Part shown: piece after piece, positions 1-64,000 of the stretch
Position numbering within the stretch: position 1 is the first letter of the stretch
Layout of the letters: each line of letters starts with the position of its first letter
Assembly: GCA_001874305.1 (NCBI GenBank)
Contig: MPCU01000009.1
Coordinates: forward strand, 62,001-126,000
Length of the DNA stretch: 64,000 bases
Source of the DNA: Bacteriovorax sp. MedPE-SWde
Lineage (GTDB): Bacteria; Bdellovibrionota; Bacteriovoracia; Bacteriovoracales; Bacteriovoracaceae
Direction of reading: 5' to 3'
Made by a program: the position numbers and the translations under genes
The notes under the pieces: model-generated
Database searches by the model: none
Seen by the model: the letters and a program-made list of their open reading frames with translations, nothing else
Told to the model about the DNA's origin: nothing

Positions 1-567
1 AAGATTTTAAGGTTTAAAGTCGACTTCGAAAATATCAAATACATTAATAAGATGGATGAGGTTGAATTCTGGGCCCAGCATCAAGAAAGCTTTAGATGTA
101 GAGCAATTGTTCTTGGGAGATCCAGCTCACATATTCTATTAAAAGTACCAAAGTTTGATAACTGTAATGATGTTTCATCATTCATAGTTGGAAGGTATTT
201 CTATTTCTATAGTAAGGACTTAATAAATAATATTTCCATGGGAAAAGAGTTGATAGAAATCCTTGTAAAAAAGCGTCTTGCACTGCACGGTAAAATATCT
301 CGAAACGATAAGGTTGTTGAGACATATATGCAGCGTGTCGACGGTTTGAATACTCGATATGAAATATTGAGAAAGAAGCTTTTGGCGGAATGGAAGGAAG
401 AGTTGGCCAAGCTCGAGTACGACCACCAGGAAGTCGTTAGAAACAATGAAGGTCTAAAAATTCGATTAAATGAAGTACATCATAAGCTAGAGAAGTACCG
501 CGTCAAAGATGAGAATCTTGTCTTGGATAGGTGGTCTCTGGACCCTGATTATTATTACCTAAAGTAG
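1..567 (+). CDS. hypothetical protein, 5'-truncated by window edge
   Basis: The frame of ORF 52..567 stays open back to base 1 (KILRFKVDFENIKYINKMDEVEFW...), so the true start is probably upstream of the window. Confidence 0.6.
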   Translation, partial: KILRFKVDFENIKYINKMDEVEFWAQHQESFRCRAIVLGRSSSHILLKVPKFDNCNDVSSFIVGRYFYFYSKDLINNISMGKELIEILVKKRLALHGKISRNDKVVETYMQRVDGLNTRYEILRKKLLAEWKEELAKLEYDHQEVVRNNEGLKIRLNEVHHKLEKYRVKDENLVLDRWSLDPDYYYLK

Positions 568-675
568 TGTCATCTTGCTACTAGTCAAAGCAATGCTAAA
601 TAAGTAAAGTCGAACACTGGTAATTTCGCCTATTTTTTTATATGTTGGCTGAATAATTTAGCGAAAGGAAGATTC

Positions 676-2304
676 ATGAGAATTGTTAAAAGTTTATTGC
701 TACTGTTAACTTTATTAACAGCTCACTCTGCATTATCTGCAAAGGGACCTGTCGTAAAGGGTGGAACTTTTTATTACAACCTAGGAAGTACACCTACAAC
801 GTTGAACCCGTTATCATCATCAGATGCATACGCTTCAAGAGTTCAAGCTTATATTCTTGAATCTCTTTTAGACAGAGATGTTGAGACGTATGATTGGAAG
901 CCTGGCTTAGCAACTTCTTGGAAAGTTTCTAAAGACGGACTTAAGTTTGACTTCGTTCTTAGAGAAGGAGTTAAGTGGCATGATGGGAAACCATTAACAG
1001 TTGAAGATGTTAAATTTTCATTTGATGCAATTGTTCATCCAAAGAATATCTACAAGACTGCACACTCTAAGTCTTATTATGAAAATATCTCTAAAGTAGA
1101 AATCACGGGTAAGAACTCAATTCGTTTTCATGTAAAAAATAAATACTACAGAAACTTTGATGTTGCGGCTGGACTAACTGTTGTTCCGAAGCACATCTAT
1201 GAAGATGTAAAGCAAGCTAAGAAGAGAAAACTTAATAAGACTCTTGTTGGATCAGGTGCTTATATCTTAAAGAAATTTAAAAGAGGTAAAGGTATCACTC
1301 TTGTTGCTAACAAGAAGTGGTGGGGACACTCTTTAAAGAATAGAAAAACTGAAAATAACTTTAATAAAGTATTTTTAAGATTCATTAAAGACTCAACGAT
1401 TGCAATTCAAAGACTTGAAAAAGGTGATCTTGATTTTAATTCTCTATCAGCTGAAGAGTTCGTTAAGAAAACGAAAGGAAGCAAATGGGGAAAATCAGTA
1501 TTTAAAGTTAAAACTAAGAACAAATCTCCAAAGGGATACGGTTTCATTGGTTGGAACATGAGAAGCCCTCTGTTCTCTTCTAAGAATACAAGAAAAGCAT
1601 TATATCACCTTGTAAACAGAGGTGAGATGATTAATAAATTCCGTTACGGATACTCTCTTCCTGCAACTGGGCCAGTATATCTTCAAAGTGAATATGCTAA
1701 CCAAACAGTAAAAGCGGTAGACTTCAATCCTAAAGCAGCACTTAAGTTACTAAGAGCGGAAGGTTGGAAAGATACTGATGGAGATATGGTTCTTGATAAA
1801 ATGATTGATGGGAAGAAAGTTAAGTTCTCATTTACAATTCTTGAGCCTTCTAAGGAATTCGTTAAGTACTTAACAATGTTTAAGGAAGACGCAAAGAAAG
1901 CTGGTATTGAAGTTAAGATCAAGTTTATCGAGTGGAACTCATTCATTAAGGCACTTGATGAAAGAAACTTTGATGCTGTTAGACTTGGTTGGTCTGGTGG
2001 ATCAGTTGATTGGGATCCTAAGCAAGTATGGCACTCAAGTTCAGCAGATAACAAAGGTTCAAACTTCGTAGGTTATAAAAATACTAGCGTTGATAAGTGG
2101 ATCGATGATGCAAGATTTACTCTTGATAAGAAAAAGAGAAAAGTAATCCTTAATAAAGTATTCAAGCAAATTGCAGAAGACTACCCATATGTATTTCTTT
2201 TCAACGATAAGTACCTTTTCTACGGTCACTCAAAGAGAATGGGACGTGAGAAAGATACATACACTTACGGTGTTGGTCTTGAACGTTGGTGGATTACAAA
2301 GTAA
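676..2304 (+). CDS. peptide/oligopeptide ABC transporter substrate-binding protein (SBP family 5)
   Basis: Signal peptide; 'GLATSWKVSKDGLKFDFVLREGVKWHDGKPLTVEDVKFSFD' is typical of SBP_bac_5; followed by two permeases. Confidence 0.92.
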   Translation: MRIVKSLLLLLTLLTAHSALSAKGPVVKGGTFYYNLGSTPTTLNPLSSSDAYASRVQAYILESLLDRDVETYDWKPGLATSWKVSKDGLKFDFVLREGVKWHDGKPLTVEDVKFSFDAIVHPKNIYKTAHSKSYYENISKVEITGKNSIRFHVKNKYYRNFDVAAGLTVVPKHIYEDVKQAKKRKLNKTLVGSGAYILKKFKRGKGITLVANKKWWGHSLKNRKTENNFNKVFLRFIKDSTIAIQRLEKGDLDFNSLSAEEFVKKTKGSKWGKSVFKVKTKNKSPKGYGFIGWNMRSPLFSSKNTRKALYHLVNRGEMINKFRYGYSLPATGPVYLQSEYANQTVKAVDFNPKAALKLLRAEGWKDTDGDMVLDKMIDGKKVKFSFTILEPSKEFVKYLTMFKEDAKKAGIEVKIKFIEWNSFIKALDERNFDAVRLGWSGGSVDWDPKQVWHSSSADNKGSNFVGYKNTSVDKWIDDARFTLDKKKRKVILNKVFKQIAEDYPYVFLFNDKYLFYGHSKRMGREKDTYTYGVGLERWWITK

Positions 2305-2349
2305 TTCAGAAAAGTTACAGCAGAAGCGGAAAGTAGTTAGGAGTTATAG

Positions 2350-3390
2350 TTGTTAAATTATATATTAAGAAGATTTTTGATAATGATCCCCACTATGTTG
2401 GGGGTTACTATTTTAATGTTTGCAATGGTAAACCTTGCACCAGGTTCTCCTGTTGAGCAAAAGCTTCAGCAAATGAGATTTGGTGGCGCTGGTGAGGCCG
2501 GCGGCGGAGCTGCAGCAGACGGTGGTTCATCTCGTGATAGTGCTGTTTCATCAGAAGTTATTGAAGCTCTGAATAAGCAATATGGTTTTGATAAGCCATT
2601 ACATATCAGATACTGGATTTGGTTAAAGAACCTTTCTACTCTAGATTTTGGAGAAAGTTTTACTTACGAAGAGCCTGTTCTTGATGTTGTAATGAGTAAA
2701 TTACCTGTTTCAATTCAGTTCGGTCTAATATCATTCTTGATGTCATACCTCATATGTATACCTCTTGGAGTTCTTAAGGCGATTAAGCATGGAAGTAAAT
2801 TTGATGTGTCATCAAGCTTTCTTCTGTCTGCCTTATATTCAATCCCAGGTTTCATGTTAGGTATTTTACTACTTGTATATTTCGCAGGTGGGACATTTGT
2901 TGATTGGTTTCCAATTGGAGATCTTTACTCTGATAGTTACGACGAGTTAACTCTTTGGGGTCAAATTAAAGATAGAACTTGGCACTTTATACTTCCGCTA
3001 ATCTCATACATGGTTGGGCAATTCACAGTACTGACTCTTCTTATGAAGAACTCAATGCTAGAAGTTATCAGCCAGGATTATATTAGAACTGCTAAAGCAA
3101 AGGGTTTAGCTAATAAAGTTGTATATATGAAGCATGCTCTAAGAAATGCTCTTATCCCAATTGTTACTGGGTTTGGTCACTTCTTATCTCTCTTCTTTGC
3201 CGGTTCACTTTTTATTGAAACGATATTTAACTTAGATGGCCTTGGTCTTCTTGGTTTTCAGTCTCTTTTAGAAAGAGATTATAACGTAATTATGGGTCTT
3301 TTCTTTATTCAGACAGTTCTAATGTTTGTAGGAAACCTGATAAGTGACCTTCTTTATACTGCTGTTGACCCAAGGATTGATTTCTCATGA
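2350..3390 (+). CDS. ABC transporter permease, OppB/DppB type
   Basis: TTG start; 'MLNYILRRFLIMIPTMLGVTILMFAMVNLAPGSP'; EAA-loop 'DYIRTAKAKGL'; overlaps next gene by ATGA. Confidence 0.92.
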   Translation: MLNYILRRFLIMIPTMLGVTILMFAMVNLAPGSPVEQKLQQMRFGGAGEAGGGAAADGGSSRDSAVSSEVIEALNKQYGFDKPLHIRYWIWLKNLSTLDFGESFTYEEPVLDVVMSKLPVSIQFGLISFLMSYLICIPLGVLKAIKHGSKFDVSSSFLLSALYSIPGFMLGILLLVYFAGGTFVDWFPIGDLYSDSYDELTLWGQIKDRTWHFILPLISYMVGQFTVLTLLMKNSMLEVISQDYIRTAKAKGLANKVVYMKHALRNALIPIVTGFGHFLSLFFAGSLFIETIFNLDGLGLLGFQSLLERDYNVIMGLFFIQTVLMFVGNLISDLLYTAVDPRIDFS

Positions 3391-4406
3391 TTGAAAGATA
3401 TATAGAAAATGAACTGACGCTAAAGAGATGGAGACGTTTCAAGAAGAGAAGAAGCTCAATGGTTGCTTCAGCTCTTCTGATTTTGTCTGTTATCTTAACT
3501 TTTTCAGCACCTCTGATTTCGAATAGTAAGCCAATTATGATGAGCTACAAGGGTCAGACTTATTATCCAGTATTTAAAGACTATCACCCAAAAGACTTTG
3601 GAATAGAAGACTCGTTTGTAATGGATTACCGTTCTTTAGATTTTTCTAAAGAAGGTTTTGTAATCTGGCCAATAGTTAAGTGGAACCCTCTTGAATCAAA
3701 CAAGGGTGTAGATGAATACCCATCGGCTCCATCATCAGATAACTGGTTTGGAACTGATGACAGAGGTCGAGATGTTTTCTCGAGACTTCTTTATGGTTAT
3801 AAATACAGTATTGCTTATGCAGTATTAGTTTGGCTGATATCTACTTCATTTGGTGTACTTCTTGGTGGACTAATGGGGTACTTCGGTGGAAAGGTTGATT
3901 TCTTCGGACAGAGGGCCGTAGAGATATTTAACACTGTACCTGTATTTCTTTTACTACTAACACTAATTTCTATATTTAAACCAAGTCTAGGTCTTCTGGT
4001 TCTTATCTCATCAATCTTTGGTTGGATGGGTGTAAGTTACTATGCTCGTGGAGAGTTCCTTAGAAATAGAAATCTAGAGTTCGTAGAAGCAGCAAAAGGT
4101 ATGGGAGCAAAGACAGGTAGAATTATTTTTAAGCATATTCTTCCAAACTCTTTAGGACCAATTATTACTTTTGCGCCATTCTCGATTGCTGGTGGTATCA
4201 CAGGTCTTGCAGGTCTTGATTACCTAGGGTTTGGTCTTGAAGTTCCTACTCCTTCTTGGGGTGAGTTACTTGCTCAAGCACATAAGAACTTTACGATTGC
4301 ATGGTGGCTGGCAGTATTTCCAGCAAGTGCTCTATTCTCAAGTTTATTCTTATTCGTTCTCGTTGGAGACGGTGTAAGAGATGCGCTTGACCCAAAAATG
4401 AAGTAA
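3387..4406 (+). CDS. ABC transporter permease, OppC/DppC type
   Basis: 'NWFGTDDRGRDVFSRLLYGYKYS' and 'EFVEAAKGMGAKTGRIIFKHILPN' motifs. Confidence 0.92.
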   Translation: MIERYIENELTLKRWRRFKKRRSSMVASALLILSVILTFSAPLISNSKPIMMSYKGQTYYPVFKDYHPKDFGIEDSFVMDYRSLDFSKEGFVIWPIVKWNPLESNKGVDEYPSAPSSDNWFGTDDRGRDVFSRLLYGYKYSIAYAVLVWLISTSFGVLLGGLMGYFGGKVDFFGQRAVEIFNTVPVFLLLLTLISIFKPSLGLLVLISSIFGWMGVSYYARGEFLRNRNLEFVEAAKGMGAKTGRIIFKHILPNSLGPIITFAPFSIAGGITGLAGLDYLGFGLEVPTPSWGELLAQAHKNFTIAWWLAVFPASALFSSLFLFVLVGDGVRDALDPKMK

Positions 4407-4425
4407 TTTCTTTAAGAGGAAAGTG

Positions 4426-5229
4426 ATGAAAATTCTATTTCTAATCACTTTCCTCTATATATCTCAAAGCGCATATTCAAATCCAAAAAATAGAATAGTA
4501 TCAACACTTCCTTCAATTACCGAAATGATTTACTTTCTTGGGGCCCAGGATCAACTTGTTGGTGTAACCGCATATTGTAAGTACCCATTAGCGGCCAAGG
4601 AAAAACCTAGTATAGGAAGCGCATTTTCTCTAAATTATGAAAAGTTAGTTAAGTTAAGACCAAGTCTCGTTCTCCTTGCTCCTATTAAAGGAGGAAGGGT
4701 TATAGAAAACTTATCAAGGTTAAAAATAGACCATACTCTTATTCCTTACGAGAGGTTTCACGATGTAAAAGAGAGTCTTATAAAGATTAACAACGTACTT
4801 AAATTAGGAAAGCAAAAGCTTATTGATAATCACTTTACATCTGTGAAGAATGTAAAGAGAGTCGATGCTCGAGTGCTAATTGTAATCTCTGAGAAGATTG
4901 ATAATGGTCTTGTAAAATCTGTTAGAATAGCAGGTAATGAAACGTTCTATGGTGATATTCTAAAGAAGATTGGAGGTATCAATGCTTATGATAAAGTTGG
5001 CGTTAGTTATCCTAAACTTGATCTTGAACGAATAATGAAGTTAAAGTTTGATTATATTCTAAGAGTAGGTGAAGTCTCACTAAAGAGTAAGGATATAAAA
5101 GAGCTGTGGAAATCGACACAATACTCTCAAAAGACGAGATTTATCTTTGAAGATTATGCCGTAGTACCTGGACCTCGAATAATTGATCTCTATAGAAAAA
5201 TGTCGGATGTATTAAATGCTAAAAATTGA
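4426..5229 (+). CDS. periplasmic binding protein of BtuF/FepB type (probable cobalamin or siderophore importer)
   Basis: 'NRIVSTLPSITEMIYFLGAQDQLVGVTAYCKYPLAA' resembles BtuF; co-directional with ATPase and permease. Confidence 0.8.
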   Translation: MKILFLITFLYISQSAYSNPKNRIVSTLPSITEMIYFLGAQDQLVGVTAYCKYPLAAKEKPSIGSAFSLNYEKLVKLRPSLVLLAPIKGGRVIENLSRLKIDHTLIPYERFHDVKESLIKINNVLKLGKQKLIDNHFTSVKNVKRVDARVLIVISEKIDNGLVKSVRIAGNETFYGDILKKIGGINAYDKVGVSYPKLDLERIMKLKFDYILRVGEVSLKSKDIKELWKSTQYSQKTRFIFEDYAVVPGPRIIDLYRKMSDVLNAKN

Positions 5230-5938
5230 AAATTTATCAGTTCAAATAAGTAATAAAATACTTCTTAACGATATCTCGCTATCATTCGACTCAGATAAGG
5301 TTGTTGGTGTATTAGGGCCAAATGGAGCAGGTAAATCAACCTTGTTAAAGTCTTTAGCGCAGTTGATTGACTCTAAGGGAAAACTAGAAATTGATAATAA
5401 GAATTTTAGAGACTTTGACTTGAGAAAACGCTCTTTATGCGTTTCTTATTGCGGAAGCTCTGATGAGATACTATCTGAAATGTCTGCGGCCGATGTTCTT
5501 AATTATTCTCGTTATGGTAGAGATGAGGACGTTGCTCTTAAAGATAGAATAATCGATATCTTTGATCTTTCTGAACTTCTCGAAAGATCTGTAAATGTTT
5601 TAAGTGGTGGGGAAAGGCAGAGACTAAATTTAGCATGCTCACTATACCAAGACTCGAAGGTGATCCTATGGGACGAACCTACAAACTACTTGGACCCTCG
5701 ACATGTTGATAAGCTAGAAGAAATTATAAAGAATGAACTGTCACATAAATTGATGATTGTTGTTTCTCACGATATTAACTTCCTCCTCGATATTAGTGAT
5801 CGTATTGTGAGCTTGAAAAACTCGTCCTTATTTAATAATCAAAGAACAGCAGAATTATTCGAAGAAGAATCACTTGATAATTTATTTGATAAGAATTTTT
5901 TATATTTGAAGCAAGATAGTAAAATGGTGGTTCGCTAG
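5216..5938 (+). CDS. ABC transporter ATP-binding protein (BtuD/FepC type)
   Basis: Walker A GPNGAGKST, signature LSGGERQR, Walker B VILWDEPTN; 14-nt overlap with upstream gene. Confidence 0.9.
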   Translation: MLKIENLSVQISNKILLNDISLSFDSDKVVGVLGPNGAGKSTLLKSLAQLIDSKGKLEIDNKNFRDFDLRKRSLCVSYCGSSDEILSEMSAADVLNYSRYGRDEDVALKDRIIDIFDLSELLERSVNVLSGGERQRLNLACSLYQDSKVILWDEPTNYLDPRHVDKLEEIIKNELSHKLMIVVSHDINFLLDISDRIVSLKNSSLFNNQRTAELFEEESLDNLFDKNFLYLKQDSKMVVR

Positions 5939-6868
5939 ATGAAGCTTACAGGTCTTATAACATGTTTTCTTTTAATCCTCATTGCTCCTTTTTTAGGTCA
6001 TGATGGATTCTTAGGGTTAGACCTCGGACAAGAGGAACTCTTTGTTTTTAATAACCTAAGACTTCCACGAGTACTACTTGCCTTTCTTGTTGGTGGAACA
6101 CTTTCTGTTATTGGTTGGATGTTTCAAATAGTCTTTAAAAACTCTTTAGCAACTCCTTATACAATGGGAATTTCTTCTATTGCGGCCTTGGCAATGGCCG
6201 TTTCAGAGTTGTTATTAGAAAACTCAATGGTAGCAAATAAAGATATTGTCTTTATCATTTTTTATCTACCAATTCTTATCTTGTTGGTAATTGGTTTTAA
6301 AAAGAATATAGGTAGAGATCGATTACTCTTATTTGGGGTATGTCTCGGTATATTCTCTTCTAGTGCAATTGTATTTATTCAAAGTGTACTTGGAAATGAA
6401 AGTGTTACTAAACTAGTTCGCTGGATGATGGGAGGTCTTGAGATTGTAGGCTTTTCTGACTTCAAAGTATTGCTTCCAATTATTGTTATAGGTTTATTAA
6501 CTATTCTTTCTTTAAAGAAGGAGTTAACAATGATCTCAATTGGAGAAGAGTTTGCTGCCTCAAGAGGAGTAGACTTAAAACGTAGTTTTATTACACTCAT
6601 CATCGTTTCTAACATTTTAGTTGCGAGTATAGTTTGGTTTTGTGGGCCGATAGGGTTTGTAGGGCTTATAATTCCTCATCTTACTAAGAAAGTATTTGGA
6701 CAAGATTTCTCTAAGAATGCTTCAATATGTTTTTTCATTGGAGCAACATTCTTAGTCGTATGCGATCTTTTAAGTAGAACTATAAGTGCAGATCAAATAA
6801 TACCTGTAGGCGCCATTACTGCATGTCTTGGCGCCCCTGTTTTGGTATATCACTTGTTGAGAAAGTAA
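5939..6868 (+). CDS. ABC transporter permease, FecCD/BtuC family
   Basis: 'LRLPRVLLAFLVGGTLSVIGWMFQIVFKNSLATPYTMGISS', 'GFVGLIIPHLTK', 'IPVGAITACLGAPVLVYHLLRK'. Confidence 0.9.
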   Translation: MKLTGLITCFLLILIAPFLGHDGFLGLDLGQEELFVFNNLRLPRVLLAFLVGGTLSVIGWMFQIVFKNSLATPYTMGISSIAALAMAVSELLLENSMVANKDIVFIIFYLPILILLVIGFKKNIGRDRLLLFGVCLGIFSSSAIVFIQSVLGNESVTKLVRWMMGGLEIVGFSDFKVLLPIIVIGLLTILSLKKELTMISIGEEFAASRGVDLKRSFITLIIVSNILVASIVWFCGPIGFVGLIIPHLTKKVFGQDFSKNASICFFIGATFLVVCDLLSRTISADQIIPVGAITACLGAPVLVYHLLRK

Positions 6869-6870
6869 GA

Positions 6871-7947
6871 TTATCTATTCTTAATTTCGGAAAGGTTTAC
6901 CTTAATATTCTTTTCCTTATTATCCCTAATGACTTTGATATCTACAGTATCTCCAATCTTATATTCAAAGAGAACATTAAAGATATCATCAAAGCTATTA
7001 ATAGGTTTACCATCTAGTGCAACAATGACGTCTCCAAGATATATATTTTCTCTATCTTGTCTCATTCCCATTAATCCTGCTTTTTTAGCTGGTCCATTTT
7101 TAAATACCATTCCAATAGGGAGTCCTTTATCTAATTGGATTCCGTAGTAGTAAGCTAGTTCACTTCGATCGATTGGTTTAATTCCAAGTCCGGCCCTTTT
7201 CACTTGTCCATATTTTACTATTTGAGGAACAATTAGCTTCACAGTATTAATTGGAACTGCAAATCCAACACCACTAGAAGATCCTGAATTAGAAAAGATC
7301 ATCGTGTTAACGCCAATGACCTCACCACTTGAATTAAATAGTGGACCACCTGAGTTTCCCGGATTTATGGAAGAGTCTGTTTGAATCATATCAAATATTT
7401 TTACACCGCTTATCCCTTGAATACTTCTACCAAGGGCTGAAACAATACCTTGAGTGATTGTATTATCTAAACCAAATGGATTTCCTATCGCAATTGCCTT
7501 TTGCCCAACCTGTAAAGATTTGGAGTTTCCTTTAGCTAGGCCTTTAAGCTTTTTAGGAAAGTCTACTAACTTTAATACTGCAATATCTTTAGAAGGCTCA
7601 ATTCCAATTAGTTTGGCCTTGTAGGACTTTTTGTCTTTGTGAAAATTAACTGTGAACTTCGATCCACCTTGAACAACATGAAAATTAGTTACGATGTGCC
7701 CTTCCTTGTCCCAAACAAATCCAGTTCCTTCACCTTTAACAACTTCTGTTGGATTAAAGTCAAAGAATAGGCCGCGCCTTTTAACTTTTCCTATGTTTGA
7801 GATATGTACAACAGAATCTACTGACTCTTTAAAAATGGAGATCGTATTCTTTTCATCTTGAAGAAGGGCCTTACTCTCTTTGACCTCAAAAAGTGCGTAT
7901 GAGTTCATTGTAAAAACTAATGAAATAATAGAAAACAATTTGGTCAC
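6871..7947 (-). CDS. trypsin-like serine protease with PDZ domain (HtrA/DegP-like)
   Basis: Catalytic triad context: TNFHVVQGG, KDIAVLKL, NPGNSGGPLF; C-terminal PDZ-like region. Confidence 0.92.
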   Translation of the reverse strand: MTKLFSIISLVFTMNSYALFEVKESKALLQDEKNTISIFKESVDSVVHISNIGKVKRRGLFFDFNPTEVVKGEGTGFVWDKEGHIVTNFHVVQGGSKFTVNFHKDKKSYKAKLIGIEPSKDIAVLKLVDFPKKLKGLAKGNSKSLQVGQKAIAIGNPFGLDNTITQGIVSALGRSIQGISGVKIFDMIQTDSSINPGNSGGPLFNSSGEVIGVNTMIFSNSGSSSGVGFAVPINTVKLIVPQIVKYGQVKRAGLGIKPIDRSELAYYYGIQLDKGLPIGMVFKNGPAKKAGLMGMRQDRENIYLGDVIVALDGKPINSFDDIFNVLFEYKIGDTVDIKVIRDNKEKNIKVNLSEIKNR

Positions 7948-8055
7948 TTTTCCTCCAATTCTTTGACTGATATTCCCTTATATAGATATAATCCGTATAG
8001 TTTTACACATCAAGCCAAGTTTTTGTAAAAAAATTGTCAACTCGGAGATAAGTAC

Positions 8056-8955
8056 TTGGAAATTAAATACTATAACAGACAAACTAATAAGATAGAGATT
8101 GAGAAAGTATATGGAGACGGTGGAGTTAAATGGCTTTATGAGTCTGGACCAGGGAAGTTCTTATCTTCTGCTCTTGTTAAATCTCCCTTAAGTGTACTCT
8201 ATGGGTATATGCAAGACTTGGGGTCTAGTAAGAATAAAATCCCTAACTTTGTAAAAAACTTCGATATTCAAATGGATGATTACATTCCTGAAGATGGAAG
8301 AAATGAAGCTGATCCATATTCAACTTTTAACAAATTCTTTATTCGTCAATTTAAAGAAGGAAAGAGGGAGTTCAGTAAAGATCCTGCAGTGATGCCTGCG
8401 TTCAGCGAAGCTAGATATTTTGGTTATGATTCAATTCAAGATAATGACACAGTACCTGTTAAGGGGAAGTTTCTTAATGCAAAGGAGCTTTTACAAAAAG
8501 AAGAGTGGATCGAAACATTTGATAATGGGCCACTTCTTTTAGCGAGATTATGTCCCGTTGATTACCATCGCTTTCACTTTCCTGATAATGGTAAAGTTAT
8601 AGACAACTATAAAGTAGGTGGACTGTATCACTCCGTAAATCCAATTGCTTTGAAAGCAAAAGAAGATATCTTTTCAACAAATGTTCGAGAGGTAACAATC
8701 CTTGAAACCGAAAACTTTGGGAAGCTAGCATACGTTGAAGTCGGAGCTATCTGTGTTGGAAAAATCGTTCAATCTACAGACTTAACTTCTTTTAAAAGAG
8801 GAGATGAGAAAGGGTATTTCTTATTTGGTGGTTCAACGGTTATTGTTATTGGTGAGAAAGGTAAATGGAAACCTTCTGAGGATATAACTAAGAATACATC
8901 TGAGAAGTTAGAGACCTATTTACACCTAGGCGTTGAAGCAGCGACTAAGCTTTAA
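8056..8955 (+). CDS. psd: phosphatidylserine decarboxylase
   Basis: 'CPVDYHRFHFPDNG', 'VEVGAICVGKI' and self-cleavage motif region 'YFLFGGSTVIVI'; TTG start. Confidence 0.9.
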   Translation: MEIKYYNRQTNKIEIEKVYGDGGVKWLYESGPGKFLSSALVKSPLSVLYGYMQDLGSSKNKIPNFVKNFDIQMDDYIPEDGRNEADPYSTFNKFFIRQFKEGKREFSKDPAVMPAFSEARYFGYDSIQDNDTVPVKGKFLNAKELLQKEEWIETFDNGPLLLARLCPVDYHRFHFPDNGKVIDNYKVGGLYHSVNPIALKAKEDIFSTNVREVTILETENFGKLAYVEVGAICVGKIVQSTDLTSFKRGDEKGYFLFGGSTVIVIGEKGKWKPSEDITKNTSEKLETYLHLGVEAATKL

Positions 8956-9751
8956 TTGTAAACTCTGAAATAACAGGGAAGTGATCAGAAGGGTAAATTC
9001 CATCTTCACTTTCCTTATAAAGTTGAATAGATTGAGGAACAAGCTCCTTAGAAGTTAAGATCCAATCTATTCTTGTTCCATCTTTTCTAAAACCTTTAAA
9101 ACCGTGATGACTGGCCTCTTCTTCTTGGTTAAAATGAAGCCAAGCGTCTGTTAGACCAAGGTTTGAATTATCAATTATTTCTCTTACACCGTTAAAAGGG
9201 GACTCATTAAAGTCTCCGAGTAAAACTATTGGAAGATTTGTAGTGTTTATCTTTTTACTCTCTTTTATTAGGACCTTTATTTGTTCCTGTCTCGTGCTTG
9301 TTTCTAAATGGTCTAGATGGGTATCAATTATCATGAAGTCTAGGTTAGAGCTTATGTGGGTTGCTTTCAGCCATGTGCAAAGTCTAGGAAATGCGCTATC
9401 AAATGATTTAGAGGCAGCAACATAAGGTGTCTCTGAAAGCCAGATATCTCCACTTTCTTTTATAGTGAAGATCCCTTTTTTTAAAAAGAGAGTTGGATAC
9501 ATTCTGTCTTCAATCCAGTCTCTGTGTTTATCAGAGATCTCATAGTTTTCTAAGAGAGAATGTAGGTCTTTGAGTTGTGGCTCCCAGCCTTCTTGAGTTC
9601 CTAAAATGTCAGGAGAGAATGAGTTAATGACATTACTTAAAAGAACTCTTCTACCGTTCCAGTCGTGTTCTTTGTCGGCCGGGTTATTAAACCTAATATT
9701 GCTGCTCATTATCTTAATCATCTCTTTCTCCGTTTCTATATGAGAACACAA
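8945..9751 (-). CDS. endonuclease/exonuclease/phosphatase family protein
   Basis: 'MSSNIRFNNP', 'LGTQEG', 'LLGDFNESP', 'SDHFPVISEF' motifs of the EEP superfamily. Confidence 0.88.
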   Translation of the reverse strand: MCSHIETEKEMIKIMSSNIRFNNPADKEHDWNGRRVLLSNVINSFSPDILGTQEGWEPQLKDLHSLLENYEISDKHRDWIEDRMYPTLFLKKGIFTIKESGDIWLSETPYVAASKSFDSAFPRLCTWLKATHISSNLDFMIIDTHLDHLETSTRQEQIKVLIKESKKINTTNLPIVLLGDFNESPFNGVREIIDNSNLGLTDAWLHFNQEEEASHHGFKGFRKDGTRIDWILTSKELVPQSIQLYKESEDGIYPSDHFPVISEFTIKA

Positions 9752-9805
9752 TTGTTTTAGATCGAGAACAAAAAGATCATAACTTCTCGTAATTCTAGGT
9801 AGTTA

Positions 9806-10186
9806 GTGCTTCTTTCTTTTGGCATATGCATTGCTTTAATACTGGCAAATAGGAGGTGTCAGTTGGAAGCACAGAGAGATTTATTAGCACAGTTAAAGAA
9901 AGTTTTAGGAAACCCTACTTACAAAATGATTTCAGAGAGAACTGGAATTCAAGTTACACGTGTATTTAGAATTTTTAATGGTATTGAAATGAAGTTTAGT
10001 GAGTATCTAACAATCAAGGAGCTTTTAGACTCAGAGATGAAAAAATATACAAATTTCGAAAAGCTAATAAGAGATTGTAAATCAAAGTTAAGAGTCTCAA
10101 CTTTGGTAGAGATCGAAAAGTTGTGTGTGAGAAAACTTGAGATTGTTAAATTAGCTACAGAAGTAGAAAAAGTAGAAGTGGCATAG
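9806..10186 (+). CDS. small putative DNA-binding (helix-turn-helix-like) protein
   Basis: 'LLAQLKKVLGNPTYKMISERTGIQVTRVFRIFNGIEMKFSEYLTIKELL' looks HTH-like; the internal start near 9863 is possibly the true one. Confidence 0.45.
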   Translation: MLLSFGICIALILANRRCQLEAQRDLLAQLKKVLGNPTYKMISERTGIQVTRVFRIFNGIEMKFSEYLTIKELLDSEMKKYTNFEKLIRDCKSKLRVSTLVEIEKLCVRKLEIVKLATEVEKVEVA

Positions 10187-10191
10187 GAGAG

Positions 10192-10692
10192 ATGATGAAA
10201 GAATTATTAATGTTAGAGAGAATGGTTATAGAGTCGATTGCTAAAGGAGAGAAGAGTTTAAAATCAATTCAACTGGATACAGGCCTTGATTACTCATTAG
10301 TCTTATCTATTGCAGCCAAGCTTTTACAAAGAGGACTAGTTGACTATAAATACGGCGAATACAGTGTTTCTAAGAATGATATAAATTGGCAAAAAGTTAA
10401 TAGAGACGACAGTATAAAAAATGAAATAAAAGAAGTATCTGATAATATGATTGATATCTTCTTTGATGATAGAAGTCGTAATAAACTCAAGTTACAAAAA
10501 GTTTATATTAACAAACAAGATGAAAAGATTCTGAATTCTCTATTAAATAGTGTTGAGAATTTTGTTAATGATCTAAGAAAAGATCAAAAAGTAAATAATG
10601 TAAAAGTACAAACTAAAGATCAAAAAGTTTTGATGTGGGGTTATGGAGATTATCAGGATTTAGTACAAAATACGCTAAAGGTTGTTTCTTAG
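10192..10692 (+). CDS. hypothetical protein, possible winged-helix N-terminus
   Basis: ORF directly downstream of 9806..10186; 'KSIQLDTGLDYSLVLSIAAKLLQRGLVDYKYGEYSVS' resembles a wHTH. Confidence 0.5.
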   Translation: MMKELLMLERMVIESIAKGEKSLKSIQLDTGLDYSLVLSIAAKLLQRGLVDYKYGEYSVSKNDINWQKVNRDDSIKNEIKEVSDNMIDIFFDDRSRNKLKLQKVYINKQDEKILNSLLNSVENFVNDLRKDQKVNNVKVQTKDQKVLMWGYGDYQDLVQNTLKVVS

Positions 10693-11379
10693 TGAATCAA
10701 GTCTATTAATAATTAGCTCAGGATCTCTTTGAGAGTGTGCCAAACCACATGTTGCACTTATGTAAGAGATCCTTTCTGATAGGCTTGATACTGTTTCCTT
10801 TGTAGCCGAGTTTGTTGCTATAACTCCGGCCATAATATCAATTTTTTTAGAAATCAATCCTTCAATGTTAGGGTTCAGAATATAGTCAACTGAGAAAATA
10901 TCAAGAGGCAGAGAATTTATATAAGAAATATCTTTATTTAAAAGCTTCTTACAACAATGTATTCCAATCTTGGTAAAGTACTTTTTAGCGTACAGAATAA
11001 CTTCTTCGAGTTCTTGAGAGTGATTAATAATTGGCTCATCAAAGAAAAAATAAATATCTGTATCATTTGTAATTTTATAAATTTCCTCAATACAATCATA
11101 AATATCAGAAACATTACCAGGATAGGTATTAGGTCCAACAAGTTGAACTTTGAGATGAGATTTACCTCGCTTTCTGGCTTCATTAATAAATAGTTCCAAG
11201 TACTTAAAATTACAGTTTTTAACTTGGTCGATCATATCTCCATGAATATTTAGTAATTGGGGAAAGAAGGGGAGCTCATGCTTAAATGAGTAAGCTAATG
11301 CTTCGTCTATATCTCTGAAGGGAAGACTACCTACTCCTGTTGTGAGTATATCCTTAGCCATTGTAGCCATAGGTATCAA
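10675..11379 (-). CDS. MetE/UROD-like TIM-barrel protein, short methionine synthase-like
   Basis: 'TTGVGSLPFRDIDEA', HxC-like 'IGIHCCKK' and C-terminal 'TCGLAHSQRD' resemble the MetE catalytic domain zinc site. Confidence 0.7.
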   Translation of the reverse strand: MIPMATMAKDILTTGVGSLPFRDIDEALAYSFKHELPFFPQLLNIHGDMIDQVKNCNFKYLELFINEARKRGKSHLKVQLVGPNTYPGNVSDIYDCIEEIYKITNDTDIYFFFDEPIINHSQELEEVILYAKKYFTKIGIHCCKKLLNKDISYINSLPLDIFSVDYILNPNIEGLISKKIDIMAGVIATNSATKETVSSLSERISYISATCGLAHSQRDPELIINRLDSLRNNL

Positions 11380-11776
11380 TCATCTCTTTGAGAATATCTT
11401 TTAATGCATACTTAAATGTTTTATTTTCCGGGGAATCAGTACAGCACTGTATGTAACCAAGCATTTTTTCAAATGTTGTTTTTCTTCCTTCACTAGTGAT
11501 CCAGTTGTGAAAGAAGTGTATAGCTGTGATCCATTGATCTAGTTGGTATTCTGAGCAATCTACACTTTCAAATAATAATTGACCTGTTTTCTTATGATTA
11601 GGATTAGACTTTAATGAAAGTCCAAGATAGTGGATTATAGTTTGAAGCTCCTCTTCTGAGGAACAAGCTAGAAATATTTCTTTGAGTTTATCATCTGTAA
11701 GGAATGCTTCCGGGAAAGTATTCCTTACTTTTGAAAAATATTTATCTAAGAGTTCAGATGAACTGTTCTTAACCAT
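11354..11776 (-). CDS. hypothetical protein
   Basis: Overlaps metH and the MetE-like gene at its two ends (apparent operon). Confidence 0.6.
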
Positions 11777-14700
11777 TTCTTTGCCTCTTCAAGCTCAATT
11801 CCTTTTCTTTTTGCGTAACTTTCAACCTGGTCGTCACCTATAGAGAGAATATTGAAATATTTAGCATCTGGATGTGAGAATAAGTAGCCTGAAACTGAAC
11901 TTGCAGGAACCATTGCATAGTTCTCTGTTAAGTAAGCATTAGTCTTGTTCTGAGCATCGAGTAGTTCCCAGAGTTTTGATTTTTCAGTATGATCTGGACA
12001 TGCTGGATATCCTGGTGCGGGTCTAATACCTTGATACTTTTCACTTATGATATCATCAATAACTGTGCTTTCATCTTCTGAGATAGACCAGAAGTCTCTT
12101 GCTCTTTTGTGTATAAGTTCTGCAAAGGCTTCTGCTAGTCGATCTCCTATGGCCTTAACCATAATAGAAGAATAATCATCATTCATCTTTTCAAAGTTCT
12201 TAGCAAATTTCTCTACTTCATCGCCCATGGTAACAACGAAAGCACCAATATAGTCTTCCAGATCTCTTTCTTGAGGTGCAATGAAGTCAGAAAGAGATTG
12301 ATACGATGAACCTTCTTTAGTTTTTGCTTTTTGTTGTCTTAAGAAGTTTAAAGTCTCAATTTTTTCACCATCTTCATTGAAGAGATCTACATCATCTCCA
12401 CGTCTGGATGCTTTCCAGAATCCCATAGCTGCCTTTGGAGAGAATCTCTTTTCTTTAATAATTCTTTCTAGAAAACTCTCTGCATCGGCGAAAAGCTTCT
12501 TGGCCTCTTCCCCGTATTTCTTATTTGATAGAATCTTCGGGTATGTTCCCTTAAGTTCCCATGTCCAAAAGAAAGGGGACCAATCTATGTACTTAGCAAT
12601 TTCTTCTAGTGATATATCATCAAAAACTCTTGCGCCTGTAAAATCTGGCCTTATAGTTTGATGGTTTTTAAAAAGGTCCTCTCTTGAATTAAGTGCATCT
12701 TCGTATGAAATAATTGCAGATGTATTATTTCTACTTCTTTCAAAATATTCTCTAAGAGATTGTTGCTTTTCTTCTAATTCAGTTAAGTACTTATCTTTAA
12801 AGTTAGGACTTAATAAATTATTACAAATCTCAACAACGAGGGATGCATCACCAACCTGAACAACTGGTGATTTTGTATGTGGGGCAATCTTTACAGCTGT
12901 ATGGGTTTTACTTGTTGTAGCACCACCTACAAGAATAGGAATATTCAAATCTTGTCTAATGAACTCTTGAACATTGTAAATCATTTCATCAAGAGAGGGT
13001 GTAATAAGACCGCTTAGTCCTATTATTTGTGCGTTATTTTCTTTTGCTGATTTAATAATGTCTTCACATGAAACCATAACACCAAGATCGATTACATCAT
13101 ATCCATTACACGCTAGAACAACTCCAACAATATTTTTTCCAATATCGTGAACATCTCCTTTTACTGTAGCTATGACGAATGTTTTCTTATCAGTTTTACC
13201 TGTGTCTTTATTCTTTTCCATGAATGGTTCAAGATAAGCAACAGCTTGTTTCATAACTCTTGCACTCTTTACTACTTGTGGAAGAAACATTTTCCCTTCA
13301 CCAAAGAGTCCTCCAACAACTTTCATTCCACCCATTAGTGGACCTTCAATTACATCAAGTGGTGTTCCTAGTTGTTGCCTTGCTTCTTCAACATCTTCTT
13401 CGATGAACTTTGATATCCCTTTCACTAGAGAGTGAGAAATTCTTTCTTGAAGGTTTCCTTCTCTCCAGGTGACATCATCTTCACGTTTTTTCTTCGTTAT
13501 TCCTCTGAACTGTTCAGAGTATTCTATAAGCTCTTCTGTAGCATCAGGGCTTTTATTAAAAAGTACATTTTCTATTTTAACTTTTAGCTCTGGCTTTATA
13601 TCTTCGTAAATTTCTAGCATTCCTGCATTTACGATTCCCATGTCAAGGCCGGCTTGAATACCGTAGTAGAGGAATGAGCTATGCATGGCCTCTCTAACAA
13701 GATTATTTCCTCGAAAAGAGAAAGATACATTAGAGATACCCCCTGAAGTCATCGCTCCAGGACATGTTGCTTTGATTTCTCTAACAGCTTCTATAAAGTC
13801 GATCGCATAATTGTTGTGTTCTTCAATCCCTGTTCCAACTGTTAGAACATTGGGGTCGAAAATAATGTCATGTGGAGGGAATCCAACTTCTTCGACAAGG
13901 ATTTTATAGGCCCTTTGGCATATCCTTACTTTATCGTCTTTTTCTGCTGCCTGTCCTTTTTCGTCAAAGGCCATTACAACTGCAGCAGCTCCGTATTCTT
14001 TTATTAAGCGGGCATGTTGCTTGAATATCTCTTCACCTTCTTTTAAGGAGATAGAATTGACGATCCCTTTACCTTGAAGACATTTAAGCCCTGCCTCTAT
14101 TACTTCCCACTTAGATGAATCAATCATAATAGGGACTTTACAAATGTCAGGCTCAGAAGCAACTAGATTTAAAAACTTTATCATACAGGCCTTACTATCA
14201 AGTAAACCTTCATCAAAGTTAATATCAATTATATTTGCACCGTTTTCAACTTGCTGTCTTGCAATATTTAAGGCGGTATCAAAATCCCCTTCTTTAATAA
14301 GTCGAGCAAATCTCGGTGACCCTGTTACATTTGTTCTTTCACCGACCATTATAAAAGGTCTATCACCTTGACTCAAAAGATTAAGAGGCTCTAGACCACT
14401 TAGCCTCATTGATTCTTTAATAGAATGGCCATGTCTTGGAGTTATACTTTTAAGTTTGTTTGCAATTGCATTAATATGATCAGGAGTTGTTCCACAACAT
14501 CCACCAACAATATTAATTAGTCCCGATGAAGCAAACTCTTCTAGAAATCCAGAAGTTTGATCAGGTGTCTCATCATAACCTGTGTCACTCAGTGGGTTAG
14601 GAAGTCCTGCATTTGGATAGCAGCTAATATGACAGTCAGAAATCTTAGAGAGTTCTTCAATATACGGTCGCATATCACTTGCACCAAGAGCACAGTTAAT

Positions 14701-15429
14701 TCCAACACTAAATGGGTTGGCATGTCTTACTGAGTTCCAAAAGGCTTCAACAGTTTGCCCAGATAATGTTCTACCTGAAGCATCAGTAATAGTAACAGAG
14801 AGCATGATTGGTATGTCTTTACCTGTTTCGTCATTAAACTTTCTCATCGCGAAAATAGCAGCTTTGAGATTTAAGGTGTCAAATGAAGTTTCGGCGAGTA
14901 ATAAATCTGCACCACCTTCAACAAGACCCTTTGATTGTTGGTAATAGTTTTCAACCAGCTCATCAAAAGTTACACCTCGAAAAGCAGGATTATTTACATC
15001 TGGAGACATCGAAGCCGTTTTATTTGTCGGCCCTAGTGCACCAGCAACAAAACATTTTCTGTCTGGATTATTTTCTTCAAATTCTCTACAGGCTTCTTTT
15101 GCAATTTTAGCTGATTGAACATTTATCTCATAAGCAACATGCTCAAGCTCGTAATCTGCTTGTGCAATTTCTGTTGCAGAAAATGTATTTGTTTCAATAA
15201 TATCTGAGCCGGCAGCAAGATACTGAGTATGTATTTCTTTTATTATATGTGGGCGGGTAAGACTTAAGAGGTCGTTATTTCCTTTAAGATCAATTTTAGA
15301 ATCTGGAAATCTGTCACCTCTAAAGTCTTCTTCTTCTAGTTTGTACTTTTGGACCATTGTTCCCATGGCACCGTCAAGAAATAGGATTCTGTTTTTAATT
15401 ATTTCGTTTAGTTCATTTTTTAATGTCAT
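11746..15429 (-). CDS. metH: cobalamin-dependent methionine synthase
   Basis: 1227 aa; homocysteine-binding, pterin-binding, B12-binding '[29 protein letters not shown]' and activation domain '[17 protein letters not shown]'. Confidence 0.98.
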
Positions 15430-16373
15430 TAGAATAACTTCTTTACAACTTGTGATACAGATTTTGCATCGTTCATAACGTAGAAATGTAGTGATGGTAC
15501 ATTAGCATTAAGAAGCTCTTCTCCTTGCTTAATGGCCCAACGAACACCTATCTCTTCTACGTGATCAGGGTTCTCATGTGCTTCTTCTACAAATTCATCA
15601 GGAAAATCAACATAGAAGTGACTTGGAACACTTCTAAATTGCTTTAGGTTCTTAATAACTTTTATTCCTGGAACTATAGGGCAAGTGATATCAGCCTCTC
15701 TACAGCTTTTAACAAAATCGAAGTATTTTTGATTATCAAAGAACATTTGAGTAACGATATAATCAGAACCAGCATCTACTTTATTTTTTAACCTTTGAAT
15801 ATCAAGCTTCAGGTTTGGAGCTTCAAAGTGTTTTTCAGGATAACCTGCAACACCAACACAGAAGTCCATTGGTATAGATTGGTTTATTTCATCTAAATAA
15901 ATACCTTTTTTTACATCATTTATTTGATCTACAAGATCAATTGCGTAGTGGTTTCTATGTTTAACTTTATCATATTGTTTATTGTAATTAAGACCATCTC
16001 CTCTGAGAGCAAGGACATTATGAATTCCAAGATAGTTGAGCTCAATAAGAGCATCTTCTGTTTCTTCTTTAGTAAAACCTTGAGTCAAAAGATGGGTTAC
16101 GGTATCAATTCTAAACCTGTTTTGAATAACTCCACAGATTCCAATTGTTCCAGGTCTTTTCTTATAGATTTTTCTCTCGATACTACCGTCATTCTTTTCA
16201 TTATAATATGCACCGGCCGGGTGCGCAGTAACATCAACCCAAGAAGGATTATATGGTTGAAGTGTGTTAACAACTTCAATCACTGCTTCAATAGTTCTTC
16301 CTCTTGGAGGAGGTACTATTTCAAAACTAAAGAGAGGATTAGAGGATTTATCGATATGTTCTATAACTTTCAT
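15429..16373 (-). CDS. metF: methylenetetrahydrofolate reductase
   Basis: '[17 protein letters not shown]', 'NVLALRGDG', '[11 protein letters not shown]', 'VPGIKVI'. Confidence 0.94.
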
Positions 16374-16437
16374 TTCAAACCTTTGAATGGAAATATTTAA
16401 TAGAACAATTGTACTTTCTTTGGAGAGAAAAAGGAAG

Positions 16438-16462
16438 GCGAAAGCCCCTGAGGACTTTCGCT
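16438..16462 (-). terminator. Rho-independent-like terminator
   Basis: GCGAAAG/CTTTCGC stem; U-rich tail (CTTCCTTTTT) on the minus strand, downstream of the histidine kinase gene. Confidence 0.6.
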
Positions 16463-16471
16463 TTGAGGGGA

Positions 16472-17137
16472 TTAGTAAGGAAGGATGAGTGAAATTTGAG
16501 TACCAAATTTCGGGATGGAGCGGCAGTGAATTTCACCACCTAAATTATAAATTTCTCTAATTGCATTATTGAGTCCAAGTCCACTTCCTTCTGATGAAAA
16601 TGTTGTGTTGAGTTTTCCGATTTTGGCGAGCTGATCGGGAGAAATTCCTTCTCCAAAGTCAGTGATAGAAATTTTGGTGAACTTATTGCATTGAGTTGCT
16701 TTTATGACTAGTTCATCTGAGTTCTCTGTGGCCTGGACAGCATTATTTATAAGATTAGAGAGAATATTTTCTAGAGCTTCTTTTGAAGTATTTATTTTTA
16801 ACCATGGACGTATAATTTTAATCTCCGAGCGAATTAGTCTTGAATGCTCGATCTTCTTTTGGTCTTTTATAGATTTTAGTAAATTAGGAAGACAAATCTG
16901 AACTTCATTGTCGTCTTTACTAGTTTGGGCAAGAGCAATAATTCTTTTAAGACACCTCTTTGTTAATTCTTCTTTTCGTGGATCATTATCAAAATGTCCT
17001 TTAGAGATAATCTTTAGTGTCTGGAGAGGTGACTTAATATCATGAAGTATCTTTTTAATTTCATTGCATTTAGTTGTCTGTGAATAATCAAACTTCTTAG
17101 TATTTAATTGGATAATATTATCTGTCGTTAATTTCAT
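16472..17137 (-). CDS. small soluble sensor histidine kinase (DHp + HATPase)
   Basis: H-box 'KKILHDIKSPLQTLKI', N-box 'NILSNLINNAVQA', 'DFGEGI', 'GSGLGL'. Confidence 0.85.
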   Translation of the reverse strand: MKLTTDNIIQLNTKKFDYSQTTKCNEIKKILHDIKSPLQTLKIISKGHFDNDPRKEELTKRCLKRIIALAQTSKDDNEVQICLPNLLKSIKDQKKIEHSRLIRSEIKIIRPWLKINTSKEALENILSNLINNAVQATENSDELVIKATQCNKFTKISITDFGEGISPDQLAKIGKLNTTFSSEGSGLGLNNAIREIYNLGGEIHCRSIPKFGTQISLILPY

Positions 17138-17364
17138 TTATGCTCCGTTTCTAATGTGTGGTGAAAATAAGTGACTATTAAGAGAAGTTCGATTTTTTCT
17201 AAATTAGAAAGATATTTAATATTTCAGGGTGGGATAATGATCGTCTTATCAGTAGGTTATAGTTTTAAATGTGGTTGATGTTTTCAGTCTGGTATTGGGG
17301 AATATTTGATGTGTATGAATATTTAAGTGAAAGTAACTGATTTTATAAGATATAATATAGTTGG

Positions 17365-18249
17365 ATGAAGTCAGAACAATTAATTGAAATTCAAAGTGAG
17401 TTCATTAGTGCGAAAATATCTCCTTTAGGTGCAGAGATAAAGAGTCTTACTGACCTTGAGTCCGGTGTAGAGTATCTTTGGCAAGGAAAGAAGGCCGTCT
17501 ACCCATGGAGTAGCCAGGTTATTTTTCCAATCGTAGGGAAGTTACGTGAAGATCAGTACTTTCTTGGAAGAAAGTATTATCGTCTAGCGAAAGATGGTTT
17601 CGCAAAAGATTTAAAATTCGACGTTAAAAGTCAGAGAAAAGATCAAGTCTCATTCATACTTACTCATGATGCAGATACAATGCTGGGCTTTCCATATATG
17701 TTCTCTCTCATTGTTACTTACAGTGTCTATGGACCTAAGTTATCGGTATCTGTTGAGATAAAGAACCTTGATAAGAAAGAGATGTTTTGCTCTCTTGGTT
17801 TTGCAACAATCTTTAATTTACCAATCTCAGATGAAGGTCGTGAAGATTATTATTTAGAATTTAATAATGAAGAAGATAGAGGTTCCTATTATCTCGATAA
17901 TGAACTTGTAAACTTTCATCATGCTGACGACAAGAAGGTAATGATTGGAAACTCTGTCAGTTTTAAGGATGATACATTTAAGGGTGGTGAAATGCTCTTT
18001 AAGGATTTTTCTTCAAATAAGGTTACGTACAAAAATAGAGTAAATGAAAAATCTGTTGAATTAGAGTTTGGAAACGTTCCCTACCTTTCTGTATGGTCAT
18101 ACCCCGATGCTCCATTTGTGAGAATTGCTCCATCTTTTGGAGTAACAGATGCTGTAGATTCAAATAACGATTTCTATATGAAAGAAGGACTTATTGATAT
18201 TGAGCAGGAAAAAACTTTTAAGTTTGAAATGTCGATTATGATTCGTTAA
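17365..18249 (+). CDS. aldose 1-epimerase-family protein
   Basis: 'AKISPLGAEIKSLTDLESGVEYLWQGKKAVYPWSSQVIFPIVGKL' typical of the galactose mutarotase-like family. Confidence 0.85.
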   Translation: MKSEQLIEIQSEFISAKISPLGAEIKSLTDLESGVEYLWQGKKAVYPWSSQVIFPIVGKLREDQYFLGRKYYRLAKDGFAKDLKFDVKSQRKDQVSFILTHDADTMLGFPYMFSLIVTYSVYGPKLSVSVEIKNLDKKEMFCSLGFATIFNLPISDEGREDYYLEFNNEEDRGSYYLDNELVNFHHADDKKVMIGNSVSFKDDTFKGGEMLFKDFSSNKVTYKNRVNEKSVELEFGNVPYLSVWSYPDAPFVRIAPSFGVTDAVDSNNDFYMKEGLIDIEQEKTFKFEMSIMIR

Positions 18250-19223
18250 AAATCTATTAGTGTTTCCGCTCTGTCATTCGATAGGAACTTTGGAACTTCT
18301 TTACTTAGCTTCGATCCACCAATAACTTTTTCATATAGTTTTAAATAATCTCTAGAGTACTTATCGATATTATATTTCTCATAACAGTAATCGCGAATTT
18401 GTTGAGGCGATAATTTACAGTCAAAACTTTGAACAGCGTTAAGGAATTCTTCATAATTCGCACATGCTCTTCCTGCTTCTCCGATTACTTCTGGAAGGCT
18501 ACCATTTTGTGAACCAAAGATTGGAAGACCCTGTGACATTGACTCTGTCATTGCCAGGCCGAAGGGCTCATTCCATCTAACAGGAAAAACTAGAGCATCA
18601 CACTGACGTATTAAATCAAGCTTTTCTTTACCACCAACAAAGCCGTGGTTATGGATATATTTTGAAAAAGAAAATGTTTTACCACCAATAATATGGAGAT
18701 GTTTCTTTGTTTTCTTAGCGACCTTTTTACAGTCTGATAGGTTTTTAACTCGCCAAGATGCTTTTGCTAGAAAGAGAAGATTATCTTTGCCTTTCTTATT
18801 TATGTTGTCTGGTGCGGGATATTCTTCGAAGTCTATAGCATTGGCAATGAAGATATTCGAATTATGATTCTTTGCATGTGAACCTGAAACGAAAACACTA
18901 TTGTTATGGAATGTTTCACCTGGCTGCCCGTTTCCATGAACAGTACAAACAAGTGGAATATCCAATTCAAAGCTTGGGTTGAATTGAAGGTGTAGAATAT
19001 CGATATCTTTTGGAATTTTCTCTTGAAATTTATCGCGAAGATATTCACCTTCAAGAGGTATCAATTTAATACCATATTCTTCTACTTCAGACTCTGGATG
19101 GCCGAGTAGAACTACGTCGTGACCCTGACGTACAAGTTCCTTCATATGCCAAAAGAGAATTCTCTCTGTTCCACCGTAAGTTTTAACAGGAAGTGGAACA
19201 TGATGGTAGAAAGCTATTCTCAT
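18246..19223 (-). CDS. glycosyltransferase (GT-B, group 1-like)
   Basis: 'HHVPLPVKTYGGTERILFWHMKELVRQGHDVVLLG', 'FPVRWNEPFGLAMTESMSQGLPIFGSQNGSLPEVI'. Confidence 0.9.
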   Translation of the reverse strand: MRIAFYHHVPLPVKTYGGTERILFWHMKELVRQGHDVVLLGHPESEVEEYGIKLIPLEGEYLRDKFQEKIPKDIDILHLQFNPSFELDIPLVCTVHGNGQPGETFHNNSVFVSGSHAKNHNSNIFIANAIDFEEYPAPDNINKKGKDNLLFLAKASWRVKNLSDCKKVAKKTKKHLHIIGGKTFSFSKYIHNHGFVGGKEKLDLIRQCDALVFPVRWNEPFGLAMTESMSQGLPIFGSQNGSLPEVIGEAGRACANYEEFLNAVQSFDCKLSPQQIRDYCYEKYNIDKYSRDYLKLYEKVIGGSKLSKEVPKFLSNDRAETLIDF

Positions 19224-19984
19224 TCTATACTCTTTCCCTCTTGGAGGTCTTTAATCTTGGAGAATTTAAGTAGGGCAGATAGAGAATTGATACAGCAGAT
19301 GATAAATCCATACCTTCCATCTAGAATACCTCTTTTTAAAAAGTAATCTTTTAAAAATTTAAGAATAGGTCTTGAAATAATTTTAAAAGTACTAGACCTT
19401 ACGCCTCTTTCAAATGCTTCTTTTGCTGCAATAGTTGTGAATTTATTAGTTTGATTTATATGGTCTGAAATCGAATCATAACTATAGTGTAAAATATTAC
19501 CCGAAAGCTGAGTTGTTTTCGAGCCTTCGATCATTTCGATGATGTCGTGGGGGTTAACTCCGGCCCATTTTGCTTTTGTTTTATCAAAAAGTCTTAATTT
19601 TTTATCAGGATACCAGCCACAGCGATAGATCCATTTATCCACATAATTAGTAAGTCGATTAAAAGAGTAACCATCAAATTTAAAATTACTTTTTACATTT
19701 AATATTGATTCTTTTAACTCTTCATCTAGGGCTTCATCGGCATCTAGTGAGAGGACGTAGTCATGTGTAGTTTGAGTAAGGATAAAGTTTTTTTGTTCAA
19801 TATGGCCTGAAAATTTATTCTCTATAAATGTAACACCGAGGGACTTACATATTTCAGCTGTCTTATCTGTAGAAAAAGAATCAACTACTACTATTTCATC
19901 TGCAATACCCTTTAAGGAATTTATGCAGCGCTCAATGTTGTGTTCTTCATTAAACGTTATAATGGCAGCAGACAGTTTAATCAT
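19220..19984 (-). CDS. glycosyltransferase family 2 (LPS core WaaE-like)
   Basis: 'LSAAIITFNEEHNIERCINSLKGIADEIVVVDSFSTDKTAEI', 'LSLDADEALDEEL'. Confidence 0.9.
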   Translation of the reverse strand: MIKLSAAIITFNEEHNIERCINSLKGIADEIVVVDSFSTDKTAEICKSLGVTFIENKFSGHIEQKNFILTQTTHDYVLSLDADEALDEELKESILNVKSNFKFDGYSFNRLTNYVDKWIYRCGWYPDKKLRLFDKTKAKWAGVNPHDIIEMIEGSKTTQLSGNILHYSYDSISDHINQTNKFTTIAAKEAFERGVRSSTFKIISRPILKFLKDYFLKRGILDGRYGFIICCINSLSALLKFSKIKDLQEGKSIE

Positions 19985-20006
19985 TATATTGTACCAATGG
20001 ACCCTT

Positions 20007-21023
20007 ATGAGTAAGAAGTCACCAACTATATTTATTTTAAAATATCGTGCCCTTGGGGACTCGATAATGGGGTTATCAACTATAACTTATCTTCGTTCAA
20101 TTTATCCAAATAGTAAAATATATTATGGGGTGAGAGACTGGACAGCAGCTCTATACGAGAGAGTTGAGACAGATGCAGACCAGGTAATTCCTGTTAAATT
20201 TGATAGCTTCTCTGACTTTAGGAGAATGTGGAAATTATTCAACCTCTTAGGTGTTGATCATATTCATGAACTACACTTGAGTGGAAGAACTAAGAGGTTT
20301 TGTAAACTCTACTCGATGTTAACAAAGGCGAAATATACTTTTCATAATCATCACTTAGATGCAAAAGGTATGCAGGTACATGATCAAGGTGTATTGAAAC
20401 CATTAATTCAAAGAGATCTTGATGGAGCCTATACTTTTCTTGGTGAAAATAAAGATATTCCTAACTATCTCGACTTTGAGCCAAGATTTAAAAACTTAAA
20501 GGTGACTAGTGACTTCTCAATTATCTTTGGTGTTGTGGCGACACGCCAAACTAAAATGTGGGCACTAGAGAATTTTGTTAAACTTGCAAACAAAATAAAA
20601 GAGAGCTTTCCCCATTATAATATAAAGGTACCTCTTTCAAACTCAAATCAAGATAAAAGTATTAGAGAGAAGTTATCTAAACTTGATAAAGGGAATCATC
20701 TCGAATATATCATTGAGCCTTTAGCTGAGCTTCCCGAGATTATAGGTGCAGCAGATCTCTATATTGGCAATGATACGGGACTTAAGCACCTGGCCATATC
20801 AACAGGAATAAAGAGTTATACTTTCTTTGGACCAGAGCCTCCAAATGAATGGCATCCATATGATGAGAAGAGGCATCCATATTTCTATATTGAGCCTCTT
20901 GAGTGTAGAACTAGAACTGCTCATTATTGTGGGCTAAGTGAATGTGAAAGTATGATATGTTTGGATAATATCCAAGTTGAAAAAGTATTTGAACAAGTGA
21001 ATCAGGACTTAAGAAATGTATAG
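20007..21023 (+). CDS. glycosyltransferase family 9 (heptosyltransferase-like)
   Basis: 'TIFILKYRALGDSIMGLSTITYLRSIYPNSKI', 'YIGNDTGLKHLAISTGIKSYTFFGP'; start set at MSKKSP instead of the ORF-track start. Confidence 0.85.
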   Translation: MSKKSPTIFILKYRALGDSIMGLSTITYLRSIYPNSKIYYGVRDWTAALYERVETDADQVIPVKFDSFSDFRRMWKLFNLLGVDHIHELHLSGRTKRFCKLYSMLTKAKYTFHNHHLDAKGMQVHDQGVLKPLIQRDLDGAYTFLGENKDIPNYLDFEPRFKNLKVTSDFSIIFGVVATRQTKMWALENFVKLANKIKESFPHYNIKVPLSNSNQDKSIREKLSKLDKGNHLEYIIEPLAELPEIIGAADLYIGNDTGLKHLAISTGIKSYTFFGPEPPNEWHPYDEKRHPYFYIEPLECRTRTAHYCGLSECESMICLDNIQVEKVFEQVNQDLRNV

Positions 21024-21750
21024 AATAGAACTTGAAAAGTTAAAGATGGATATTTACAACAAGCTTCACGAACTTAGAGAAAGAGAAGTGAAAGTTGATG
21101 TTAAAAAAGATAAATCATTTGTTACTGAGTTTGATCTTTATATTTCGGATCGTGTAAAAGAGATCTTTTTGAAACGTCATCCAGATTTTCACTTTTATAG
21201 CGAAGAAGATCCTGAAAGCTTTGAGTTTCCAGCAATTGTTTTAGATCCTATTGATGGAACGAGAGAATACGTAAAAGGATATGGAGAGTGTGCTGTCTCT
21301 CTCGCGATTTTACATTCTGATAGAGTTGACGATCCTAATAATTTTGGTTGGATTTATAATCCATTTTCTGGGTTTGAAATATCAAATAATCTACACGTCC
21401 CAGTTGAACAAAGGGAAACAGTGCCACCAACAATTAGTGTAATGGTCTCCAGAAGTGAGTGGGAGAATAATTTAATTCATCATGAACTAGGAAGAGATAT
21501 TGTTGTGACGCCTATGGGGAGTATTGCTTATAAGCTTGGTCTGTTAGCTGGTGGAGCATGTGATGTAGTTGTTTCTAAGAGAGATAAGAACGTTTGGGAT
21601 ATTGCAGCTGGTGTTTTGATTTGTCATTCACGAGGAATTTTATCTTTTTCTGATGGAGAGCCGATTACTCGTCTTAATAAGAAGACTTTTAAAAAGACTT
21701 TTATCTGGGGGAAGCCTAGAGAGATAGATAGAGTTAAAAACCTTATCTAG
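21016..21750 (+). CDS. inositol monophosphatase/3'(2'),5'-bisphosphate nucleotidase (CysQ-like)
   Basis: 'YSEEDPE', 'VLDPIDGTREYVKGYGECAVSLAI', 'VWDIAAGVLI'. Confidence 0.88.
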   Translation: MYRIELEKLKMDIYNKLHELREREVKVDVKKDKSFVTEFDLYISDRVKEIFLKRHPDFHFYSEEDPESFEFPAIVLDPIDGTREYVKGYGECAVSLAILHSDRVDDPNNFGWIYNPFSGFEISNNLHVPVEQRETVPPTISVMVSRSEWENNLIHHELGRDIVVTPMGSIAYKLGLLAGGACDVVVSKRDKNVWDIAAGVLICHSRGILSFSDGEPITRLNKKTFKKTFIWGKPREIDRVKNLI

Positions 21751-22127
21751 TTACAGTTTTCTTTTTTAAATTTTAGCTTTTGTGGTTTTTTGAAACGTAC
21801 TTCAATTAAGTCCTTATCTGGATGACCAAGAGTAAGAGCGTATAGAATTATATGATCTTTGTAGATTTCATACTTTCCTGAATCATCATCACCTACACAT
21901 TTATAATGATCTTTAGATTTCATACAATAGAACTGTGTAGAGTACTTCTTTTTCTTCGTTGTAAATGAGAATAGAGTTTCTTGGTTTTTAGCTTTCGGTA
22001 TAGATGTTGAAAACTCAATATAGTTTTCTTTGTTTTTTGGAAATGTGTGTTTATAGCAAAATCCTTTACCAAAAATAGAAAGACCAAACAGTGCTATAAC
22101 AAATGTTTTTAAAATTAGCTTTTTCAT
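21747..22127 (-). CDS. hypothetical secreted protein
   Basis: N-terminal signal-like segment; directly downstream of the 22136..23095 gene. Confidence 0.55.
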   Translation of the reverse strand: MKKLILKTFVIALFGLSIFGKGFCYKHTFPKNKENYIEFSTSIPKAKNQETLFSFTTKKKKYSTQFYCMKSKDHYKCVGDDDSGKYEIYKDHIILYALTLGHPDKDLIEVRFKKPQKLKFKKENCN

Positions 22128-22135
22128 TCTTATAC

Positions 22136-23095
22136 CTATTTCTTTGAACAGTTTTTTATATCTTCCATGGCACCTTCTTTATAGTTTACTACAATAGATG
22201 GGCCATTGTCGGTTAGCTTATTAATCATCCAATAATTGGTTCTATCTATCGAAGGACAGCCTGCAGAAGTGTAAGCGCCAACGTGTAGGTATTTATAATC
22301 AGCTGCAGCTCTACTATTATTTTTTTGAATACCAATTAGTGCAACAGAAGGGATTTTACCTTTTCCTGTTTTTTTCTTTATCCAACGTCTAATGTTTTCA
22401 TAGTATTTATCTTTGACGCCATTTCTCACTTTAGTGAAGTTGAAGCTTCTATTGTGAGTTATAAAAGCCCCAAGAAGGTTAGTACCTTGGTTTGTTTTAT
22501 TAGAGAAACCTCTTTTCTTTTTACAGGTTCCATAGCCTACAAACGAGTAGTCCTTCTTTATTTGAGGAGTCTTCTTACAAATATCTATGTAGTACATTGC
22601 AGTTTTACACTTAAGTGCCCCGCCGTGTGTAGAAATCCTTTCGTCGTAATCATTAATTATAACTTGGCACTTATTCTTTAAACCATTTGACATCATTTTC
22701 TTTGCGCCACTCTTGGTCAGTCCCATCATCGATTTGTGACTTTTACCTGCTAACTGAAAACATTGATCATTTTTAAACTCTTGTGAGTTCATCTTCATCA
22801 TTTTTAGCGTATATTTAAAGGCTTTTTTAGGGACTTTCCCAGATGCTAATACTTTGTCACAGTTTTGCATCCAGTCTTTACCATAGGACTCAATATGACA
22901 TTCTCTATTTTTTGGAGCATATCTCTTTACGCTTCTTTCTCTTGAGTCTTCTTCTTGGTCGATAAGATCAGGACATGGGTAGAGTTTGAAAGATAGTATC
23001 TCATCAACTTCATCCATTACTTCGGTAACATCAAGACTTGGGGATGCTAAAATAGGCATCCCTATAAAAATAAATAGTATTATTGCTTTTCTCAT
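22136..23095 (-). CDS. probable L,D-transpeptidase catalytic domain protein (YkuD_2-like), secreted
   Basis: Signal peptide; 'LHVGAYTSAGCPSIDRTNYWMINKLTDNGPSIVVNY' resembles the G-C-P/x catalytic segment of murein L,D-transpeptidase-like proteins. Confidence 0.6.
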   Translation of the reverse strand: MRKAIILFIFIGMPILASPSLDVTEVMDEVDEILSFKLYPCPDLIDQEEDSRERSVKRYAPKNRECHIESYGKDWMQNCDKVLASGKVPKKAFKYTLKMMKMNSQEFKNDQCFQLAGKSHKSMMGLTKSGAKKMMSNGLKNKCQVIINDYDERISTHGGALKCKTAMYYIDICKKTPQIKKDYSFVGYGTCKKKRGFSNKTNQGTNLLGAFITHNRSFNFTKVRNGVKDKYYENIRRWIKKKTGKGKIPSVALIGIQKNNSRAAADYKYLHVGAYTSAGCPSIDRTNYWMINKLTDNGPSIVVNYKEGAMEDIKNCSKK

Positions 23096-23100
23096 AACTT

Positions 23101-23130
23101 CTCCACTTCTTTTATCGGTAAAAAGTGGAG
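23101..23130 (-). promoter_or_regulatory. hairpin overlapping the Shine-Dalgarno of the 22136..23095 gene
   Basis: Minus-strand CTCCACTT-TTTACCGATAAAAG-AAGTGGAG-AAGTT-ATG: perfect 8-bp stem containing the SD GGAG. Confidence 0.55.
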
Positions 23131-23156
23131 GTAGCTTTAACGTTTAAGGTATTGAT

Positions 23157-26100
23157 TTAATTGAAGATATCTTCGAAGTCTTTCATTGTAAGCTTACCTG
23201 TGAATAGGTTGTCATCATCCTCAGGAAGAAGGTCTTTAAAGAGCTCTCTTTTAAGATCTTGTAGCTTAAGGACTTTCTCTTCAACAGTATCCTTGATAAC
23301 AGGCTTAAAGACTGTAAGCTTATTTTTTTGACCAATTCTATAGGCCCTATCAATTGCCTGACTTTCTACGGCAGGGTTCCACCAAGGGTCCATTATAAAA
23401 ACATAACTTGCGGCAGTTAGGTTGAGACCAACACCACCGGCCTTGAGTGAAATAAGGAATAGGGGAGTTTCACCTGATTGAAAGGCATCAACTGATTTTT
23501 GTCTCTTCTTTATACTTTGAGATCCATCAATTCGACTATACTTCCAGCACTTATCGTTAAAGGCCGTTTCAATTATATCGAGATAAGTTGTAAACTGAGA
23601 GAAGATAATCGCTTGGTGACCTTCTTCTAATAGCTGCTGAACATTCTCTAATAGGAATTGAACCTTTGTAGATTCAAGATGTTTATAATGCCTTGTTGTA
23701 GATGTTGCATCGTGGTTTTGCCATAGACAACTCTGTCTTAGCTCTAAAAGTCCTTTTAGAATCTCTCCATACTTCTTTTTCTTAGGAGCAGAATTAATTT
23801 TAAGTTTTATAGACTTTAACTTATCAACATAGAAGTTTCTTTCTTGATCATTGAACCCGAGAACAACAGAGTTTTCTACCTTAGGTGGAAGATCTGTTAG
23901 AACCTGCGCTTTAGTTCTTCTTAGAATAAAAGGAGCAGCAGACTTACGTGCAAAAATTCTCGACTTAGGAGTAGAGTTAGATCGAATAAACCTTAAATCA
24001 CCCCAGATACCAGGAATTGCGAGATCTATAATATTATAGAATTCAGCTAAATCATTTTCTACAGGTGTACCAGTAAGGCATATTCTGTAGTTAGCCTTGA
24101 TCTTTCTAGCTGCGTAAGCACCAAGGGATCTCATATTCTTTAAATGTTGAACTTCATCCATGATGAAGATATCAAAATTCTCTTTTTCAAGGTGAGTGTC
24201 AAGCTCACGCTTTAAGATTCCATAACTAGTTAAAATAATCTTCTTATCTTTTGGAAAGTCTCTATTTGCACCATGGAAAATATGGACATCAATGTTTGAG
24301 AACTTCTTAAATTCATTTTCCCAGTTTAGTAGAATAGAAACAGGACAAACAATGAGAACTTTATCGATCTTGTCATAGATACTTTCAAGAAAACAAATTG
24401 TCTGAATCGTCTTACCAAGACCCATATCATCCGCAAGACATGCTCCAAGCTTATTCTCGTAAAGAAATCTAAGCCAGTTATATCCAGTCTTTTGATACTT
24501 TCTTAGGATTTTATCAAATGGGGGAGGTACGTCATATTGAGGCATTTTCTCTAGAGTTTGAAGCTTCTCACAAAGCTCAATCTCCTCCTGAGTAAGAGCA
24601 CCTTCAAGACCAAGTTTTTTAAGTTCGAAGAGCTCAAAGATTCTCGCCCTATTAAATGGAAGGATAAACTTCTTAAAGTGTCCTTCTTGAACTTCTTCTT
24701 TAGTCTCTATTTTAGTGTATTTGTTAACGAACTTTAGTAGATCTCGTTGGTCGTTATTTAGAAGTACAACGCCATCTTTAGTGATCGCTATATTATTTTC
24801 TAAATCAGCGTTTTTAATAACTTCTAGATCGTCATCAGATACTTCTAGCTCAAGGTCAAACCAGCCACTACGACCAATCTGCTTTCTTTCAAAACGAATT
24901 CTTGAACTCCAACTACTAAGTTCTGCTTTGTTGTAAAAGACTTGAACACCATAGGGAGTAGTCATTGAGTAGAACTTTGTAAGTCCTTGAACCATTCCAT
25001 TCATCGAAAGTTGAAATATTAATTCATTAGTATCTTTATATGAATATGAATAACGAAAGAATTGATCTCCAAAATCTTGAACCATAGAGTTGAAAATCTG
25101 TAGTATTACTTTGTTATCAAACTTATAAAATTTCTTATTCTCTAGATCGTAGTTAAGAGTTATTTCTTTTTTTGAAAGATCTTCGATTCCACGAATCCAT
25201 TGATTTTTCTTTGATTTACCAGAAAGAGTTTTTTTATAATCTTCATTTCCGATTTGGTAGTAATTATTTACTTCTTGCAGGAAGTTATAGGCCTCAGACT
25301 TCTTTCTAAAAATATCGAGAGCACCACCATCAAATGATAGCATCCCTAGGAATAGGGGAGGTCTACATCTTTTTTCTTCACTATTAAAGTACTCTAGAGA
25401 GAAATTGCTATATCCCTTTCTGTCACTGTTTGAGATATATACTCTAAGATTAGGCTCTTCAATTTCATCAACTGTTGTGTCTACGCCGTGTCCCTGTAAG
25501 GAAACAAGATCGGCAACTCTTCTGTTTAAGCAAAGATTCAGAACATTATCTATTGTCAGAGTATGGATATTTGCTCTGATAGTCGATATGAGTTCTTTTA
25601 TTTCTGGAGGAAGAAAATATACTTCCCCCGATTCCCAGTTGAATAAATAGAGGCTCTCAAATATTGAGATTTTTTTAGAAAGCTTTCCGTCTTCTTGGTA
25701 AGCAAATCTAATACTGTCTTTAACGCTTTCTTTAAAGTCAGCAGAGAACTCTTCTTTCGGAGCAATATTTATAACGAGCTTTCCATCGAACTTACTTGGG
25801 ATTGGAAAGTCTATAGTCTTCTTATTTGTTAGCGTGTATCTAAGGCTTGAATATGTTGGTGAAAGTGGAGCATTTTCTAGCTCGTATGGTCCACTAACTA
25901 TTGTACCGTAGTCAAGGGCATGTACCCCATGTCCTCCAAGAAATGGAAGATTCATATCATTGCTTTGTTCTGTATCAATAGTTGCTTGATAGAATAGATA
26001 TAGAGCGGCAGTGTGGTGACAGTGTTGTTTGTCAGTCCACTCAAGGCAGTCACAAGTTGTTGCAAGTGGTCCCTCTTCTGTGTTCTCTAGTCTCTTTTTA

Positions 26101-26285
26101 AAAACTATTTTAGATTGGTGGGCCTTGTTATCTTTAACAATCCCTGTTGCGATTAGGAAGCCATCCATATCTCCTTTTTTAAAGGAGAGGGACACTTTTC
26201 CAAGTTGAACAAGCTTCTTGGCCTTTTGAATTAAAAGGACGGAGAAGTAGTTTTCTGGCTTATTTTCAGCTGTCATATTTTCCAT
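23157..26285 (-). CDS. SNF2-family helicase with SWIM zinc finger
   Basis: 'CDCLEWTDKQHCHH' SWIM; 'GACLADDMGLGKTIQ', 'DEVQH', 'ISLKAGGVGLNLTAASYVFIMDPWWNPAVESQAIDRAYRIGQ'. Confidence 0.95.
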   Translation of the reverse strand: MENMTAENKPENYFSVLLIQKAKKLVQLGKVSLSFKKGDMDGFLIATGIVKDNKAHQSKIVFKKRLENTEEGPLATTCDCLEWTDKQHCHHTAALYLFYQATIDTEQSNDMNLPFLGGHGVHALDYGTIVSGPYELENAPLSPTYSSLRYTLTNKKTIDFPIPSKFDGKLVINIAPKEEFSADFKESVKDSIRFAYQEDGKLSKKISIFESLYLFNWESGEVYFLPPEIKELISTIRANIHTLTIDNVLNLCLNRRVADLVSLQGHGVDTTVDEIEEPNLRVYISNSDRKGYSNFSLEYFNSEEKRCRPPLFLGMLSFDGGALDIFRKKSEAYNFLQEVNNYYQIGNEDYKKTLSGKSKKNQWIRGIEDLSKKEITLNYDLENKKFYKFDNKVILQIFNSMVQDFGDQFFRYSYSYKDTNELIFQLSMNGMVQGLTKFYSMTTPYGVQVFYNKAELSSWSSRIRFERKQIGRSGWFDLELEVSDDDLEVIKNADLENNIAITKDGVVLLNNDQRDLLKFVNKYTKIETKEEVQEGHFKKFILPFNRARIFELFELKKLGLEGALTQEEIELCEKLQTLEKMPQYDVPPPFDKILRKYQKTGYNWLRFLYENKLGACLADDMGLGKTIQTICFLESIYDKIDKVLIVCPVSILLNWENEFKKFSNIDVHIFHGANRDFPKDKKIILTSYGILKRELDTHLEKENFDIFIMDEVQHLKNMRSLGAYAARKIKANYRICLTGTPVENDLAEFYNIIDLAIPGIWGDLRFIRSNSTPKSRIFARKSAAPFILRRTKAQVLTDLPPKVENSVVLGFNDQERNFYVDKLKSIKLKINSAPKKKKYGEILKGLLELRQSCLWQNHDATSTTRHYKHLESTKVQFLLENVQQLLEEGHQAIIFSQFTTYLDIIETAFNDKCWKYSRIDGSQSIKKRQKSVDAFQSGETPLFLISLKAGGVGLNLTAASYVFIMDPWWNPAVESQAIDRAYRIGQKNKLTVFKPVIKDTVEEKVLKLQDLKRELFKDLLPEDDDNLFTGKLTMKDFEDIFN

Positions 26286-26370
26286 ATATCTAAACTATTT
26301 CTAAAGCTTCTATTATATAGGAAAAACCGTGATTTATATATGTGGAACTTAATAAAAATAATTACTTGAT

Positions 26371-26400
26371 AAAAAAAGGCCCCTATAAAAATAGAGGCCT
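26371..26400 (-). terminator. Rho-independent terminator of rpoD
   Basis: Minus strand GGCCTCTATTTTTATAGGGGCC followed by TTTTTTT. Confidence 0.85.
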
Positions 26401-26425
26401 TGATTATCTAATAATTTAATTTTTT

Positions 26426-28174
26426 CTAGTTATTATCTAGATAAGCTTTAAGAAGTTTTGCTCGAGATGGATGTCTCAGCTTTCTCAATGCTTTTGCTTC
26501 GATCTGTCTAATACGCTCTCTTGTAACGAAGAAATCTTGACCAACTTCCTCAAGTGTATGGTCTGATTTTTCACCAATACCAAAACGCATTCTTAGTACT
26601 TTTTCTTCTCTTGGAGTAAGAGTTGAAAGTACAGATCTTGTTTGTTCAGAAAGAGTAATACTCATAACAGCATCTGCTGGAGAGATAATCTTCTTATCTT
26701 CAATGAAGTCACCTAGAGATGAATCTTCTTCTTCACCAATTGGTGTTTCAAGAGAGATCGGCTCTTTTGATATCTTCTGAACTTTCTTAACTTTATCAAC
26801 AGGCATTTCCATTCTCTCTGCAATTTCTTCAGGAGTTGGCTCTCTACCTAGTTCTTGGATAAGTTGTCTTTGTGTTCTAACCATCTTGTTGATTGTTTCA
26901 ATCATGTGAACTGGGATACGAATAGTTCTTGCTTGGTCAGCAATAGCTCTTGTAATCGCCTGTCTAATCCACCAAGTAGCATAAGTTGAGAACTTGTAAC
27001 CACGACGATACTCGAATTTATCAACGGCTTTCATAAGACCGATGTTTCCTTCTTGAATAAGGTCAAGGAACTGTAGCCCTCTGTTTGTGTATTTCTTAGC
27101 AATAGAAACAACTAGTCTTAAGTTAGCTTCAACAAGTTGAGATTTTGCAATATCAGCTCTTTCTTCACCGCTTAAGATAATTTTATATACTCTTTCAATA
27201 TCGTCGTAACTCATACCTGCTTCAAGAGATAATCTTCTTAGCTTTCTAAGGATGTCTTCTTGGTTTCTAACAAGCTGCTCTACTTTGGCATCAGTAGTAT
27301 AAAGTTCTTTTGCAAATGCTCTCTTAAAAGCATCGTCTTCCATAATTTGATCATAAAGAACTTTGTAGTCTTCAAGATTTGGAACTTCTAAGAACTTAAA
27401 GATTCTTTCTTGTTGCTCATAAAGGTCTTTAAATTGTAGGAAGTATTTCTTAACAGGCTCAACAAAGCTGTTAATGATTTTTCTGTTAAAAGTAAGATCC
27501 GCTAAAACTAGAGAGATCTCATTAATTTCAGTTTGTTCTTTTTCGTTGTACTTTCTAAGTGTTCCATCTTCGTTGATTGTTTCATCTAATAGGCTTTGAA
27601 GTCTGTCACAAACAGAGAAGATAACTTCTTTAGTTTTCTCAATGTCTTTATTTGATGACTCGTCATCCAGTCCACGTACTAATTCTTTTACAAATTCTTT
27701 GTGATCCTCAAGTCCTGAGATCTTTTCTTTTAATTTGATAATTTCTTGAATCGCGTGTGTAGACTTTAGAGATGAAAGAATAATTTCTCTTTCACCTTCT
27801 TCAATTTCTTTAGCAATAACGACTTCACCTTCTCTTGTGAGTAGGGCAACTGATCCCATTCTCTTAAGGTAAAGTTTAACTGGATCTGTAGAAGCACTTC
27901 TTAATTCAGCTCTTTCTTCTTTTGAGAGAGTTTCTTCGATGATTTCTGTACCGTCTAATTTGATACCTTCATCTTCCTCTTCTACAACTTCGACCTGAAT
28001 GTCGATGCTTTCTTCTTGAACCGCAAGCATGATGTCATCAACATCATCTGGCTCAATAATACTCGCTGGAATCGCGTCGTTGATTTCTTCTGGAGTAAGG
28101 TAAGTTTGTTCTTTTCCTCTTCCAATTAATTTTGAGAAATCTTTCGATTTTAAAAAGGCTGCAGCGCTAGACAT
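26426..28174 (-). CDS. rpoD: RNA polymerase primary sigma factor
   Basis: '[65 protein letters not shown]', C-terminal '[21 protein letters not shown]'. Confidence 0.98.
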
Positions 28175-28213
28175 AAAAGTTTTCTCCTAAGATCATATAA
28201 TTGCCTTTCGGCT

Positions 28214-30160
28214 TTATTTGAGACTGTGTAATTTCTTTTCGATACCGTGTATTTCAATCATAAGAGTAGTTAGTTCATCTTCAGTTCTTACGTTCATTCT
28301 CTTGATACGTAACTCTGCTTTTTTCTCTCTTAGATTTTCTTTGATTAAATTTTTTCCTAAATCTACGATCATCTTTTTTGCTTTTTCTGCATCAAGAGTT
28401 AAACCTGTATATTTTGCAACGGCCTTATTTACTAGTTCTTCTAAGTCGAAGTCTTTCGCGATTGCTAATGCAAAGTTTTTAAACTCTTTGATATCGATTT
28501 CAAAAATGATTTCACGTAATTTTAGAACATACTCTTTTACCCTATCTGAGCCCATAAAATCAAGTAAATCGCTCATTTCATCATACTCAAGGCAATTCGG
28601 ATATTCAATTAATGTCATCACTAAAATCTCTTCAACTTTAGAGATTTTATTCGTGTCATTTGGCATCTCAATTGCAGGAGGTGCTTCGTTTAAATACTCT
28701 TGAATTTGGATCTCTTCTTCGGCAAGAATTGATGGTGGGGGACCCATTTCGTATGGAGCATATTCCGGAATATTTTGTTGATTACTTGGTTGTTGACTCT
28801 TTTGTTGAGGCTGCGCAGATCTTGAAAAACCTTGAGAGCCCTGTGAGTCTTTAGAACTGAGAAAGTTACCATAGTCTTCAAGAATTTTGTCTGAAGCAGA
28901 CTTGAGACCAAGTCTTTCTGCCCATTTGATCAGTCTCTCCGTGGCCTTAAGGTCTTTCTTAAGTGGAGAAACAATTTCAAATGCATCTTGAAGAAGTTTG
29001 AGCTTGGTATCTATAAGCTCTATTGGCTGATCTGGACAAAGCTGATCAAACTGAAAGTCGATAAACGGCTTTGCTGTATCAATTTTTGTTTGAAGCGCAA
29101 TTGATCCTTCGGCAATCAGGAAGTCGTCTGGATCCTTGTGTGGAGAGAACTCAACATACTTAGGAATGATTCCAGCGGCTAATAGCATTTTATTTATACG
29201 GATAGATGCATCCATTCCTGCGTTGTCAGAATCCAGAGCTAAAGTAATATTCTTTGTAAGAGACTTTAAAGTTCTTAACGAATTATCACCAAGCGCAGTT
29301 CCCATGATAGCAACAGAATGCTCAAATCCTTTTCTAAATGCCGAGACCTGGTCCATATTTCCTTCCACTAGAAGGACGGAGTCCCTCTTTCTAATAAAAG
29401 GTTTTGCAAGATGAAGACCATAGAGGAGGTTTCTCTTGTTAAATATTAAAGACTCTTTTGAATTCATGTACTTAGCTTTCTGATAGTCATGAATAGCACG
29501 ACTAGTGAAACCTATTATTTTCCCGTAGTGGTCCCAGATAGGAAACATTATTCGGTCCCTAAAGGTATCATAATGGGACTGTCTTTCTCTATCGATCTTA
29601 ACAAGACCAGTTTCAATAGCAGCGTTTAGAACACCCTGCTGGTCCTTCTTTGGAAGAGTCGATATATAATTTAGAATGGTATTTTTCTTTGGGGCGAAAC
29701 CAAGCTTATATTCTTTAACAAGGTTGTCTGGAATCTCTCTCTTCTTCATGAAGTCCGTGAACTCTTGAGGGTGAGATTTCATTCCTATCTGATGATAGAT
29801 TTCACTCGCGGCCTTAGTTATTTTCTCTGCATAGACTAGCTCTTGTGATTTCTCTTTCTTATCTGTGTAAGAGTCGAAGTCTATTCCAAACTTTTCACAA
29901 ATATCTTTAAGTGATTCTACAAAGCTGAGGCTGTTGAGATTCATTACAAAATCAAAATGAGTAGTTCCCGCACCACAAGCGAAGCATTTATAGATTCGCT
30001 TTTCATCTGAAACACTCATCGAAGGATTCGAGTCAGCGTGGAAAGGACAGACACCCATGTGATTAGATGACTTTCTAGTTAAAAGAACGCCGTATCTCTG
30101 AATAAGCTCAGAGATAGGTATTTCATTAACTATCTTTTCACGCAGCTGCTGTAATGACAT
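28214..30160 (-). CDS. dnaG: DNA primase
   Basis: Zinc finger 'CPFHADSNPSMSVSDEKRIYKCFACGAG', TOPRIM 'VLLVEGNMDQVSAFRKG'. Confidence 0.97.
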   Translation of the reverse strand: MSLQQLREKIVNEIPISELIQRYGVLLTRKSSNHMGVCPFHADSNPSMSVSDEKRIYKCFACGAGTTHFDFVMNLNSLSFVESLKDICEKFGIDFDSYTDKKEKSQELVYAEKITKAASEIYHQIGMKSHPQEFTDFMKKREIPDNLVKEYKLGFAPKKNTILNYISTLPKKDQQGVLNAAIETGLVKIDRERQSHYDTFRDRIMFPIWDHYGKIIGFTSRAIHDYQKAKYMNSKESLIFNKRNLLYGLHLAKPFIRKRDSVLLVEGNMDQVSAFRKGFEHSVAIMGTALGDNSLRTLKSLTKNITLALDSDNAGMDASIRINKMLLAAGIIPKYVEFSPHKDPDDFLIAEGSIALQTKIDTAKPFIDFQFDQLCPDQPIELIDTKLKLLQDAFEIVSPLKKDLKATERLIKWAERLGLKSASDKILEDYGNFLSSKDSQGSQGFSRSAQPQQKSQQPSNQQNIPEYAPYEMGPPPSILAEEEIQIQEYLNEAPPAIEMPNDTNKISKVEEILVMTLIEYPNCLEYDEMSDLLDFMGSDRVKEYVLKLREIIFEIDIKEFKNFALAIAKDFDLEELVNKAVAKYTGLTLDAEKAKKMIVDLGKNLIKENLREKKAELRIKRMNVRTEDELTTLMIEIHGIEKKLHSLK

Positions 30161-30190
30161 ATGAGTATGGTTCTCTATTAAAAAATGTTT

Positions 30191-30895
30191 CTATGAAGGT
30201 TTATTTGATCTTAGAACAAACGCCTTGATATTGACACCTTGACCGAGAAAAATCTTTTCAAATTTCGTCTTAAAACTTGCTAGGAAGTGCTCTGGCGCCT
30301 CGTTCCATAAGTCAGTAGAAGAAAACTCAAGAGTGAAAAGGTCTTGATTTTCAATGACTTCCTTCATCCACTCACCATATCCGTCATGATCAGTTTTTAT
30401 GAAGAAATATCCACCTGGTTTTAGAACCTTATAGGCCCTTTCAAGAAATGGCTTTTGGAAAAGTCTCTTCTTATTATGTCTGGCTTTTGGCCATGGATCA
30501 GGAAAGAAGTAAAAGATCTTATCTAGTTCACTATCATCGAACATATATTCGACTCTTTCACCCTTTGCTCTTAGGTATCTGAAGTTTTGGTGAGGGTGTC
30601 TCGATAGTTTCTTAGCAAGAGCGTAGCTTCTCTTAAATCTATAATCGAGTCCTACGTAGTTGATTTCAGGATTATTTTCACTGAACTCAAGCATGAAGTG
30701 TCCGTAACCACTTCCTATCTCTAGTGCAAGCTCAGCATCTCTTTTAAATACTTCTGAGTTCCACTTTCCACGATTGGCCTCTGCTTCGTGATCACGAAGT
30801 ACAAACCCTTCATATTCTGACAACTTATCATGGTAAGGATTCTTGTGTGTATATTCAAAATCTTCAGTAAATGTCTTATCTACTTTCTTATCCAA
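30191..30895 (-). CDS. trmB: tRNA (guanine-N7)-methyltransferase
   Basis: 'LALEIGSGYGHFMLEFSENNPEINYVGLDYRFKRSYAL', 'FYFFPDPWPKARHNKKRL'. Confidence 0.93.
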   Translation of the reverse strand: MDKKVDKTFTEDFEYTHKNPYHDKLSEYEGFVLRDHEAEANRGKWNSEVFKRDAELALEIGSGYGHFMLEFSENNPEINYVGLDYRFKRSYALAKKLSRHPHQNFRYLRAKGERVEYMFDDSELDKIFYFFPDPWPKARHNKKRLFQKPFLERAYKVLKPGGYFFIKTDHDGYGEWMKEVIENQDLFTLEFSSTDLWNEAPEHFLASFKTKFEKIFLGQGVNIKAFVLRSNKPS

Positions 30896-31017
30896 AAGTT
30901 GCTCCAGTAAAGTGAATTTAAATGTTGCACTTAGTTAACAGAAATAGAGTAATTCGACAAGCGAAGGGAGCATTTTAATGAATTTTTTGACTTAATTATT
31001 TGAAATTTGAGGAGTGT

Positions 31018-31278
31018 TCACTTTTTCAGGAGGTCTGAGATTATTTGGGCAGCTTTTTTGGCCATGGCGGGATCCTTTAGCTTCTTTTCAATCGCTTTTT
31101 TGAACATCTCGATCTCGGTTTTCTCTTGAGTGTTCTTTTCTTTAGAGTTCTTAGATCTATCGATTGCTGGTTCCATATCGCTCTTCTCTTTATTAGAAGT
31201 GGTGAGCTTCTTGTTTAGAGATTTCTCACCACTTGTCTTATTTTCTTTAAATAGATTTTTAAATTTTCTAGCTGGCAT
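31018..31278 (-). CDS. small Lys/Glu-rich hypothetical protein
   Basis: ORF only; follows 31282..31506 closely. Confidence 0.5.
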   Translation of the reverse strand: MPARKFKNLFKENKTSGEKSLNKKLTTSNKEKSDMEPAIDRSKNSKEKNTQEKTEIEMFKKAIEKKLKDPAMAKKAAQIISDLLKK

Positions 31279-31281
31279 TGA

Positions 31282-31506
31282 TTAAGCAGCTGCTTCAGGA
31301 GAGGTTTTACCTTTTCTGATTTTGCTAACTCTTTCCATATGATCTTCAATAACTTCATATAGCTCTAGATCAGTAGTATATGGATCCATACCTTCTGGCA
31401 TTGTAGAGTAAACAACTTCTTCATTTACTTCTGCGAAGATATACCAAGTATTTCCAAGTTTTTGAAAAAGTACGTCTTTGCTCTTTTGTTGTGCAGTTGT
31501 ATTCAT
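31282..31506 (-). CDS. small hypothetical protein
   Basis: ORF with SD-like 'GGAGGGAATATG' on the minus strand. Confidence 0.55.
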   Translation of the reverse strand: MNTTAQQKSKDVLFQKLGNTWYIFAEVNEEVVYSTMPEGMDPYTTDLELYEVIEDHMERVSKIRKGKTSPEAAA

Positions 31507-31648
31507 ATTCCCTCCTGGATAGTTAGATAAGAGAAGCGTCGATGCTTCTATTGGTTACATCTAGCTTTTCGGGAGGGATAAAGCATTTCTTAGAAATATT
31601 AGGCTTTATTTACGAAGCGGAAAAGAATGCCTTAAATAGGCTAAGTGT

Positions 31649-32614
31649 TTAATATCTGTACATTATTCCGGCTACATATGCGAAAGTAACTTCACTTGAT
31701 ACAGAGAAATCCTCCTGACTCCAAGAGGCGGGTATATCTGCTGGGGCACTGGCGGATAATGTGTAGGGAAGGTTAAAGTTAATGGCCGGACCATGTATAA
31801 AGTCGATATATCTATTTCCCGCAAACCCTCTATGGATGAAGAGGGTTGAGAGACTTCCCGAAATGGATAGACCAGTGAATGTTCTCTCCTCTTCTTCGTC
31901 ATTAACGATATCCTGCATCTGTACAAATGTTCTGTGATAATTAAAGCCAAGTTGAAATGATGAATCAATTTCAAAAGTTTCTCTACGGTAGAAAGTATAG
32001 TTTATGACTGGTCCAGCACTAAAGCTAGCATGTGTCTCTGTAGAGAAATTTCTATCGGTAAATTGAAATTCATTACGACCAGTTTTCGCACCGATGTGAA
32101 AGCCGTAGTAGAAGCGGTTTTGAAGATCAAACTTAGGTCTTCTTAAGAACTTCATTTCCATTGAAGCAGAGTTATTGATTTGTTCTCTCTCTCTTGGCCT
32201 ATTGTAGCCGTAGGAAGATGAGATACCTTGTCCGTAGTTAATGTTCATAAGGGCTTTCTTGGCCCTGCTGTGGGTAAATGGATAGTTCTCAGGGAGAGGC
32301 TCATCGATGATATAGTCAGTAGGATCAGTATTCATTGTTATATTTTCATCTAATTCATCGAGATCATTATGAATGAGTTTTACATAAGACTTTAGAACGT
32401 AGCCGTCCATGCCGTCTTTGGTAATTGTTTTGTAGTAAACATCATTATCAATTGAGTTGTCGTTTATAAAAATGACTGAGCCTTTTCTTACTGACATGAG
32501 AGTTGTCGATGACTCATTTTTTTTATAGAGAATAGGTGCTTCTAATACTTTTATCACGCCATTTATTGCAAAAGTATTTAACGAAAAAAGAATTGGTATT
32601 AAAAACTTATTCAT
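31649..32614 (-). CDS. SH3-like domain plus outer-membrane beta-barrel-like protein
   Basis: N-terminal 'VIKVLEAPILYKKNESSTTLMSVRKGSVIFI...DGMDGYVLKSYVKLI' bacterial SH3-like; alternating hydrophobic strands and terminal aromatic 'GIMYRY'. Confidence 0.6.
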   Translation of the reverse strand: MNKFLIPILFSLNTFAINGVIKVLEAPILYKKNESSTTLMSVRKGSVIFINDNSIDNDVYYKTITKDGMDGYVLKSYVKLIHNDLDELDENITMNTDPTDYIIDEPLPENYPFTHSRAKKALMNINYGQGISSSYGYNRPREREQINNSASMEMKFLRRPKFDLQNRFYYGFHIGAKTGRNEFQFTDRNFSTETHASFSAGPVINYTFYRRETFEIDSSFQLGFNYHRTFVQMQDIVNDEEEERTFTGLSISGSLSTLFIHRGFAGNRYIDFIHGPAINFNLPYTLSASAPADIPASWSQEDFSVSSEVTFAYVAGIMYRY

Positions 32615-33555
32615 AGGTTTATCTCGAATTGTTTACCGATTTTGAAAATAAAACTTCGGTGATACTTGTCCGTATTAGTAATTCCATTTGTATTTAATAG
32701 AGCATTATTTGGAAAAATTAATCTTTCCTGAGCAAGCTCTAGAGAAATTAAATTATCTTTCCATTTTATAATTGGACCAATTGAAAAACGATTTTCTTGT
32801 AGAGAAATACTTTGATCAAAGACTACGGCTTGACCATAAATTGTTTTTTCTGCCTGCGCGAAAAAACCAATTTCTGTTTTTTCATTATAGCGCCAAAAAT
32901 GAGATACTTTTAGACCTAAATTAGCAAATGACCATTTGAGACTTTGACCCGTAACTTGGTTTAAACTTATAACTCCCATCATAGGAATAAGCATATTATT
33001 CTTAAGACCAAATTCAGAAGTTATTCCCATTGATGAGAGAGTCTCTTTTTCAGGAAATATGTCATAAGTATGGTTTCCTCTTGATACAAGGAGGTTTAGT
33101 AATAATTGCTGATCGTTATCAATAGACTTGTAATTGACAATGTCTCTAACGAAACTAACCTTCTTCGGTGTTAAAGAAACTTTGTTATCAAGCTTTTTTA
33201 GGTCACGTGAGTAACATATAAATACCGCTTTTCCTTCTTTGTTAAACAAGAATGAAAAAGGACTTCCAATAGATACTTCCTCGGCCTTTAAAACTCTGGC
33301 GCTTGCCGTCTTATAATTCTTTTTCCCGTCAAGAGTTTGAATAAGTGAGTTCTTTTTTAGAACAGCAGTAAACTTTTGTGTCGCGAAACTATTCTTAGTG
33401 TATTTGAATCTTTTTGGTGGGATTTTATAATCTTTTAAGACCCCAGTGTTATTTTTGTTACTAAGCTTATTAAGTAATGACGTTTGCTCTAAAGAGAGAT
33501 CATCTGCACTCGCAATAAAAGAGAAAAGTATTATGAAAATTATTCTTTGATACAT
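32611..33555 (-). CDS. hypothetical secreted/outer-membrane protein
   Basis: Signal peptide; strand-rich C-terminal half; ATGA overlap with the downstream gene. Confidence 0.55.
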   Translation of the reverse strand: MYQRIIFIILFSFIASADDLSLEQTSLLNKLSNKNNTGVLKDYKIPPKRFKYTKNSFATQKFTAVLKKNSLIQTLDGKKNYKTASARVLKAEEVSIGSPFSFLFNKEGKAVFICYSRDLKKLDNKVSLTPKKVSFVRDIVNYKSIDNDQQLLLNLLVSRGNHTYDIFPEKETLSSMGITSEFGLKNNMLIPMMGVISLNQVTGQSLKWSFANLGLKVSHFWRYNEKTEIGFFAQAEKTIYGQAVVFDQSISLQENRFSIGPIIKWKDNLISLELAQERLIFPNNALLNTNGITNTDKYHRSFIFKIGKQFEINL

Positions 33556-33956
33556 CTTAACGCCTCTTTAAAAGCTTGAAAGTTGTTGGCATGGCCAAAG
33601 TCTTTTTCTGATAAATCATCAGAGTTACACCATCTAAAAGATTGATGTTCTTCCTCACTTATAGTGACTCTGGTGTCATCTACTTCAGCATAATAAACTC
33701 TTTCTTCGACATCTCTGTCCCATCTATCGTGAAACTTAAAAACCATATCAATAAGGTGAACTTCACCTTTTAAGCCAGTTTCTTCTTCAAGTTCTCTTGA
33801 TGCTGCATCTTCCCAAGATTCATCACCATCAACTGACCCTGTTACATTCTGCCAATATTCACCGCGATCTTTCTTCGTTTGAAGTAGGAGAGTGTTAATA
33901 TTGTTATTTGTGCGATGCAGGATTATGACCTGGACTTTCTTGTGTAGCTCATTCAT
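33540..33956 (-). CDS. NUDIX hydrolase (NudB-like)
   Basis: Nudix box 'GSVDGDESWEDAASRELEEETGL'. Confidence 0.9.
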   Translation of the reverse strand: MNELHKKVQVIILHRTNNNINTLLLQTKKDRGEYWQNVTGSVDGDESWEDAASRELEEETGLKGEVHLIDMVFKFHDRWDRDVEERVYYAEVDDTRVTISEEEHQSFRWCNSDDLSEKDFGHANNFQAFKEALRCIKE

Positions 33957-34087
33957 GAGCTAATTTTAACAAATTGCAGCTATTCTTCGGGCCTGCGGCA
34001 TCTTTTTCTTTAAATAAGTCTTACATTTGGCCTTTGATGCGTAGCGAATTTTTGATAGATTTAGTAAGTTTTGGTATGTTGTGCGCT

Positions 34088-34747
34088 ATGGATTTTCTAC
34101 CAATAATAAAAACACTATCACTTGCCCTTCCAGGCTTCCTTTTGGCAATTGTTTGTCATGAGGCGGGACATGCTTTAATGGCCCTAAGGTATGGAGATGA
34201 CACGGCAAAACTACAGGGAAGATTATCCCTAAACCCAGCAGTTCACTACGATCTAGTTGGAACGGTTATTTTCCCAATGATTGGTATCATGCTAGGTGGT
34301 GTGCCATTTGGTTGGGCGAAGCCAGTTCCTGTTGATCCAAGAAGATTTAAGAATATGAAATCTGGAATGTTCTGGGTTAGTTTTGCAGGCCCATTGGCCA
34401 ATATTCTACTAATGATTTTATCAGCGTTTCTTTACGCTTTTATCTATACACAAGTACCTGCAACATTTGGCCTAAAGGGACAATTCTTAGGAATGCTTGA
34501 ATACTCAGTGTTCATAAATATCCTTCTTGCAGTATTTAACTTGATTCCTTTTCCACCACTTGATGGTTCAAAAATGGTTTCAACATTCTTAGATTATGAA
34601 GCAGCAAGAAAATATGAAGAACTCCAAAGATACAGTTTTATATTCATTCTGATTCTTTGGTTTACTCCAATATTTAGTTACATGATAAGACCGGCAACGA
34701 TGATGGGTTACTCGCTCATTAATTTCTTTGCTGGAATTTTAGGGTAG
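34088..34747 (+). CDS. site-2 protease family (M50) membrane metalloprotease
   Basis: 'VCHEAGHAL' HExxH; 'NLIPFPPLDGSKM' NPDG-like motif. Start chosen internal to ORF 33974..34747. Confidence 0.85.
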   Translation: MDFLPIIKTLSLALPGFLLAIVCHEAGHALMALRYGDDTAKLQGRLSLNPAVHYDLVGTVIFPMIGIMLGGVPFGWAKPVPVDPRRFKNMKSGMFWVSFAGPLANILLMILSAFLYAFIYTQVPATFGLKGQFLGMLEYSVFINILLAVFNLIPFPPLDGSKMVSTFLDYEAARKYEELQRYSFIFILILWFTPIFSYMIRPATMMGYSLINFFAGILG

Positions 34748-34758
34748 GGAACACACAC

Positions 34759-35727
34759 ATGTTAGACACAACAATTAAGGTCAAGACAGACTACTTCGAT
34801 GGTCCGCTCGCCCTTCTACTGATGCTTATTCAAAAAGAGCAAATGTCAGTTAAAGAGCTAGACTTGACTAAAATTACACAACAGTACCTTGATTACCTCG
34901 CTAATATGAAAGAGTTAAACTTTGATATTGCAGGTGACTATCTCTACTTAGCAGCGACGTTAGTTCTACTTAAATCTAAGAACTGTGTAACTGAAGGCGA
35001 GAGTGATACTCTTCAGTCTGAGCTTAACGGATCAGCGGCCCTAAATATCACGTGCCATGCAGAGCTTGTGAGACGCCTTGAAGAGCTTCAGCACTTTCAG
35101 AGAATGGGACAAAAGCTTCTTGGACTTCCTCAAAAAGGTAAAGATATTTTTGTTAAACCTAAGATCAACAGAAAAGAAATTGTTAACTCTATTCTAACTC
35201 CAATGGACTTAGAGAAGTTAACTCTTACAATGGTTGATTTCATATTCAGACAAAATAGAAAATATACAGTTGTAAAAAGAGACAGACTTTCAATTGTTGA
35301 AAAGCTTGAGTTCTTAAAGAGCTATCTTGAAGTTGGACAAAAAACTAACCTAGAAGAGCTTCTATTAAAAGATGATACGAAGAAAACAGAAGGACCAGAT
35401 GTTGACTCTGGCTATACTTCTGAAAGTAAAATTACAGCTTCGGAAGCAGATGAAAATGAAGTAGAAGAGGATGAAGAATCTCACTCTACAGATAACGTTG
35501 TTATTACATTCATCTCTCTATTAGAGCTTGCTAGATTAAATAGAATTAAGATTTTCCAAAATGAGAGTATGGGAAATATATATGTAGATGTTGTTAAGTC
35601 ACTTGATGACTTCGATATTACTCAGGCCGATGGTTTTGAAGAGGAATCAGATGGCGCACCTAAGATTAATCCAGAAGATTTAGCCGCAACTGCAGTAGAC
35701 ACACCTGCCGCAGCGACTTTACAGTGA
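34759..35727 (+). CDS. scpA: segregation and condensation protein A
   Basis: 'FDGPLALLLMLIQKEQMSVKELDLTKITQQYLDYL'; upstream of scpB. Confidence 0.9.
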   Translation: MLDTTIKVKTDYFDGPLALLLMLIQKEQMSVKELDLTKITQQYLDYLANMKELNFDIAGDYLYLAATLVLLKSKNCVTEGESDTLQSELNGSAALNITCHAELVRRLEELQHFQRMGQKLLGLPQKGKDIFVKPKINRKEIVNSILTPMDLEKLTLTMVDFIFRQNRKYTVVKRDRLSIVEKLEFLKSYLEVGQKTNLEELLLKDDTKKTEGPDVDSGYTSESKITASEADENEVEEDEESHSTDNVVITFISLLELARLNRIKIFQNESMGNIYVDVVKSLDDFDITQADGFEEESDGAPKINPEDLAATAVDTPAAATLQ

Positions 35728-35737
35728 GACATAAGTA

Positions 35738-37363
35738 ATGGACGAGACACAAAACACACACAACGAAGAAATGAACATCGAAATTAATCAAGAAGTTATT
35801 GAGAAGCTTCTTGATACAAATGACGAAGTCCAAGATGAACTTGAAGCTGCTGAAATGGAGGAGCTAGAGGAAGAGCTAGTTCTCTATCCTGAAGAGTCTG
35901 ATCTTGAGTATCCAGATGAAGTTTTAAAGCTTGAATTGGATTACATGGATAATAGTCTTCAAGAAGACAAGCTTTGGAAGGCCAGAACTGGGCTGAATGA
36001 AGAAACTATTTGTGGAGCAATTGAAACAATTGTTTTCATGAGTGATAAGCCAGTACCTCTCTTAAAAATTAAAACATTAATAGATGAAGATATGCCTCTT
36101 CGTGTACTTCACGAAGCTGTAGCAAGACTTCAAAAAGAATATGAAGTTGCACACCATGGGATTAGACTTCAAGAAGTTGCCCAAGGTTACCAATTTAGAA
36201 CAAAAGCAACTTACTCTAAGTACGTTCAAGACCTTCTAAAGGTTAATGAACTTGTCCTTTCTCCAACAGCTCTAGAAGTACTAGCTATTATTGCTTATAA
36301 GCAGCCGGTATCAAAAGTAGAAGTTGAGAAGATTAGAGGTGTTGATAGCTCTCATATTGTTAGAGGGTTAATGGATAAGAGACTTGTTAAAGTTGCAGGA
36401 CGTTCAGAAGAAGTTGGTAAGCCAGTTCTTTACGGAACGACTACTGAGTTCTTAGAAGTTTTCAATCTTGCAAATACTGATCAACTTCCTCCTGAGCATG
36501 AACTAGAAGAAATTGCTACACAGGGTGTAGGTAAAATCGAAGATATTAGAACACTTGTAAATGCAGACCTTCAAGATCGTTTCGGAAAAGATGAAATGGG
36601 TGAACTTGAAGACTTATCTATGTCTATTAAGCAAATTGATGCTGAAACACCATTTACTAAATCTCTAAAAGTTGAAGAAAAGAAGAGAACTAAAGGTGCT
36701 GAAGCACAGGAAATCAAAACGGCATTTGACCTGCTTGAAGAACACTTAGATAAGACTCTTGTCGCCAAAGCAAATATGGACTCATTTGAGTCTGAAGTTT
36801 TCACAGCGATAAATTCACCAAGTATTATTTCTGATCTAACTGAAGGGCCATTTAATATCCCTGAAGATATGGAAGAGGAAGAAGAGTTCGAAATGATTGA
36901 TCTTGATACAGGTGAAGTTATTAAAGATGAAGATATGGATGATATGATCATGATCGACATCGAACTTGAAGATGAAGAAGGTGATATCGAGCTTGAACTT
37001 TTCTCTGATGATTCTAGTGAAGAGGAATCTGAGTTAACTCCTGAGCAGTTAATTGCAGCGCAATTTGCTGAAGAAGAAGTTGAAGAAAAAACTGAAGAAA
37101 AAGAAGATGATGTAGAAGTCATTAATATTCTAGGGGATGGTGAAGATGAGGCCAAGAACCTAGCTGCAGCACTAGATGATGCTTTCGCAAAACTACTTGG
37201 AGATGGAGAGTCTTTACTAGAAGATTCACCTCTTGATGCTAGTGGGATTGAAGGAAATCTTGAAGAGCAGACTGACAGAATCGTAGAGGAAGCAAAAGAC
37301 CTCGATTTAGATCTAAGCTTCATGAATAACAATGACTTAGATACTTCAGAAGATAATATTTAG
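35738..37363 (+). CDS. scpB: segregation and condensation protein B with long acidic C-terminal extension
   Basis: 'ICGAIETIVFMSDKPVPLLKIKTLI', 'ALEVLAIIAYKQPVSKVEVEKIRGVDSSHIVRGLMDKRLVKVAGRSEEVGKPVLYGTT'; D/E-rich tail. Confidence 0.92.
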   Translation: MDETQNTHNEEMNIEINQEVIEKLLDTNDEVQDELEAAEMEELEEELVLYPEESDLEYPDEVLKLELDYMDNSLQEDKLWKARTGLNEETICGAIETIVFMSDKPVPLLKIKTLIDEDMPLRVLHEAVARLQKEYEVAHHGIRLQEVAQGYQFRTKATYSKYVQDLLKVNELVLSPTALEVLAIIAYKQPVSKVEVEKIRGVDSSHIVRGLMDKRLVKVAGRSEEVGKPVLYGTTTEFLEVFNLANTDQLPPEHELEEIATQGVGKIEDIRTLVNADLQDRFGKDEMGELEDLSMSIKQIDAETPFTKSLKVEEKKRTKGAEAQEIKTAFDLLEEHLDKTLVAKANMDSFESEVFTAINSPSIISDLTEGPFNIPEDMEEEEEFEMIDLDTGEVIKDEDMDDMIMIDIELEDEEGDIELELFSDDSSEEESELTPEQLIAAQFAEEEVEEKTEEKEDDVEVINILGDGEDEAKNLAAALDDAFAKLLGDGESLLEDSPLDASGIEGNLEEQTDRIVEEAKDLDLDLSFMNNNDLDTSEDNI

Positions 37364-37388
37364 TTATAATAAAAAATTCAAACGCCTT

Positions 37389-37575
37389 GCATAAGCCCCT
37401 TCGCTAGTATAAGTTGACGGGGCTTTGCTATATCTAGAAAGCCGACATTTATAAGCGACGGAAGCCGCCCATGCATTGAAGTCACTGTGGTGACACAAAT
37501 GCACAACGGTAAAGCTCCGACGTCATAACTCTCTCGCGTGATGACGCGGGCATCGAAACAGCCGAGAAGGCAGAT
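37389..37575 (+). ncRNA. putative structured RNA/leader between scpB and rluB (class unknown)
   Basis: No ORF; 37441-37570 is about 54% GC by hand count in an AT-rich region; nested stems (455-462/516-523, 464-467/507-510, 472-477/498-503, 481-485/490-494, prefix 37-) plus hairpins 37389-37428 and 37533-37550. Confidence 0.5.
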
Positions 37576-37583
37576 TGGAGATC

Positions 37584-38615
37584 ATGATGAAAAGTATCAG
37601 ATTACAAAAATTTATTGCAGATTGTGGAATTACCTCAAGAAGAAAAGCTGAAGACCTTATCGTTCAGGGTAGAGTAACTATCAACGGAGATGTGGTAAGA
37701 GAGCTAGGAACTAGAGTTCATCCAGAAAATGATGCAATTATAGTTGATGGAAAAGTTGCAGACTTAGGTGCAATCGAAAAGATCTATCTTCTAATGAATA
37801 AGCCTCGTGGAATAATGACTACAGTATCAGATCCAGAAGGACGTAAGACAGTAATGGACTTATGTATGGAAATCAGTGAGAGAATCTACCCAATTGGTAG
37901 ACTTGATTACCTTTCTGAAGGTCTACTACTCATGACTAACGATGGTGATGTGGCGAATATGATTATTCACCCAAGTTCAGATATCGTTAAAGTTTACGAA
38001 GTTAAAGTATTTGGAGCGGTAAACGACTTCCTATTAAATAAGCTTAGAGCTGGTGTACATGTTGATGGTGTTCACTTACAACCAAAGTCTGTAAGAGTTA
38101 TTAAGCAACTTAAAACAAAGACATGGCTTGAGTTTAGAATTACTGAAGGTAAGAACAGAGAAATCCGTAAGATTTGTGAATCTGCTGGGCTTACTGTTGA
38201 TAAACTGAAAAGACTTGCTATTGGTGGACTTACTGTTGAAGGTGTTGCTCCAGGTAAGATTAGAACAATGTCTAAGAAGAACCTACTAGAAGCTATTGGA
38301 ATTGATAGTGATGGTAATAAATCTAAAGATGCTGTTGAGTATATGTCTGTTAAGAAATCTGTTTCTTTAAAGAAGAAGGGGCCACAGGCCTGTACAGCTG
38401 CAGATGATAAAGCGTTTACAAAATTTAGAAGAGAGACTTACTTCGAATCTCTAGAGAAAATCAAGGAAACGAAGGCCGCTGCTGCTAAGAAAGAGAGAAA
38501 AGAATCTTACGAAGCTAGAGAAGCTGCTCACCAAAAGCGTCAAGACAAGAAGAAGAAACGTATTGCAAAAAAAGCGCATGATAAAAGACATACACATGCT
38601 GAATTCGCAAAATAA
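37584..38615 (+). CDS. rluB: 23S rRNA pseudouridine synthase (RluB/RsuA family) with basic C-terminal tail
   Basis: S4 domain 'IRLQKFIADCGITSRRKAEDLIVQGRVTING', 'YPIGRLDYLSEGLLLMTNDGD', 'EGKNREIRKICE'. Confidence 0.9.
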   Translation: MMKSIRLQKFIADCGITSRRKAEDLIVQGRVTINGDVVRELGTRVHPENDAIIVDGKVADLGAIEKIYLLMNKPRGIMTTVSDPEGRKTVMDLCMEISERIYPIGRLDYLSEGLLLMTNDGDVANMIIHPSSDIVKVYEVKVFGAVNDFLLNKLRAGVHVDGVHLQPKSVRVIKQLKTKTWLEFRITEGKNREIRKICESAGLTVDKLKRLAIGGLTVEGVAPGKIRTMSKKNLLEAIGIDSDGNKSKDAVEYMSVKKSVSLKKKGPQACTAADDKAFTKFRRETYFESLEKIKETKAAAAKKERKESYEAREAAHQKRQDKKKKRIAKKAHDKRHTHAEFAK

Positions 38616-38621
38616 GAAATG

Positions 38622-38645
38622 GCCCACTTCAAGTGGGCTTTTTTT
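38622..38645 (+). terminator. Rho-independent terminator of rluB
   Basis: GCCCACTT-CA-AGTGGGC followed by TTTTTTT. Confidence 0.9.
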
Positions 38646-38693
38646 ATACCAATTTTCGTGTAAAATATCTTTGTTTGGTACAGGGATAGTTAA

Positions 38694-40058
38694 ATGCAAA
38701 AGAATTCTACAGATCTAGAAAATTCAGACTATAAGAGAGCGTATTACCTTTTTAATATTGCGATCCTTGCTCTTGTCACGATATCTCAATTAACACTATA
38801 TCTTGAGCTTCAAAGTTTAGGAGACTCCACTTCGATTATTAACTTAAGTGGAAAGCAGAGAATGCTTTCTCAAAAAATCGTTAAGCAGGTCTATTACTTT
38901 AGAGAGAATGAATCTTCTGAGAATGAGATAATATTGAGACAGTCCCTTGTCGACTTCGCTAATAATCATGACGTCTTAATGAGTAGAGATGGGCGCTTTG
39001 GAATAAGCGGTTCAAATAATAGAGTTATCACAGAGAAACTAAAATTACTTTCAGCATATATAGATAGGTTTCAAAGTTCTGCACGATGTATTCTTGGAGA
39101 CTCGGATCAATGTGAACTCGACATGGAAACTTATCTACTTGATCTTAAAAGAAATGAAGTTCTTTATTTGAGCCTAATTGATAATATTGTTTTCTCTTTC
39201 GAGCAATCAATTCGTGGTGAAATAAGAAATGTGAAGCTCGTTATGCTATTTTGCTTCTTTCTATTCAGTATCTTTATCATTGTTTCAGGGAAATTTGTTT
39301 TTACTCCAATCTACGAGAGAATAATAGCTAAGTATAAAGATATATCAAAGAAGAAAGAAGACTCTTTAAAGAAGTTTCACGAGGCCGAGCTCTCAACATT
39401 AACAGCAACAGTCTCTCATGAGATTAAAAGAAATATATTAGAGTTAAAGGAAAATTTAGATGGGCTCAAGTCAAACGATCCTGAAGTCATAGATGGAGCG
39501 TATGACAAAATTAATAACATAGCTTCAGAAGTTAATAGCATCTCTGTGGCCATGGAAAGAGCAACTAATAAGCAGCTTGTTTCTAATGTGGAGATTTTTA
39601 ACCTGCAAGAGGCCATGTCTGATATTTTTGAAATGATTGGTGAAACAATCTACGAGAAAGAAATTAGATTTGATATTGAAAGTGTTGATGACACTCTTTT
39701 TGCAAGGGGTGAAAAGGCGCAGGTCTCGCAAGTTGTAATTAATTTTATAACAAGTGCTATTATAAGAATGAAGGATATGTCTACGAAGTGGATTAAACTA
39801 TCTGCAACAAGAGAAGGGACTTCATGTGTAATTACAATCATGGACGCTTCTTATGGTCTTGATATGAAAAGTGAAGAAATGTATAGCCCTTCGCTTGTTT
39901 CAGATGCAATCATGACAGAAGAGGGATTCAACTTGTGGATCTCCTCGAAAATTTTAGAAAAACAAAATGGAACCTTAGATTATGATTTCTCTGAAACACA
40001 TACAAGTTTTAGAATTAAGCTCCCTCTTCCTGGATCTGAATACAATATTCAAATTTAA
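38694..40058 (+). CDS. membrane sensor with PilJ/NarX-like N-terminal domain and degenerate histidine-kinase core
   Basis: 'LSGKQRMLSQKIVKQVYYF' PilJ-type motif; 'TVSHEIKRNILELKENL' H-box; HATPase motifs degenerate. Confidence 0.75.
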   Translation: MQKNSTDLENSDYKRAYYLFNIAILALVTISQLTLYLELQSLGDSTSIINLSGKQRMLSQKIVKQVYYFRENESSENEIILRQSLVDFANNHDVLMSRDGRFGISGSNNRVITEKLKLLSAYIDRFQSSARCILGDSDQCELDMETYLLDLKRNEVLYLSLIDNIVFSFEQSIRGEIRNVKLVMLFCFFLFSIFIIVSGKFVFTPIYERIIAKYKDISKKKEDSLKKFHEAELSTLTATVSHEIKRNILELKENLDGLKSNDPEVIDGAYDKINNIASEVNSISVAMERATNKQLVSNVEIFNLQEAMSDIFEMIGETIYEKEIRFDIESVDDTLFARGEKAQVSQVVINFITSAIIRMKDMSTKWIKLSATREGTSCVITIMDASYGLDMKSEEMYSPSLVSDAIMTEEGFNLWISSKILEKQNGTLDYDFSETHTSFRIKLPLPGSEYNIQI

Positions 40059-40151
40059 GTTATAGATATTACAGTGATTAGTGAGATTTTCTTTATCTCT
40101 TTAGAGTAAATACCGATAGGTATACTAGGATATTCTAGATAGAGAGAAATT

Positions 40152-41234
40152 ATGAAATTATTAAGTCTTAGTATTGTTATGCTTTTTACGTCACTGTCGT
40201 TCGCCATGAGTGAAGGAAGGCCAGGCCCTCATAGAGAAGCTACTAAAGGTCTTGTTAATGAAGTCGTAAGTACTTATTCTAAGAATTTTCAAAAAAGTAT
40301 CAAAGCCTATAATAGTAGAAGGAGTCATATTGGTGCTCTTTCTAAAGCTATAAAGAACGATAGAAAGAGAAAGCAATTTCTATCCTATACGTCACAACAC
40401 GGAATTAAAGTCTTTCCTAAAATTATTTATAAAGATGGAGCTGCTAAGATAAAGCTTGGTAAGAACCTCATAAAGTTCTCAGTGGGAACTCTCTTTGATC
40501 GCTATATTTTAGTCAATGGTATTCGTGTACCACTAGATAATGGTGATTTCTATAAGCAGTTAGATTCTTTAAAGAAGAACCTAGGAGCTAAGAAGAAATT
40601 CTCTATGTTTGATCTCTTTATTGGAGAAGCTGTAGCAGCTTATGACAAGAGATTTGAAAATACCCTGTTTGGAACAATTATTATTTTAAATGAAACCTTT
40701 GAAGAGAATTCATGGTGCTACTTTTGTGAAGATGAATATCATGAAGCAACAAAGAAGAACTTTGAAAAGGTCATGGCCGACATCTCTACGAGGGCCAATA
40801 ACTGTAAATCTGGTGAAGATGAAGGTGATTATTTTGGATACCAACTAGAAGAGCTAGGGACTTACGCAAGTGCTGGTTATGATCTAAGAGAGAAATTAAA
40901 TTCATATTTTAAATCTTATACTGATGAAAATCTTAATTGTGAGTCAATGGTTAATAATCTTTATAAAGAAGAGATAAAAGGATTAAAAGGTAAGATTGGT
41001 TTCTATTCAGATTCAATATCAATTCGAAATAAAAGAGAAAGCAATAAGCAAGCATATCAAAACTATATTAAGAATAAATGTACTCCATATGTAGAATTAA
41101 GAAACTGTTTAATAGATAAGAGTTATGCAGCTAAAGGCATTTATAATAAAGAAAGAAAGTCTGATGGTAAGAAGAGTATTAGAAGTTCAGACTCATTAAA
41201 TAAAGAATACAGACCAAGCTCTACTACTCGATAG
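40152..41234 (+). CDS. hypothetical secreted protein
   Basis: Signal peptide 'MKLLSLSIVMLFTSLSFAMSEG'. Confidence 0.6.
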   Translation: MKLLSLSIVMLFTSLSFAMSEGRPGPHREATKGLVNEVVSTYSKNFQKSIKAYNSRRSHIGALSKAIKNDRKRKQFLSYTSQHGIKVFPKIIYKDGAAKIKLGKNLIKFSVGTLFDRYILVNGIRVPLDNGDFYKQLDSLKKNLGAKKKFSMFDLFIGEAVAAYDKRFENTLFGTIIILNETFEENSWCYFCEDEYHEATKKNFEKVMADISTRANNCKSGEDEGDYFGYQLEELGTYASAGYDLREKLNSYFKSYTDENLNCESMVNNLYKEEIKGLKGKIGFYSDSISIRNKRESNKQAYQNYIKNKCTPYVELRNCLIDKSYAAKGIYNKERKSDGKKSIRSSDSLNKEYRPSSTTR

Positions 41235-41241
41235 TAGAGCT
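41217..41241 (+). terminator. perfect 10-bp hairpin spanning the stop codon (terminator or processing hairpin)
   Basis: AGCTCTACTA-CTCGA-TAGTAGAGCT; TAG stop lies inside the stem; no U-tract. Confidence 0.4.
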
Positions 41242-41404
41242 CAACACCTCCTTAAACGACTATTAATTAGGCTATATTCATGAAGCTGTTTATTATTTAG
41301 TCGCCACACCATTGTAAGTCCTTAAAATTTATACCCCCTCTTATGGCACATATCTTGCTTTAAGTAATATACATAAAATATTATCAGCTCCAGAGGGGGG
41401 GAAG

Positions 41405-43471
41405 ATGAATAAGGTCATTTCGAGATCTTTATTGATTTTAGTTTTACTTTCAGCGACAAGCTTTGCAAAAGGCCTTGTTAAACTAGATCAGAAATCTGTT
41501 CCTCAAAATTCTCTCGCAGAAGTTCAAAGCTTCGTTGATGAGGTAAACGAACTTATCCCAACAGAAATTACAAGTCGATTTAAGTATCAAGTTAAGTTGG
41601 TATTCAAAAAATATAAAGACAATAAGGGGTTTTCAGAGCTTCCTGATAATAGATGTAATTCAAATGTAAAATTAAAGTATGCTCACGTTAGTGCTTTCAA
41701 TAAGAAGAAAATCTATATAACACCTTTGTTTATTAATGAGATTGTAAAAGGTGAGTCTGGAAGTAAACAGTTTCCTTGTGGTCACAAGAACTATTATAAG
41801 AAGGCGATTGCTACTGTTCTTCATGAAGTAGGTCACCTGTATGACTTTAAAAGAATAAGATCAAAGCAGCATGATAAGAATGTTAAAAACTGTCTCGATA
41901 GAAATGGAGATAGTCATAATAAATCTTTTAGAAATACACCAAAGTGTAGAAGAGTTGAAAGAGAAGATAGAAATAAGAAAACTATAAGTGGACTACAGTC
42001 TTTTTATAAACTTAGTAACTGGGATCGTGGTTTTTTTACGAAAAGTGCTAAGAACTTATCAAGAAAGAGAACACCAGATGCTTATGAGTATAAGAACTTA
42101 GAAGAGCACTATGCAGTTAACTTAGAATATTTCTTATTAGACCCAGAGTATAAATGTAGAAGACCTTCATATTACAAATACTATAATAAGAAATTTAATC
42201 ATGTTCCATTTCCTGGACATGAGTGCAAAATCTATACGGAAGTAATCCTTGATGACAAAAATGTTATTAGAGATATAAATCCTGAAAGAGTATACAGAGT
42301 AGATTATCTCTTAGCTTCTAAGGGCGCAGGATTAATGTCTGGATTTGGACATTCAATGTACAGAATTGTTCTTTGTGCACCTCATAGAAAAGTAGTAGAT
42401 GAGAAATGTCTTAGAGATAAACTACACCATGTTGTTCTTAGCTATAGAGCAAATGTAACAGATATTAAAATTGATTCGATCAAAGGTTTACTTGGTGGAT
42501 ATGATTCAGTTCTCTTTATGCTTTCGTTTCCTAATGTAATTGAAGAGTACAACTTAGGCGAGCTTAGAGACTTAATCAGTCAGCCAATCGATTTTACAGT
42601 AGAGCAGAAGAAAGACTTCATTCACAAAGTACTTGAAGTTTATTGGGAGTACGAAGGTGATTATAAGTTCATTACGAATAATTGTGCTTCGGAATCACAT
42701 GACTTACTTCAGTCAGCATTAAACGAACACGAAATAATTAATAATAGCGTTTTAAAACCATACTCTGTCTATGATGAGATTGTTGAAAACAAGTTATCGA
42801 AAGAGAGTTACTTCAAAGATATGAAAGAAGCAGTGGCCAAAGGGCGATTCTTCTCAAGTGATAAAGAGAGACTAAGGCAGGCAAAGCTAAACCTCTTTGG
42901 AGAAGAAGAATCTGACTATAAGAAAGTTAGAAAAAACTTTGGGCCTCAAAAACGTAGATTGAGACGATTTAAAAAGAAGCTAAGAGATATTAAAGAGATT
43001 TATGAAAATTTTGATGTATCGAGATTATCAAATAAGTTTGATGAACTACAAGATGCACAGAGAAACTTAGAAACAAAAAGAAATATGAATGACTTAGCGA
43101 TTATGACGAGGGCCATTCTACAAATTAGACAATTTAAGATCGACGAAGAAGTTGGATCTTACTTAGAAGAAAATATTGAATCTGAATCAGAGATTGGGTT
43201 AAGAATCAAAAAGTGGAATGACATGAGAGCATCATCAAGAGTTAAACCATTTGATGGCGGTTATGGAATCCCTGCAACGCTTACTAATAATGACCTCGAT
43301 AAGCACAACAGTCACTTCGAGGTACTTAAAGACATCGAATTAGAGTTAATTACGGATGTTAAGAGTAAGTTTAGAAACGATGTAGATGACTTATTAGAAT
43401 TAAATAACTTACTAAAAGAAATAAGAAAACAAGCAAGAATAATATCAATAGACACTTACTTTACTAAATAG
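41405..43471 (+). CDS. secreted HExxH metalloprotease-like protein with DUF4105/Lnb-like region
   Basis: Signal peptide; 'IATVLHEVGHLYDF' and 'NLEEHYAVNLEYFLLDPEYKCRRP'; C-terminal 'GHSMYRIVLCAP...FITNNCASESHDLL'. Confidence 0.65.
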   Translation: MNKVISRSLLILVLLSATSFAKGLVKLDQKSVPQNSLAEVQSFVDEVNELIPTEITSRFKYQVKLVFKKYKDNKGFSELPDNRCNSNVKLKYAHVSAFNKKKIYITPLFINEIVKGESGSKQFPCGHKNYYKKAIATVLHEVGHLYDFKRIRSKQHDKNVKNCLDRNGDSHNKSFRNTPKCRRVEREDRNKKTISGLQSFYKLSNWDRGFFTKSAKNLSRKRTPDAYEYKNLEEHYAVNLEYFLLDPEYKCRRPSYYKYYNKKFNHVPFPGHECKIYTEVILDDKNVIRDINPERVYRVDYLLASKGAGLMSGFGHSMYRIVLCAPHRKVVDEKCLRDKLHHVVLSYRANVTDIKIDSIKGLLGGYDSVLFMLSFPNVIEEYNLGELRDLISQPIDFTVEQKKDFIHKVLEVYWEYEGDYKFITNNCASESHDLLQSALNEHEIINNSVLKPYSVYDEIVENKLSKESYFKDMKEAVAKGRFFSSDKERLRQAKLNLFGEEESDYKKVRKNFGPQKRRLRRFKKKLRDIKEIYENFDVSRLSNKFDELQDAQRNLETKRNMNDLAIMTRAILQIRQFKIDEEVGSYLEENIESESEIGLRIKKWNDMRASSRVKPFDGGYGIPATLTNNDLDKHNSHFEVLKDIELELITDVKSKFRNDVDDLLELNNLLKEIRKQARIISIDTYFTK

Positions 43472-43480
43472 GAGAAAAGA

Positions 43481-44353
43481 ATGAACAAACTTACTAAAGC
43501 AGCACTAATCGGACTACTCGCACTTAACACTATGTCAGCGGACCTAAGAGACGCAAGTCTAAAGGGAACATCGGACACTGTTAACTTTACGCTAGATAAA
43601 GCAAATAGCTCTTTTAAGGCAACTGTAGATGCAGCAGAAGTATCAGCAGAAAAACTAAAGGCCTTCTTCTCTAAAAACTTTGCTTCTTCAATTGAAGCAT
43701 CAGGAAAGATTGGAGAGATGGTTGTAAAGGTTTCAGAAATTTCTGAGCCAGTAATCGAATTAACACAAGATGGACTAGTAATGTCATTTGAGGCATCAAA
43801 GTCTACAGCAGAAAAACTATATATCGTACTTGAGCCATCTTCGGATGTGTCATCAGAAGTTCTTGGAGAACTTCTAAAGCATGCTTCAAAAGGAAGTGAA
43901 TCAACATCAGACCTAATCTCTGAAATCGTTGATATCCTATCTAAAACTTTTGAAAAGCCACTTGAACTTACAGAGATGACTGTAGAGAAACTTCTTGAAG
44001 TAATAACTAAAGGAAGTGAAGCTTCAACTGAGGTAACAGAAAGTATTCTAGGTGAAGAAAACCTTGATAACGCATTTGAGTTAACAGGAAAGGGAATTTC
44101 AGTAACATCTCAAGGTATCTCAGCAGCACTATACTTCGTAACAAAAACAGTATCAGGAATCTCAAGAATCTTTGATGTATATAGAGAAGAAGTAGAGCAA
44201 GCAGTAGAGAGACAAGACGAAGATATGCTTGCAGGAATAAGAGACATGATTAGAGCAGAGATTGAAAAAGAAGTTAAGGGTGGAGAAACTCTTAATAAGG
44301 TAATCTCAGACGACGCACTAAACGTTTATATTGAAACTCAATTAGCAATGTAA
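43481..44353 (+). CDS. hypothetical Ser/Glu-rich helical secreted protein
   Basis: Signal-like N-terminus; recurring 'SE.STE...LSEI..I..' helical segments; 9 nt downstream of the previous gene. Confidence 0.6.
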   Translation: MNKLTKAALIGLLALNTMSADLRDASLKGTSDTVNFTLDKANSSFKATVDAAEVSAEKLKAFFSKNFASSIEASGKIGEMVVKVSEISEPVIELTQDGLVMSFEASKSTAEKLYIVLEPSSDVSSEVLGELLKHASKGSESTSDLISEIVDILSKTFEKPLELTEMTVEKLLEVITKGSEASTEVTESILGEENLDNAFELTGKGISVTSQGISAALYFVTKTVSGISRIFDVYREEVEQAVERQDEDMLAGIRDMIRAEIEKEVKGGETLNKVISDDALNVYIETQLAM

Positions 44354-44362
44354 TTCATAATT

Positions 44363-44385
44363 CTCCTCCGCTTTCTGCGGGGGAG
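44363..44385. terminator. hairpin between convergent genes
   Basis: CTCCTCCGC-TTTCT-GCGGGGGAG; weak tails on both strands. Confidence 0.5.
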
Positions 44386-44394
44386 ATACTTCAT

Positions 44395-44769
44395 TTACTT
44401 GATACCTCTTTTTTCAAGTTCTAGTTTGAGATACTTTACTTCTAACTCTTGAAACCTTTTTAAAATATCCTTGATCACTGCTTGAAGCCACTTCGGTTGT
44501 TCATCTGAATTTGCTAAGAATGATGCATCGATTATCATGCACTTCGTATTTGTTATGGCCCTGGCCGATGCTGTTCTCCTGTGATTACCTAATAATGCAA
44601 GAGTTCCAAGGACTTCGCCCTTGCCAATTCTATTTAAGACAATCTCTTCGCAGTTTCTCTCTTTATAGACTTCGATTTTACCGCTTTCTACAAAGTAGAG
44701 AACTTCACTTTCATGTCCCTCGTCAAATAGGATCTCTCCAGCTTTAAAATACTTGTACGCTTTACTCAT
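44395..44769 (-). CDS. single-domain cyclic nucleotide-binding-like protein
   Basis: 'YFKAGEILFDEGHESEVLYFVESGKIEVYKE...IGKGEVLGTLALLGNHRRTASARA' resembles a CNB fold with PBC; no HTH. Confidence 0.85.
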   Translation of the reverse strand: MSKAYKYFKAGEILFDEGHESEVLYFVESGKIEVYKERNCEEIVLNRIGKGEVLGTLALLGNHRRTASARAITNTKCMIIDASFLANSDEQPKWLQAVIKDILKRFQELEVKYLKLELEKRGIK

Positions 44770-44850
44770 CTTTTTTTTTCCCGTGTAAAATAAAACACAT
44801 TTGATTTATATTTAAATAATATAACTTTAAACAATAAAAGAGGAATAAAA

Positions 44851-45771
44851 ATGAATGAGGTAAAATTTGATAGTATTGACGGTGATATTGCCGATCTTGT
44901 TTCAAAGTACTCTTTCTCGAGTGAGAATAATGAAATAATTATGAAGAACTCATCTTTTTTTCTCGAAACATTAGATGAGTCAATTGAGATTTTTTATACG
45001 TGGATGAAAGAGCAAAGCAATACTTTTGATGAATATTTTGCAGATGCTAAATTAATGATAACAGTAAAGAAGCTTCAAAAGTCATATTGGGAAACTTTCT
45101 TTTCTCAAGAGATTAATCAGGAATATATTGACTCTAGAAAGAAGGTAGGACAAGTTCACGCTCAGATAAACCTACCTCTTGAAATCTACTGTGCAGCAAT
45201 GAACAAATTTCAAATTATTTGGGATAATATTATTTCGAGTAAGAACTTTTCAAATGAAGTCGAACTTATTAAATGTATTCACAGAAAAATGAATATTGAT
45301 AGTTCTATCGTTTCTGCTACTTACAATATGTTAACAAATAAGAGAATTGCAGATCAAAATAGGGCCCTTCTCGAAATGTCTACTCCAGTAACTCTAATCT
45401 GGGACAGGATTTTACTCTTACCTATTGTTGGAATCCTTGATTCTAAGAGAACTCTGGATATGATGGATTCAATACTAAAAGAGATCTCACGTTCTCAAGC
45501 TGTTGTTGCCCTTATCGATATTAGTGGTGTAGCCGTTGTTGATACAGCAGTTGCTAATCATCTAATTAAAGTTACCAAGGCCACTAAGCTTATGGGTTGT
45601 GAAACGATAATCTCCGGTGTGTCCCCAGTCATTGCCCATACTATTGTTGACCTAGGAATTAGAATCGGCGAAATCAAAACAACTGCGGCCCTTAAAGATG
45701 CTCTTAGTATTGCGCTAAAGAAAGTGGAAGAATTGAAAATAGAGAATACGAATAAACATGCACAACTATAA
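44851..45771 (+). CDS. rsbR: stressosome scaffold/sensor RsbR: globin-like N-terminus plus STAS domain
   Basis: 'FYTWMKEQ...LQKSYWETFFSQEINQEYIDSRKKVGQVHAQINLPLEIYCAAMNKF' globin-coupled-sensor-like; STAS 'ALIDISGVAVVDTAVANHLIKVTKATKLMGCETIISGVSPVIAHTIVDLGI'. Confidence 0.9.
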   Translation: MNEVKFDSIDGDIADLVSKYSFSSENNEIIMKNSSFFLETLDESIEIFYTWMKEQSNTFDEYFADAKLMITVKKLQKSYWETFFSQEINQEYIDSRKKVGQVHAQINLPLEIYCAAMNKFQIIWDNIISSKNFSNEVELIKCIHRKMNIDSSIVSATYNMLTNKRIADQNRALLEMSTPVTLIWDRILLLPIVGILDSKRTLDMMDSILKEISRSQAVVALIDISGVAVVDTAVANHLIKVTKATKLMGCETIISGVSPVIAHTIVDLGIRIGEIKTTAALKDALSIALKKVEELKIENTNKHAQL

Positions 45772-46129
45772 TGCTAAAAATTTTAGACTGAATATTCACA
45801 TTAATAGCGATATCTTAACTGCTACTATGCAAGGAAGTGGAACTAGTAGAGAGCTTGAAGATGGTCGATACTTTATTTTAAATAACGTGCAAGAAAATAG
45901 TTTAAAAGGCGTCGTCCTTGATTTATCTGGTATGAATCTCATCGATAGTACCGAGTTTAGAGAAATCCAAGATACGATAAAGATGATTGAAATTCTCGGA
46001 GTAAAGGTCGTACTGATCGGATTAAATCAAGGAGTCATATCACATTTAGTAAATATGAATATCGAACTTGATGGAATGAGAACTACATGTAGCATGTCTA
46101 GTGCTATAGAGATTTTAAATAGGATATGA
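45758..46129 (+). CDS. rsbS: stressosome STAS protein RsbS
   Basis: 'GVVLDLSGMNLIDSTEFREIQDTIKMIEILGVKVVLIGLNQGVISHLV'; Ser in 'IDS' matches the RsbS phosphosite context. Confidence 0.85.
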   Translation: MHNYNAKNFRLNIHINSDILTATMQGSGTSRELEDGRYFILNNVQENSLKGVVLDLSGMNLIDSTEFREIQDTIKMIEILGVKVVLIGLNQGVISHLVNMNIELDGMRTTCSMSSAIEILNRI

Positions 46130-46521
46130 ATATTTTTAAAAATTACATAAAAGATCAAACAGATATAGCACAACTGATACTACTTGCGAGTGACTATCTA
46201 GTAGAAACGGGATTTTCACAAAGAGATTGTGAGGTTATGAAAACAGTTATCTCTGAGCTTGCTTACAATATAGTAAAATACGCTGGAAAGGGAGTTCTTA
46301 CGATACAAAGAATCAGTAAAGGACAAAATAAAGGTGTCGAAATAAAGGCAAGTGATAACGGCCCCGGAATAGAAGATGTTGATGAGGCCATGACTGATCA
46401 TAAGAGTTCTGGAGATACTTTAGGACTTGGGTTACCAAGTGTGAAGAGAATGATGGACGAGTTTGAAATATCATCAAATCCTGAAGATGGAACGACTATC
46501 TTAACAAGGAAATGGTTGTAA
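46126..46521 (+). CDS. rsbT: stressosome switch kinase RsbT
   Basis: GHKL motifs 'ISELAYNIVKYA', 'DNGPGI', 'DTLGLGLPSVKRMMDEFEI'; ATGA overlap with rsbS. Confidence 0.9.
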   Translation: MNIFKNYIKDQTDIAQLILLASDYLVETGFSQRDCEVMKTVISELAYNIVKYAGKGVLTIQRISKGQNKGVEIKASDNGPGIEDVDEAMTDHKSSGDTLGLGLPSVKRMMDEFEISSNPEDGTTILTRKWL

Positions 46522-47103
46522 ATGAATTTCTCCGTCGGTGAATATATACGTCCATGTAAAGATGAAAAGGTTAGTGGTGATATTATTATCGTTAAAGAGC
46601 TTGAGGACTCTTTGCAAGTTTCTATGGTTGATGTCCTTGGTCATGGAGATGATGCCCATGCCGTCGCAAAAAAGATTGAGCGGTTTCTAATGAGTACTGA
46701 GGCATTAAGTCCTTCTTCTATACTTAAGGCACTAAATAAAGATATTCAGTCTACGAGAGGTGCTGCCGTTGGTATATGTAATATTCATAGAGAGTCTGGA
46801 GCTATAACATATTCAGGAATAGGCAATACGGGAATACGTATTCGTAGTAGTAAAGTCTTCGGAGGGTTTTCTAAAGAGGGAGTTGTAGGTCAATATACAA
46901 GGTCCATAGAGGACATAGAAGGTAGCATAAATAATGGGGACATTATAATTATGTACTCTGATGGACTTACTTCTCGCTTCAACTTTCCACAAATAAGTAA
47001 TGAAACAAATGAAAGCTTATCAGTTATTGCACGTGACTTTGTCTATGAATATGGAAAAGAGTTTGATGACTCCTCCTGCGTAATAATAGAGTGTAGAAAA
47101 TGA
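46522..47103 (+). CDS. rsbX: PP2C/SpoIIE-type phosphatase, RsbX-like
   Basis: 'MVDVLGHGDDAHAVA', 'GNTG', 'IIMYSDGLTSRF'; immediately after rsbT. Confidence 0.85.
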   Translation: MNFSVGEYIRPCKDEKVSGDIIIVKELEDSLQVSMVDVLGHGDDAHAVAKKIERFLMSTEALSPSSILKALNKDIQSTRGAAVGICNIHRESGAITYSGIGNTGIRIRSSKVFGGFSKEGVVGQYTRSIEDIEGSINNGDIIIMYSDGLTSRFNFPQISNETNESLSVIARDFVYEYGKEFDDSSCVIIECRK

Positions 47104-48434
47104 TCGAATTAGGGGCAGTTCTTGTTAAAAATAGTTACTCCATCGCAAAGTTTCGTGAAAAAGTATATCACTTATCTCGTAAATTAAATTTCTCAGATGT
47201 TGCTAGCGCTCGTTTTGGAGCAATATTCTCAGAGTTATGTAGATTGTTAAGTACCAATAGTAATGGGTTATTCGTTGAGATTTTTCTATCTAAGAAAGTT
47301 GAAGGTATTACAATTGTATATAAGTTACACTCTACGGATGTTTCTCAAGACATATTAATCGATTCTCTCGACTACTTTTCTTCAAGTCGAATAATAAATG
47401 GTGAATTAATAACTCTTGAATTAGAGATTGATTACAATAGTTTGAATTTGAGTTCTTCTTTAATTATAGAATTGACAGAAATTATTTTGAAAAAGAATAG
47501 AGAAGAGTTAATAGGCGAAGTTCAAGAGAAAAATGAAGAACTTACTCTTATCAATAAATCCCTTGAAAAGTTTGTTCCAGCTGACTTTCTAAAGTTTTTA
47601 GGAAAGGGAAGTATTAGTGACTTTAAACTAGGTGACGCTCTTGAAACTGACTTTACAATTTTGTTTACTGATATGCGCTCTTTTAGTTCTATCTCTGAAA
47701 ACATGACTCCAAACGAACTTCTTGAGTTCATGAATAAGTATCTTGACGTAGTTGTTCCTATAATAAGTGAAAATAATGGTTTTATTATTACTTATATCGG
47801 AGATGCAATTATGTGTGCTTTCCCTGGTGGAAGTGTCGATGCCGCTAATTGTTCTATTGAGATGATCAAAAAGGTTAATGAATATAACCTATCACTAGTT
47901 AAAACACTCGGACGAAAGGTTAGAATTGGAGTCGGAATAAATAAAGGAAAAACAGTAATTGGAATTCTTGGAAATGAACTAAGAATGGAGCCTGCTATTA
48001 TGTCTGACGTTGTAAATCTAAGTGCAAGGCTTGAGGCCTTAACAAAAGGTTATGATGCCGACATTATAATTAGCGATAGTGTCTATAAAGATTTAAAGGG
48101 GCATGAGTTACTATCTCAAATTAGGCAAATCGATTGTGTACAAGTCGTCGGTCGTGTAACCCCTGAAAAAATTTATGAAGTTGTAATTAGTAATAGTGAT
48201 ACAAAGATTGTTAATAAAAGAAATTATGAAAATGCTCTAAATCTCTATTTCGATAAGAAAATTATAGAAAGCTATAAAGCCTTGGCGGAACTTGAGCCAG
48301 GTGAAGATAAGGCCGTTGAAATCTTATCGAAGCGCTGTAAAGAAGTTGTCGTTTTTGATGAAAATGGCTTTCCCGTAGGTGAAGATATTCCAAATGGATG
48401 GACACCAATCAACTCTATTAAAACTAAGCTTTGA
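47100..48434 (+). CDS. class III nucleotidyl cyclase with N-terminal GHKL-remnant-like domain
   Basis: 'KFVPADFLKFLGKGSISDFKLGDALETDFTILFTDMRSFSSISENMTPNELLEFMNKYL', 'YIGDAIMCAFPGG', 'SDVVNLSARLEALTKGY'; ATGA overlap with rsbX. Confidence 0.9.
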   Translation: MIELGAVLVKNSYSIAKFREKVYHLSRKLNFSDVASARFGAIFSELCRLLSTNSNGLFVEIFLSKKVEGITIVYKLHSTDVSQDILIDSLDYFSSSRIINGELITLELEIDYNSLNLSSSLIIELTEIILKKNREELIGEVQEKNEELTLINKSLEKFVPADFLKFLGKGSISDFKLGDALETDFTILFTDMRSFSSISENMTPNELLEFMNKYLDVVVPIISENNGFIITYIGDAIMCAFPGGSVDAANCSIEMIKKVNEYNLSLVKTLGRKVRIGVGINKGKTVIGILGNELRMEPAIMSDVVNLSARLEALTKGYDADIIISDSVYKDLKGHELLSQIRQIDCVQVVGRVTPEKIYEVVISNSDTKIVNKRNYENALNLYFDKKIIESYKALAELEPGEDKAVEILSKRCKEVVVFDENGFPVGEDIPNGWTPINSIKTKL

Positions 48435-48470
48435 GGTATATGTGCTGGATGAAAACCAAATTACAAACAG

Positions 48471-48491
48471 ATACTAGTTTTTAGTATTTTT
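48471..48491 (+). terminator. weak AU-rich terminator after the stressosome operon
   Basis: ATACTA-GTTTT-TAGTAT followed by TTTT. Confidence 0.4.
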
Positions 48492-48517
48492 AAGTGTTTG
48501 AATTTAATTGAGGAAAA

Positions 48518-48593
<76 letters not shown>

Positions 48594-48764
48594 ATAAGGT
48601 TTTGAAATTAGATGTTTCAAAGTGTTAAGAATATAAAGCTTCCTATCCCGAATGTCAAAATATTAATCATAAAGTTTACTCGGACATAAATACCTAAAAT
48701 AACTCTTAGAAATGGCGATAAGTAGTAAAAGATGATTGGTGGGGACCAATTCTAATTAAAATTT

Positions 48765-49085
48765 GTGGAGAATAATATGGGATTTGGAAAAAAGAATAAG
48801 GTAATGATTGAAATTGATGCAACTGAAATGAGTGATTCTCAAATTAGAATGCTGAAGACAATTAATACAATGCTAACGAATGTTCTAACAACTGAAGAAG
48901 AAGGTGAATTCTTTGACGGTAGTGCTGAGGCATTGAGAATGTGTGCATCCCTTATTAAGCAGGCCCATTTTGCAAATGATCTTCAATTTGATGGCATCCC
49001 ATATGCTGATCAGGCTTTAGAGTACTCTATGGATGTTTTATCTGAGCACATGATAAATTCTAAAGTTGTTCAATACGATAACTAA
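48765..49085 (+). CDS. hypothetical protein
   Basis: ORF with SD 'GTGGAG'; ATG near 48778 is the likely start. Confidence 0.6.
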   Translation: MENNMGFGKKNKVMIEIDATEMSDSQIRMLKTINTMLTNVLTTEEEGEFFDGSAEALRMCASLIKQAHFANDLQFDGIPYADQALEYSMDVLSEHMINSKVVQYDN

Positions 49086-49108
49086 GAAATAAAAAATATA
49101 AAGTTGAA

Positions 49109-49132
49109 AGAGGAGCCGTAGAGCTCCTTTTT
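49109..49132. terminator. terminator hairpin between convergent genes
   Basis: GGAGC-CGTAGA-GCTCC followed by TTTTTTT on the plus strand. Confidence 0.75.
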
Positions 49133-50269
49133 TTATTTTTGAGGTAGAGCGACTTCGACGTTGAAGATACCGTTTTCAATAGATGCTGAAATTGTACCAT
49201 CGAGATCTTCTACAACCTTCTTTGTTAGATAGAGGCCATGTCCCATATTTGAAGAACTCTTCTTCGTCGAGAAACCGGCCTTAAATATATTATCAGTGAT
49301 AGATGCCTTATGATCAGTAGGATTTGAGACTTTGATATAAGTATATCCTTCAATTGAAGATGTTTTGATTTTTGAATAGTGTTCTTTCTCTGTATCTAAA
49401 CCGGCCTCAAGTGAGTTCTTTATAAGGTTTCTTAGGATAATTTGTAGGGATGTTAAATCAGATTTTATGAAGCCAACTTCTAGATCTTTTATAATTTGAA
49501 TATTTAAAAATTTGATTTGAGACTTATATGATTCAATTACTTTATCTAAAAGTTCATTTAGGCTTAAGTTAACTATTTTATGATTCTTATCTTCGCTACC
49601 CATGGACTTCGATACATCTATAATTCTTCTAATTTCAGATATATTCTGTGTGATTTCTTTCTTTAAAGGCCCTGAGGATCTTTCAAGTTGTGCCAGGGGA
49701 GACTGGATTTCATGTAGAAGAAATGAAGTAGTTTTTCCGAGTGAGTAGAATGGAGTCATCTCTTCAATACTACTTACTTGTTTTGCATATACCTTTCTAT
49801 GAACGATAAAAGTAAATACCCATTCGCAAAAGGTCGTTAGAAATCTATCGATTGCTTGAGCTTCAGTATAATAATTTATTTTAAATGCATAATAGCATAG
49901 GGCCCCAGCAGTAATAAGCATCAGTGAATGAAGGTATATGAAATTATTTTTTTGAAACTTTAAAAGTAAAATTATTAGAAAGAATTGCGTGTATGTATTT
50001 ATATAGACAAGGTCAACGAAGTAACAAGTAAACGATAGATAAACCGCTCCTAATAAATAGAAGGACTCTGCAATGTACTTCTCTGTTTTGAAGCTTTTAA
50101 AAACGAGTACAGCAAGTGAGGAAATTATAATTGAAGAGAAGCTTACGTAAGCTAAAGTTAGTTCAAGCTTTAAAACGAAAATATCAAAGTACCTTCCAAG
50201 AAGAGAAAGTAGTAGGGCCGCAACTAATAAGTAAGTTGTTCCCGATAAATTTTTTAATTTTTCAAGCAT
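49133..50269 (-). CDS. membrane sensor histidine kinase
   Basis: Multiple TM segments; 'SFLLHEIQSPLAQLERSSG' H-box; 'SLQIILRNLIKNSLEAG' N-box; 'NMGHGLYLTKKVVEDLDG'. Confidence 0.85.
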   Translation of the reverse strand: MLEKLKNLSGTTYLLVAALLLSLLGRYFDIFVLKLELTLAYVSFSSIIISSLAVLVFKSFKTEKYIAESFYLLGAVYLSFTCYFVDLVYINTYTQFFLIILLLKFQKNNFIYLHSLMLITAGALCYYAFKINYYTEAQAIDRFLTTFCEWVFTFIVHRKVYAKQVSSIEEMTPFYSLGKTTSFLLHEIQSPLAQLERSSGPLKKEITQNISEIRRIIDVSKSMGSEDKNHKIVNLSLNELLDKVIESYKSQIKFLNIQIIKDLEVGFIKSDLTSLQIILRNLIKNSLEAGLDTEKEHYSKIKTSSIEGYTYIKVSNPTDHKASITDNIFKAGFSTKKSSSNMGHGLYLTKKVVEDLDGTISASIENGIFNVEVALPQK

Positions 50270-50315
50270 TTTGGGATTGTTTCATTAATTTTATTGATGG
50301 TCGAACAAAGATTCC

Positions 50316-50783
50316 TTAGTTCTTGTGGTAGGGGTGTCCGGCCTTTATCGTCTCTGCTCTATAGATTTGTTCTACAAAAATGAGACGTGCTAGTTTGTGA
50401 GGGTAGGTCATCGGAGAAAGTGACAATAGAAAGTCACATTGCTCCAAGAAGTCTTTAGGAAAGCCAGCTGCTCCACCGATTAAAAAGCAGATTCCCTTTT
50501 GTTTGTTTTCGATAACATCAAAGATATAGTGAGATAGCTTTTCACTATCCATCGTTTTTCCATGTTCACTTAGTGCTACTAAGTGCTGGTTTCCAAATTT
50601 AGATTTTATACTTTCTACTTTAGACAGAAGTTCTTTAACTTCAATTTCGATATTTTCTTTGTGGCCTTTGCATTCATGGATATGAAGCTTAGGTGCCTTC
50701 ACTCTTTTTAAATAGTCATTTTCAAGTGCAATAAGATTCTTATCTTTTAACTTTCCAATGACTATTAAGTGAAGGTCTTTCAT
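50316..50783 (-). CDS. rlmH: 23S rRNA (pseudouridine1915-N3)-methyltransferase
   Basis: 'DLHLIVIGKLKDKNL', 'ICFLIGGAAGFPKDFLEQCDFLLSLSPMTYPHKLARLIFVEQIYRAETIKAGHPYHKN'. Confidence 0.96.
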   Translation of the reverse strand: MKDLHLIVIGKLKDKNLIALENDYLKRVKAPKLHIHECKGHKENIEIEVKELLSKVESIKSKFGNQHLVALSEHGKTMDSEKLSHYIFDVIENKQKGICFLIGGAAGFPKDFLEQCDFLLSLSPMTYPHKLARLIFVEQIYRAETIKAGHPYHKN

Positions 50784-50786
50784 TTT

Positions 50787-51251
50787 CTAGAAGAAACCTT
50801 TATCTTCTGGAGCATCATTTTCAGCATTATCTGATGAGTAATAGTACTCATTTGGGATCTGAATACTTGGGGAATTCCAAAGATTATCTAGGTCATAAAC
50901 GTCTCTAGATGTTTCTTGAAAGATATGAACAATAACGTCTCCGATATCAATTAGAATCCAGTCAGAATTACTGTTGTAACCTTCTTTAGAAAGAACTTCG
51001 TAACCAAGACGATTCATTTGCTTAGACAGCTCAGAAGCCATTGCTTGTGCTTGAGTCATGTTTGATGCAGAAGCAAGAACAAAGTAATCAGCTAGAGAAG
51101 TTGAGTCCTTCATATCGATAACTTTAAGGTTTAGTGCTTTAAAGTTACCTAGAATCCAAGTTCCGGCCATTGCCATATTAAGTGGAAATTCTAATTCTTT
51201 TTTATTAATGATTTCATCAACGTTACTTAGGATATATTCACTAGAGCTCAT
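50787..51251 (-). CDS. rsfS: ribosome silencing factor
   Basis: 'LKVIDMKDSTSLADYFVLASASNMTQAQAMASEL', 'DWILIDIGDVIVHIFQETSRDVYDLDNLW'. Confidence 0.94.
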   Translation of the reverse strand: MSSSEYILSNVDEIINKKELEFPLNMAMAGTWILGNFKALNLKVIDMKDSTSLADYFVLASASNMTQAQAMASELSKQMNRLGYEVLSKEGYNSNSDWILIDIGDVIVHIFQETSRDVYDLDNLWNSPSIQIPNEYYYSSDNAENDAPEDKGFF

Positions 51252-51252
51252 A

Positions 51253-52266
51253 TTATTTACCTTCTTCGCTTTGTTCAATTGTTTGCATCATAATTGATTT
51301 TAATAACTCAATATTTCTTCCAGATATAGATGAGATAGGGAGAACCTTTCTATCAACCTGTTCTTCAAAGTGCTTTTGAAACTTTAAAATTTCTTCTTCA
51401 GTCATAGCATCGATTTTTGTAAGACAAATAATCTCTTTCTTCCATGCTAGGTCTTCTTTATATTTTTGTAGTTCATCTCTAATAACAACATACTGCTCAA
51501 ATGCTTCATATTCATTTAAACACCATGAAACATCAATTAGATGAACTAGTGATTTTGTTCTTTCAATATGCTTTAAGAACTTTATTCCAAGTCCTTTGCC
51601 TTCCGAAGCATTTTCAATTAGTCCCGGAATGTCAGCAACTACGAATGATGCTTCACCAAGTTTCACAACACCTAGGTTAGGCTCTAAAGTTGTAAATGGG
51701 TAATCAGCAATTTTTGGTTTAGCAGCTGAGATTGATGAGATTAGAGTTGATTTACCAGCATTTGGTAGACCAACAAGTGCGATGTCTGCAATTAGTCTAA
51801 GCTCAAGTTCAACTTCTAGCTCTATTGCTGGCTTACCTTCTGTCGATTTTCTTGGGGCCTGGTTCGTAGCTGTTTTAAAGTTTACGTTTCCAAGTCCACC
51901 ACGACCACCTTCTGCAACAAGGGTCTTCATTCCGTCTTCTTCAAGATCAGCAAGAAGTTCACCTGTTTCTTTGTCTCTTACAAGTGTTCCAACAGGTACA
52001 TGGATAAATAGATCGTCACCAAAGGCTCCGAACTTTTGTCTTCCACCACCACTTTCACCACTTTGGGCCTTGTATATTTTCTTACCTCTGAAGTTTACAA
52101 GAGTGTTGAGCGCAGAGTCTGCTTGAAAGATAATACTTCCACCGTCTCCACCGTCACCACCGTCTGGACCACCATAAGGAATATGTTTCTCACGTCTAAA
52201 ACCTGAGCAACCATCTCCTCCGCGACCAGAGATTACGGTAATTGTAACTTCATCAATAAACTTCAT
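51253..52266 (-). CDS. obgE: GTPase Obg
   Basis: 'MKFIDEVTITVISGRGGDGCSGFRREKHIPYGGPDGGDGGDGG', 'VGLPNAGKSTL', 'DIPGLIENAS'. Confidence 0.98.
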   Translation of the reverse strand: MKFIDEVTITVISGRGGDGCSGFRREKHIPYGGPDGGDGGDGGSIIFQADSALNTLVNFRGKKIYKAQSGESGGGRQKFGAFGDDLFIHVPVGTLVRDKETGELLADLEEDGMKTLVAEGGRGGLGNVNFKTATNQAPRKSTEGKPAIELEVELELRLIADIALVGLPNAGKSTLISSISAAKPKIADYPFTTLEPNLGVVKLGEASFVVADIPGLIENASEGKGLGIKFLKHIERTKSLVHLIDVSWCLNEYEAFEQYVVIRDELQKYKEDLAWKKEIICLTKIDAMTEEEILKFQKHFEEQVDRKVLPISSISGRNIELLKSIMMQTIEQSEEGK

Positions 52267-52308
52267 TCGATACTCTCTTGAGCTATTTCTAATTTTTGTG
52301 CAATATAC

Positions 52309-52338
52309 AAAAAAAGGGAACCCATTGACTAGGTTCCC
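52309..52338 (-). terminator. Rho-independent terminator of rplU-rpmA
   Basis: Minus strand GGGAACC-TAGTCAATG-GGTTCCC followed by a T-run. Confidence 0.85.
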
Positions 52339-52370
52339 TTTAATATTTACATATTAAGTAATTTACTTAA

Positions 52371-52625
52371 TTAAGCTTCTACAACAGAAACGATTTGTTT
52401 CTTCTTGTTGTAGTAACTAAATTTAACTGCTCCAGCAGTTAGAGCGAAAAGTGTAAAGTCTTTACCAACTTTTACATTTTTCCCTGCGTGGAATTTAGAA
52501 CCACATTGTCTAACGATGATGTTACCAGCGATAACTTTTTCGCCACCGTACTTTTTAACACCATACATATTTGGGTTTGAATCTCTACCGTTATTTGTCG
52601 AACCACCGGCTTTCTTGTGTGCCAT
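52371..52625 (-). CDS. rpmA: 50S ribosomal protein L27
   Basis: '[48 protein letters not shown]'. Confidence 0.98.
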
Positions 52626-52652
52626 ATCTTACTCCTGTAAATTAAAATTTAA

Positions 52653-52958
52653 TTAAGCTTTAATTTCTTTGATTTTTAAAGTTGTAAATAGTTGTCTGTG
52701 ACCATTCTTTTTGATGTATTTTCCTGGCTTTCTTTTTAAAACAACGACTTTTCTTGATCTGTCATGTCTAACAACTTCAGCGATAACTTTTGCACCTGCA
52801 ACTGTTGGAACACCAACTTTAGTTTCAGATCCACCGATGAAAAGAACTTTGTCTAGTTCGATTGTTGAACCAGCTTCGTCATTCAGCTTTTGAACATCGA
52901 TAGTCATTCCAGCTTCTACTCTGTACTGGTGACCAGAGATTTCTACTACTCCGTACAT
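52653..52958 (-). CDS. rplU: 50S ribosomal protein L21
   Basis: 'MYGVVEISGHQYRVEAGMTIDVQKL', 'KRKPGKYIKKNGHRQLFTTLKI'. Confidence 0.97.
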   Translation of the reverse strand: MYGVVEISGHQYRVEAGMTIDVQKLNDEAGSTIELDKVLFIGGSETKVGVPTVAGAKVIAEVVRHDRSRKVVVLKRKPGKYIKKNGHRQLFTTLKIKEIKA

Positions 52959-52976
52959 ATTTACTCCTACTTTAGC

Positions 52977-53072
52977 AAATTTAGGGGTCCGTCTTTATTA
53001 CATTACGAAACTTATCTGCCCCAAATTCGGATTTATTAGTTCTTGAACTTACGATATTTATTAAATTTGGGG
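52977..53072 (-). promoter_or_regulatory. putative rplU leader with mutually exclusive stems
   Basis: Minus transcript CCCCAAATT (53072-53064), AATTTGGGG (53027-53019), CCCCTAAATTT (52987-52977): the middle segment can pair with either flank. Confidence 0.45.
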
Positions 53073-53224
53073 CCCTTTGTCAATAAGGAAAACGTTTTTT
53101 GTGCTTCGCGCGTGGAAAGAATTACGTAGTAATCAATCTTAACTATTTATTAACTAAAGCTGAAAAGTGCCGTGGCGATAAGCTAGATAGGGAAAATCCT
53201 CGATAATGAGGTCATAGGTGGTGT

Positions 53225-54052
53225 ATGGAATCTGTAACTATTGAAAACTACAGCTATTTTCAGTTTGGGAAAAAAATGGGACTTCCTATCTATATAAGGT
53301 ATCGCTCAGCGGAGTTTGATCCAGATATAGGTGGCTTTTTAAGGACCATGAAATTTGAGGAAGTAGTTTCCTCGGATATTTCGGCAATTGAATCTGAAAT
53401 GGCAACAAATCCAAAAATGAGAGTTTTAACTCTAAACGAGGCAAGTTTACCTGTTTCAAGACAAATAGCATCTGCGCGTGATTCGGATAAGTATGGCCCA
53501 GAATCAATTCTTCAAAAGAAGGGTTACTCTGTCTATAGATATAAGAAGATGGCGATGCTGGTATATTCTCTCGCTTCGACAGAGTGGCATATGGGATGTT
53601 TCCCAGACTTTGGTCATGTTGATATGGAGCTAGAGTGCCGCGTGATTATAAATCGTTTTCTAGGGTGGGCACTTGCTCCACATGGGATTGTTGGTTTTTG
53701 GGGAACTCCAGTTGATGAAGGAGTTGTAATTCAAAGATATGGTGAATCCCACGGAGAAGCTATTTTATTTGATGTCCATAATAGAAAGGTAATGAGTTTG
53801 GACGGTGAGAAGAAAATGAGATTTTCATTTTCATTCATTAAGCTCGATTCAACTCTTAGAGATAGAAGTGTGGAAATGAAGTTTGAAGACCTCTTAAGTT
53901 TTCTAACTGTTAATTGTACTTTCTTTGGTGCTCAGGGAGTTCCTGCGCCAATAAGACAGTTGGTACAAACTCTTTGTAGATTTTCTCAAGGACATATTTA
54001 TCCGATGGAAAATTTCCAGCCTCGAAACGAAAGAGCGATGGCGCACGATTAA
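53225..54052 (+). CDS. hypothetical protein
   Basis: Long uninterrupted ORF; no family recognised. Confidence 0.65.
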   Translation: MESVTIENYSYFQFGKKMGLPIYIRYRSAEFDPDIGGFLRTMKFEEVVSSDISAIESEMATNPKMRVLTLNEASLPVSRQIASARDSDKYGPESILQKKGYSVYRYKKMAMLVYSLASTEWHMGCFPDFGHVDMELECRVIINRFLGWALAPHGIVGFWGTPVDEGVVIQRYGESHGEAILFDVHNRKVMSLDGEKKMRFSFSFIKLDSTLRDRSVEMKFEDLLSFLTVNCTFFGAQGVPAPIRQLVQTLCRFSQGHIYPMENFQPRNERAMAHD

Positions 54053-54597
54053 TTTACGAATTCACCTTTTGAACTTTTGTTCAACTTTATAAGTAGGCTC
54101 TCTTTTTGGAGGGCCTTTTCTTTATTTCCAATACCATGAATAAAAATAGGAAAGCATGTAATTGTACAGGCGCCTGAATAAGTAATAGTTATACCTTCTG
54201 CATCTTTCCAGACATAGAATGACGTTCCGTCCTTGTGAAGGAATTGATTTTGCTTTCCAAATCTATTGATTAGAGATTGATGAAAAATATCATGGATAAA
54301 GTAGTTTGGAAGTTTTGCGTAGAAATCGATTACCAACTCATTTTTAACTTGTAGATAAAGAGGGAAGACATAGCGCACATGAGTTATTGTCGCCTCATAG
54401 GTTTCAACACTTCCTTTCTTATTAATGAGTTTTAAGTTCTTATACTTCTCTTTAATATCCGAGAGCTTTTGTCCGGGATAGAACACGCGAAATTTATCAT
54501 AAGTAAAATCGTAATTCTTTGGATCAACCTTAGCTTTTGCCCCGTTTACAAAAGTTAATAAAGTTAAGAGAATAAGAGTCAAAATATTTTTAAACAT
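54049..54597 (-). CDS. hypothetical secreted protein
   Basis: Signal peptide 'MFKNILTLILLTLLTFVNGAKA'. Confidence 0.6.
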   Translation of the reverse strand: MFKNILTLILLTLLTFVNGAKAKVDPKNYDFTYDKFRVFYPGQKLSDIKEKYKNLKLINKKGSVETYEATITHVRYVFPLYLQVKNELVIDFYAKLPNYFIHDIFHQSLINRFGKQNQFLHKDGTSFYVWKDAEGITITYSGACTITCFPIFIHGIGNKEKALQKESLLIKLNKSSKGEFVN

Positions 54598-54645
54598 AAG
54601 TTTATATTAAACGGATTAAATTAGAACTTACAAAAGGGGCATTAA

Positions 54646-55935
54646 ATGCAGGAAGCTTCAAAGAAAGAAGCCCAAAGAATTGGTATTGGAATGGTGCTAG
54701 GTTTAGCACTTGGACTAATTCTTTACTTTACTGGATTCGGACACGTTGTTGATTTCATCAAACCAGTTGGTGATATCTTTATTAGTTTACTAAAAATGGT
54801 AATTATACCACTCGTATTCTCATCTATATTCATGGCGATGTATCACCTTGGGACTCCTGAGTCTCTTGGTAAAATGGGAACGAAGGCCGTTGGATATTAT
54901 TTTATAACGACAGCAATTGCAGTTTTCGTTGGTATTATCTGGGTAAATATTATTAACCCAGGTGTAGGTGCTGACCTTGGAAATGCCGGCCTTGGAGCTC
55001 TATCTGAAGGTATGCAAGATAAAGTAGGGGCGAACTCAAACGGATGGGGCGCACTCTTTAATGCTATTAAAGAAGTTATCCTAAACGCTGTTCCGAAGAA
55101 CCCTGTTCAAGCAATGGCAGAAGGTCAAATCCTTCAAGTAATCGTATTCTCAATTTTATTTGGTATGGTTGCACTATATGTTCCAAAAGATTCTGAACCA
55201 ATGGTTAAGTTAATTGGATCTCTTGAAAAGATGTCATTATTTCTTACTCATGGAATAATGAAGTTTGCACCGATTGGTATTTTTGTACTTATGACTGGCG
55301 TTCTTGCTAAGTCTGGTTTTGGCGCAATCATCTCTCTGTCTAAGTATATGGCGACGGTTATTTTAGGTCTGGGAACACATGCAATCGTTTTACTATTCAT
55401 TGCAAGTTGGAAAGCTAAGAAGTCTCCAATGTTTATCATTAGAGGTATAGGACCAGCACTCGTAACTGCATTCTCTACTGCTTCTTCTGCAGCAACACTT
55501 CCTATTACAATGGCGAATGTTGAAGAGAACTTAGGCGTAAGAAAAGATACTGCAAAATTTGTTCTTCCACTTGGAGCAACAATTAATATGGATGGTACGG
55601 CACTTTATGAATCTGTGGCAGCAATCTTTATTGCACAAGCATATGGGATTCATCTTGGTGTTACTCAGCAGCTGATTATCTTTTTAACGGCATCACTTGC
55701 TGCGATTGGTGCAGCCGCTATTCCTGGGGCAGGGCTAATTACAATGAGTATCGTTCTCTCTGCGGTAGGGCTACCAATTGAAGGTATTGGTCTTATTTTA
55801 GCAGTTGATAGAGTTCTGGACATGTTCAGAACAACGGTGAACGTTTTCGGTGATAGTGTGGGGACAGTAGTTGTCGATTCTATGCTGTCAAGTGATGATC
55901 TGAAGGTAGATACTGACAGCTCTGTAAATAGCTAG
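54646..55935 (+). CDS. dicarboxylate/amino acid:cation symporter (DAACS/SDF family)
   Basis: 'TAFSTASSAATLPITM', 'FVLPLGATINMDGTALYE', 'AAIPGAGLITMSIVL', 'DRVLDMFRTTVNVFGDSVGTVVVD'. Confidence 0.96.
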   Translation: MQEASKKEAQRIGIGMVLGLALGLILYFTGFGHVVDFIKPVGDIFISLLKMVIIPLVFSSIFMAMYHLGTPESLGKMGTKAVGYYFITTAIAVFVGIIWVNIINPGVGADLGNAGLGALSEGMQDKVGANSNGWGALFNAIKEVILNAVPKNPVQAMAEGQILQVIVFSILFGMVALYVPKDSEPMVKLIGSLEKMSLFLTHGIMKFAPIGIFVLMTGVLAKSGFGAIISLSKYMATVILGLGTHAIVLLFIASWKAKKSPMFIIRGIGPALVTAFSTASSAATLPITMANVEENLGVRKDTAKFVLPLGATINMDGTALYESVAAIFIAQAYGIHLGVTQQLIIFLTASLAAIGAAAIPGAGLITMSIVLSAVGLPIEGIGLILAVDRVLDMFRTTVNVFGDSVGTVVVDSMLSSDDLKVDTDSSVNS

Positions 55936-56026
55936 AATTAAACAAAAAAGCAAGATAACATACTGAAATTCAAAGAGGAAATGTTGAGTCGGTTGACTCA
56001 CTTCCCTCTAAAATGGAAAATAGACT

Positions 56027-56053
56027 AACCCTTTTATTGAAGAAAGGGTTTTT
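56027..56053 (+). terminator. Rho-independent terminator
   Basis: AACCCTTT-TATTGAAG-AAAGGGTT followed by TTT. Confidence 0.7.
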
Positions 56054-56079
56054 CTGTTAAATCAGGACTGGAAAGATTA

Positions 56080-57576
56080 ATGAAGCTTAAATATATCATT
56101 ACAATTTGTTCACTAGTTCTTGCGACTTCATGTTCAAACTTGAATAAGAAAAGCAGTACTAAATCAAATAGTGTAGAAACGTCGAAGACGTCAATTTCTG
56201 AAGATAAGAAACTTGTAACTGATGTAAAAGAAAAGGTTAGTTACTCTTCTGAACAGCTTGTTGGTAGCTCAAATATCGAAGCACCATACAAGCATGAGAA
56301 GAAGACGTATTTTCTCTACGGTGCTGAACACCTCAATCTAGAAAATTACTACTTTGATATTCCTGTTGTTTATAATGCAGCTGTTAAGAAGTGGATGAAA
56401 TATTTTCTTAACAGAGGAAGAGGTTTCTTTTCGAGATACTCAGCAAGAGCAGGAAGATATGCTCCAATCCTAAGTAGAATCCTTGATGATAACGGACTTC
56501 CAAAAGATTTAATTTTCTTAGCGATGGCCGAGTCAGGGTTTCAAAGTCATGCAAAGTCTTGGGCGAAAGCCGTAGGGCCTTGGCAGTTCATGCCATACAC
56601 GGGAAAGAGATTTGGATTAAAAATTGATTGGTATGTAGATGAGAGACGTGACCCACTAAAGTCATCTGTTGCAGCATCTAAATACTTAAAGAGACTATAT
56701 AAGGACTTTCAATCATGGGAACTTGCTGCAGCTGCTTACAATGCTGGAGAAGGGAAGGTTGGACGAGCTATTAAAAGATATCGTACGGAGAACTTTTGGA
56801 AGCTTAGAAGAGGTCGCTATTTAAAACCAGAAACAAAGAATTATGTTCCAAAGATTATGGCACTTGCTATCATTGGAAAGAACTTAAAGACTTTTGGGTT
56901 TGGAGATATTGATTACCATGACCTACTTGATTTCGAAGAGATTCAAGTTGATGGTGGGACAGATCTTTATAGAGTTGCAAATGCAATGGACTTAGAAATC
57001 GAAGAGCTTCAGAGATTAAACCCTGAGATTCTAAGATGGTTTACTCCACCAAATGTTGAAAAGTATACTCTTAGAATTCCAGTAGGTATGAAGTCTAAAT
57101 GGGCAGCTTGTTGTCAGTATGCAAATTACTATGCGTCTGATTTTCAAACTTATAAAGTTAGAAGTAGTAAATCAAGACTAAGAGACGTCGCTAAGAAATT
57201 TAAAATTAAAGATACTAAAGTTCTTACTTGGTTAAATGAAGGATTAAGAAAAAACTCTAGATTAAAGAAGAAGCAACTTATTGTTCTTCCTTTTAGAGAT
57301 GGGCAAAGTAAAAGAGCGCCAATGTATGCGGATCTTTATGAGAAGCCTAGAAAATCAATTGTTAGAAGAAGAAAGTATAGATCTCGAATTCGTCTAGCGA
57401 AGAAAAGAGGAACTAAAATTTCATCACCTCGTCGCTACTATGTAGTTCAAAAAGGTGACTCACTTTGGAAGGTTTCTAGAAAAACTGGAACATCTCTAGA
57501 TACACTAATCGTTTCAAACTTAAGACTAATTAAGAGAAGAATGATTAGGGCCGGTGATAAACTCGTCGTCAAATAA
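56080..57576 (+). CDS. mltD: membrane-bound lytic murein transglycosylase D-like lipoprotein with LysM
   Basis: Lipobox-like 'LVLATSCSN'; 'IFLAMAESGFQSHAKSWAKAVGPWQFMPYTGKRFGLKIDWYVDERRDP', 'AAAYNAGEGKVGRAI'; LysM 'YYVVQKGDSLWKVSRKTGTSLDTLI'. Confidence 0.94.
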   Translation: MKLKYIITICSLVLATSCSNLNKKSSTKSNSVETSKTSISEDKKLVTDVKEKVSYSSEQLVGSSNIEAPYKHEKKTYFLYGAEHLNLENYYFDIPVVYNAAVKKWMKYFLNRGRGFFSRYSARAGRYAPILSRILDDNGLPKDLIFLAMAESGFQSHAKSWAKAVGPWQFMPYTGKRFGLKIDWYVDERRDPLKSSVAASKYLKRLYKDFQSWELAAAAYNAGEGKVGRAIKRYRTENFWKLRRGRYLKPETKNYVPKIMALAIIGKNLKTFGFGDIDYHDLLDFEEIQVDGGTDLYRVANAMDLEIEELQRLNPEILRWFTPPNVEKYTLRIPVGMKSKWAACCQYANYYASDFQTYKVRSSKSRLRDVAKKFKIKDTKVLTWLNEGLRKNSRLKKKQLIVLPFRDGQSKRAPMYADLYEKPRKSIVRRRKYRSRIRLAKKRGTKISSPRRYYVVQKGDSLWKVSRKTGTSLDTLIVSNLRLIKRRMIRAGDKLVVK

Positions 57577-57615
57577 AATTCATTAAAATTACATTCAGAC
57601 CTATGAATATTGATG

Positions 57616-57641
57616 AAAGCGCGCCTATATGGTGCGCTTTT
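57616..57641 (+). terminator. terminator hairpin after mltD
   Basis: AAAGCGCGCC-TATAT-GGTGCGCTTTT then CCTTTATTT. Confidence 0.7.
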
Positions 57642-57703
57642 CCTTTATTTATCGGATAAAAATGAGGTATTGTAGGCTTCCAAAGTTATTCATGGAGAGA
57701 GCA

Positions 57704-58825
57704 ATGGCCTATAGTGATATATTAAAACTCAAGAAAGAGGAAACCCACACAGAAGAAAAGGTGTTCATAAAAAACCTTATTGTGGGATCTGATATATTCG
57801 CGATCGATTTATTCAATCACATAGATTCAAAAGAAAAAGGAAGTACTAAACTTCTTTCTGATGAGCCATTCGATGAAGAAAATTTTAAGTTACTTGGACC
57901 AAGTCTTGTTAGAGGCGAAGAGAGTATTGAGCTTCTAAAATCTATTGGAATCCAAGGTGAAACTTCACATAGTATTTTTTATAAAGATATGAGGTTTCAT
58001 AAATTTGGTGGTCGTACAAAGCCAATGAAGATGCTTTGGGGAGAAGAGAAGTTCTCTGAGGCCCATATGAAGATATCTCCAGAAGAGTTACTGCCATCTT
58101 TAAAAGAAGAAGGTCTTGTTGATAGGCTAAAAGAAAACTCTCTTGAGATGATGATTTCATCAATTGAAAAAACTGAACCTACAGAGCTAATAGATCAGGC
58201 CTTTTGGAAGGTACATTGTACTAATGGAACAGTTGTAGAATGTGAGAACCTGTATTGGGGTGAGACGCCTGCAAGCTTCTATGAATTACATTCTAAGAAG
58301 AGCTCATTAACAGAGAACTTTGTGGCCTTCTGTGAATCGACTCAGACTCCTTGTGCACTCTATGTTCATATGAACTTTGAAAAGCCTCTTACTGAAAATA
58401 AAGAGACATATTTCTTCCCTTTAAGTTTTACTCATGACTGGGGACACTTTATTGGTGAATTAGATGATAAAGGTGAAGGACAGGAAGCTCGCTTTTTAGC
58501 TTTTATCGATAAAGAAGAGAGTTCTGAAGAAGATATTTCCAGGAAAATACGTCTTTTGAAAAAAAACTTTGAAAAAAATTTCGAGAAGTTTAAAGGCAAT
58601 AATTATAGAGAATATGTTGTTTTAAGAGAGAATACATACTGTCCAAAAATTGACGATAATTTCTTGTCAGAAGAGAAAGACTTACAAGAAAAGTTAACAT
58701 TCTTTAGTTTTAATGCACCTTTTGTCGGGCCACTGACTAAACAAACTAACTTCGAAGATTCGTGGCTTTCAAGTACTTTTGTTACTCGTGCATCATTGAT
58801 TCAGAGCGCCATAAAATCTCTTTAA
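57704..58825 (+). CDS. hypothetical protein
   Basis: Long ORF; start moved to MAYSDILKL (SD 'GGAGAG') because the upstream ORF start overlaps the terminator hairpin. Confidence 0.65.
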   Translation: MAYSDILKLKKEETHTEEKVFIKNLIVGSDIFAIDLFNHIDSKEKGSTKLLSDEPFDEENFKLLGPSLVRGEESIELLKSIGIQGETSHSIFYKDMRFHKFGGRTKPMKMLWGEEKFSEAHMKISPEELLPSLKEEGLVDRLKENSLEMMISSIEKTEPTELIDQAFWKVHCTNGTVVECENLYWGETPASFYELHSKKSSLTENFVAFCESTQTPCALYVHMNFEKPLTENKETYFFPLSFTHDWGHFIGELDDKGEGQEARFLAFIDKEESSEEDISRKIRLLKKNFEKNFEKFKGNNYREYVVLRENTYCPKIDDNFLSEEKDLQEKLTFFSFNAPFVGPLTKQTNFEDSWLSSTFVTRASLIQSAIKSL

Positions 58826-58861
58826 GTGCCTTTCCTTGCCGTTCTTGGCCATTTGGGGGTG

Positions 58862-58890
58862 TTGACAAAAACGCCCCAGACCCAGACAAT
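58862..58890 (+). promoter_or_regulatory. sigma70-type promoter upstream of OMP genes
   Basis: TTGACA, 17-nt spacer, GACAAT; upstream of a likely abundant OMP. Confidence 0.5.
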
Positions 58891-58983
58891 TTTAGTTACA
58901 GTTAATTTATTAATTTATTTTTTGAGAGAAAAATAACATAGGGAAATGCAGATTTATAAAATCTGATTAAATCAAGGAGAGTA

Positions 58984-60108
58984 ATGATGAAGAAACATCT
59001 CATGGTTGCAGCCGGACTTGCAGTACTATCAACGTCTGCGTTCGCTACAAAAGCAAGATTACAAGCACTAGGTCAAGACGGTAGAGCATCTTTCTACTTA
59101 GATGACACAAGAAGTGTATTTTTAAACCCAGCAAAACTTAACTCTATGAATAACTTTGTTGTTACTGAGTGGGGTGACGCTGATGATACAACTGATTCTG
59201 AAGCTAATACACACGCAGAAGGTGGATTCTTTAGAAAAGGTAGTTCTTTAGCATACGGTCTTTACCTAGGTAATGAGTATGGTGAAACAAACGCAACTAG
59301 AAATACAGCTGATTCTAACTTTCAAAAGCTAGATAACAATATGGATCTTTTCTTTGCTGGTGATATGGGTGTTCAGTGGGGTGCAAGAGTTCAGTATGCA
59401 TCAACTAAGAACGAGCCAACTGGTGGAGTTAAGACTGAAAATGATGCTCTTGGACTTGGTCTAGGGATTATTAAGAACAACGTTGAAGCTTATGCTAACC
59501 TTCTTTTGAAAGATGAGTCTAAAGGTGCAACTGTTGCAACTGACTCTTTTGAAGCTGACATGGGTCTAAACCTTGGTGCTTCTTATGAAATGGGTGACAT
59601 GACTTACTATGTTGATTACGACAAGTCTGGTTATGAGTACAAGAATGCTGGAACTAAGACAAATGCTTCAGAAACAACTGACATGACTCTTGGTTTTGCT
59701 AAAATTAAAGAAATTTCTAAAACGGCAAAAGTATTTTTTGACCTAAACTACATGACTTCGAAAACTGAAGATTCAGTTGCTAAGACAGAAACTAAAGAAA
59801 AAGCACTTCCACTTACAATTGGTTTTGAAACAGAAGCTACTTCATGGCTAACTCTTAGAGGATCTGTTTCTCAAAACGTTGTTATTGGTGAAACTGAAAC
59901 TAAAGGAACTGGTACATCAACTAACGCTAACAGTACAACTGTTAACGCTGGTGCAACAATGACTTTCGGAAAACTTATGGTTGATGGTGTTATCGGAACA
60001 ACTGATGGTGCTAGAAACGGAACTACAATTGGTACAAGTGCTTCTAAAGACGGTGTTCTGGCAACAGACAACCTAATGACTAGAGTTGCAGTACACTACT
60101 GGTTCTAA
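58984..60108 (+). CDS. outer-membrane beta-barrel-like protein (paralog A)
   Basis: Signal peptide ending 'AFATKARLQALGQDGRASFYLDDTRSVFLNPAKL'; amphipathic strands; C-terminal 'VAVHYWF'. Confidence 0.75.
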   Translation: MMKKHLMVAAGLAVLSTSAFATKARLQALGQDGRASFYLDDTRSVFLNPAKLNSMNNFVVTEWGDADDTTDSEANTHAEGGFFRKGSSLAYGLYLGNEYGETNATRNTADSNFQKLDNNMDLFFAGDMGVQWGARVQYASTKNEPTGGVKTENDALGLGLGIIKNNVEAYANLLLKDESKGATVATDSFEADMGLNLGASYEMGDMTYYVDYDKSGYEYKNAGTKTNASETTDMTLGFAKIKEISKTAKVFFDLNYMTSKTEDSVAKTETKEKALPLTIGFETEATSWLTLRGSVSQNVVIGETETKGTGTSTNANSTTVNAGATMTFGKLMVDGVIGTTDGARNGTTIGTSASKDGVLATDNLMTRVAVHYWF

Positions 60109-60138
60109 TTTAAACTTAATAATTATTAGGAGTTAATA

Positions 60139-61410
60139 ATGAAAAAAATCATAATCACAGCGGCAGCACTATCGGCAATGACGACAAGTGTTTACGCTTC
60201 AAAAGCTAGAATTCTAGCGCTAGGTGATGAAGTTGAAGATAACTACTTTGTAGAAGATTCTAGAAGAATTTTTACAAATGCAGCTCAAATTCATAACTAC
60301 AAAAATCAAGTTCTTCTTGAGTGGGGTTCAACTGGTGCAGCAACTGGTGGAGCATTAGACTCAGATGATACTCCAAAAGCAATGGGTGGATTCATTATGG
60401 AATCTGGAAACTTTGTTTATGGTGCTTACCTTGGGAATGAATCAAATATTTCTTCTTCTTTAAGAATTATTTCTTCAGACATAAATAACAACACTGCACA
60501 AGCAGTTCTTCCTACAGCGGATAATCAGCTTGATCTATTTGTTGGTGGTGAAGCAGGTTCTCTTAAGTGGGGAGCAGACTTTATTTATGCAACTTCTGAA
60601 AGAGATGACACTAATAAAGTAAAAGCTGAAGATAAAGCTATGGCCCTAAAATTAGGTGTTCTATCTAAAAATTGGGAAGCATATGCAAATGTTTCATTAG
60701 CTTCAGAGTCTGAAGTTGGAGCAGGTTACATTTCTGCAGCAGGTGCAACTTATACTAACAAGCAAAAGTTTGATGGTAAGTTAGGTGTACAACTTGGTGG
60801 TAACTTTAAGCTTGCTGATGGCGCAGAAGTATTTGCTACAGCTAAGAAATTTGATTGGGATCAGTCTGTTTCTACAACAAAGTCTGAAGGTGGGTTTACA
60901 TCTTATAGACTTGGTTATGGAAAGAAATTTGCAGTAGCTAAAAGTGGGCATGCATTCGCAAGAGCTTTTTATGAAAATATTGCAATTGAACTAGAGAAAA
61001 GTGGAACAGCAAAAGCTGAGCTTAAAAACTCTTTAGTTCCAGTTGTTGTTGGATATGAAGCAAAAGCAAATTCATGGCTAACTCTTAGAGGTTCTGTTAA
61101 GCATAACCTTATGGGGACAGCTGAAGGGAAGAACCTTTCTTCATACCTTGGAACTTTTGGTAACCACCTACAAGCGGCAGTTGCAAAAAACTACAATGCA
61201 ACTACTACAACAGGTTACCTAAATGGTAAGACAACTATTTCTAACTCTACTGAAGTAAATGCTGGTGCATCTCTTGAGTTTGGTAAGTTAGTTGTTGATG
61301 GTTTTGTTGGAACAACTGCTGGTTCTAGAACTGGTAACAACAATACTAAGAGTGGTGTTCTTTCAACAGACAACCTTCTTACAAGAGTTGGTATGACTTA
61401 CTCTTTCTAA
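60139..61410 (+). CDS. outer-membrane beta-barrel-like protein (paralog B)
   Basis: Shares 'KAR..ALG', 'SWLTLRGSV', 'VNAGASLEFGKLVVDG.VGTT.G.R', 'GVLSTDNLLTRV' and terminal Phe with paralog A. Confidence 0.75.
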   Translation: MKKIIITAAALSAMTTSVYASKARILALGDEVEDNYFVEDSRRIFTNAAQIHNYKNQVLLEWGSTGAATGGALDSDDTPKAMGGFIMESGNFVYGAYLGNESNISSSLRIISSDINNNTAQAVLPTADNQLDLFVGGEAGSLKWGADFIYATSERDDTNKVKAEDKAMALKLGVLSKNWEAYANVSLASESEVGAGYISAAGATYTNKQKFDGKLGVQLGGNFKLADGAEVFATAKKFDWDQSVSTTKSEGGFTSYRLGYGKKFAVAKSGHAFARAFYENIAIELEKSGTAKAELKNSLVPVVVGYEAKANSWLTLRGSVKHNLMGTAEGKNLSSYLGTFGNHLQAAVAKNYNATTTTGYLNGKTTISNSTEVNAGASLEFGKLVVDGFVGTTAGSRTGNNNTKSGVLSTDNLLTRVGMTYSF

Positions 61411-61439
61411 TTCTAATTAGATTTAAGAATATACTAGAG

Positions 61440-61463
61440 GGGAGCTTTCGAGCTCCCTTTTTT
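61440..61463 (+). terminator. Rho-independent terminator after OMP pair
   Basis: GGGAGCT-TTCG-AGCTCCC followed by TTTTTT. Confidence 0.9.
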
Positions 61464-63714
61464 ATTTGTCAGTTAGAGTGTAGACTCCATCCCAATCGTC
61501 TGGTGGTGGAGATTTTTTAAATGCTTTACTTCTTTCTATATATACTTTTGAAGGGTTTGTTTTTCGATTGATACCTGGAAAGCATCTTTCCTCCTCTTTC
61601 TCTGTTTCTTGAAATATTTTAAGGGCCTTGTCCCATTCTTGATTCTTATATAGCTTAAGACCTTTCTCGAAGCTTTCTTTTAATTTTATAATGTCTGGGC
61701 TCAAGTCATTGGCAAGACCTAAGAGCTCATAAGTTGTGACAGGCTCACTCTTTCCAACTACTCGGATAGTATCGATCTCTCTTGTGATAAATTCAGGGCC
61801 TGCGCTATCTTTTGTTACTTGGGATATGTATGAGTAGATACCGTATTGTTTGGCCGCTTCTTCGAGTCTTGCCGCTAAGTTTACAGAGTCTCCCATCATT
61901 GTGTAGTTCATACGGTCACGAGAGCCCATATTTCCTGTTACAATCTCACCTGAGTTTATACCGATTCTCATTCTCATTTGCTTTACGACTTCTGGCCACT
62001 TGTCTCCTTCACTTATCCATTTTTCTCGTAAGTCGCCAAGGACATCTTGCATTCTTATGGCAACTCGACATGCACGAGCGGCGTGATCTTCAAATATTAC
62101 AGGCGCCCCGAAAAAAGCAATGATGGCATCACCCTCATATTTGTCTAGTGTTCCGTGTTCCTCGAGTAAAATGTCGGTCATTTCTGTTAAGTATTCGTTT
62201 AGAAGTTCTACTAGTTGTTTGGCAGTCAACTTTTCAGAAAAAGTGGAAAAGGATTGAATGTCGGTAAAGTACGCCGTTAGGTTATGGGATTCTCCACCAA
62301 GTTCAGGTAGGTGTCCCGAATCGTACATCATATCAATGAGCTCTGGTGAGATATAGTTTCCAAATGCTTGTTTTAGAAAAGTTCTATCCTTATTCGCCAA
62401 ATAGAAGCTGATTGCACTGTCTAGAATGTAGGCGAGCACCACGGGGAAGAAGGCAAAGAACATAGCTATTTCATAGCCATTGGGAATGAAATAGAGAACA
62501 TCGGAGATGAAAACGAGAAAGCAATACCCGGCTATATAACTTGCATCAACTACAGCATTTTTTAAAAGTGAGATTAAGACAAACCCTAAGTATCCAACTA
62601 GTAAGATAGACCATGACCATAGAAATGCATCATCAATTGATTTGTATAAGCGTCCTGAAACTAGCATTTGAAGAACATTCATATGATAGTAGACGCCTGG
62701 AAGTTTTGCATCGATTGGACTATGTCTAAGATCGTGAGCACCAAAAGCAGTAGAGCCAATAAAGACAACTTTACCATTTAATAATTTTTTTAGTGACTCA
62801 TTATCATCTTCTCTTTCTACGATAGTTGCTAAACTTATCCTTGGAAAAGCAGATGTTCTACCGGCCCAGTTAACTCTCGATTCTCCATTATAATTTAGAA
62901 ACACATCACCCGTTTTAAGAGATAGTGTAGCATCACCAGACGCTGCAATTGAAAGCTTAGGGTTGTCTCCTGTGTATTTTGTATATGCCATGAGTGCTAG
63001 AGAATTGAAGTAGAGTGATTCAACATTTGCTACTAATGGATATTTTCTAAAAATTCCATCGGGGTCTTCCTTGATATCTATATAAGCTAAAGAAGCTGAA
63101 CTATTGATGACTTCTTTAATTGGATATGTGGTCGACATTACTCTGTGTTCTTCAAGTCCCTGAGGGCCATCTTGTTTAACCTCAAGCATGAAGTTGAATA
63201 AATCACTCGGTAATTCCTTAAAAGATACTTCGTCATCATTGGTATGCATTGAAGATAATGAGTAAGGGATAATAACAGAATTCCCCTCAATAGATTGAAA
63301 GCTTTTTATCGCCTCTGCAAACTTTTCGTCAGGAGAACGGCCTTTGAAAAATCTTTCTTTTTCAGAGAAAACAACATCAAAAACCACAACCTTTGCGCCA
63401 AAGATTTTGAGTTTATTTAAAATTGGAACCCATGAATTTCTTGACCAAGGGAATCGGCCAAACTTTTTTAGAGAGATTTCGTCAATCGCTGCAAGAACGA
63501 TTCTATTCTCTCGAAACTCTTCATCTAGCACCACATTCATTCTGTGATCGTAAAAGTAGTTCTCAAAATAGGAGGGGTAGGTGAGCTGTTTTTTAGTTGA
63601 TGGTGCAAGTCCAGAATTCAAGATCTCCCGCTCAAATTGATATAGAGTCATGCTAAGAGTTGCAAAGACAAAGATAAGTATCAATCCAAGGTTTCGTACG
63701 AATTTACTAGACAC
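61462..63714 (-). CDS. CHASE2-domain adenylate/guanylate cyclase
   Basis: N-terminal TM + CHASE2-like ('VLAAIDEISLKKFGRFPWSRNSW', 'GKVVFIGSTAFGAHDLRHSPI'), three TM helices, class III cyclase 'AYFTDIQSFSTFSEKL', 'LDKYEGDAIIAFFGAP', 'MNYTMMGDSVNLAARLE'. Confidence 0.94.
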   Translation of the reverse strand: MSSKFVRNLGLILIFVFATLSMTLYQFEREILNSGLAPSTKKQLTYPSYFENYFYDHRMNVVLDEEFRENRIVLAAIDEISLKKFGRFPWSRNSWVPILNKLKIFGAKVVVFDVVFSEKERFFKGRSPDEKFAEAIKSFQSIEGNSVIIPYSLSSMHTNDDEVSFKELPSDLFNFMLEVKQDGPQGLEEHRVMSTTYPIKEVINSSASLAYIDIKEDPDGIFRKYPLVANVESLYFNSLALMAYTKYTGDNPKLSIAASGDATLSLKTGDVFLNYNGESRVNWAGRTSAFPRISLATIVEREDDNESLKKLLNGKVVFIGSTAFGAHDLRHSPIDAKLPGVYYHMNVLQMLVSGRLYKSIDDAFLWSWSILLVGYLGFVLISLLKNAVVDASYIAGYCFLVFISDVLYFIPNGYEIAMFFAFFPVVLAYILDSAISFYLANKDRTFLKQAFGNYISPELIDMMYDSGHLPELGGESHNLTAYFTDIQSFSTFSEKLTAKQLVELLNEYLTEMTDILLEEHGTLDKYEGDAIIAFFGAPVIFEDHAARACRVAIRMQDVLGDLREKWISEGDKWPEVVKQMRMRIGINSGEIVTGNMGSRDRMNYTMMGDSVNLAARLEEAAKQYGIYSYISQVTKDSAGPEFITREIDTIRVVGKSEPVTTYELLGLANDLSPDIIKLKESFEKGLKLYKNQEWDKALKIFQETEKEEERCFPGINRKTNPSKVYIERSKAFKKSPPPDDWDGVYTLTDK

Positions 63715-63811
63715 AAAACTGATTATAGCACTCCATTAATAGCAAATATTTATAGATAAAAATGATTGAGCAAAATATTCTCCAATGCTAATTATTACAG
63801 ATAGATAGATA

Positions 63812-64000
63812 ATGTTTAGTATGAAAAATATAAATATAATTACTATGTTACTAGTCCTTTTATTCACCCTTAATCCAGCATATGCGAAGAAGCGACAAAT
63901 TATTGGCAAGATCATAATGGTTCGGGGAAAAGTTACCTATTTATCACCGGGTATGATGAAGGCCGGTAGTGCAAAAAAGGGAGTATCTCTGACTAGAGAA
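63812..64000 (+). CDS. secreted FecR-like domain protein, truncated by window end
   Basis: Signal peptide 'MLLVLLFTLNPAYA' then 'GKIIMVRGKVTYLSPGMMKAGSAKKGVSLTRE'; frame open to the last base; neighbours a CHASE2 cyclase. Confidence 0.55.
   Translation, partial: MFSMKNINIITMLLVLLFTLNPAYAKKRQIIGKIIMVRGKVTYLSPGMMKAGSAKKGVSLTRE

Follow-up and report, generated by a model that had tools for sequence, protein, structure and literature searches.

The 64,000-nucleotide stretch of Bacteriovorax sp. MedPE-SWde DNA analysed here (the window) carries a five-gene operon that, at a probability of roughly 0.6, encodes a haem-globin stressosome, composed of an RsbR/RsbS shell, RsbT and RsbX, with a class III nucleotidyl cyclase as its dedicated output, switched by freed RsbT. 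The cyclase is a well-supported putative output of the stressosome, because its N-terminal adaptor domain is found fused to other enzymes in the same slot of related operons, with the same start-stop overlap. Such an operon would link oxygen sensing to cNMP signaling within five genes and, through its cyclase, extend the stressosome outputs to mononucleotide second messengers.

Organization of the operon

Five co-directional open reading frames are located at positions 44851-48434 in the order RsbR-RsbS-RsbT-RsbX-class III cyclase, all on the plus strand. RsbR (44851-45771, 306 aa) matches Protoglobin (PF11563, 1e-20) and STAS (8e-10), and RsbS (45758-46129, 123 aa) matches STAS (PF01740, 1.9e-7). 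The GHKL serine kinase RsbT (46126-46521, 131 aa) matches HATPase_c_2 (PF13581, 1.4e-11), the single-domain PP2C/SpoIIE-type phosphatase RsbX (46522-47103, 193 aa) matches SpoIIE (PF07228, 1.2e-10), and the cyclase (47100-48434, 444 aa) matches Guanylate_cyc (PF00211, 6.1e-17). The rsbR and rsbS genes overlap by 14 nt, rsbS and rsbT by an ATGA, and rsbX and the cyclase gene by another ATGA, while rsbT and rsbX abut directly (TAA/ATG). Both the coordinates and the junction types described in an earlier sequence-only reading were reproduced. Since five specific domain families follow each other in the RSTX order with overlaps of the translational-coupling kind, the operon is not a product of chance. 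The earlier reading had also placed an AT-rich promoter region before rsbR and a weak terminator 3' of the cyclase. The intergenic stretch between a divergent cNMP-binding gene and rsbR (44770..44850) is indeed AT-rich, but the promoter scan gave no match standing out and no clear consensus promoter between the divergent genes, and the terminator was absent from the scan.

Globin sensor, kinase and phosphatase

RsbR starts with the protoglobin domain, followed by STAS, and its closest solved relative is the O2-sensing Vibrio vulnificus RsbR of stressosome structure 7o0i, which residues 14-292 match at 2.9e-78. The distal Tyr (IFYTW) and the proximal His (GQVHAQ) align with those of 7o0i, making RsbR, as far as its sequence tells, a sensor of the haem-globin type. 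The RsbR of V. brasiliensis has the same Tyr and His and is a haem protein that binds O2 (PMC4976288). Haem and oxygen probably provide the readout of the RsbR-based stress shell, for which RsbR would be the sensor. In a phylogenetic tree, RsbR falls within a clade of globin RsbRs (support 99/96) from cyanobacteria, Acidobacteriota, Legionellaceae, Vibrio and Flammeovirga, apart from the RsbRs of other sampled members of its own phylum; this grouping away from the phylum suggests that the stressosome module was acquired.

The phosphorylation motifs are those of a stressosome. Both RsbR-family threonines are kept in RsbR, T178 (MSTPV) and T232 (VVDT), and the 'IDS' phosphosite of RsbS, previously placed at S64 by counting, was confirmed there by its position in the alignment, so that both STAS proteins carry their Thr/Ser phosphosites. 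Adjoining RsbS, RsbT has the intact ATP-site boxes that had been read from the sequence, namely the N box ELAYN from residue 44, G1 DNGPGI from 77 and G2 GLGLP from 100. The catalytic PP2C Asp motifs are present in RsbX, which is 35% identical to the cyanobacterial RsbX. RsbX comes straight after RsbT and is followed by the output gene, the order of haem-globin-type RSTX modules (PMC9237108).

A degenerate RsbT-like adaptor opens the cyclase protein

About 160 residues precede the catalytic domain of the cyclase and are claimed by no Pfam model at cut-off. HMM searches, hhalign, AF2 and Foldseek define residues 1-162 (47100..47585, plus strand) as a degenerate RsbT/RsbW-like GHKL domain with a helical linker, instead of an RsbU_N domain (PF08673). 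Alignment of the adaptor with RsbT by hhalign gave a probability of 94-96% and scored 58.3, with 13% identity in the profile alignment; none of 60 column-shuffled controls scored above 17.0. The AF2 model of the adaptor, built with four homologs, reached a pLDDT of 81.8, and the first 13 solved structures found with the adaptor by Foldseek were UsfX, RsbW and SpoIIAB, with modest E-values, none better than 0.0024; AlphaFold on the whole cyclase in single-sequence mode gave a pLDDT of 34.5 and no usable model. The N box, G1 and G2 of active GHKL kinases are all lost, so kinase-like ATP binding is not expected of the adaptor, which is predicted to be pseudokinase-like.

In six other globin-type RSTX loci, the gene that immediately follows RsbX begins with the same adaptor. 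The adaptor is fused to PP2C in two cyanobacteria (L096, L097) and to HisKA kinases in an acidobacterium (L095) and a legionellacean (L107); hybrid kinases carry it in a gammaproteobacterium (L184) and in Vibrio (THAF191d, L175), and a weaker match was found in the SpoIIE protein of L177. The ATGA overlap between RsbX and the output gene is identical in L095, L096 and L097. Among 9,749 frames, a leave-one-out adaptor HMM finds the window cyclase at an E-value of 6e-16 and the D1-like protein of Vibrio THAF191d, the most diverged member, at 2e-6. Within the helical linker that connects the adaptor to the attached enzyme, E140, K144, N145 and L148 are invariant. In the Legionellaceae locus L107, the globin-type stressosome and kinase are followed by a KaiB-like small protein (10552-10860, recognized by eye) and a receiver. 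The adaptor profile gave two clear matches in 369 gammaproteobacterial genomes, one of them the seed, and the seed as sole clear match in 339 cyanobacterial genomes, which indicates that globin-type operons with this adaptor are rare.

Sharing an adaptor with other enzymes in a conserved slot marks the cyclase as a catalytic-domain swap, and the stressosome output looks like a part that is swappable across operons. The authors of PMC12143880 proposed that PP2C, histidine kinase and GGDEF outputs are exchanged as modules. The earlier proposal of the cyclase as the module's output is supported beyond adjacency, through the shared adaptor in the same slot; the points left without support concern gene order in relatives and cyclic nucleotide synthesis, taken up below.

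How the stressosome might control the cyclase

In the favored model, the globin of RsbR would undergo a change of ligand or redox state, upon which RsbT would phosphorylate RsbR (T178/T232) and RsbS (S64), by homology, and leave the shell. Freed RsbT would act on the cyclase via the RsbT-like pseudokinase domain and the helical linker, which would order or pair both cyclase domains within a dimer, whose activity would change, and RsbX would reset the shell. The product would be read by cyclic-nucleotide-binding proteins, possibly including the divergently encoded neighbor. The contact of RsbT with the cyclase, the direction of control, the catalytic activity, the product and its receptor are all predicted elements of this scheme. 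Class III cyclases work as dimers, which would make ordering of the linker a natural control point. In B. subtilis, RsbU is switched on when RsbT orders a coiled-coil linker and the phosphatase domains are thereby dimerised (PMC12143880), and gating of the cyclase by RsbT may be pictured along the same lines.

One observation speaks against a model in which RsbT acts on the output: no positive interaction was obtained between RsbT and VvD1, the output in V. vulnificus (PMC9237108). The undetected binding would fit another arrangement, in which the RsbT-like pseudokinase binds the STAS faces of RsbS and RsbR in competition with RsbT, so that the shell retains or releases the cyclase. The adaptor is homologous to RsbT and RsbW, both binders of STAS proteins, and in relatives of the same phylum both RsbX and the output kinase carry fused RsbT-like domains that are intact. 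Against this, the adaptor and RsbT share the above low identity, and that only in a profile alignment, and docking to the shell is considered possible but rather unlikely. For signal transfer by stressosomes outside Bacillales, the RsbT-like adaptor, present in several phyla, is a candidate contact.

The cyclase domain

The class III nucleotidyl cyclase domain spans approximately residues 183-352 (47646..48155, plus strand), as delimited by PF00211, alignments to photoactivated cyclases and a residue table. Enzymes of this family produce signal nucleotides, cAMP among them. The metal-binding D191 and D235 and the transition-state residues N306 and R310 are kept, as in class III enzymes, and the cyclase is plausibly active, judged from these residues. 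Its base-recognition pair is T231/A299, in which K is replaced by T231 and T by A299, while all 29 compared relatives from the same class, as well as bPAC-type enzymes, carry K/T at these sites. The pair is neither of the ATP type (K-D/T) nor of the GTP type (E-C/S/G). With both residues altered, the substrate specificity of the cyclase is not predictable, and the proposal of the sequence-only reading that the output protein synthesizes a cyclic nucleotide is left unsupported.

These substitutions raise another explanation, namely that the domain is dead or takes another substrate, serving as a dimerisation or nucleotide-sensing module or making a non-canonical cyclic nucleotide in place of cAMP or cGMP. 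The replacements occur in the window cyclase only, and the neighboring cNMP-binding domain also lacks its usual Glu; retention of both metal Asp residues, of the transition-state N and R and of the overall domain would be unusual for a decayed enzyme, and this explanation is regarded as doubtful. A combined idea is more improbable still and is put forward as speculation: the RsbT-like pseudokinase, hitherto unrecognized, would be the common receiver driving globin-type outputs (kinase, phosphatase and, in the window, class III cyclase), and this cyclase, with a non-canonical receptor as its neighbor, would produce an unusual cyclic nucleotide with oxygen as the controlling signal.

Relatives of the cyclase were also sought. 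Close homologs of the whole protein were found neither in genome_contigs nor in viral_contigs, and plasmids gave matches to the cyclase domain alone, none with 80% coverage. Around L006 and L007, the relatives in the class that match the cyclase domain best, the short stretches examined contained no RST genes. The Spirulina locus L097 has a class III cyclase near RsbT, located on the opposite strand and beyond the PP2C output, and it was not counted as a second case. Among 80 RsbT loci no second stressosome-cyclase operon was found, and none of the seven other globin-type outputs is a class III cyclase. A second class III cyclase in the window lies in a 757-aa frame at about 61723-62286 on the minus strand.

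Rival targets in the genome and modules in relatives

Neither an RsbW-like kinase nor an RsbU-like phosphatase that could serve as a rival target of RsbT is encoded as a stand-alone protein in the genome, and a Sigma-B type output was rejected on this ground. The sole other SpoIIE protein is a receiver-SpoIIE-HATPase protein (L222, G000:C9:444444-445358) that sits in an apparent polysaccharide-synthesis cluster. The gene order is not conserved in close relatives, as none of the five congeners searched has the module. It is conceivable, if very improbable, that the cyclase is a chance neighbor and that the true target of RsbT is a sigma/anti-sigma or two-component system elsewhere, as the block-wise insertion of a module missing from congeners and the histidine kinase outputs at other loci of the phylum would allow. 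The same-slot adaptor across phyla, the ATGA overlap and the genome content just described argue for the cyclase as the output. Points against the preferred reading of a cyclase switched by RsbT are the base-recognition changes, the missing second operon and the module-free congeners.

Other stressosome modules of the phylum end in histidine kinases. The output kinase opens with an intact RsbT-like domain in L084, L089 and L090 and with an RsbU_N domain in L081. Extra RsbT-like domains fused to RsbX and the output kinase were seen in L082, L084, L085, L086, L089, L090 and L094, and such operons hold up to three RsbT-like domains. Family-level relatives (family-f1, L091-L093) have reduced modules of a sensorless STAS protein, a short RsbS-like protein, RsbT and a histidine kinase, in which the kinase N-terminus is diverged and RsbX is missing.

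Comparison with known stressosomes

The haem-globin stressosome of V. vulnificus and V. brasiliensis (PMC9237108, PMC4976288) shares with the window operon full-length homology of the globin RsbR, the RSTX order with X directly after T and the output gene next, and a degenerate RsbT-like N-terminus of the output. It differs in using a PAS-hybrid histidine kinase, D1, and a receiver/HD protein, D2, whereas the window operon has one cyclase gene. The cyanobacterial globin RSTX operons with PP2C (L096, L097) are alike in a clearly homologous output N-terminus and in the ATGA overlap of RsbX and output, with 47-48% identity for RsbT and 42-44% for RsbR, but their catalytic domain is an RsbU-like PP2C phosphatase rather than a cyclase. 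Moorella thermoacetica, according to the passages of PMC4976288 and PMC12143880 that cite it, likewise couples a stressosome to a second-messenger enzyme; that enzyme is a GGDEF diguanylate cyclase reached via RsbU_N, whereas the window enzyme is a class III mononucleotide cyclase whose N-terminus is RsbT-like. The RsbRST-RsbU-RsbV-RsbW-SigB system of Bacillus subtilis follows the same RsbR/RsbS/RsbT/RsbX logic with its phosphosites, yet has a non-haem globin RsbR and an RsbU_N adaptor, and its phosphatase, anti-sigma and sigma output are absent from the window system.

A survey of globin RSTX modules described eleven downstream architectures, and class III cyclase is not among the named domains; most outputs, those of Vibrio included, are without RsbU_N, and a transient contact was proposed (PMC9237108). 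In line with the earlier statement that no characterised stressosome is known to have a class III cyclase output, full-text searches found none within the literature covered.

Divergent cNMP-binding gene and the inserted segment

A stand-alone cyclic-nucleotide-binding domain of 124 aa is encoded at 44395..44769 on the minus strand (PF00027, 3.4e-20; aligned to cGMP-dependent kinases), and its gene starts 82 bases upstream of rsbR. The phosphate-binding Arg is kept, and the ribose-binding Glu (GE) reads GT. No ortholog was found in the genus, where the best match is 34%. This protein is possibly the receptor of the cyclase product, for which it is a candidate.

Both the gene and the operon belong to one inserted segment. 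In congener G050 (L211), the left-flank gene (40152-41234) lies next to tRNA-Met and the 48765 gene, which makes roughly 41.4-48.4 kb extra sequence in the window genome; tRNA-Met (CAT; 48518..48593, minus strand), assigned by ARAGORN and by synteny with G050, forms the right border. Besides the cNMP-binding gene and the stressosome operon, the segment (41405-48434) contains a DUF7844-Lnb_N protein and an unassigned 290-aa protein. Integration of an element targeted to the tRNA was considered and rejected: the flanks showed no direct repeat of the 3' end of the tRNA, and no att-like repeat or integrase was found, so the term inserted segment is used. That the operon and the cNMP-binding gene share the segment is suggestive at most. 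The genome encodes 15 cNMP-binding proteins, including two CRP/FNR-type regulators and a cNMP-gated channel.

Follow-up and report, generated by a model that had tools for sequence, protein, structure and literature searches.

Gene organization of the locus

The window analysed here, a 64,000-nucleotide stretch of contig MPCU01000009.1 of Bacteriovorax sp. MedPE-SWde, contains five forward-strand genes, from rsbR to a class III nucleotidyl cyclase, all of which overlap or abut (Table 1). The overlaps are 14 bases for rsbR/rsbS, 4 bases for rsbS/rsbT and 4 bases for rsbX/cyclase (ATGA), and rsbX begins one base past the rsbT stop. Gene order, phosphosites and kinase motifs are those of a Vibrio-type RsbRSTX stressosome, with Thr178 and Thr232 present in RsbR, intact ATP-site motifs in RsbT (Asn48 and Asp77-NGPGI) and the SpoIIE/PP2C motifs in RsbX. 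The stressosomes of Vibrio brasiliensis and V. vulnificus share with this locus a Protoglobin-STAS RsbR bearing a proximal His and a distal Tyr, followed by RsbS, RsbT and RsbX in the same order. A contig of the alphaproteobacterial MAG OFTM58 (locus L012) repeats this order, running from a globin-RsbR through S, T and X to a class III cyclase. Directly after the cyclase of the window lies a 106-aa ORF (48765-49085, +) that has no Pfam match, and past this ORF, at 49106, there is a terminator-like site, recognized by consensus match only.

Table 1 Features of the locus, in window coordinates
Feature	Position	Strand	Basis or remark
Stand-alone cyclic-nucleotide-binding protein, 124 aa, divergent neighbour	44395..44769	-	Pfam cNMP_binding, E 3.4e-20
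rsbR, 306 aa, Protoglobin + STAS	44851..45771	+	Pfam domains; V. vulnificus RsbR match
RsbR Tyr49, predicted distal B10 tyrosine, codon TAT	44995..44997	+	Alignment with HemAT; conservation
RsbR His103, predicted proximal F8 haem ligand, codon CAC	45157..45159	+	Alignment with HemAT; conservation
RsbS of 123 aa with one STAS domain; Ser64 where the phosphosite is expected	45758..46129	+	Pfam STAS, E 1.9e-7
RsbT, GHKL switch kinase, 131 aa	46126..46521	+	Pfam HATPase_c_2, E 1.4e-11
RsbX-like SpoIIE/PP2C phosphatase, 193 aa	46522..47103	+	Pfam SpoIIE, E 1.2e-10
Presumed output, a class III nucleotidyl cyclase of 444 aa	47100..48434	+	Start overlaps rsbX stop
Degenerate RsbT-like module, cyclase residues 1-95	47100..47384	+	Profile match to RsbT
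Signalling helix, approx. cyclase residues 122-157	47463..47570	+	Common to Vibrio and Flammeovirga stressosome outputs
Cyclase Thr231, Lys in six compared cyclases	47790..47792	+	Alignment
Cyclase Ala299, Thr or Asp in six compared cyclases	47994..47996	+	Alignment

The globin domain of RsbR

In RsbR, Pfam places a Protoglobin domain (PF11563) at residues 12-158 (E 1e-20) and a STAS domain at residues 185-271 (E 7.7e-10). Among solved structures, RsbR from the V. vulnificus stressosome is closest (7o0i_B, E 2.9e-78; 47% identity over the aligned part). A previous sequence-only reading of 44851-45300, which encodes RsbR residues 1-150 and hence nearly the entire globin domain, had singled out Tyr49 and His103, spaced by 54, as the ligand residues of a globin-coupled sensor (GCS). 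Both residues, together with both motifs quoted there, are encoded in the rsbR frame, and HMMER pairs Tyr49 with Tyr70 and His103 with His123 of HemAT, that is, with the ligand positions of this family. The spacing by itself carries little weight, since two Y..H pairs spaced 52-56 occur within RsbR; what raises Tyr49 and His103 above chance is their location in the Protoglobin domain, the HemAT alignment and their invariance. Indeed, neither residue varies in any of 15 globin-RsbRs from four bacterial groups (the window, V. vulnificus, nine further Vibrio-type rows, a divergent Vibrionaceae protein (L071), Flammeovirga, the Alphaproteobacteria MAG, and G350 from the window's own phylum), nor in one additional fragment, and the alignment shows that the pocket residues around them are kept as well.

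The AlphaFold model of the globin domain (pLDDT 84.7) places Tyr49 in the middle of helix 41-55 and His103 close to the end of helix 90-105. Its best fold matches are haem-binding GCSs, with a TM-score to target of 0.82-0.87 (HemAT 1or4_B, GsGCS 2w31 and AfGcHK 5ohe_A), as opposed to 0.69-0.72 for the haem-less B. subtilis RsbR (2bnl). The comparison with HemAT that had been suggested earlier thus puts the predicted fold nearer to the haem GCSs than to a haem-less RsbR. The protein has the makings of a haem-binding GCS input domain, namely a globin domain with the F8 His and the B10 Tyr at aligned positions, and family, structure model and conservation all lend good support to its assignment as a putative haem sensor. 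The genome has no other Protoglobin and also encodes a ferrochelatase (E 3.5e-81).

The same residues could in principle persist in a globin that has lost haem-based gas sensing and responds to another cue, as in the haem-less RsbRs of Bacillus. Globin RsbRs devoid of haem are known (2bnl and 3zta), and the window protein has Leu75 where most Vibrio RsbRs carry a distal Ser. However, these haem-less RsbRs are without the haem-ligand residues (PMC4976288), whereas His103, Tyr49 and their surrounding pocket are kept here in a fold closer to that of the haem GCSs; moreover, the RsbR of L012 also has Leu at position 75 and yet retains the Tyr and the His. We consider the loss of haem sensing very improbable. 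Position 75 aligns with Ser68 of BpeGReg and a Thr of HemAT, and the substitution of Ser by Leu means that the O2 affinity of the window protein may differ from that of its Vibrio counterparts. Every globin-RsbR in the comparison has a Gln at the next position (Gln76, 45076-45078), where GsGCS has a His; this Gln is possibly an additional distal-pocket residue peculiar to RsbR globins.

Sensing by such proteins has been established in Vibrio. Haem binding and O2 sensing by V. brasiliensis RsbR were shown in 2016 (PMC4976288), and haem binding by V. vulnificus RsbR in 2022, where RsbR 1-165 is red and the Soret peak of the RsbR:RsbS complex shifts from 414 to 431 nm when deoxygenated (PMC9237108). 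In V. brasiliensis, oxy and ferric RsbR give basal RsbT activity, the unliganded ferrous form gives high activity, and the NO and CO forms give intermediate activity (PMC4976288). That the Fe(III) and Fe(II)-O2 forms both give basal activity, and the NO and CO forms intermediate activity, would also suit a haem redox or NO sensor, as would the distal pocket of the window protein, which differs at residue 75. However, like O2-binding GCSs, the window protein retains the distal Tyr, and we regard a sensor of redox state or NO rather than O2 as unlikely. Of the direct O2, NO or redox sensor envisaged in the sequence-only reading, the haem sensor is the well-supported part, with O2 as the likely ligand by homology; NO and redox sensing are possible and less supported.

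The cyclase and its N-terminal module

The catalytic domain of the downstream enzyme (residues 184-352; Pfam Guanylate_cyc, PF00211, E 6.1e-17) has photoactivated adenylyl cyclases as its closest matches (E ~1e-22) and belongs to class III, with both metal-binding aspartates (Asp191 and Asp235) and the transition-state residues Asn306 and Arg310 in place. The base-recognition pair departs from that of a canonical adenylyl cyclase: the Lys and the Asp/Thr found in all six cyclases compared (bPAC, OaPAC, the L012 cyclase and three others from the window's own genome) are Thr231 and Ala299 here. We therefore refrain from labelling this enzyme an adenylyl cyclase, and with both residues non-canonical the product (cAMP versus cGMP) cannot be named. 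Since both base-recognition residues are replaced, the enzyme could be weak, oddly specific or inactive. That the domain has lost catalysis, or yields an unusual product, and would act by binding or scaffolding instead of as a source of cAMP or cGMP is a minority reading to be taken seriously in view of this double replacement; set against it, Asp191, Asp235, Asn306 and Arg310 are all kept. Dead cyclases usually lack some of the metal or transition-state residues.

The genome has four class III cyclase domains in all. One of the others lies in the window, at approximately 61722-62285 on the reverse strand within a 757-aa frame, and resembles a cyclase on contig C14.

The head of the stressosome-linked cyclase (~95 residues) scores 39.3 over 88 columns against an RsbT profile, whereas none of 60 column-shuffled controls exceeds 14.8. 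It is similar in profile to the RsbT/GHKL kinases; the ATP-site motifs are missing, with neither the N-box Asn nor DxGPG present and a Leu at the position of RsbT N48, and we do not class it as a kinase. The cyclase heads of the window and of L012 match each other (z 15.6), and both are RsbT-like and devoid of the ATP-site residues. The cyclase thus looks, from its sequence, as if it starts with a dead copy of the stressosome's own kinase. The AlphaFold model of the head is of low confidence (pLDDT 64), and a fold search with it gave nothing usable.

In the window cyclase, the helix that follows the head matches the histidine-kinase outputs of Vibrio and the phosphatase outputs of Flammeovirga (probability 94.4 with a 34-column profile; pairwise z 6.5-10.9), and it has K-S-R-D-E-L...K-N-x-E-L in common with the Vibrio helix. 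The heads of these outputs bear a weak likeness to the cyclase head (25.7 versus 18.6 in shuffles) and show no match to RsbT by profile, nor do the Vibrio heads match it when taken by themselves; we therefore discarded the notion of RsbT-like heads in every output. For the same reason, a single coupling fold across stressosome outputs is no more than a possibility. The output modules match no Pfam family above the cut-off, and tblastn of the N-terminal modules against plasmids returned self matches or nothing.

The coupling of the cyclase to the stressosome is read from architecture, and the gene could simply be co-transcribed with the operon and escape its control. We find this rather improbable, as the rsbX and cyclase genes overlap, the gene order is repeated in a second phylum, the cyclase bears an RsbT-like head, and its helix is common to the outputs of other globin stressosomes.

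Proposed pathway and related systems

Based on the above data, we propose that the locus probably specifies a stressosome that senses through haem, most likely O2, and has a nucleotidyl cyclase as its output. In this scheme we infer haem binding, O2 as the ligand, assembly of the ~1.8 MDa complex, the direction of regulation, the product and the link to an effector; the sensing half follows published relatives by analogy, and the cyclase half is deduced from gene and domain architecture. RsbR would hold haem through His103, with Tyr49 touching the bound gas, and would form the stressosome core together with RsbS. By analogy with V. brasiliensis, O2 on the haem would hold RsbT activity low, and its loss would lead to increased phosphorylation of RsbR and RsbS by RsbT, which RsbX would reset. 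The cyclase would be the effector, its RsbT-like head lacking an ATP site and the adjoining helix serving as a coupling element under the control of RsbT or the stressosome. Along with phosphorylation of RsbS, the loss of O2 would alter the contact of RsbT or the core with the pseudo-RsbT head and, in turn, cyclase activity. Part of the effect of the cyclic nucleotide may then be exerted by way of the neighbouring cyclic-nucleotide-binding protein, a plausible candidate receiver by position, although it accounts for one of the 15 cNMP-binding domains of the genome. A search of five congeners for this protein gave no hit at E<=1e-15. The earlier suggestion of a route from gas to stressosome to cyclic nucleotide gains support, at the level of gene architecture, from the overlapping operon, its recurrence in a second phylum and the RsbT-like cyclase head; its last step can be stated as a cyclic nucleotide and not as cAMP or cGMP in particular.

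The sensor half of this system is of an already established kind, and its unusual part is the cyclase output downstream. In Vibrio, the output is instead a PAS/histidine kinase/receiver protein, with a receiver protein encoded after it. Class III cyclases are absent from the list of downstream domains compiled by Heinz et al. (PMC9237108), and a stressosome with such an output was not found in the literature searched, which covered few subscription journals. As far as the account of Quin et al. (2012) in PMC4976288 goes, the Moorella thermoacetica stressosome likewise controls the synthesis of a second messenger, with a diguanylate cyclase (c-di-GMP) as its output in contrast to the class III cyclase of the window. 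HemAT, DosC and AfGcHK have an input domain of the same haem-globin type, Tyr and His included, but join sensor and output in one chain, whereas a stressosome stands between the two here.

The locus bears on how stressosomes reach their outputs without sigma-B or RsbU_N. According to Heinz et al., most downstream proteins of stressosomes, including those of V. vulnificus, are without RsbU_N, and an interaction between VvRsbT and VvD1 was not detected (PMC9237108). As a small soluble enzyme headed by an RsbT-like pseudo-domain, the cyclase offers a candidate coupling element with a simple enzymatic read-out, and a class III cyclase would join the outputs of O2-sensing stressosomes. Somewhat speculatively, outputs may carry their own pseudo-RsbT: the cyclase would dock on the RsbR-RsbS core or pair with RsbT and be switched when O2 leaves the haem, and related head-plus-helix modules would serve generally to couple globin stressosomes to outputs that are devoid of RsbU_N.

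The locus in L012 resembles that of the window in its globin-RsbR-S-T-X genes and in the RsbT-like head of its cyclase. In contrast, its cyclase domain belongs to another subtype, carries the canonical Lys and Asp, and is probably, to judge from these residues, an adenylyl cyclase; no cyclic-nucleotide-binding gene was seen beside it. The RsbR tree leaves a single origin of the two loci unresolved. L012 was found, together with L011, when genome contigs were scanned with a two-sequence alignment, whereas a single-sequence scan of genome contigs gave no relative. Within the window's phylum, 3 genomes out of 369 give a match to the globin profile, namely the window's own, G350 and G310 (the last through a 541-aa ORF), and none of five other searched genomes of the same genus does. 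The profile matches one genome besides that of L012 itself among 385 of the latter's class (a 1150-aa frame), and 11 of 198 in a sample of the Vibrio family. In G026, from the same family as the window genome, a three-gene RsbR-S-T-like set (L010, 1627-2802) has as its RsbR-like protein a bare STAS of 151 aa without a sensor domain. In G350, a globin-RsbR/S/T/X operon (L073, G350:C6:16500-21500) is followed by a kinase whose N-terminus looks different from the cyclase module and may resemble RsbU_N.
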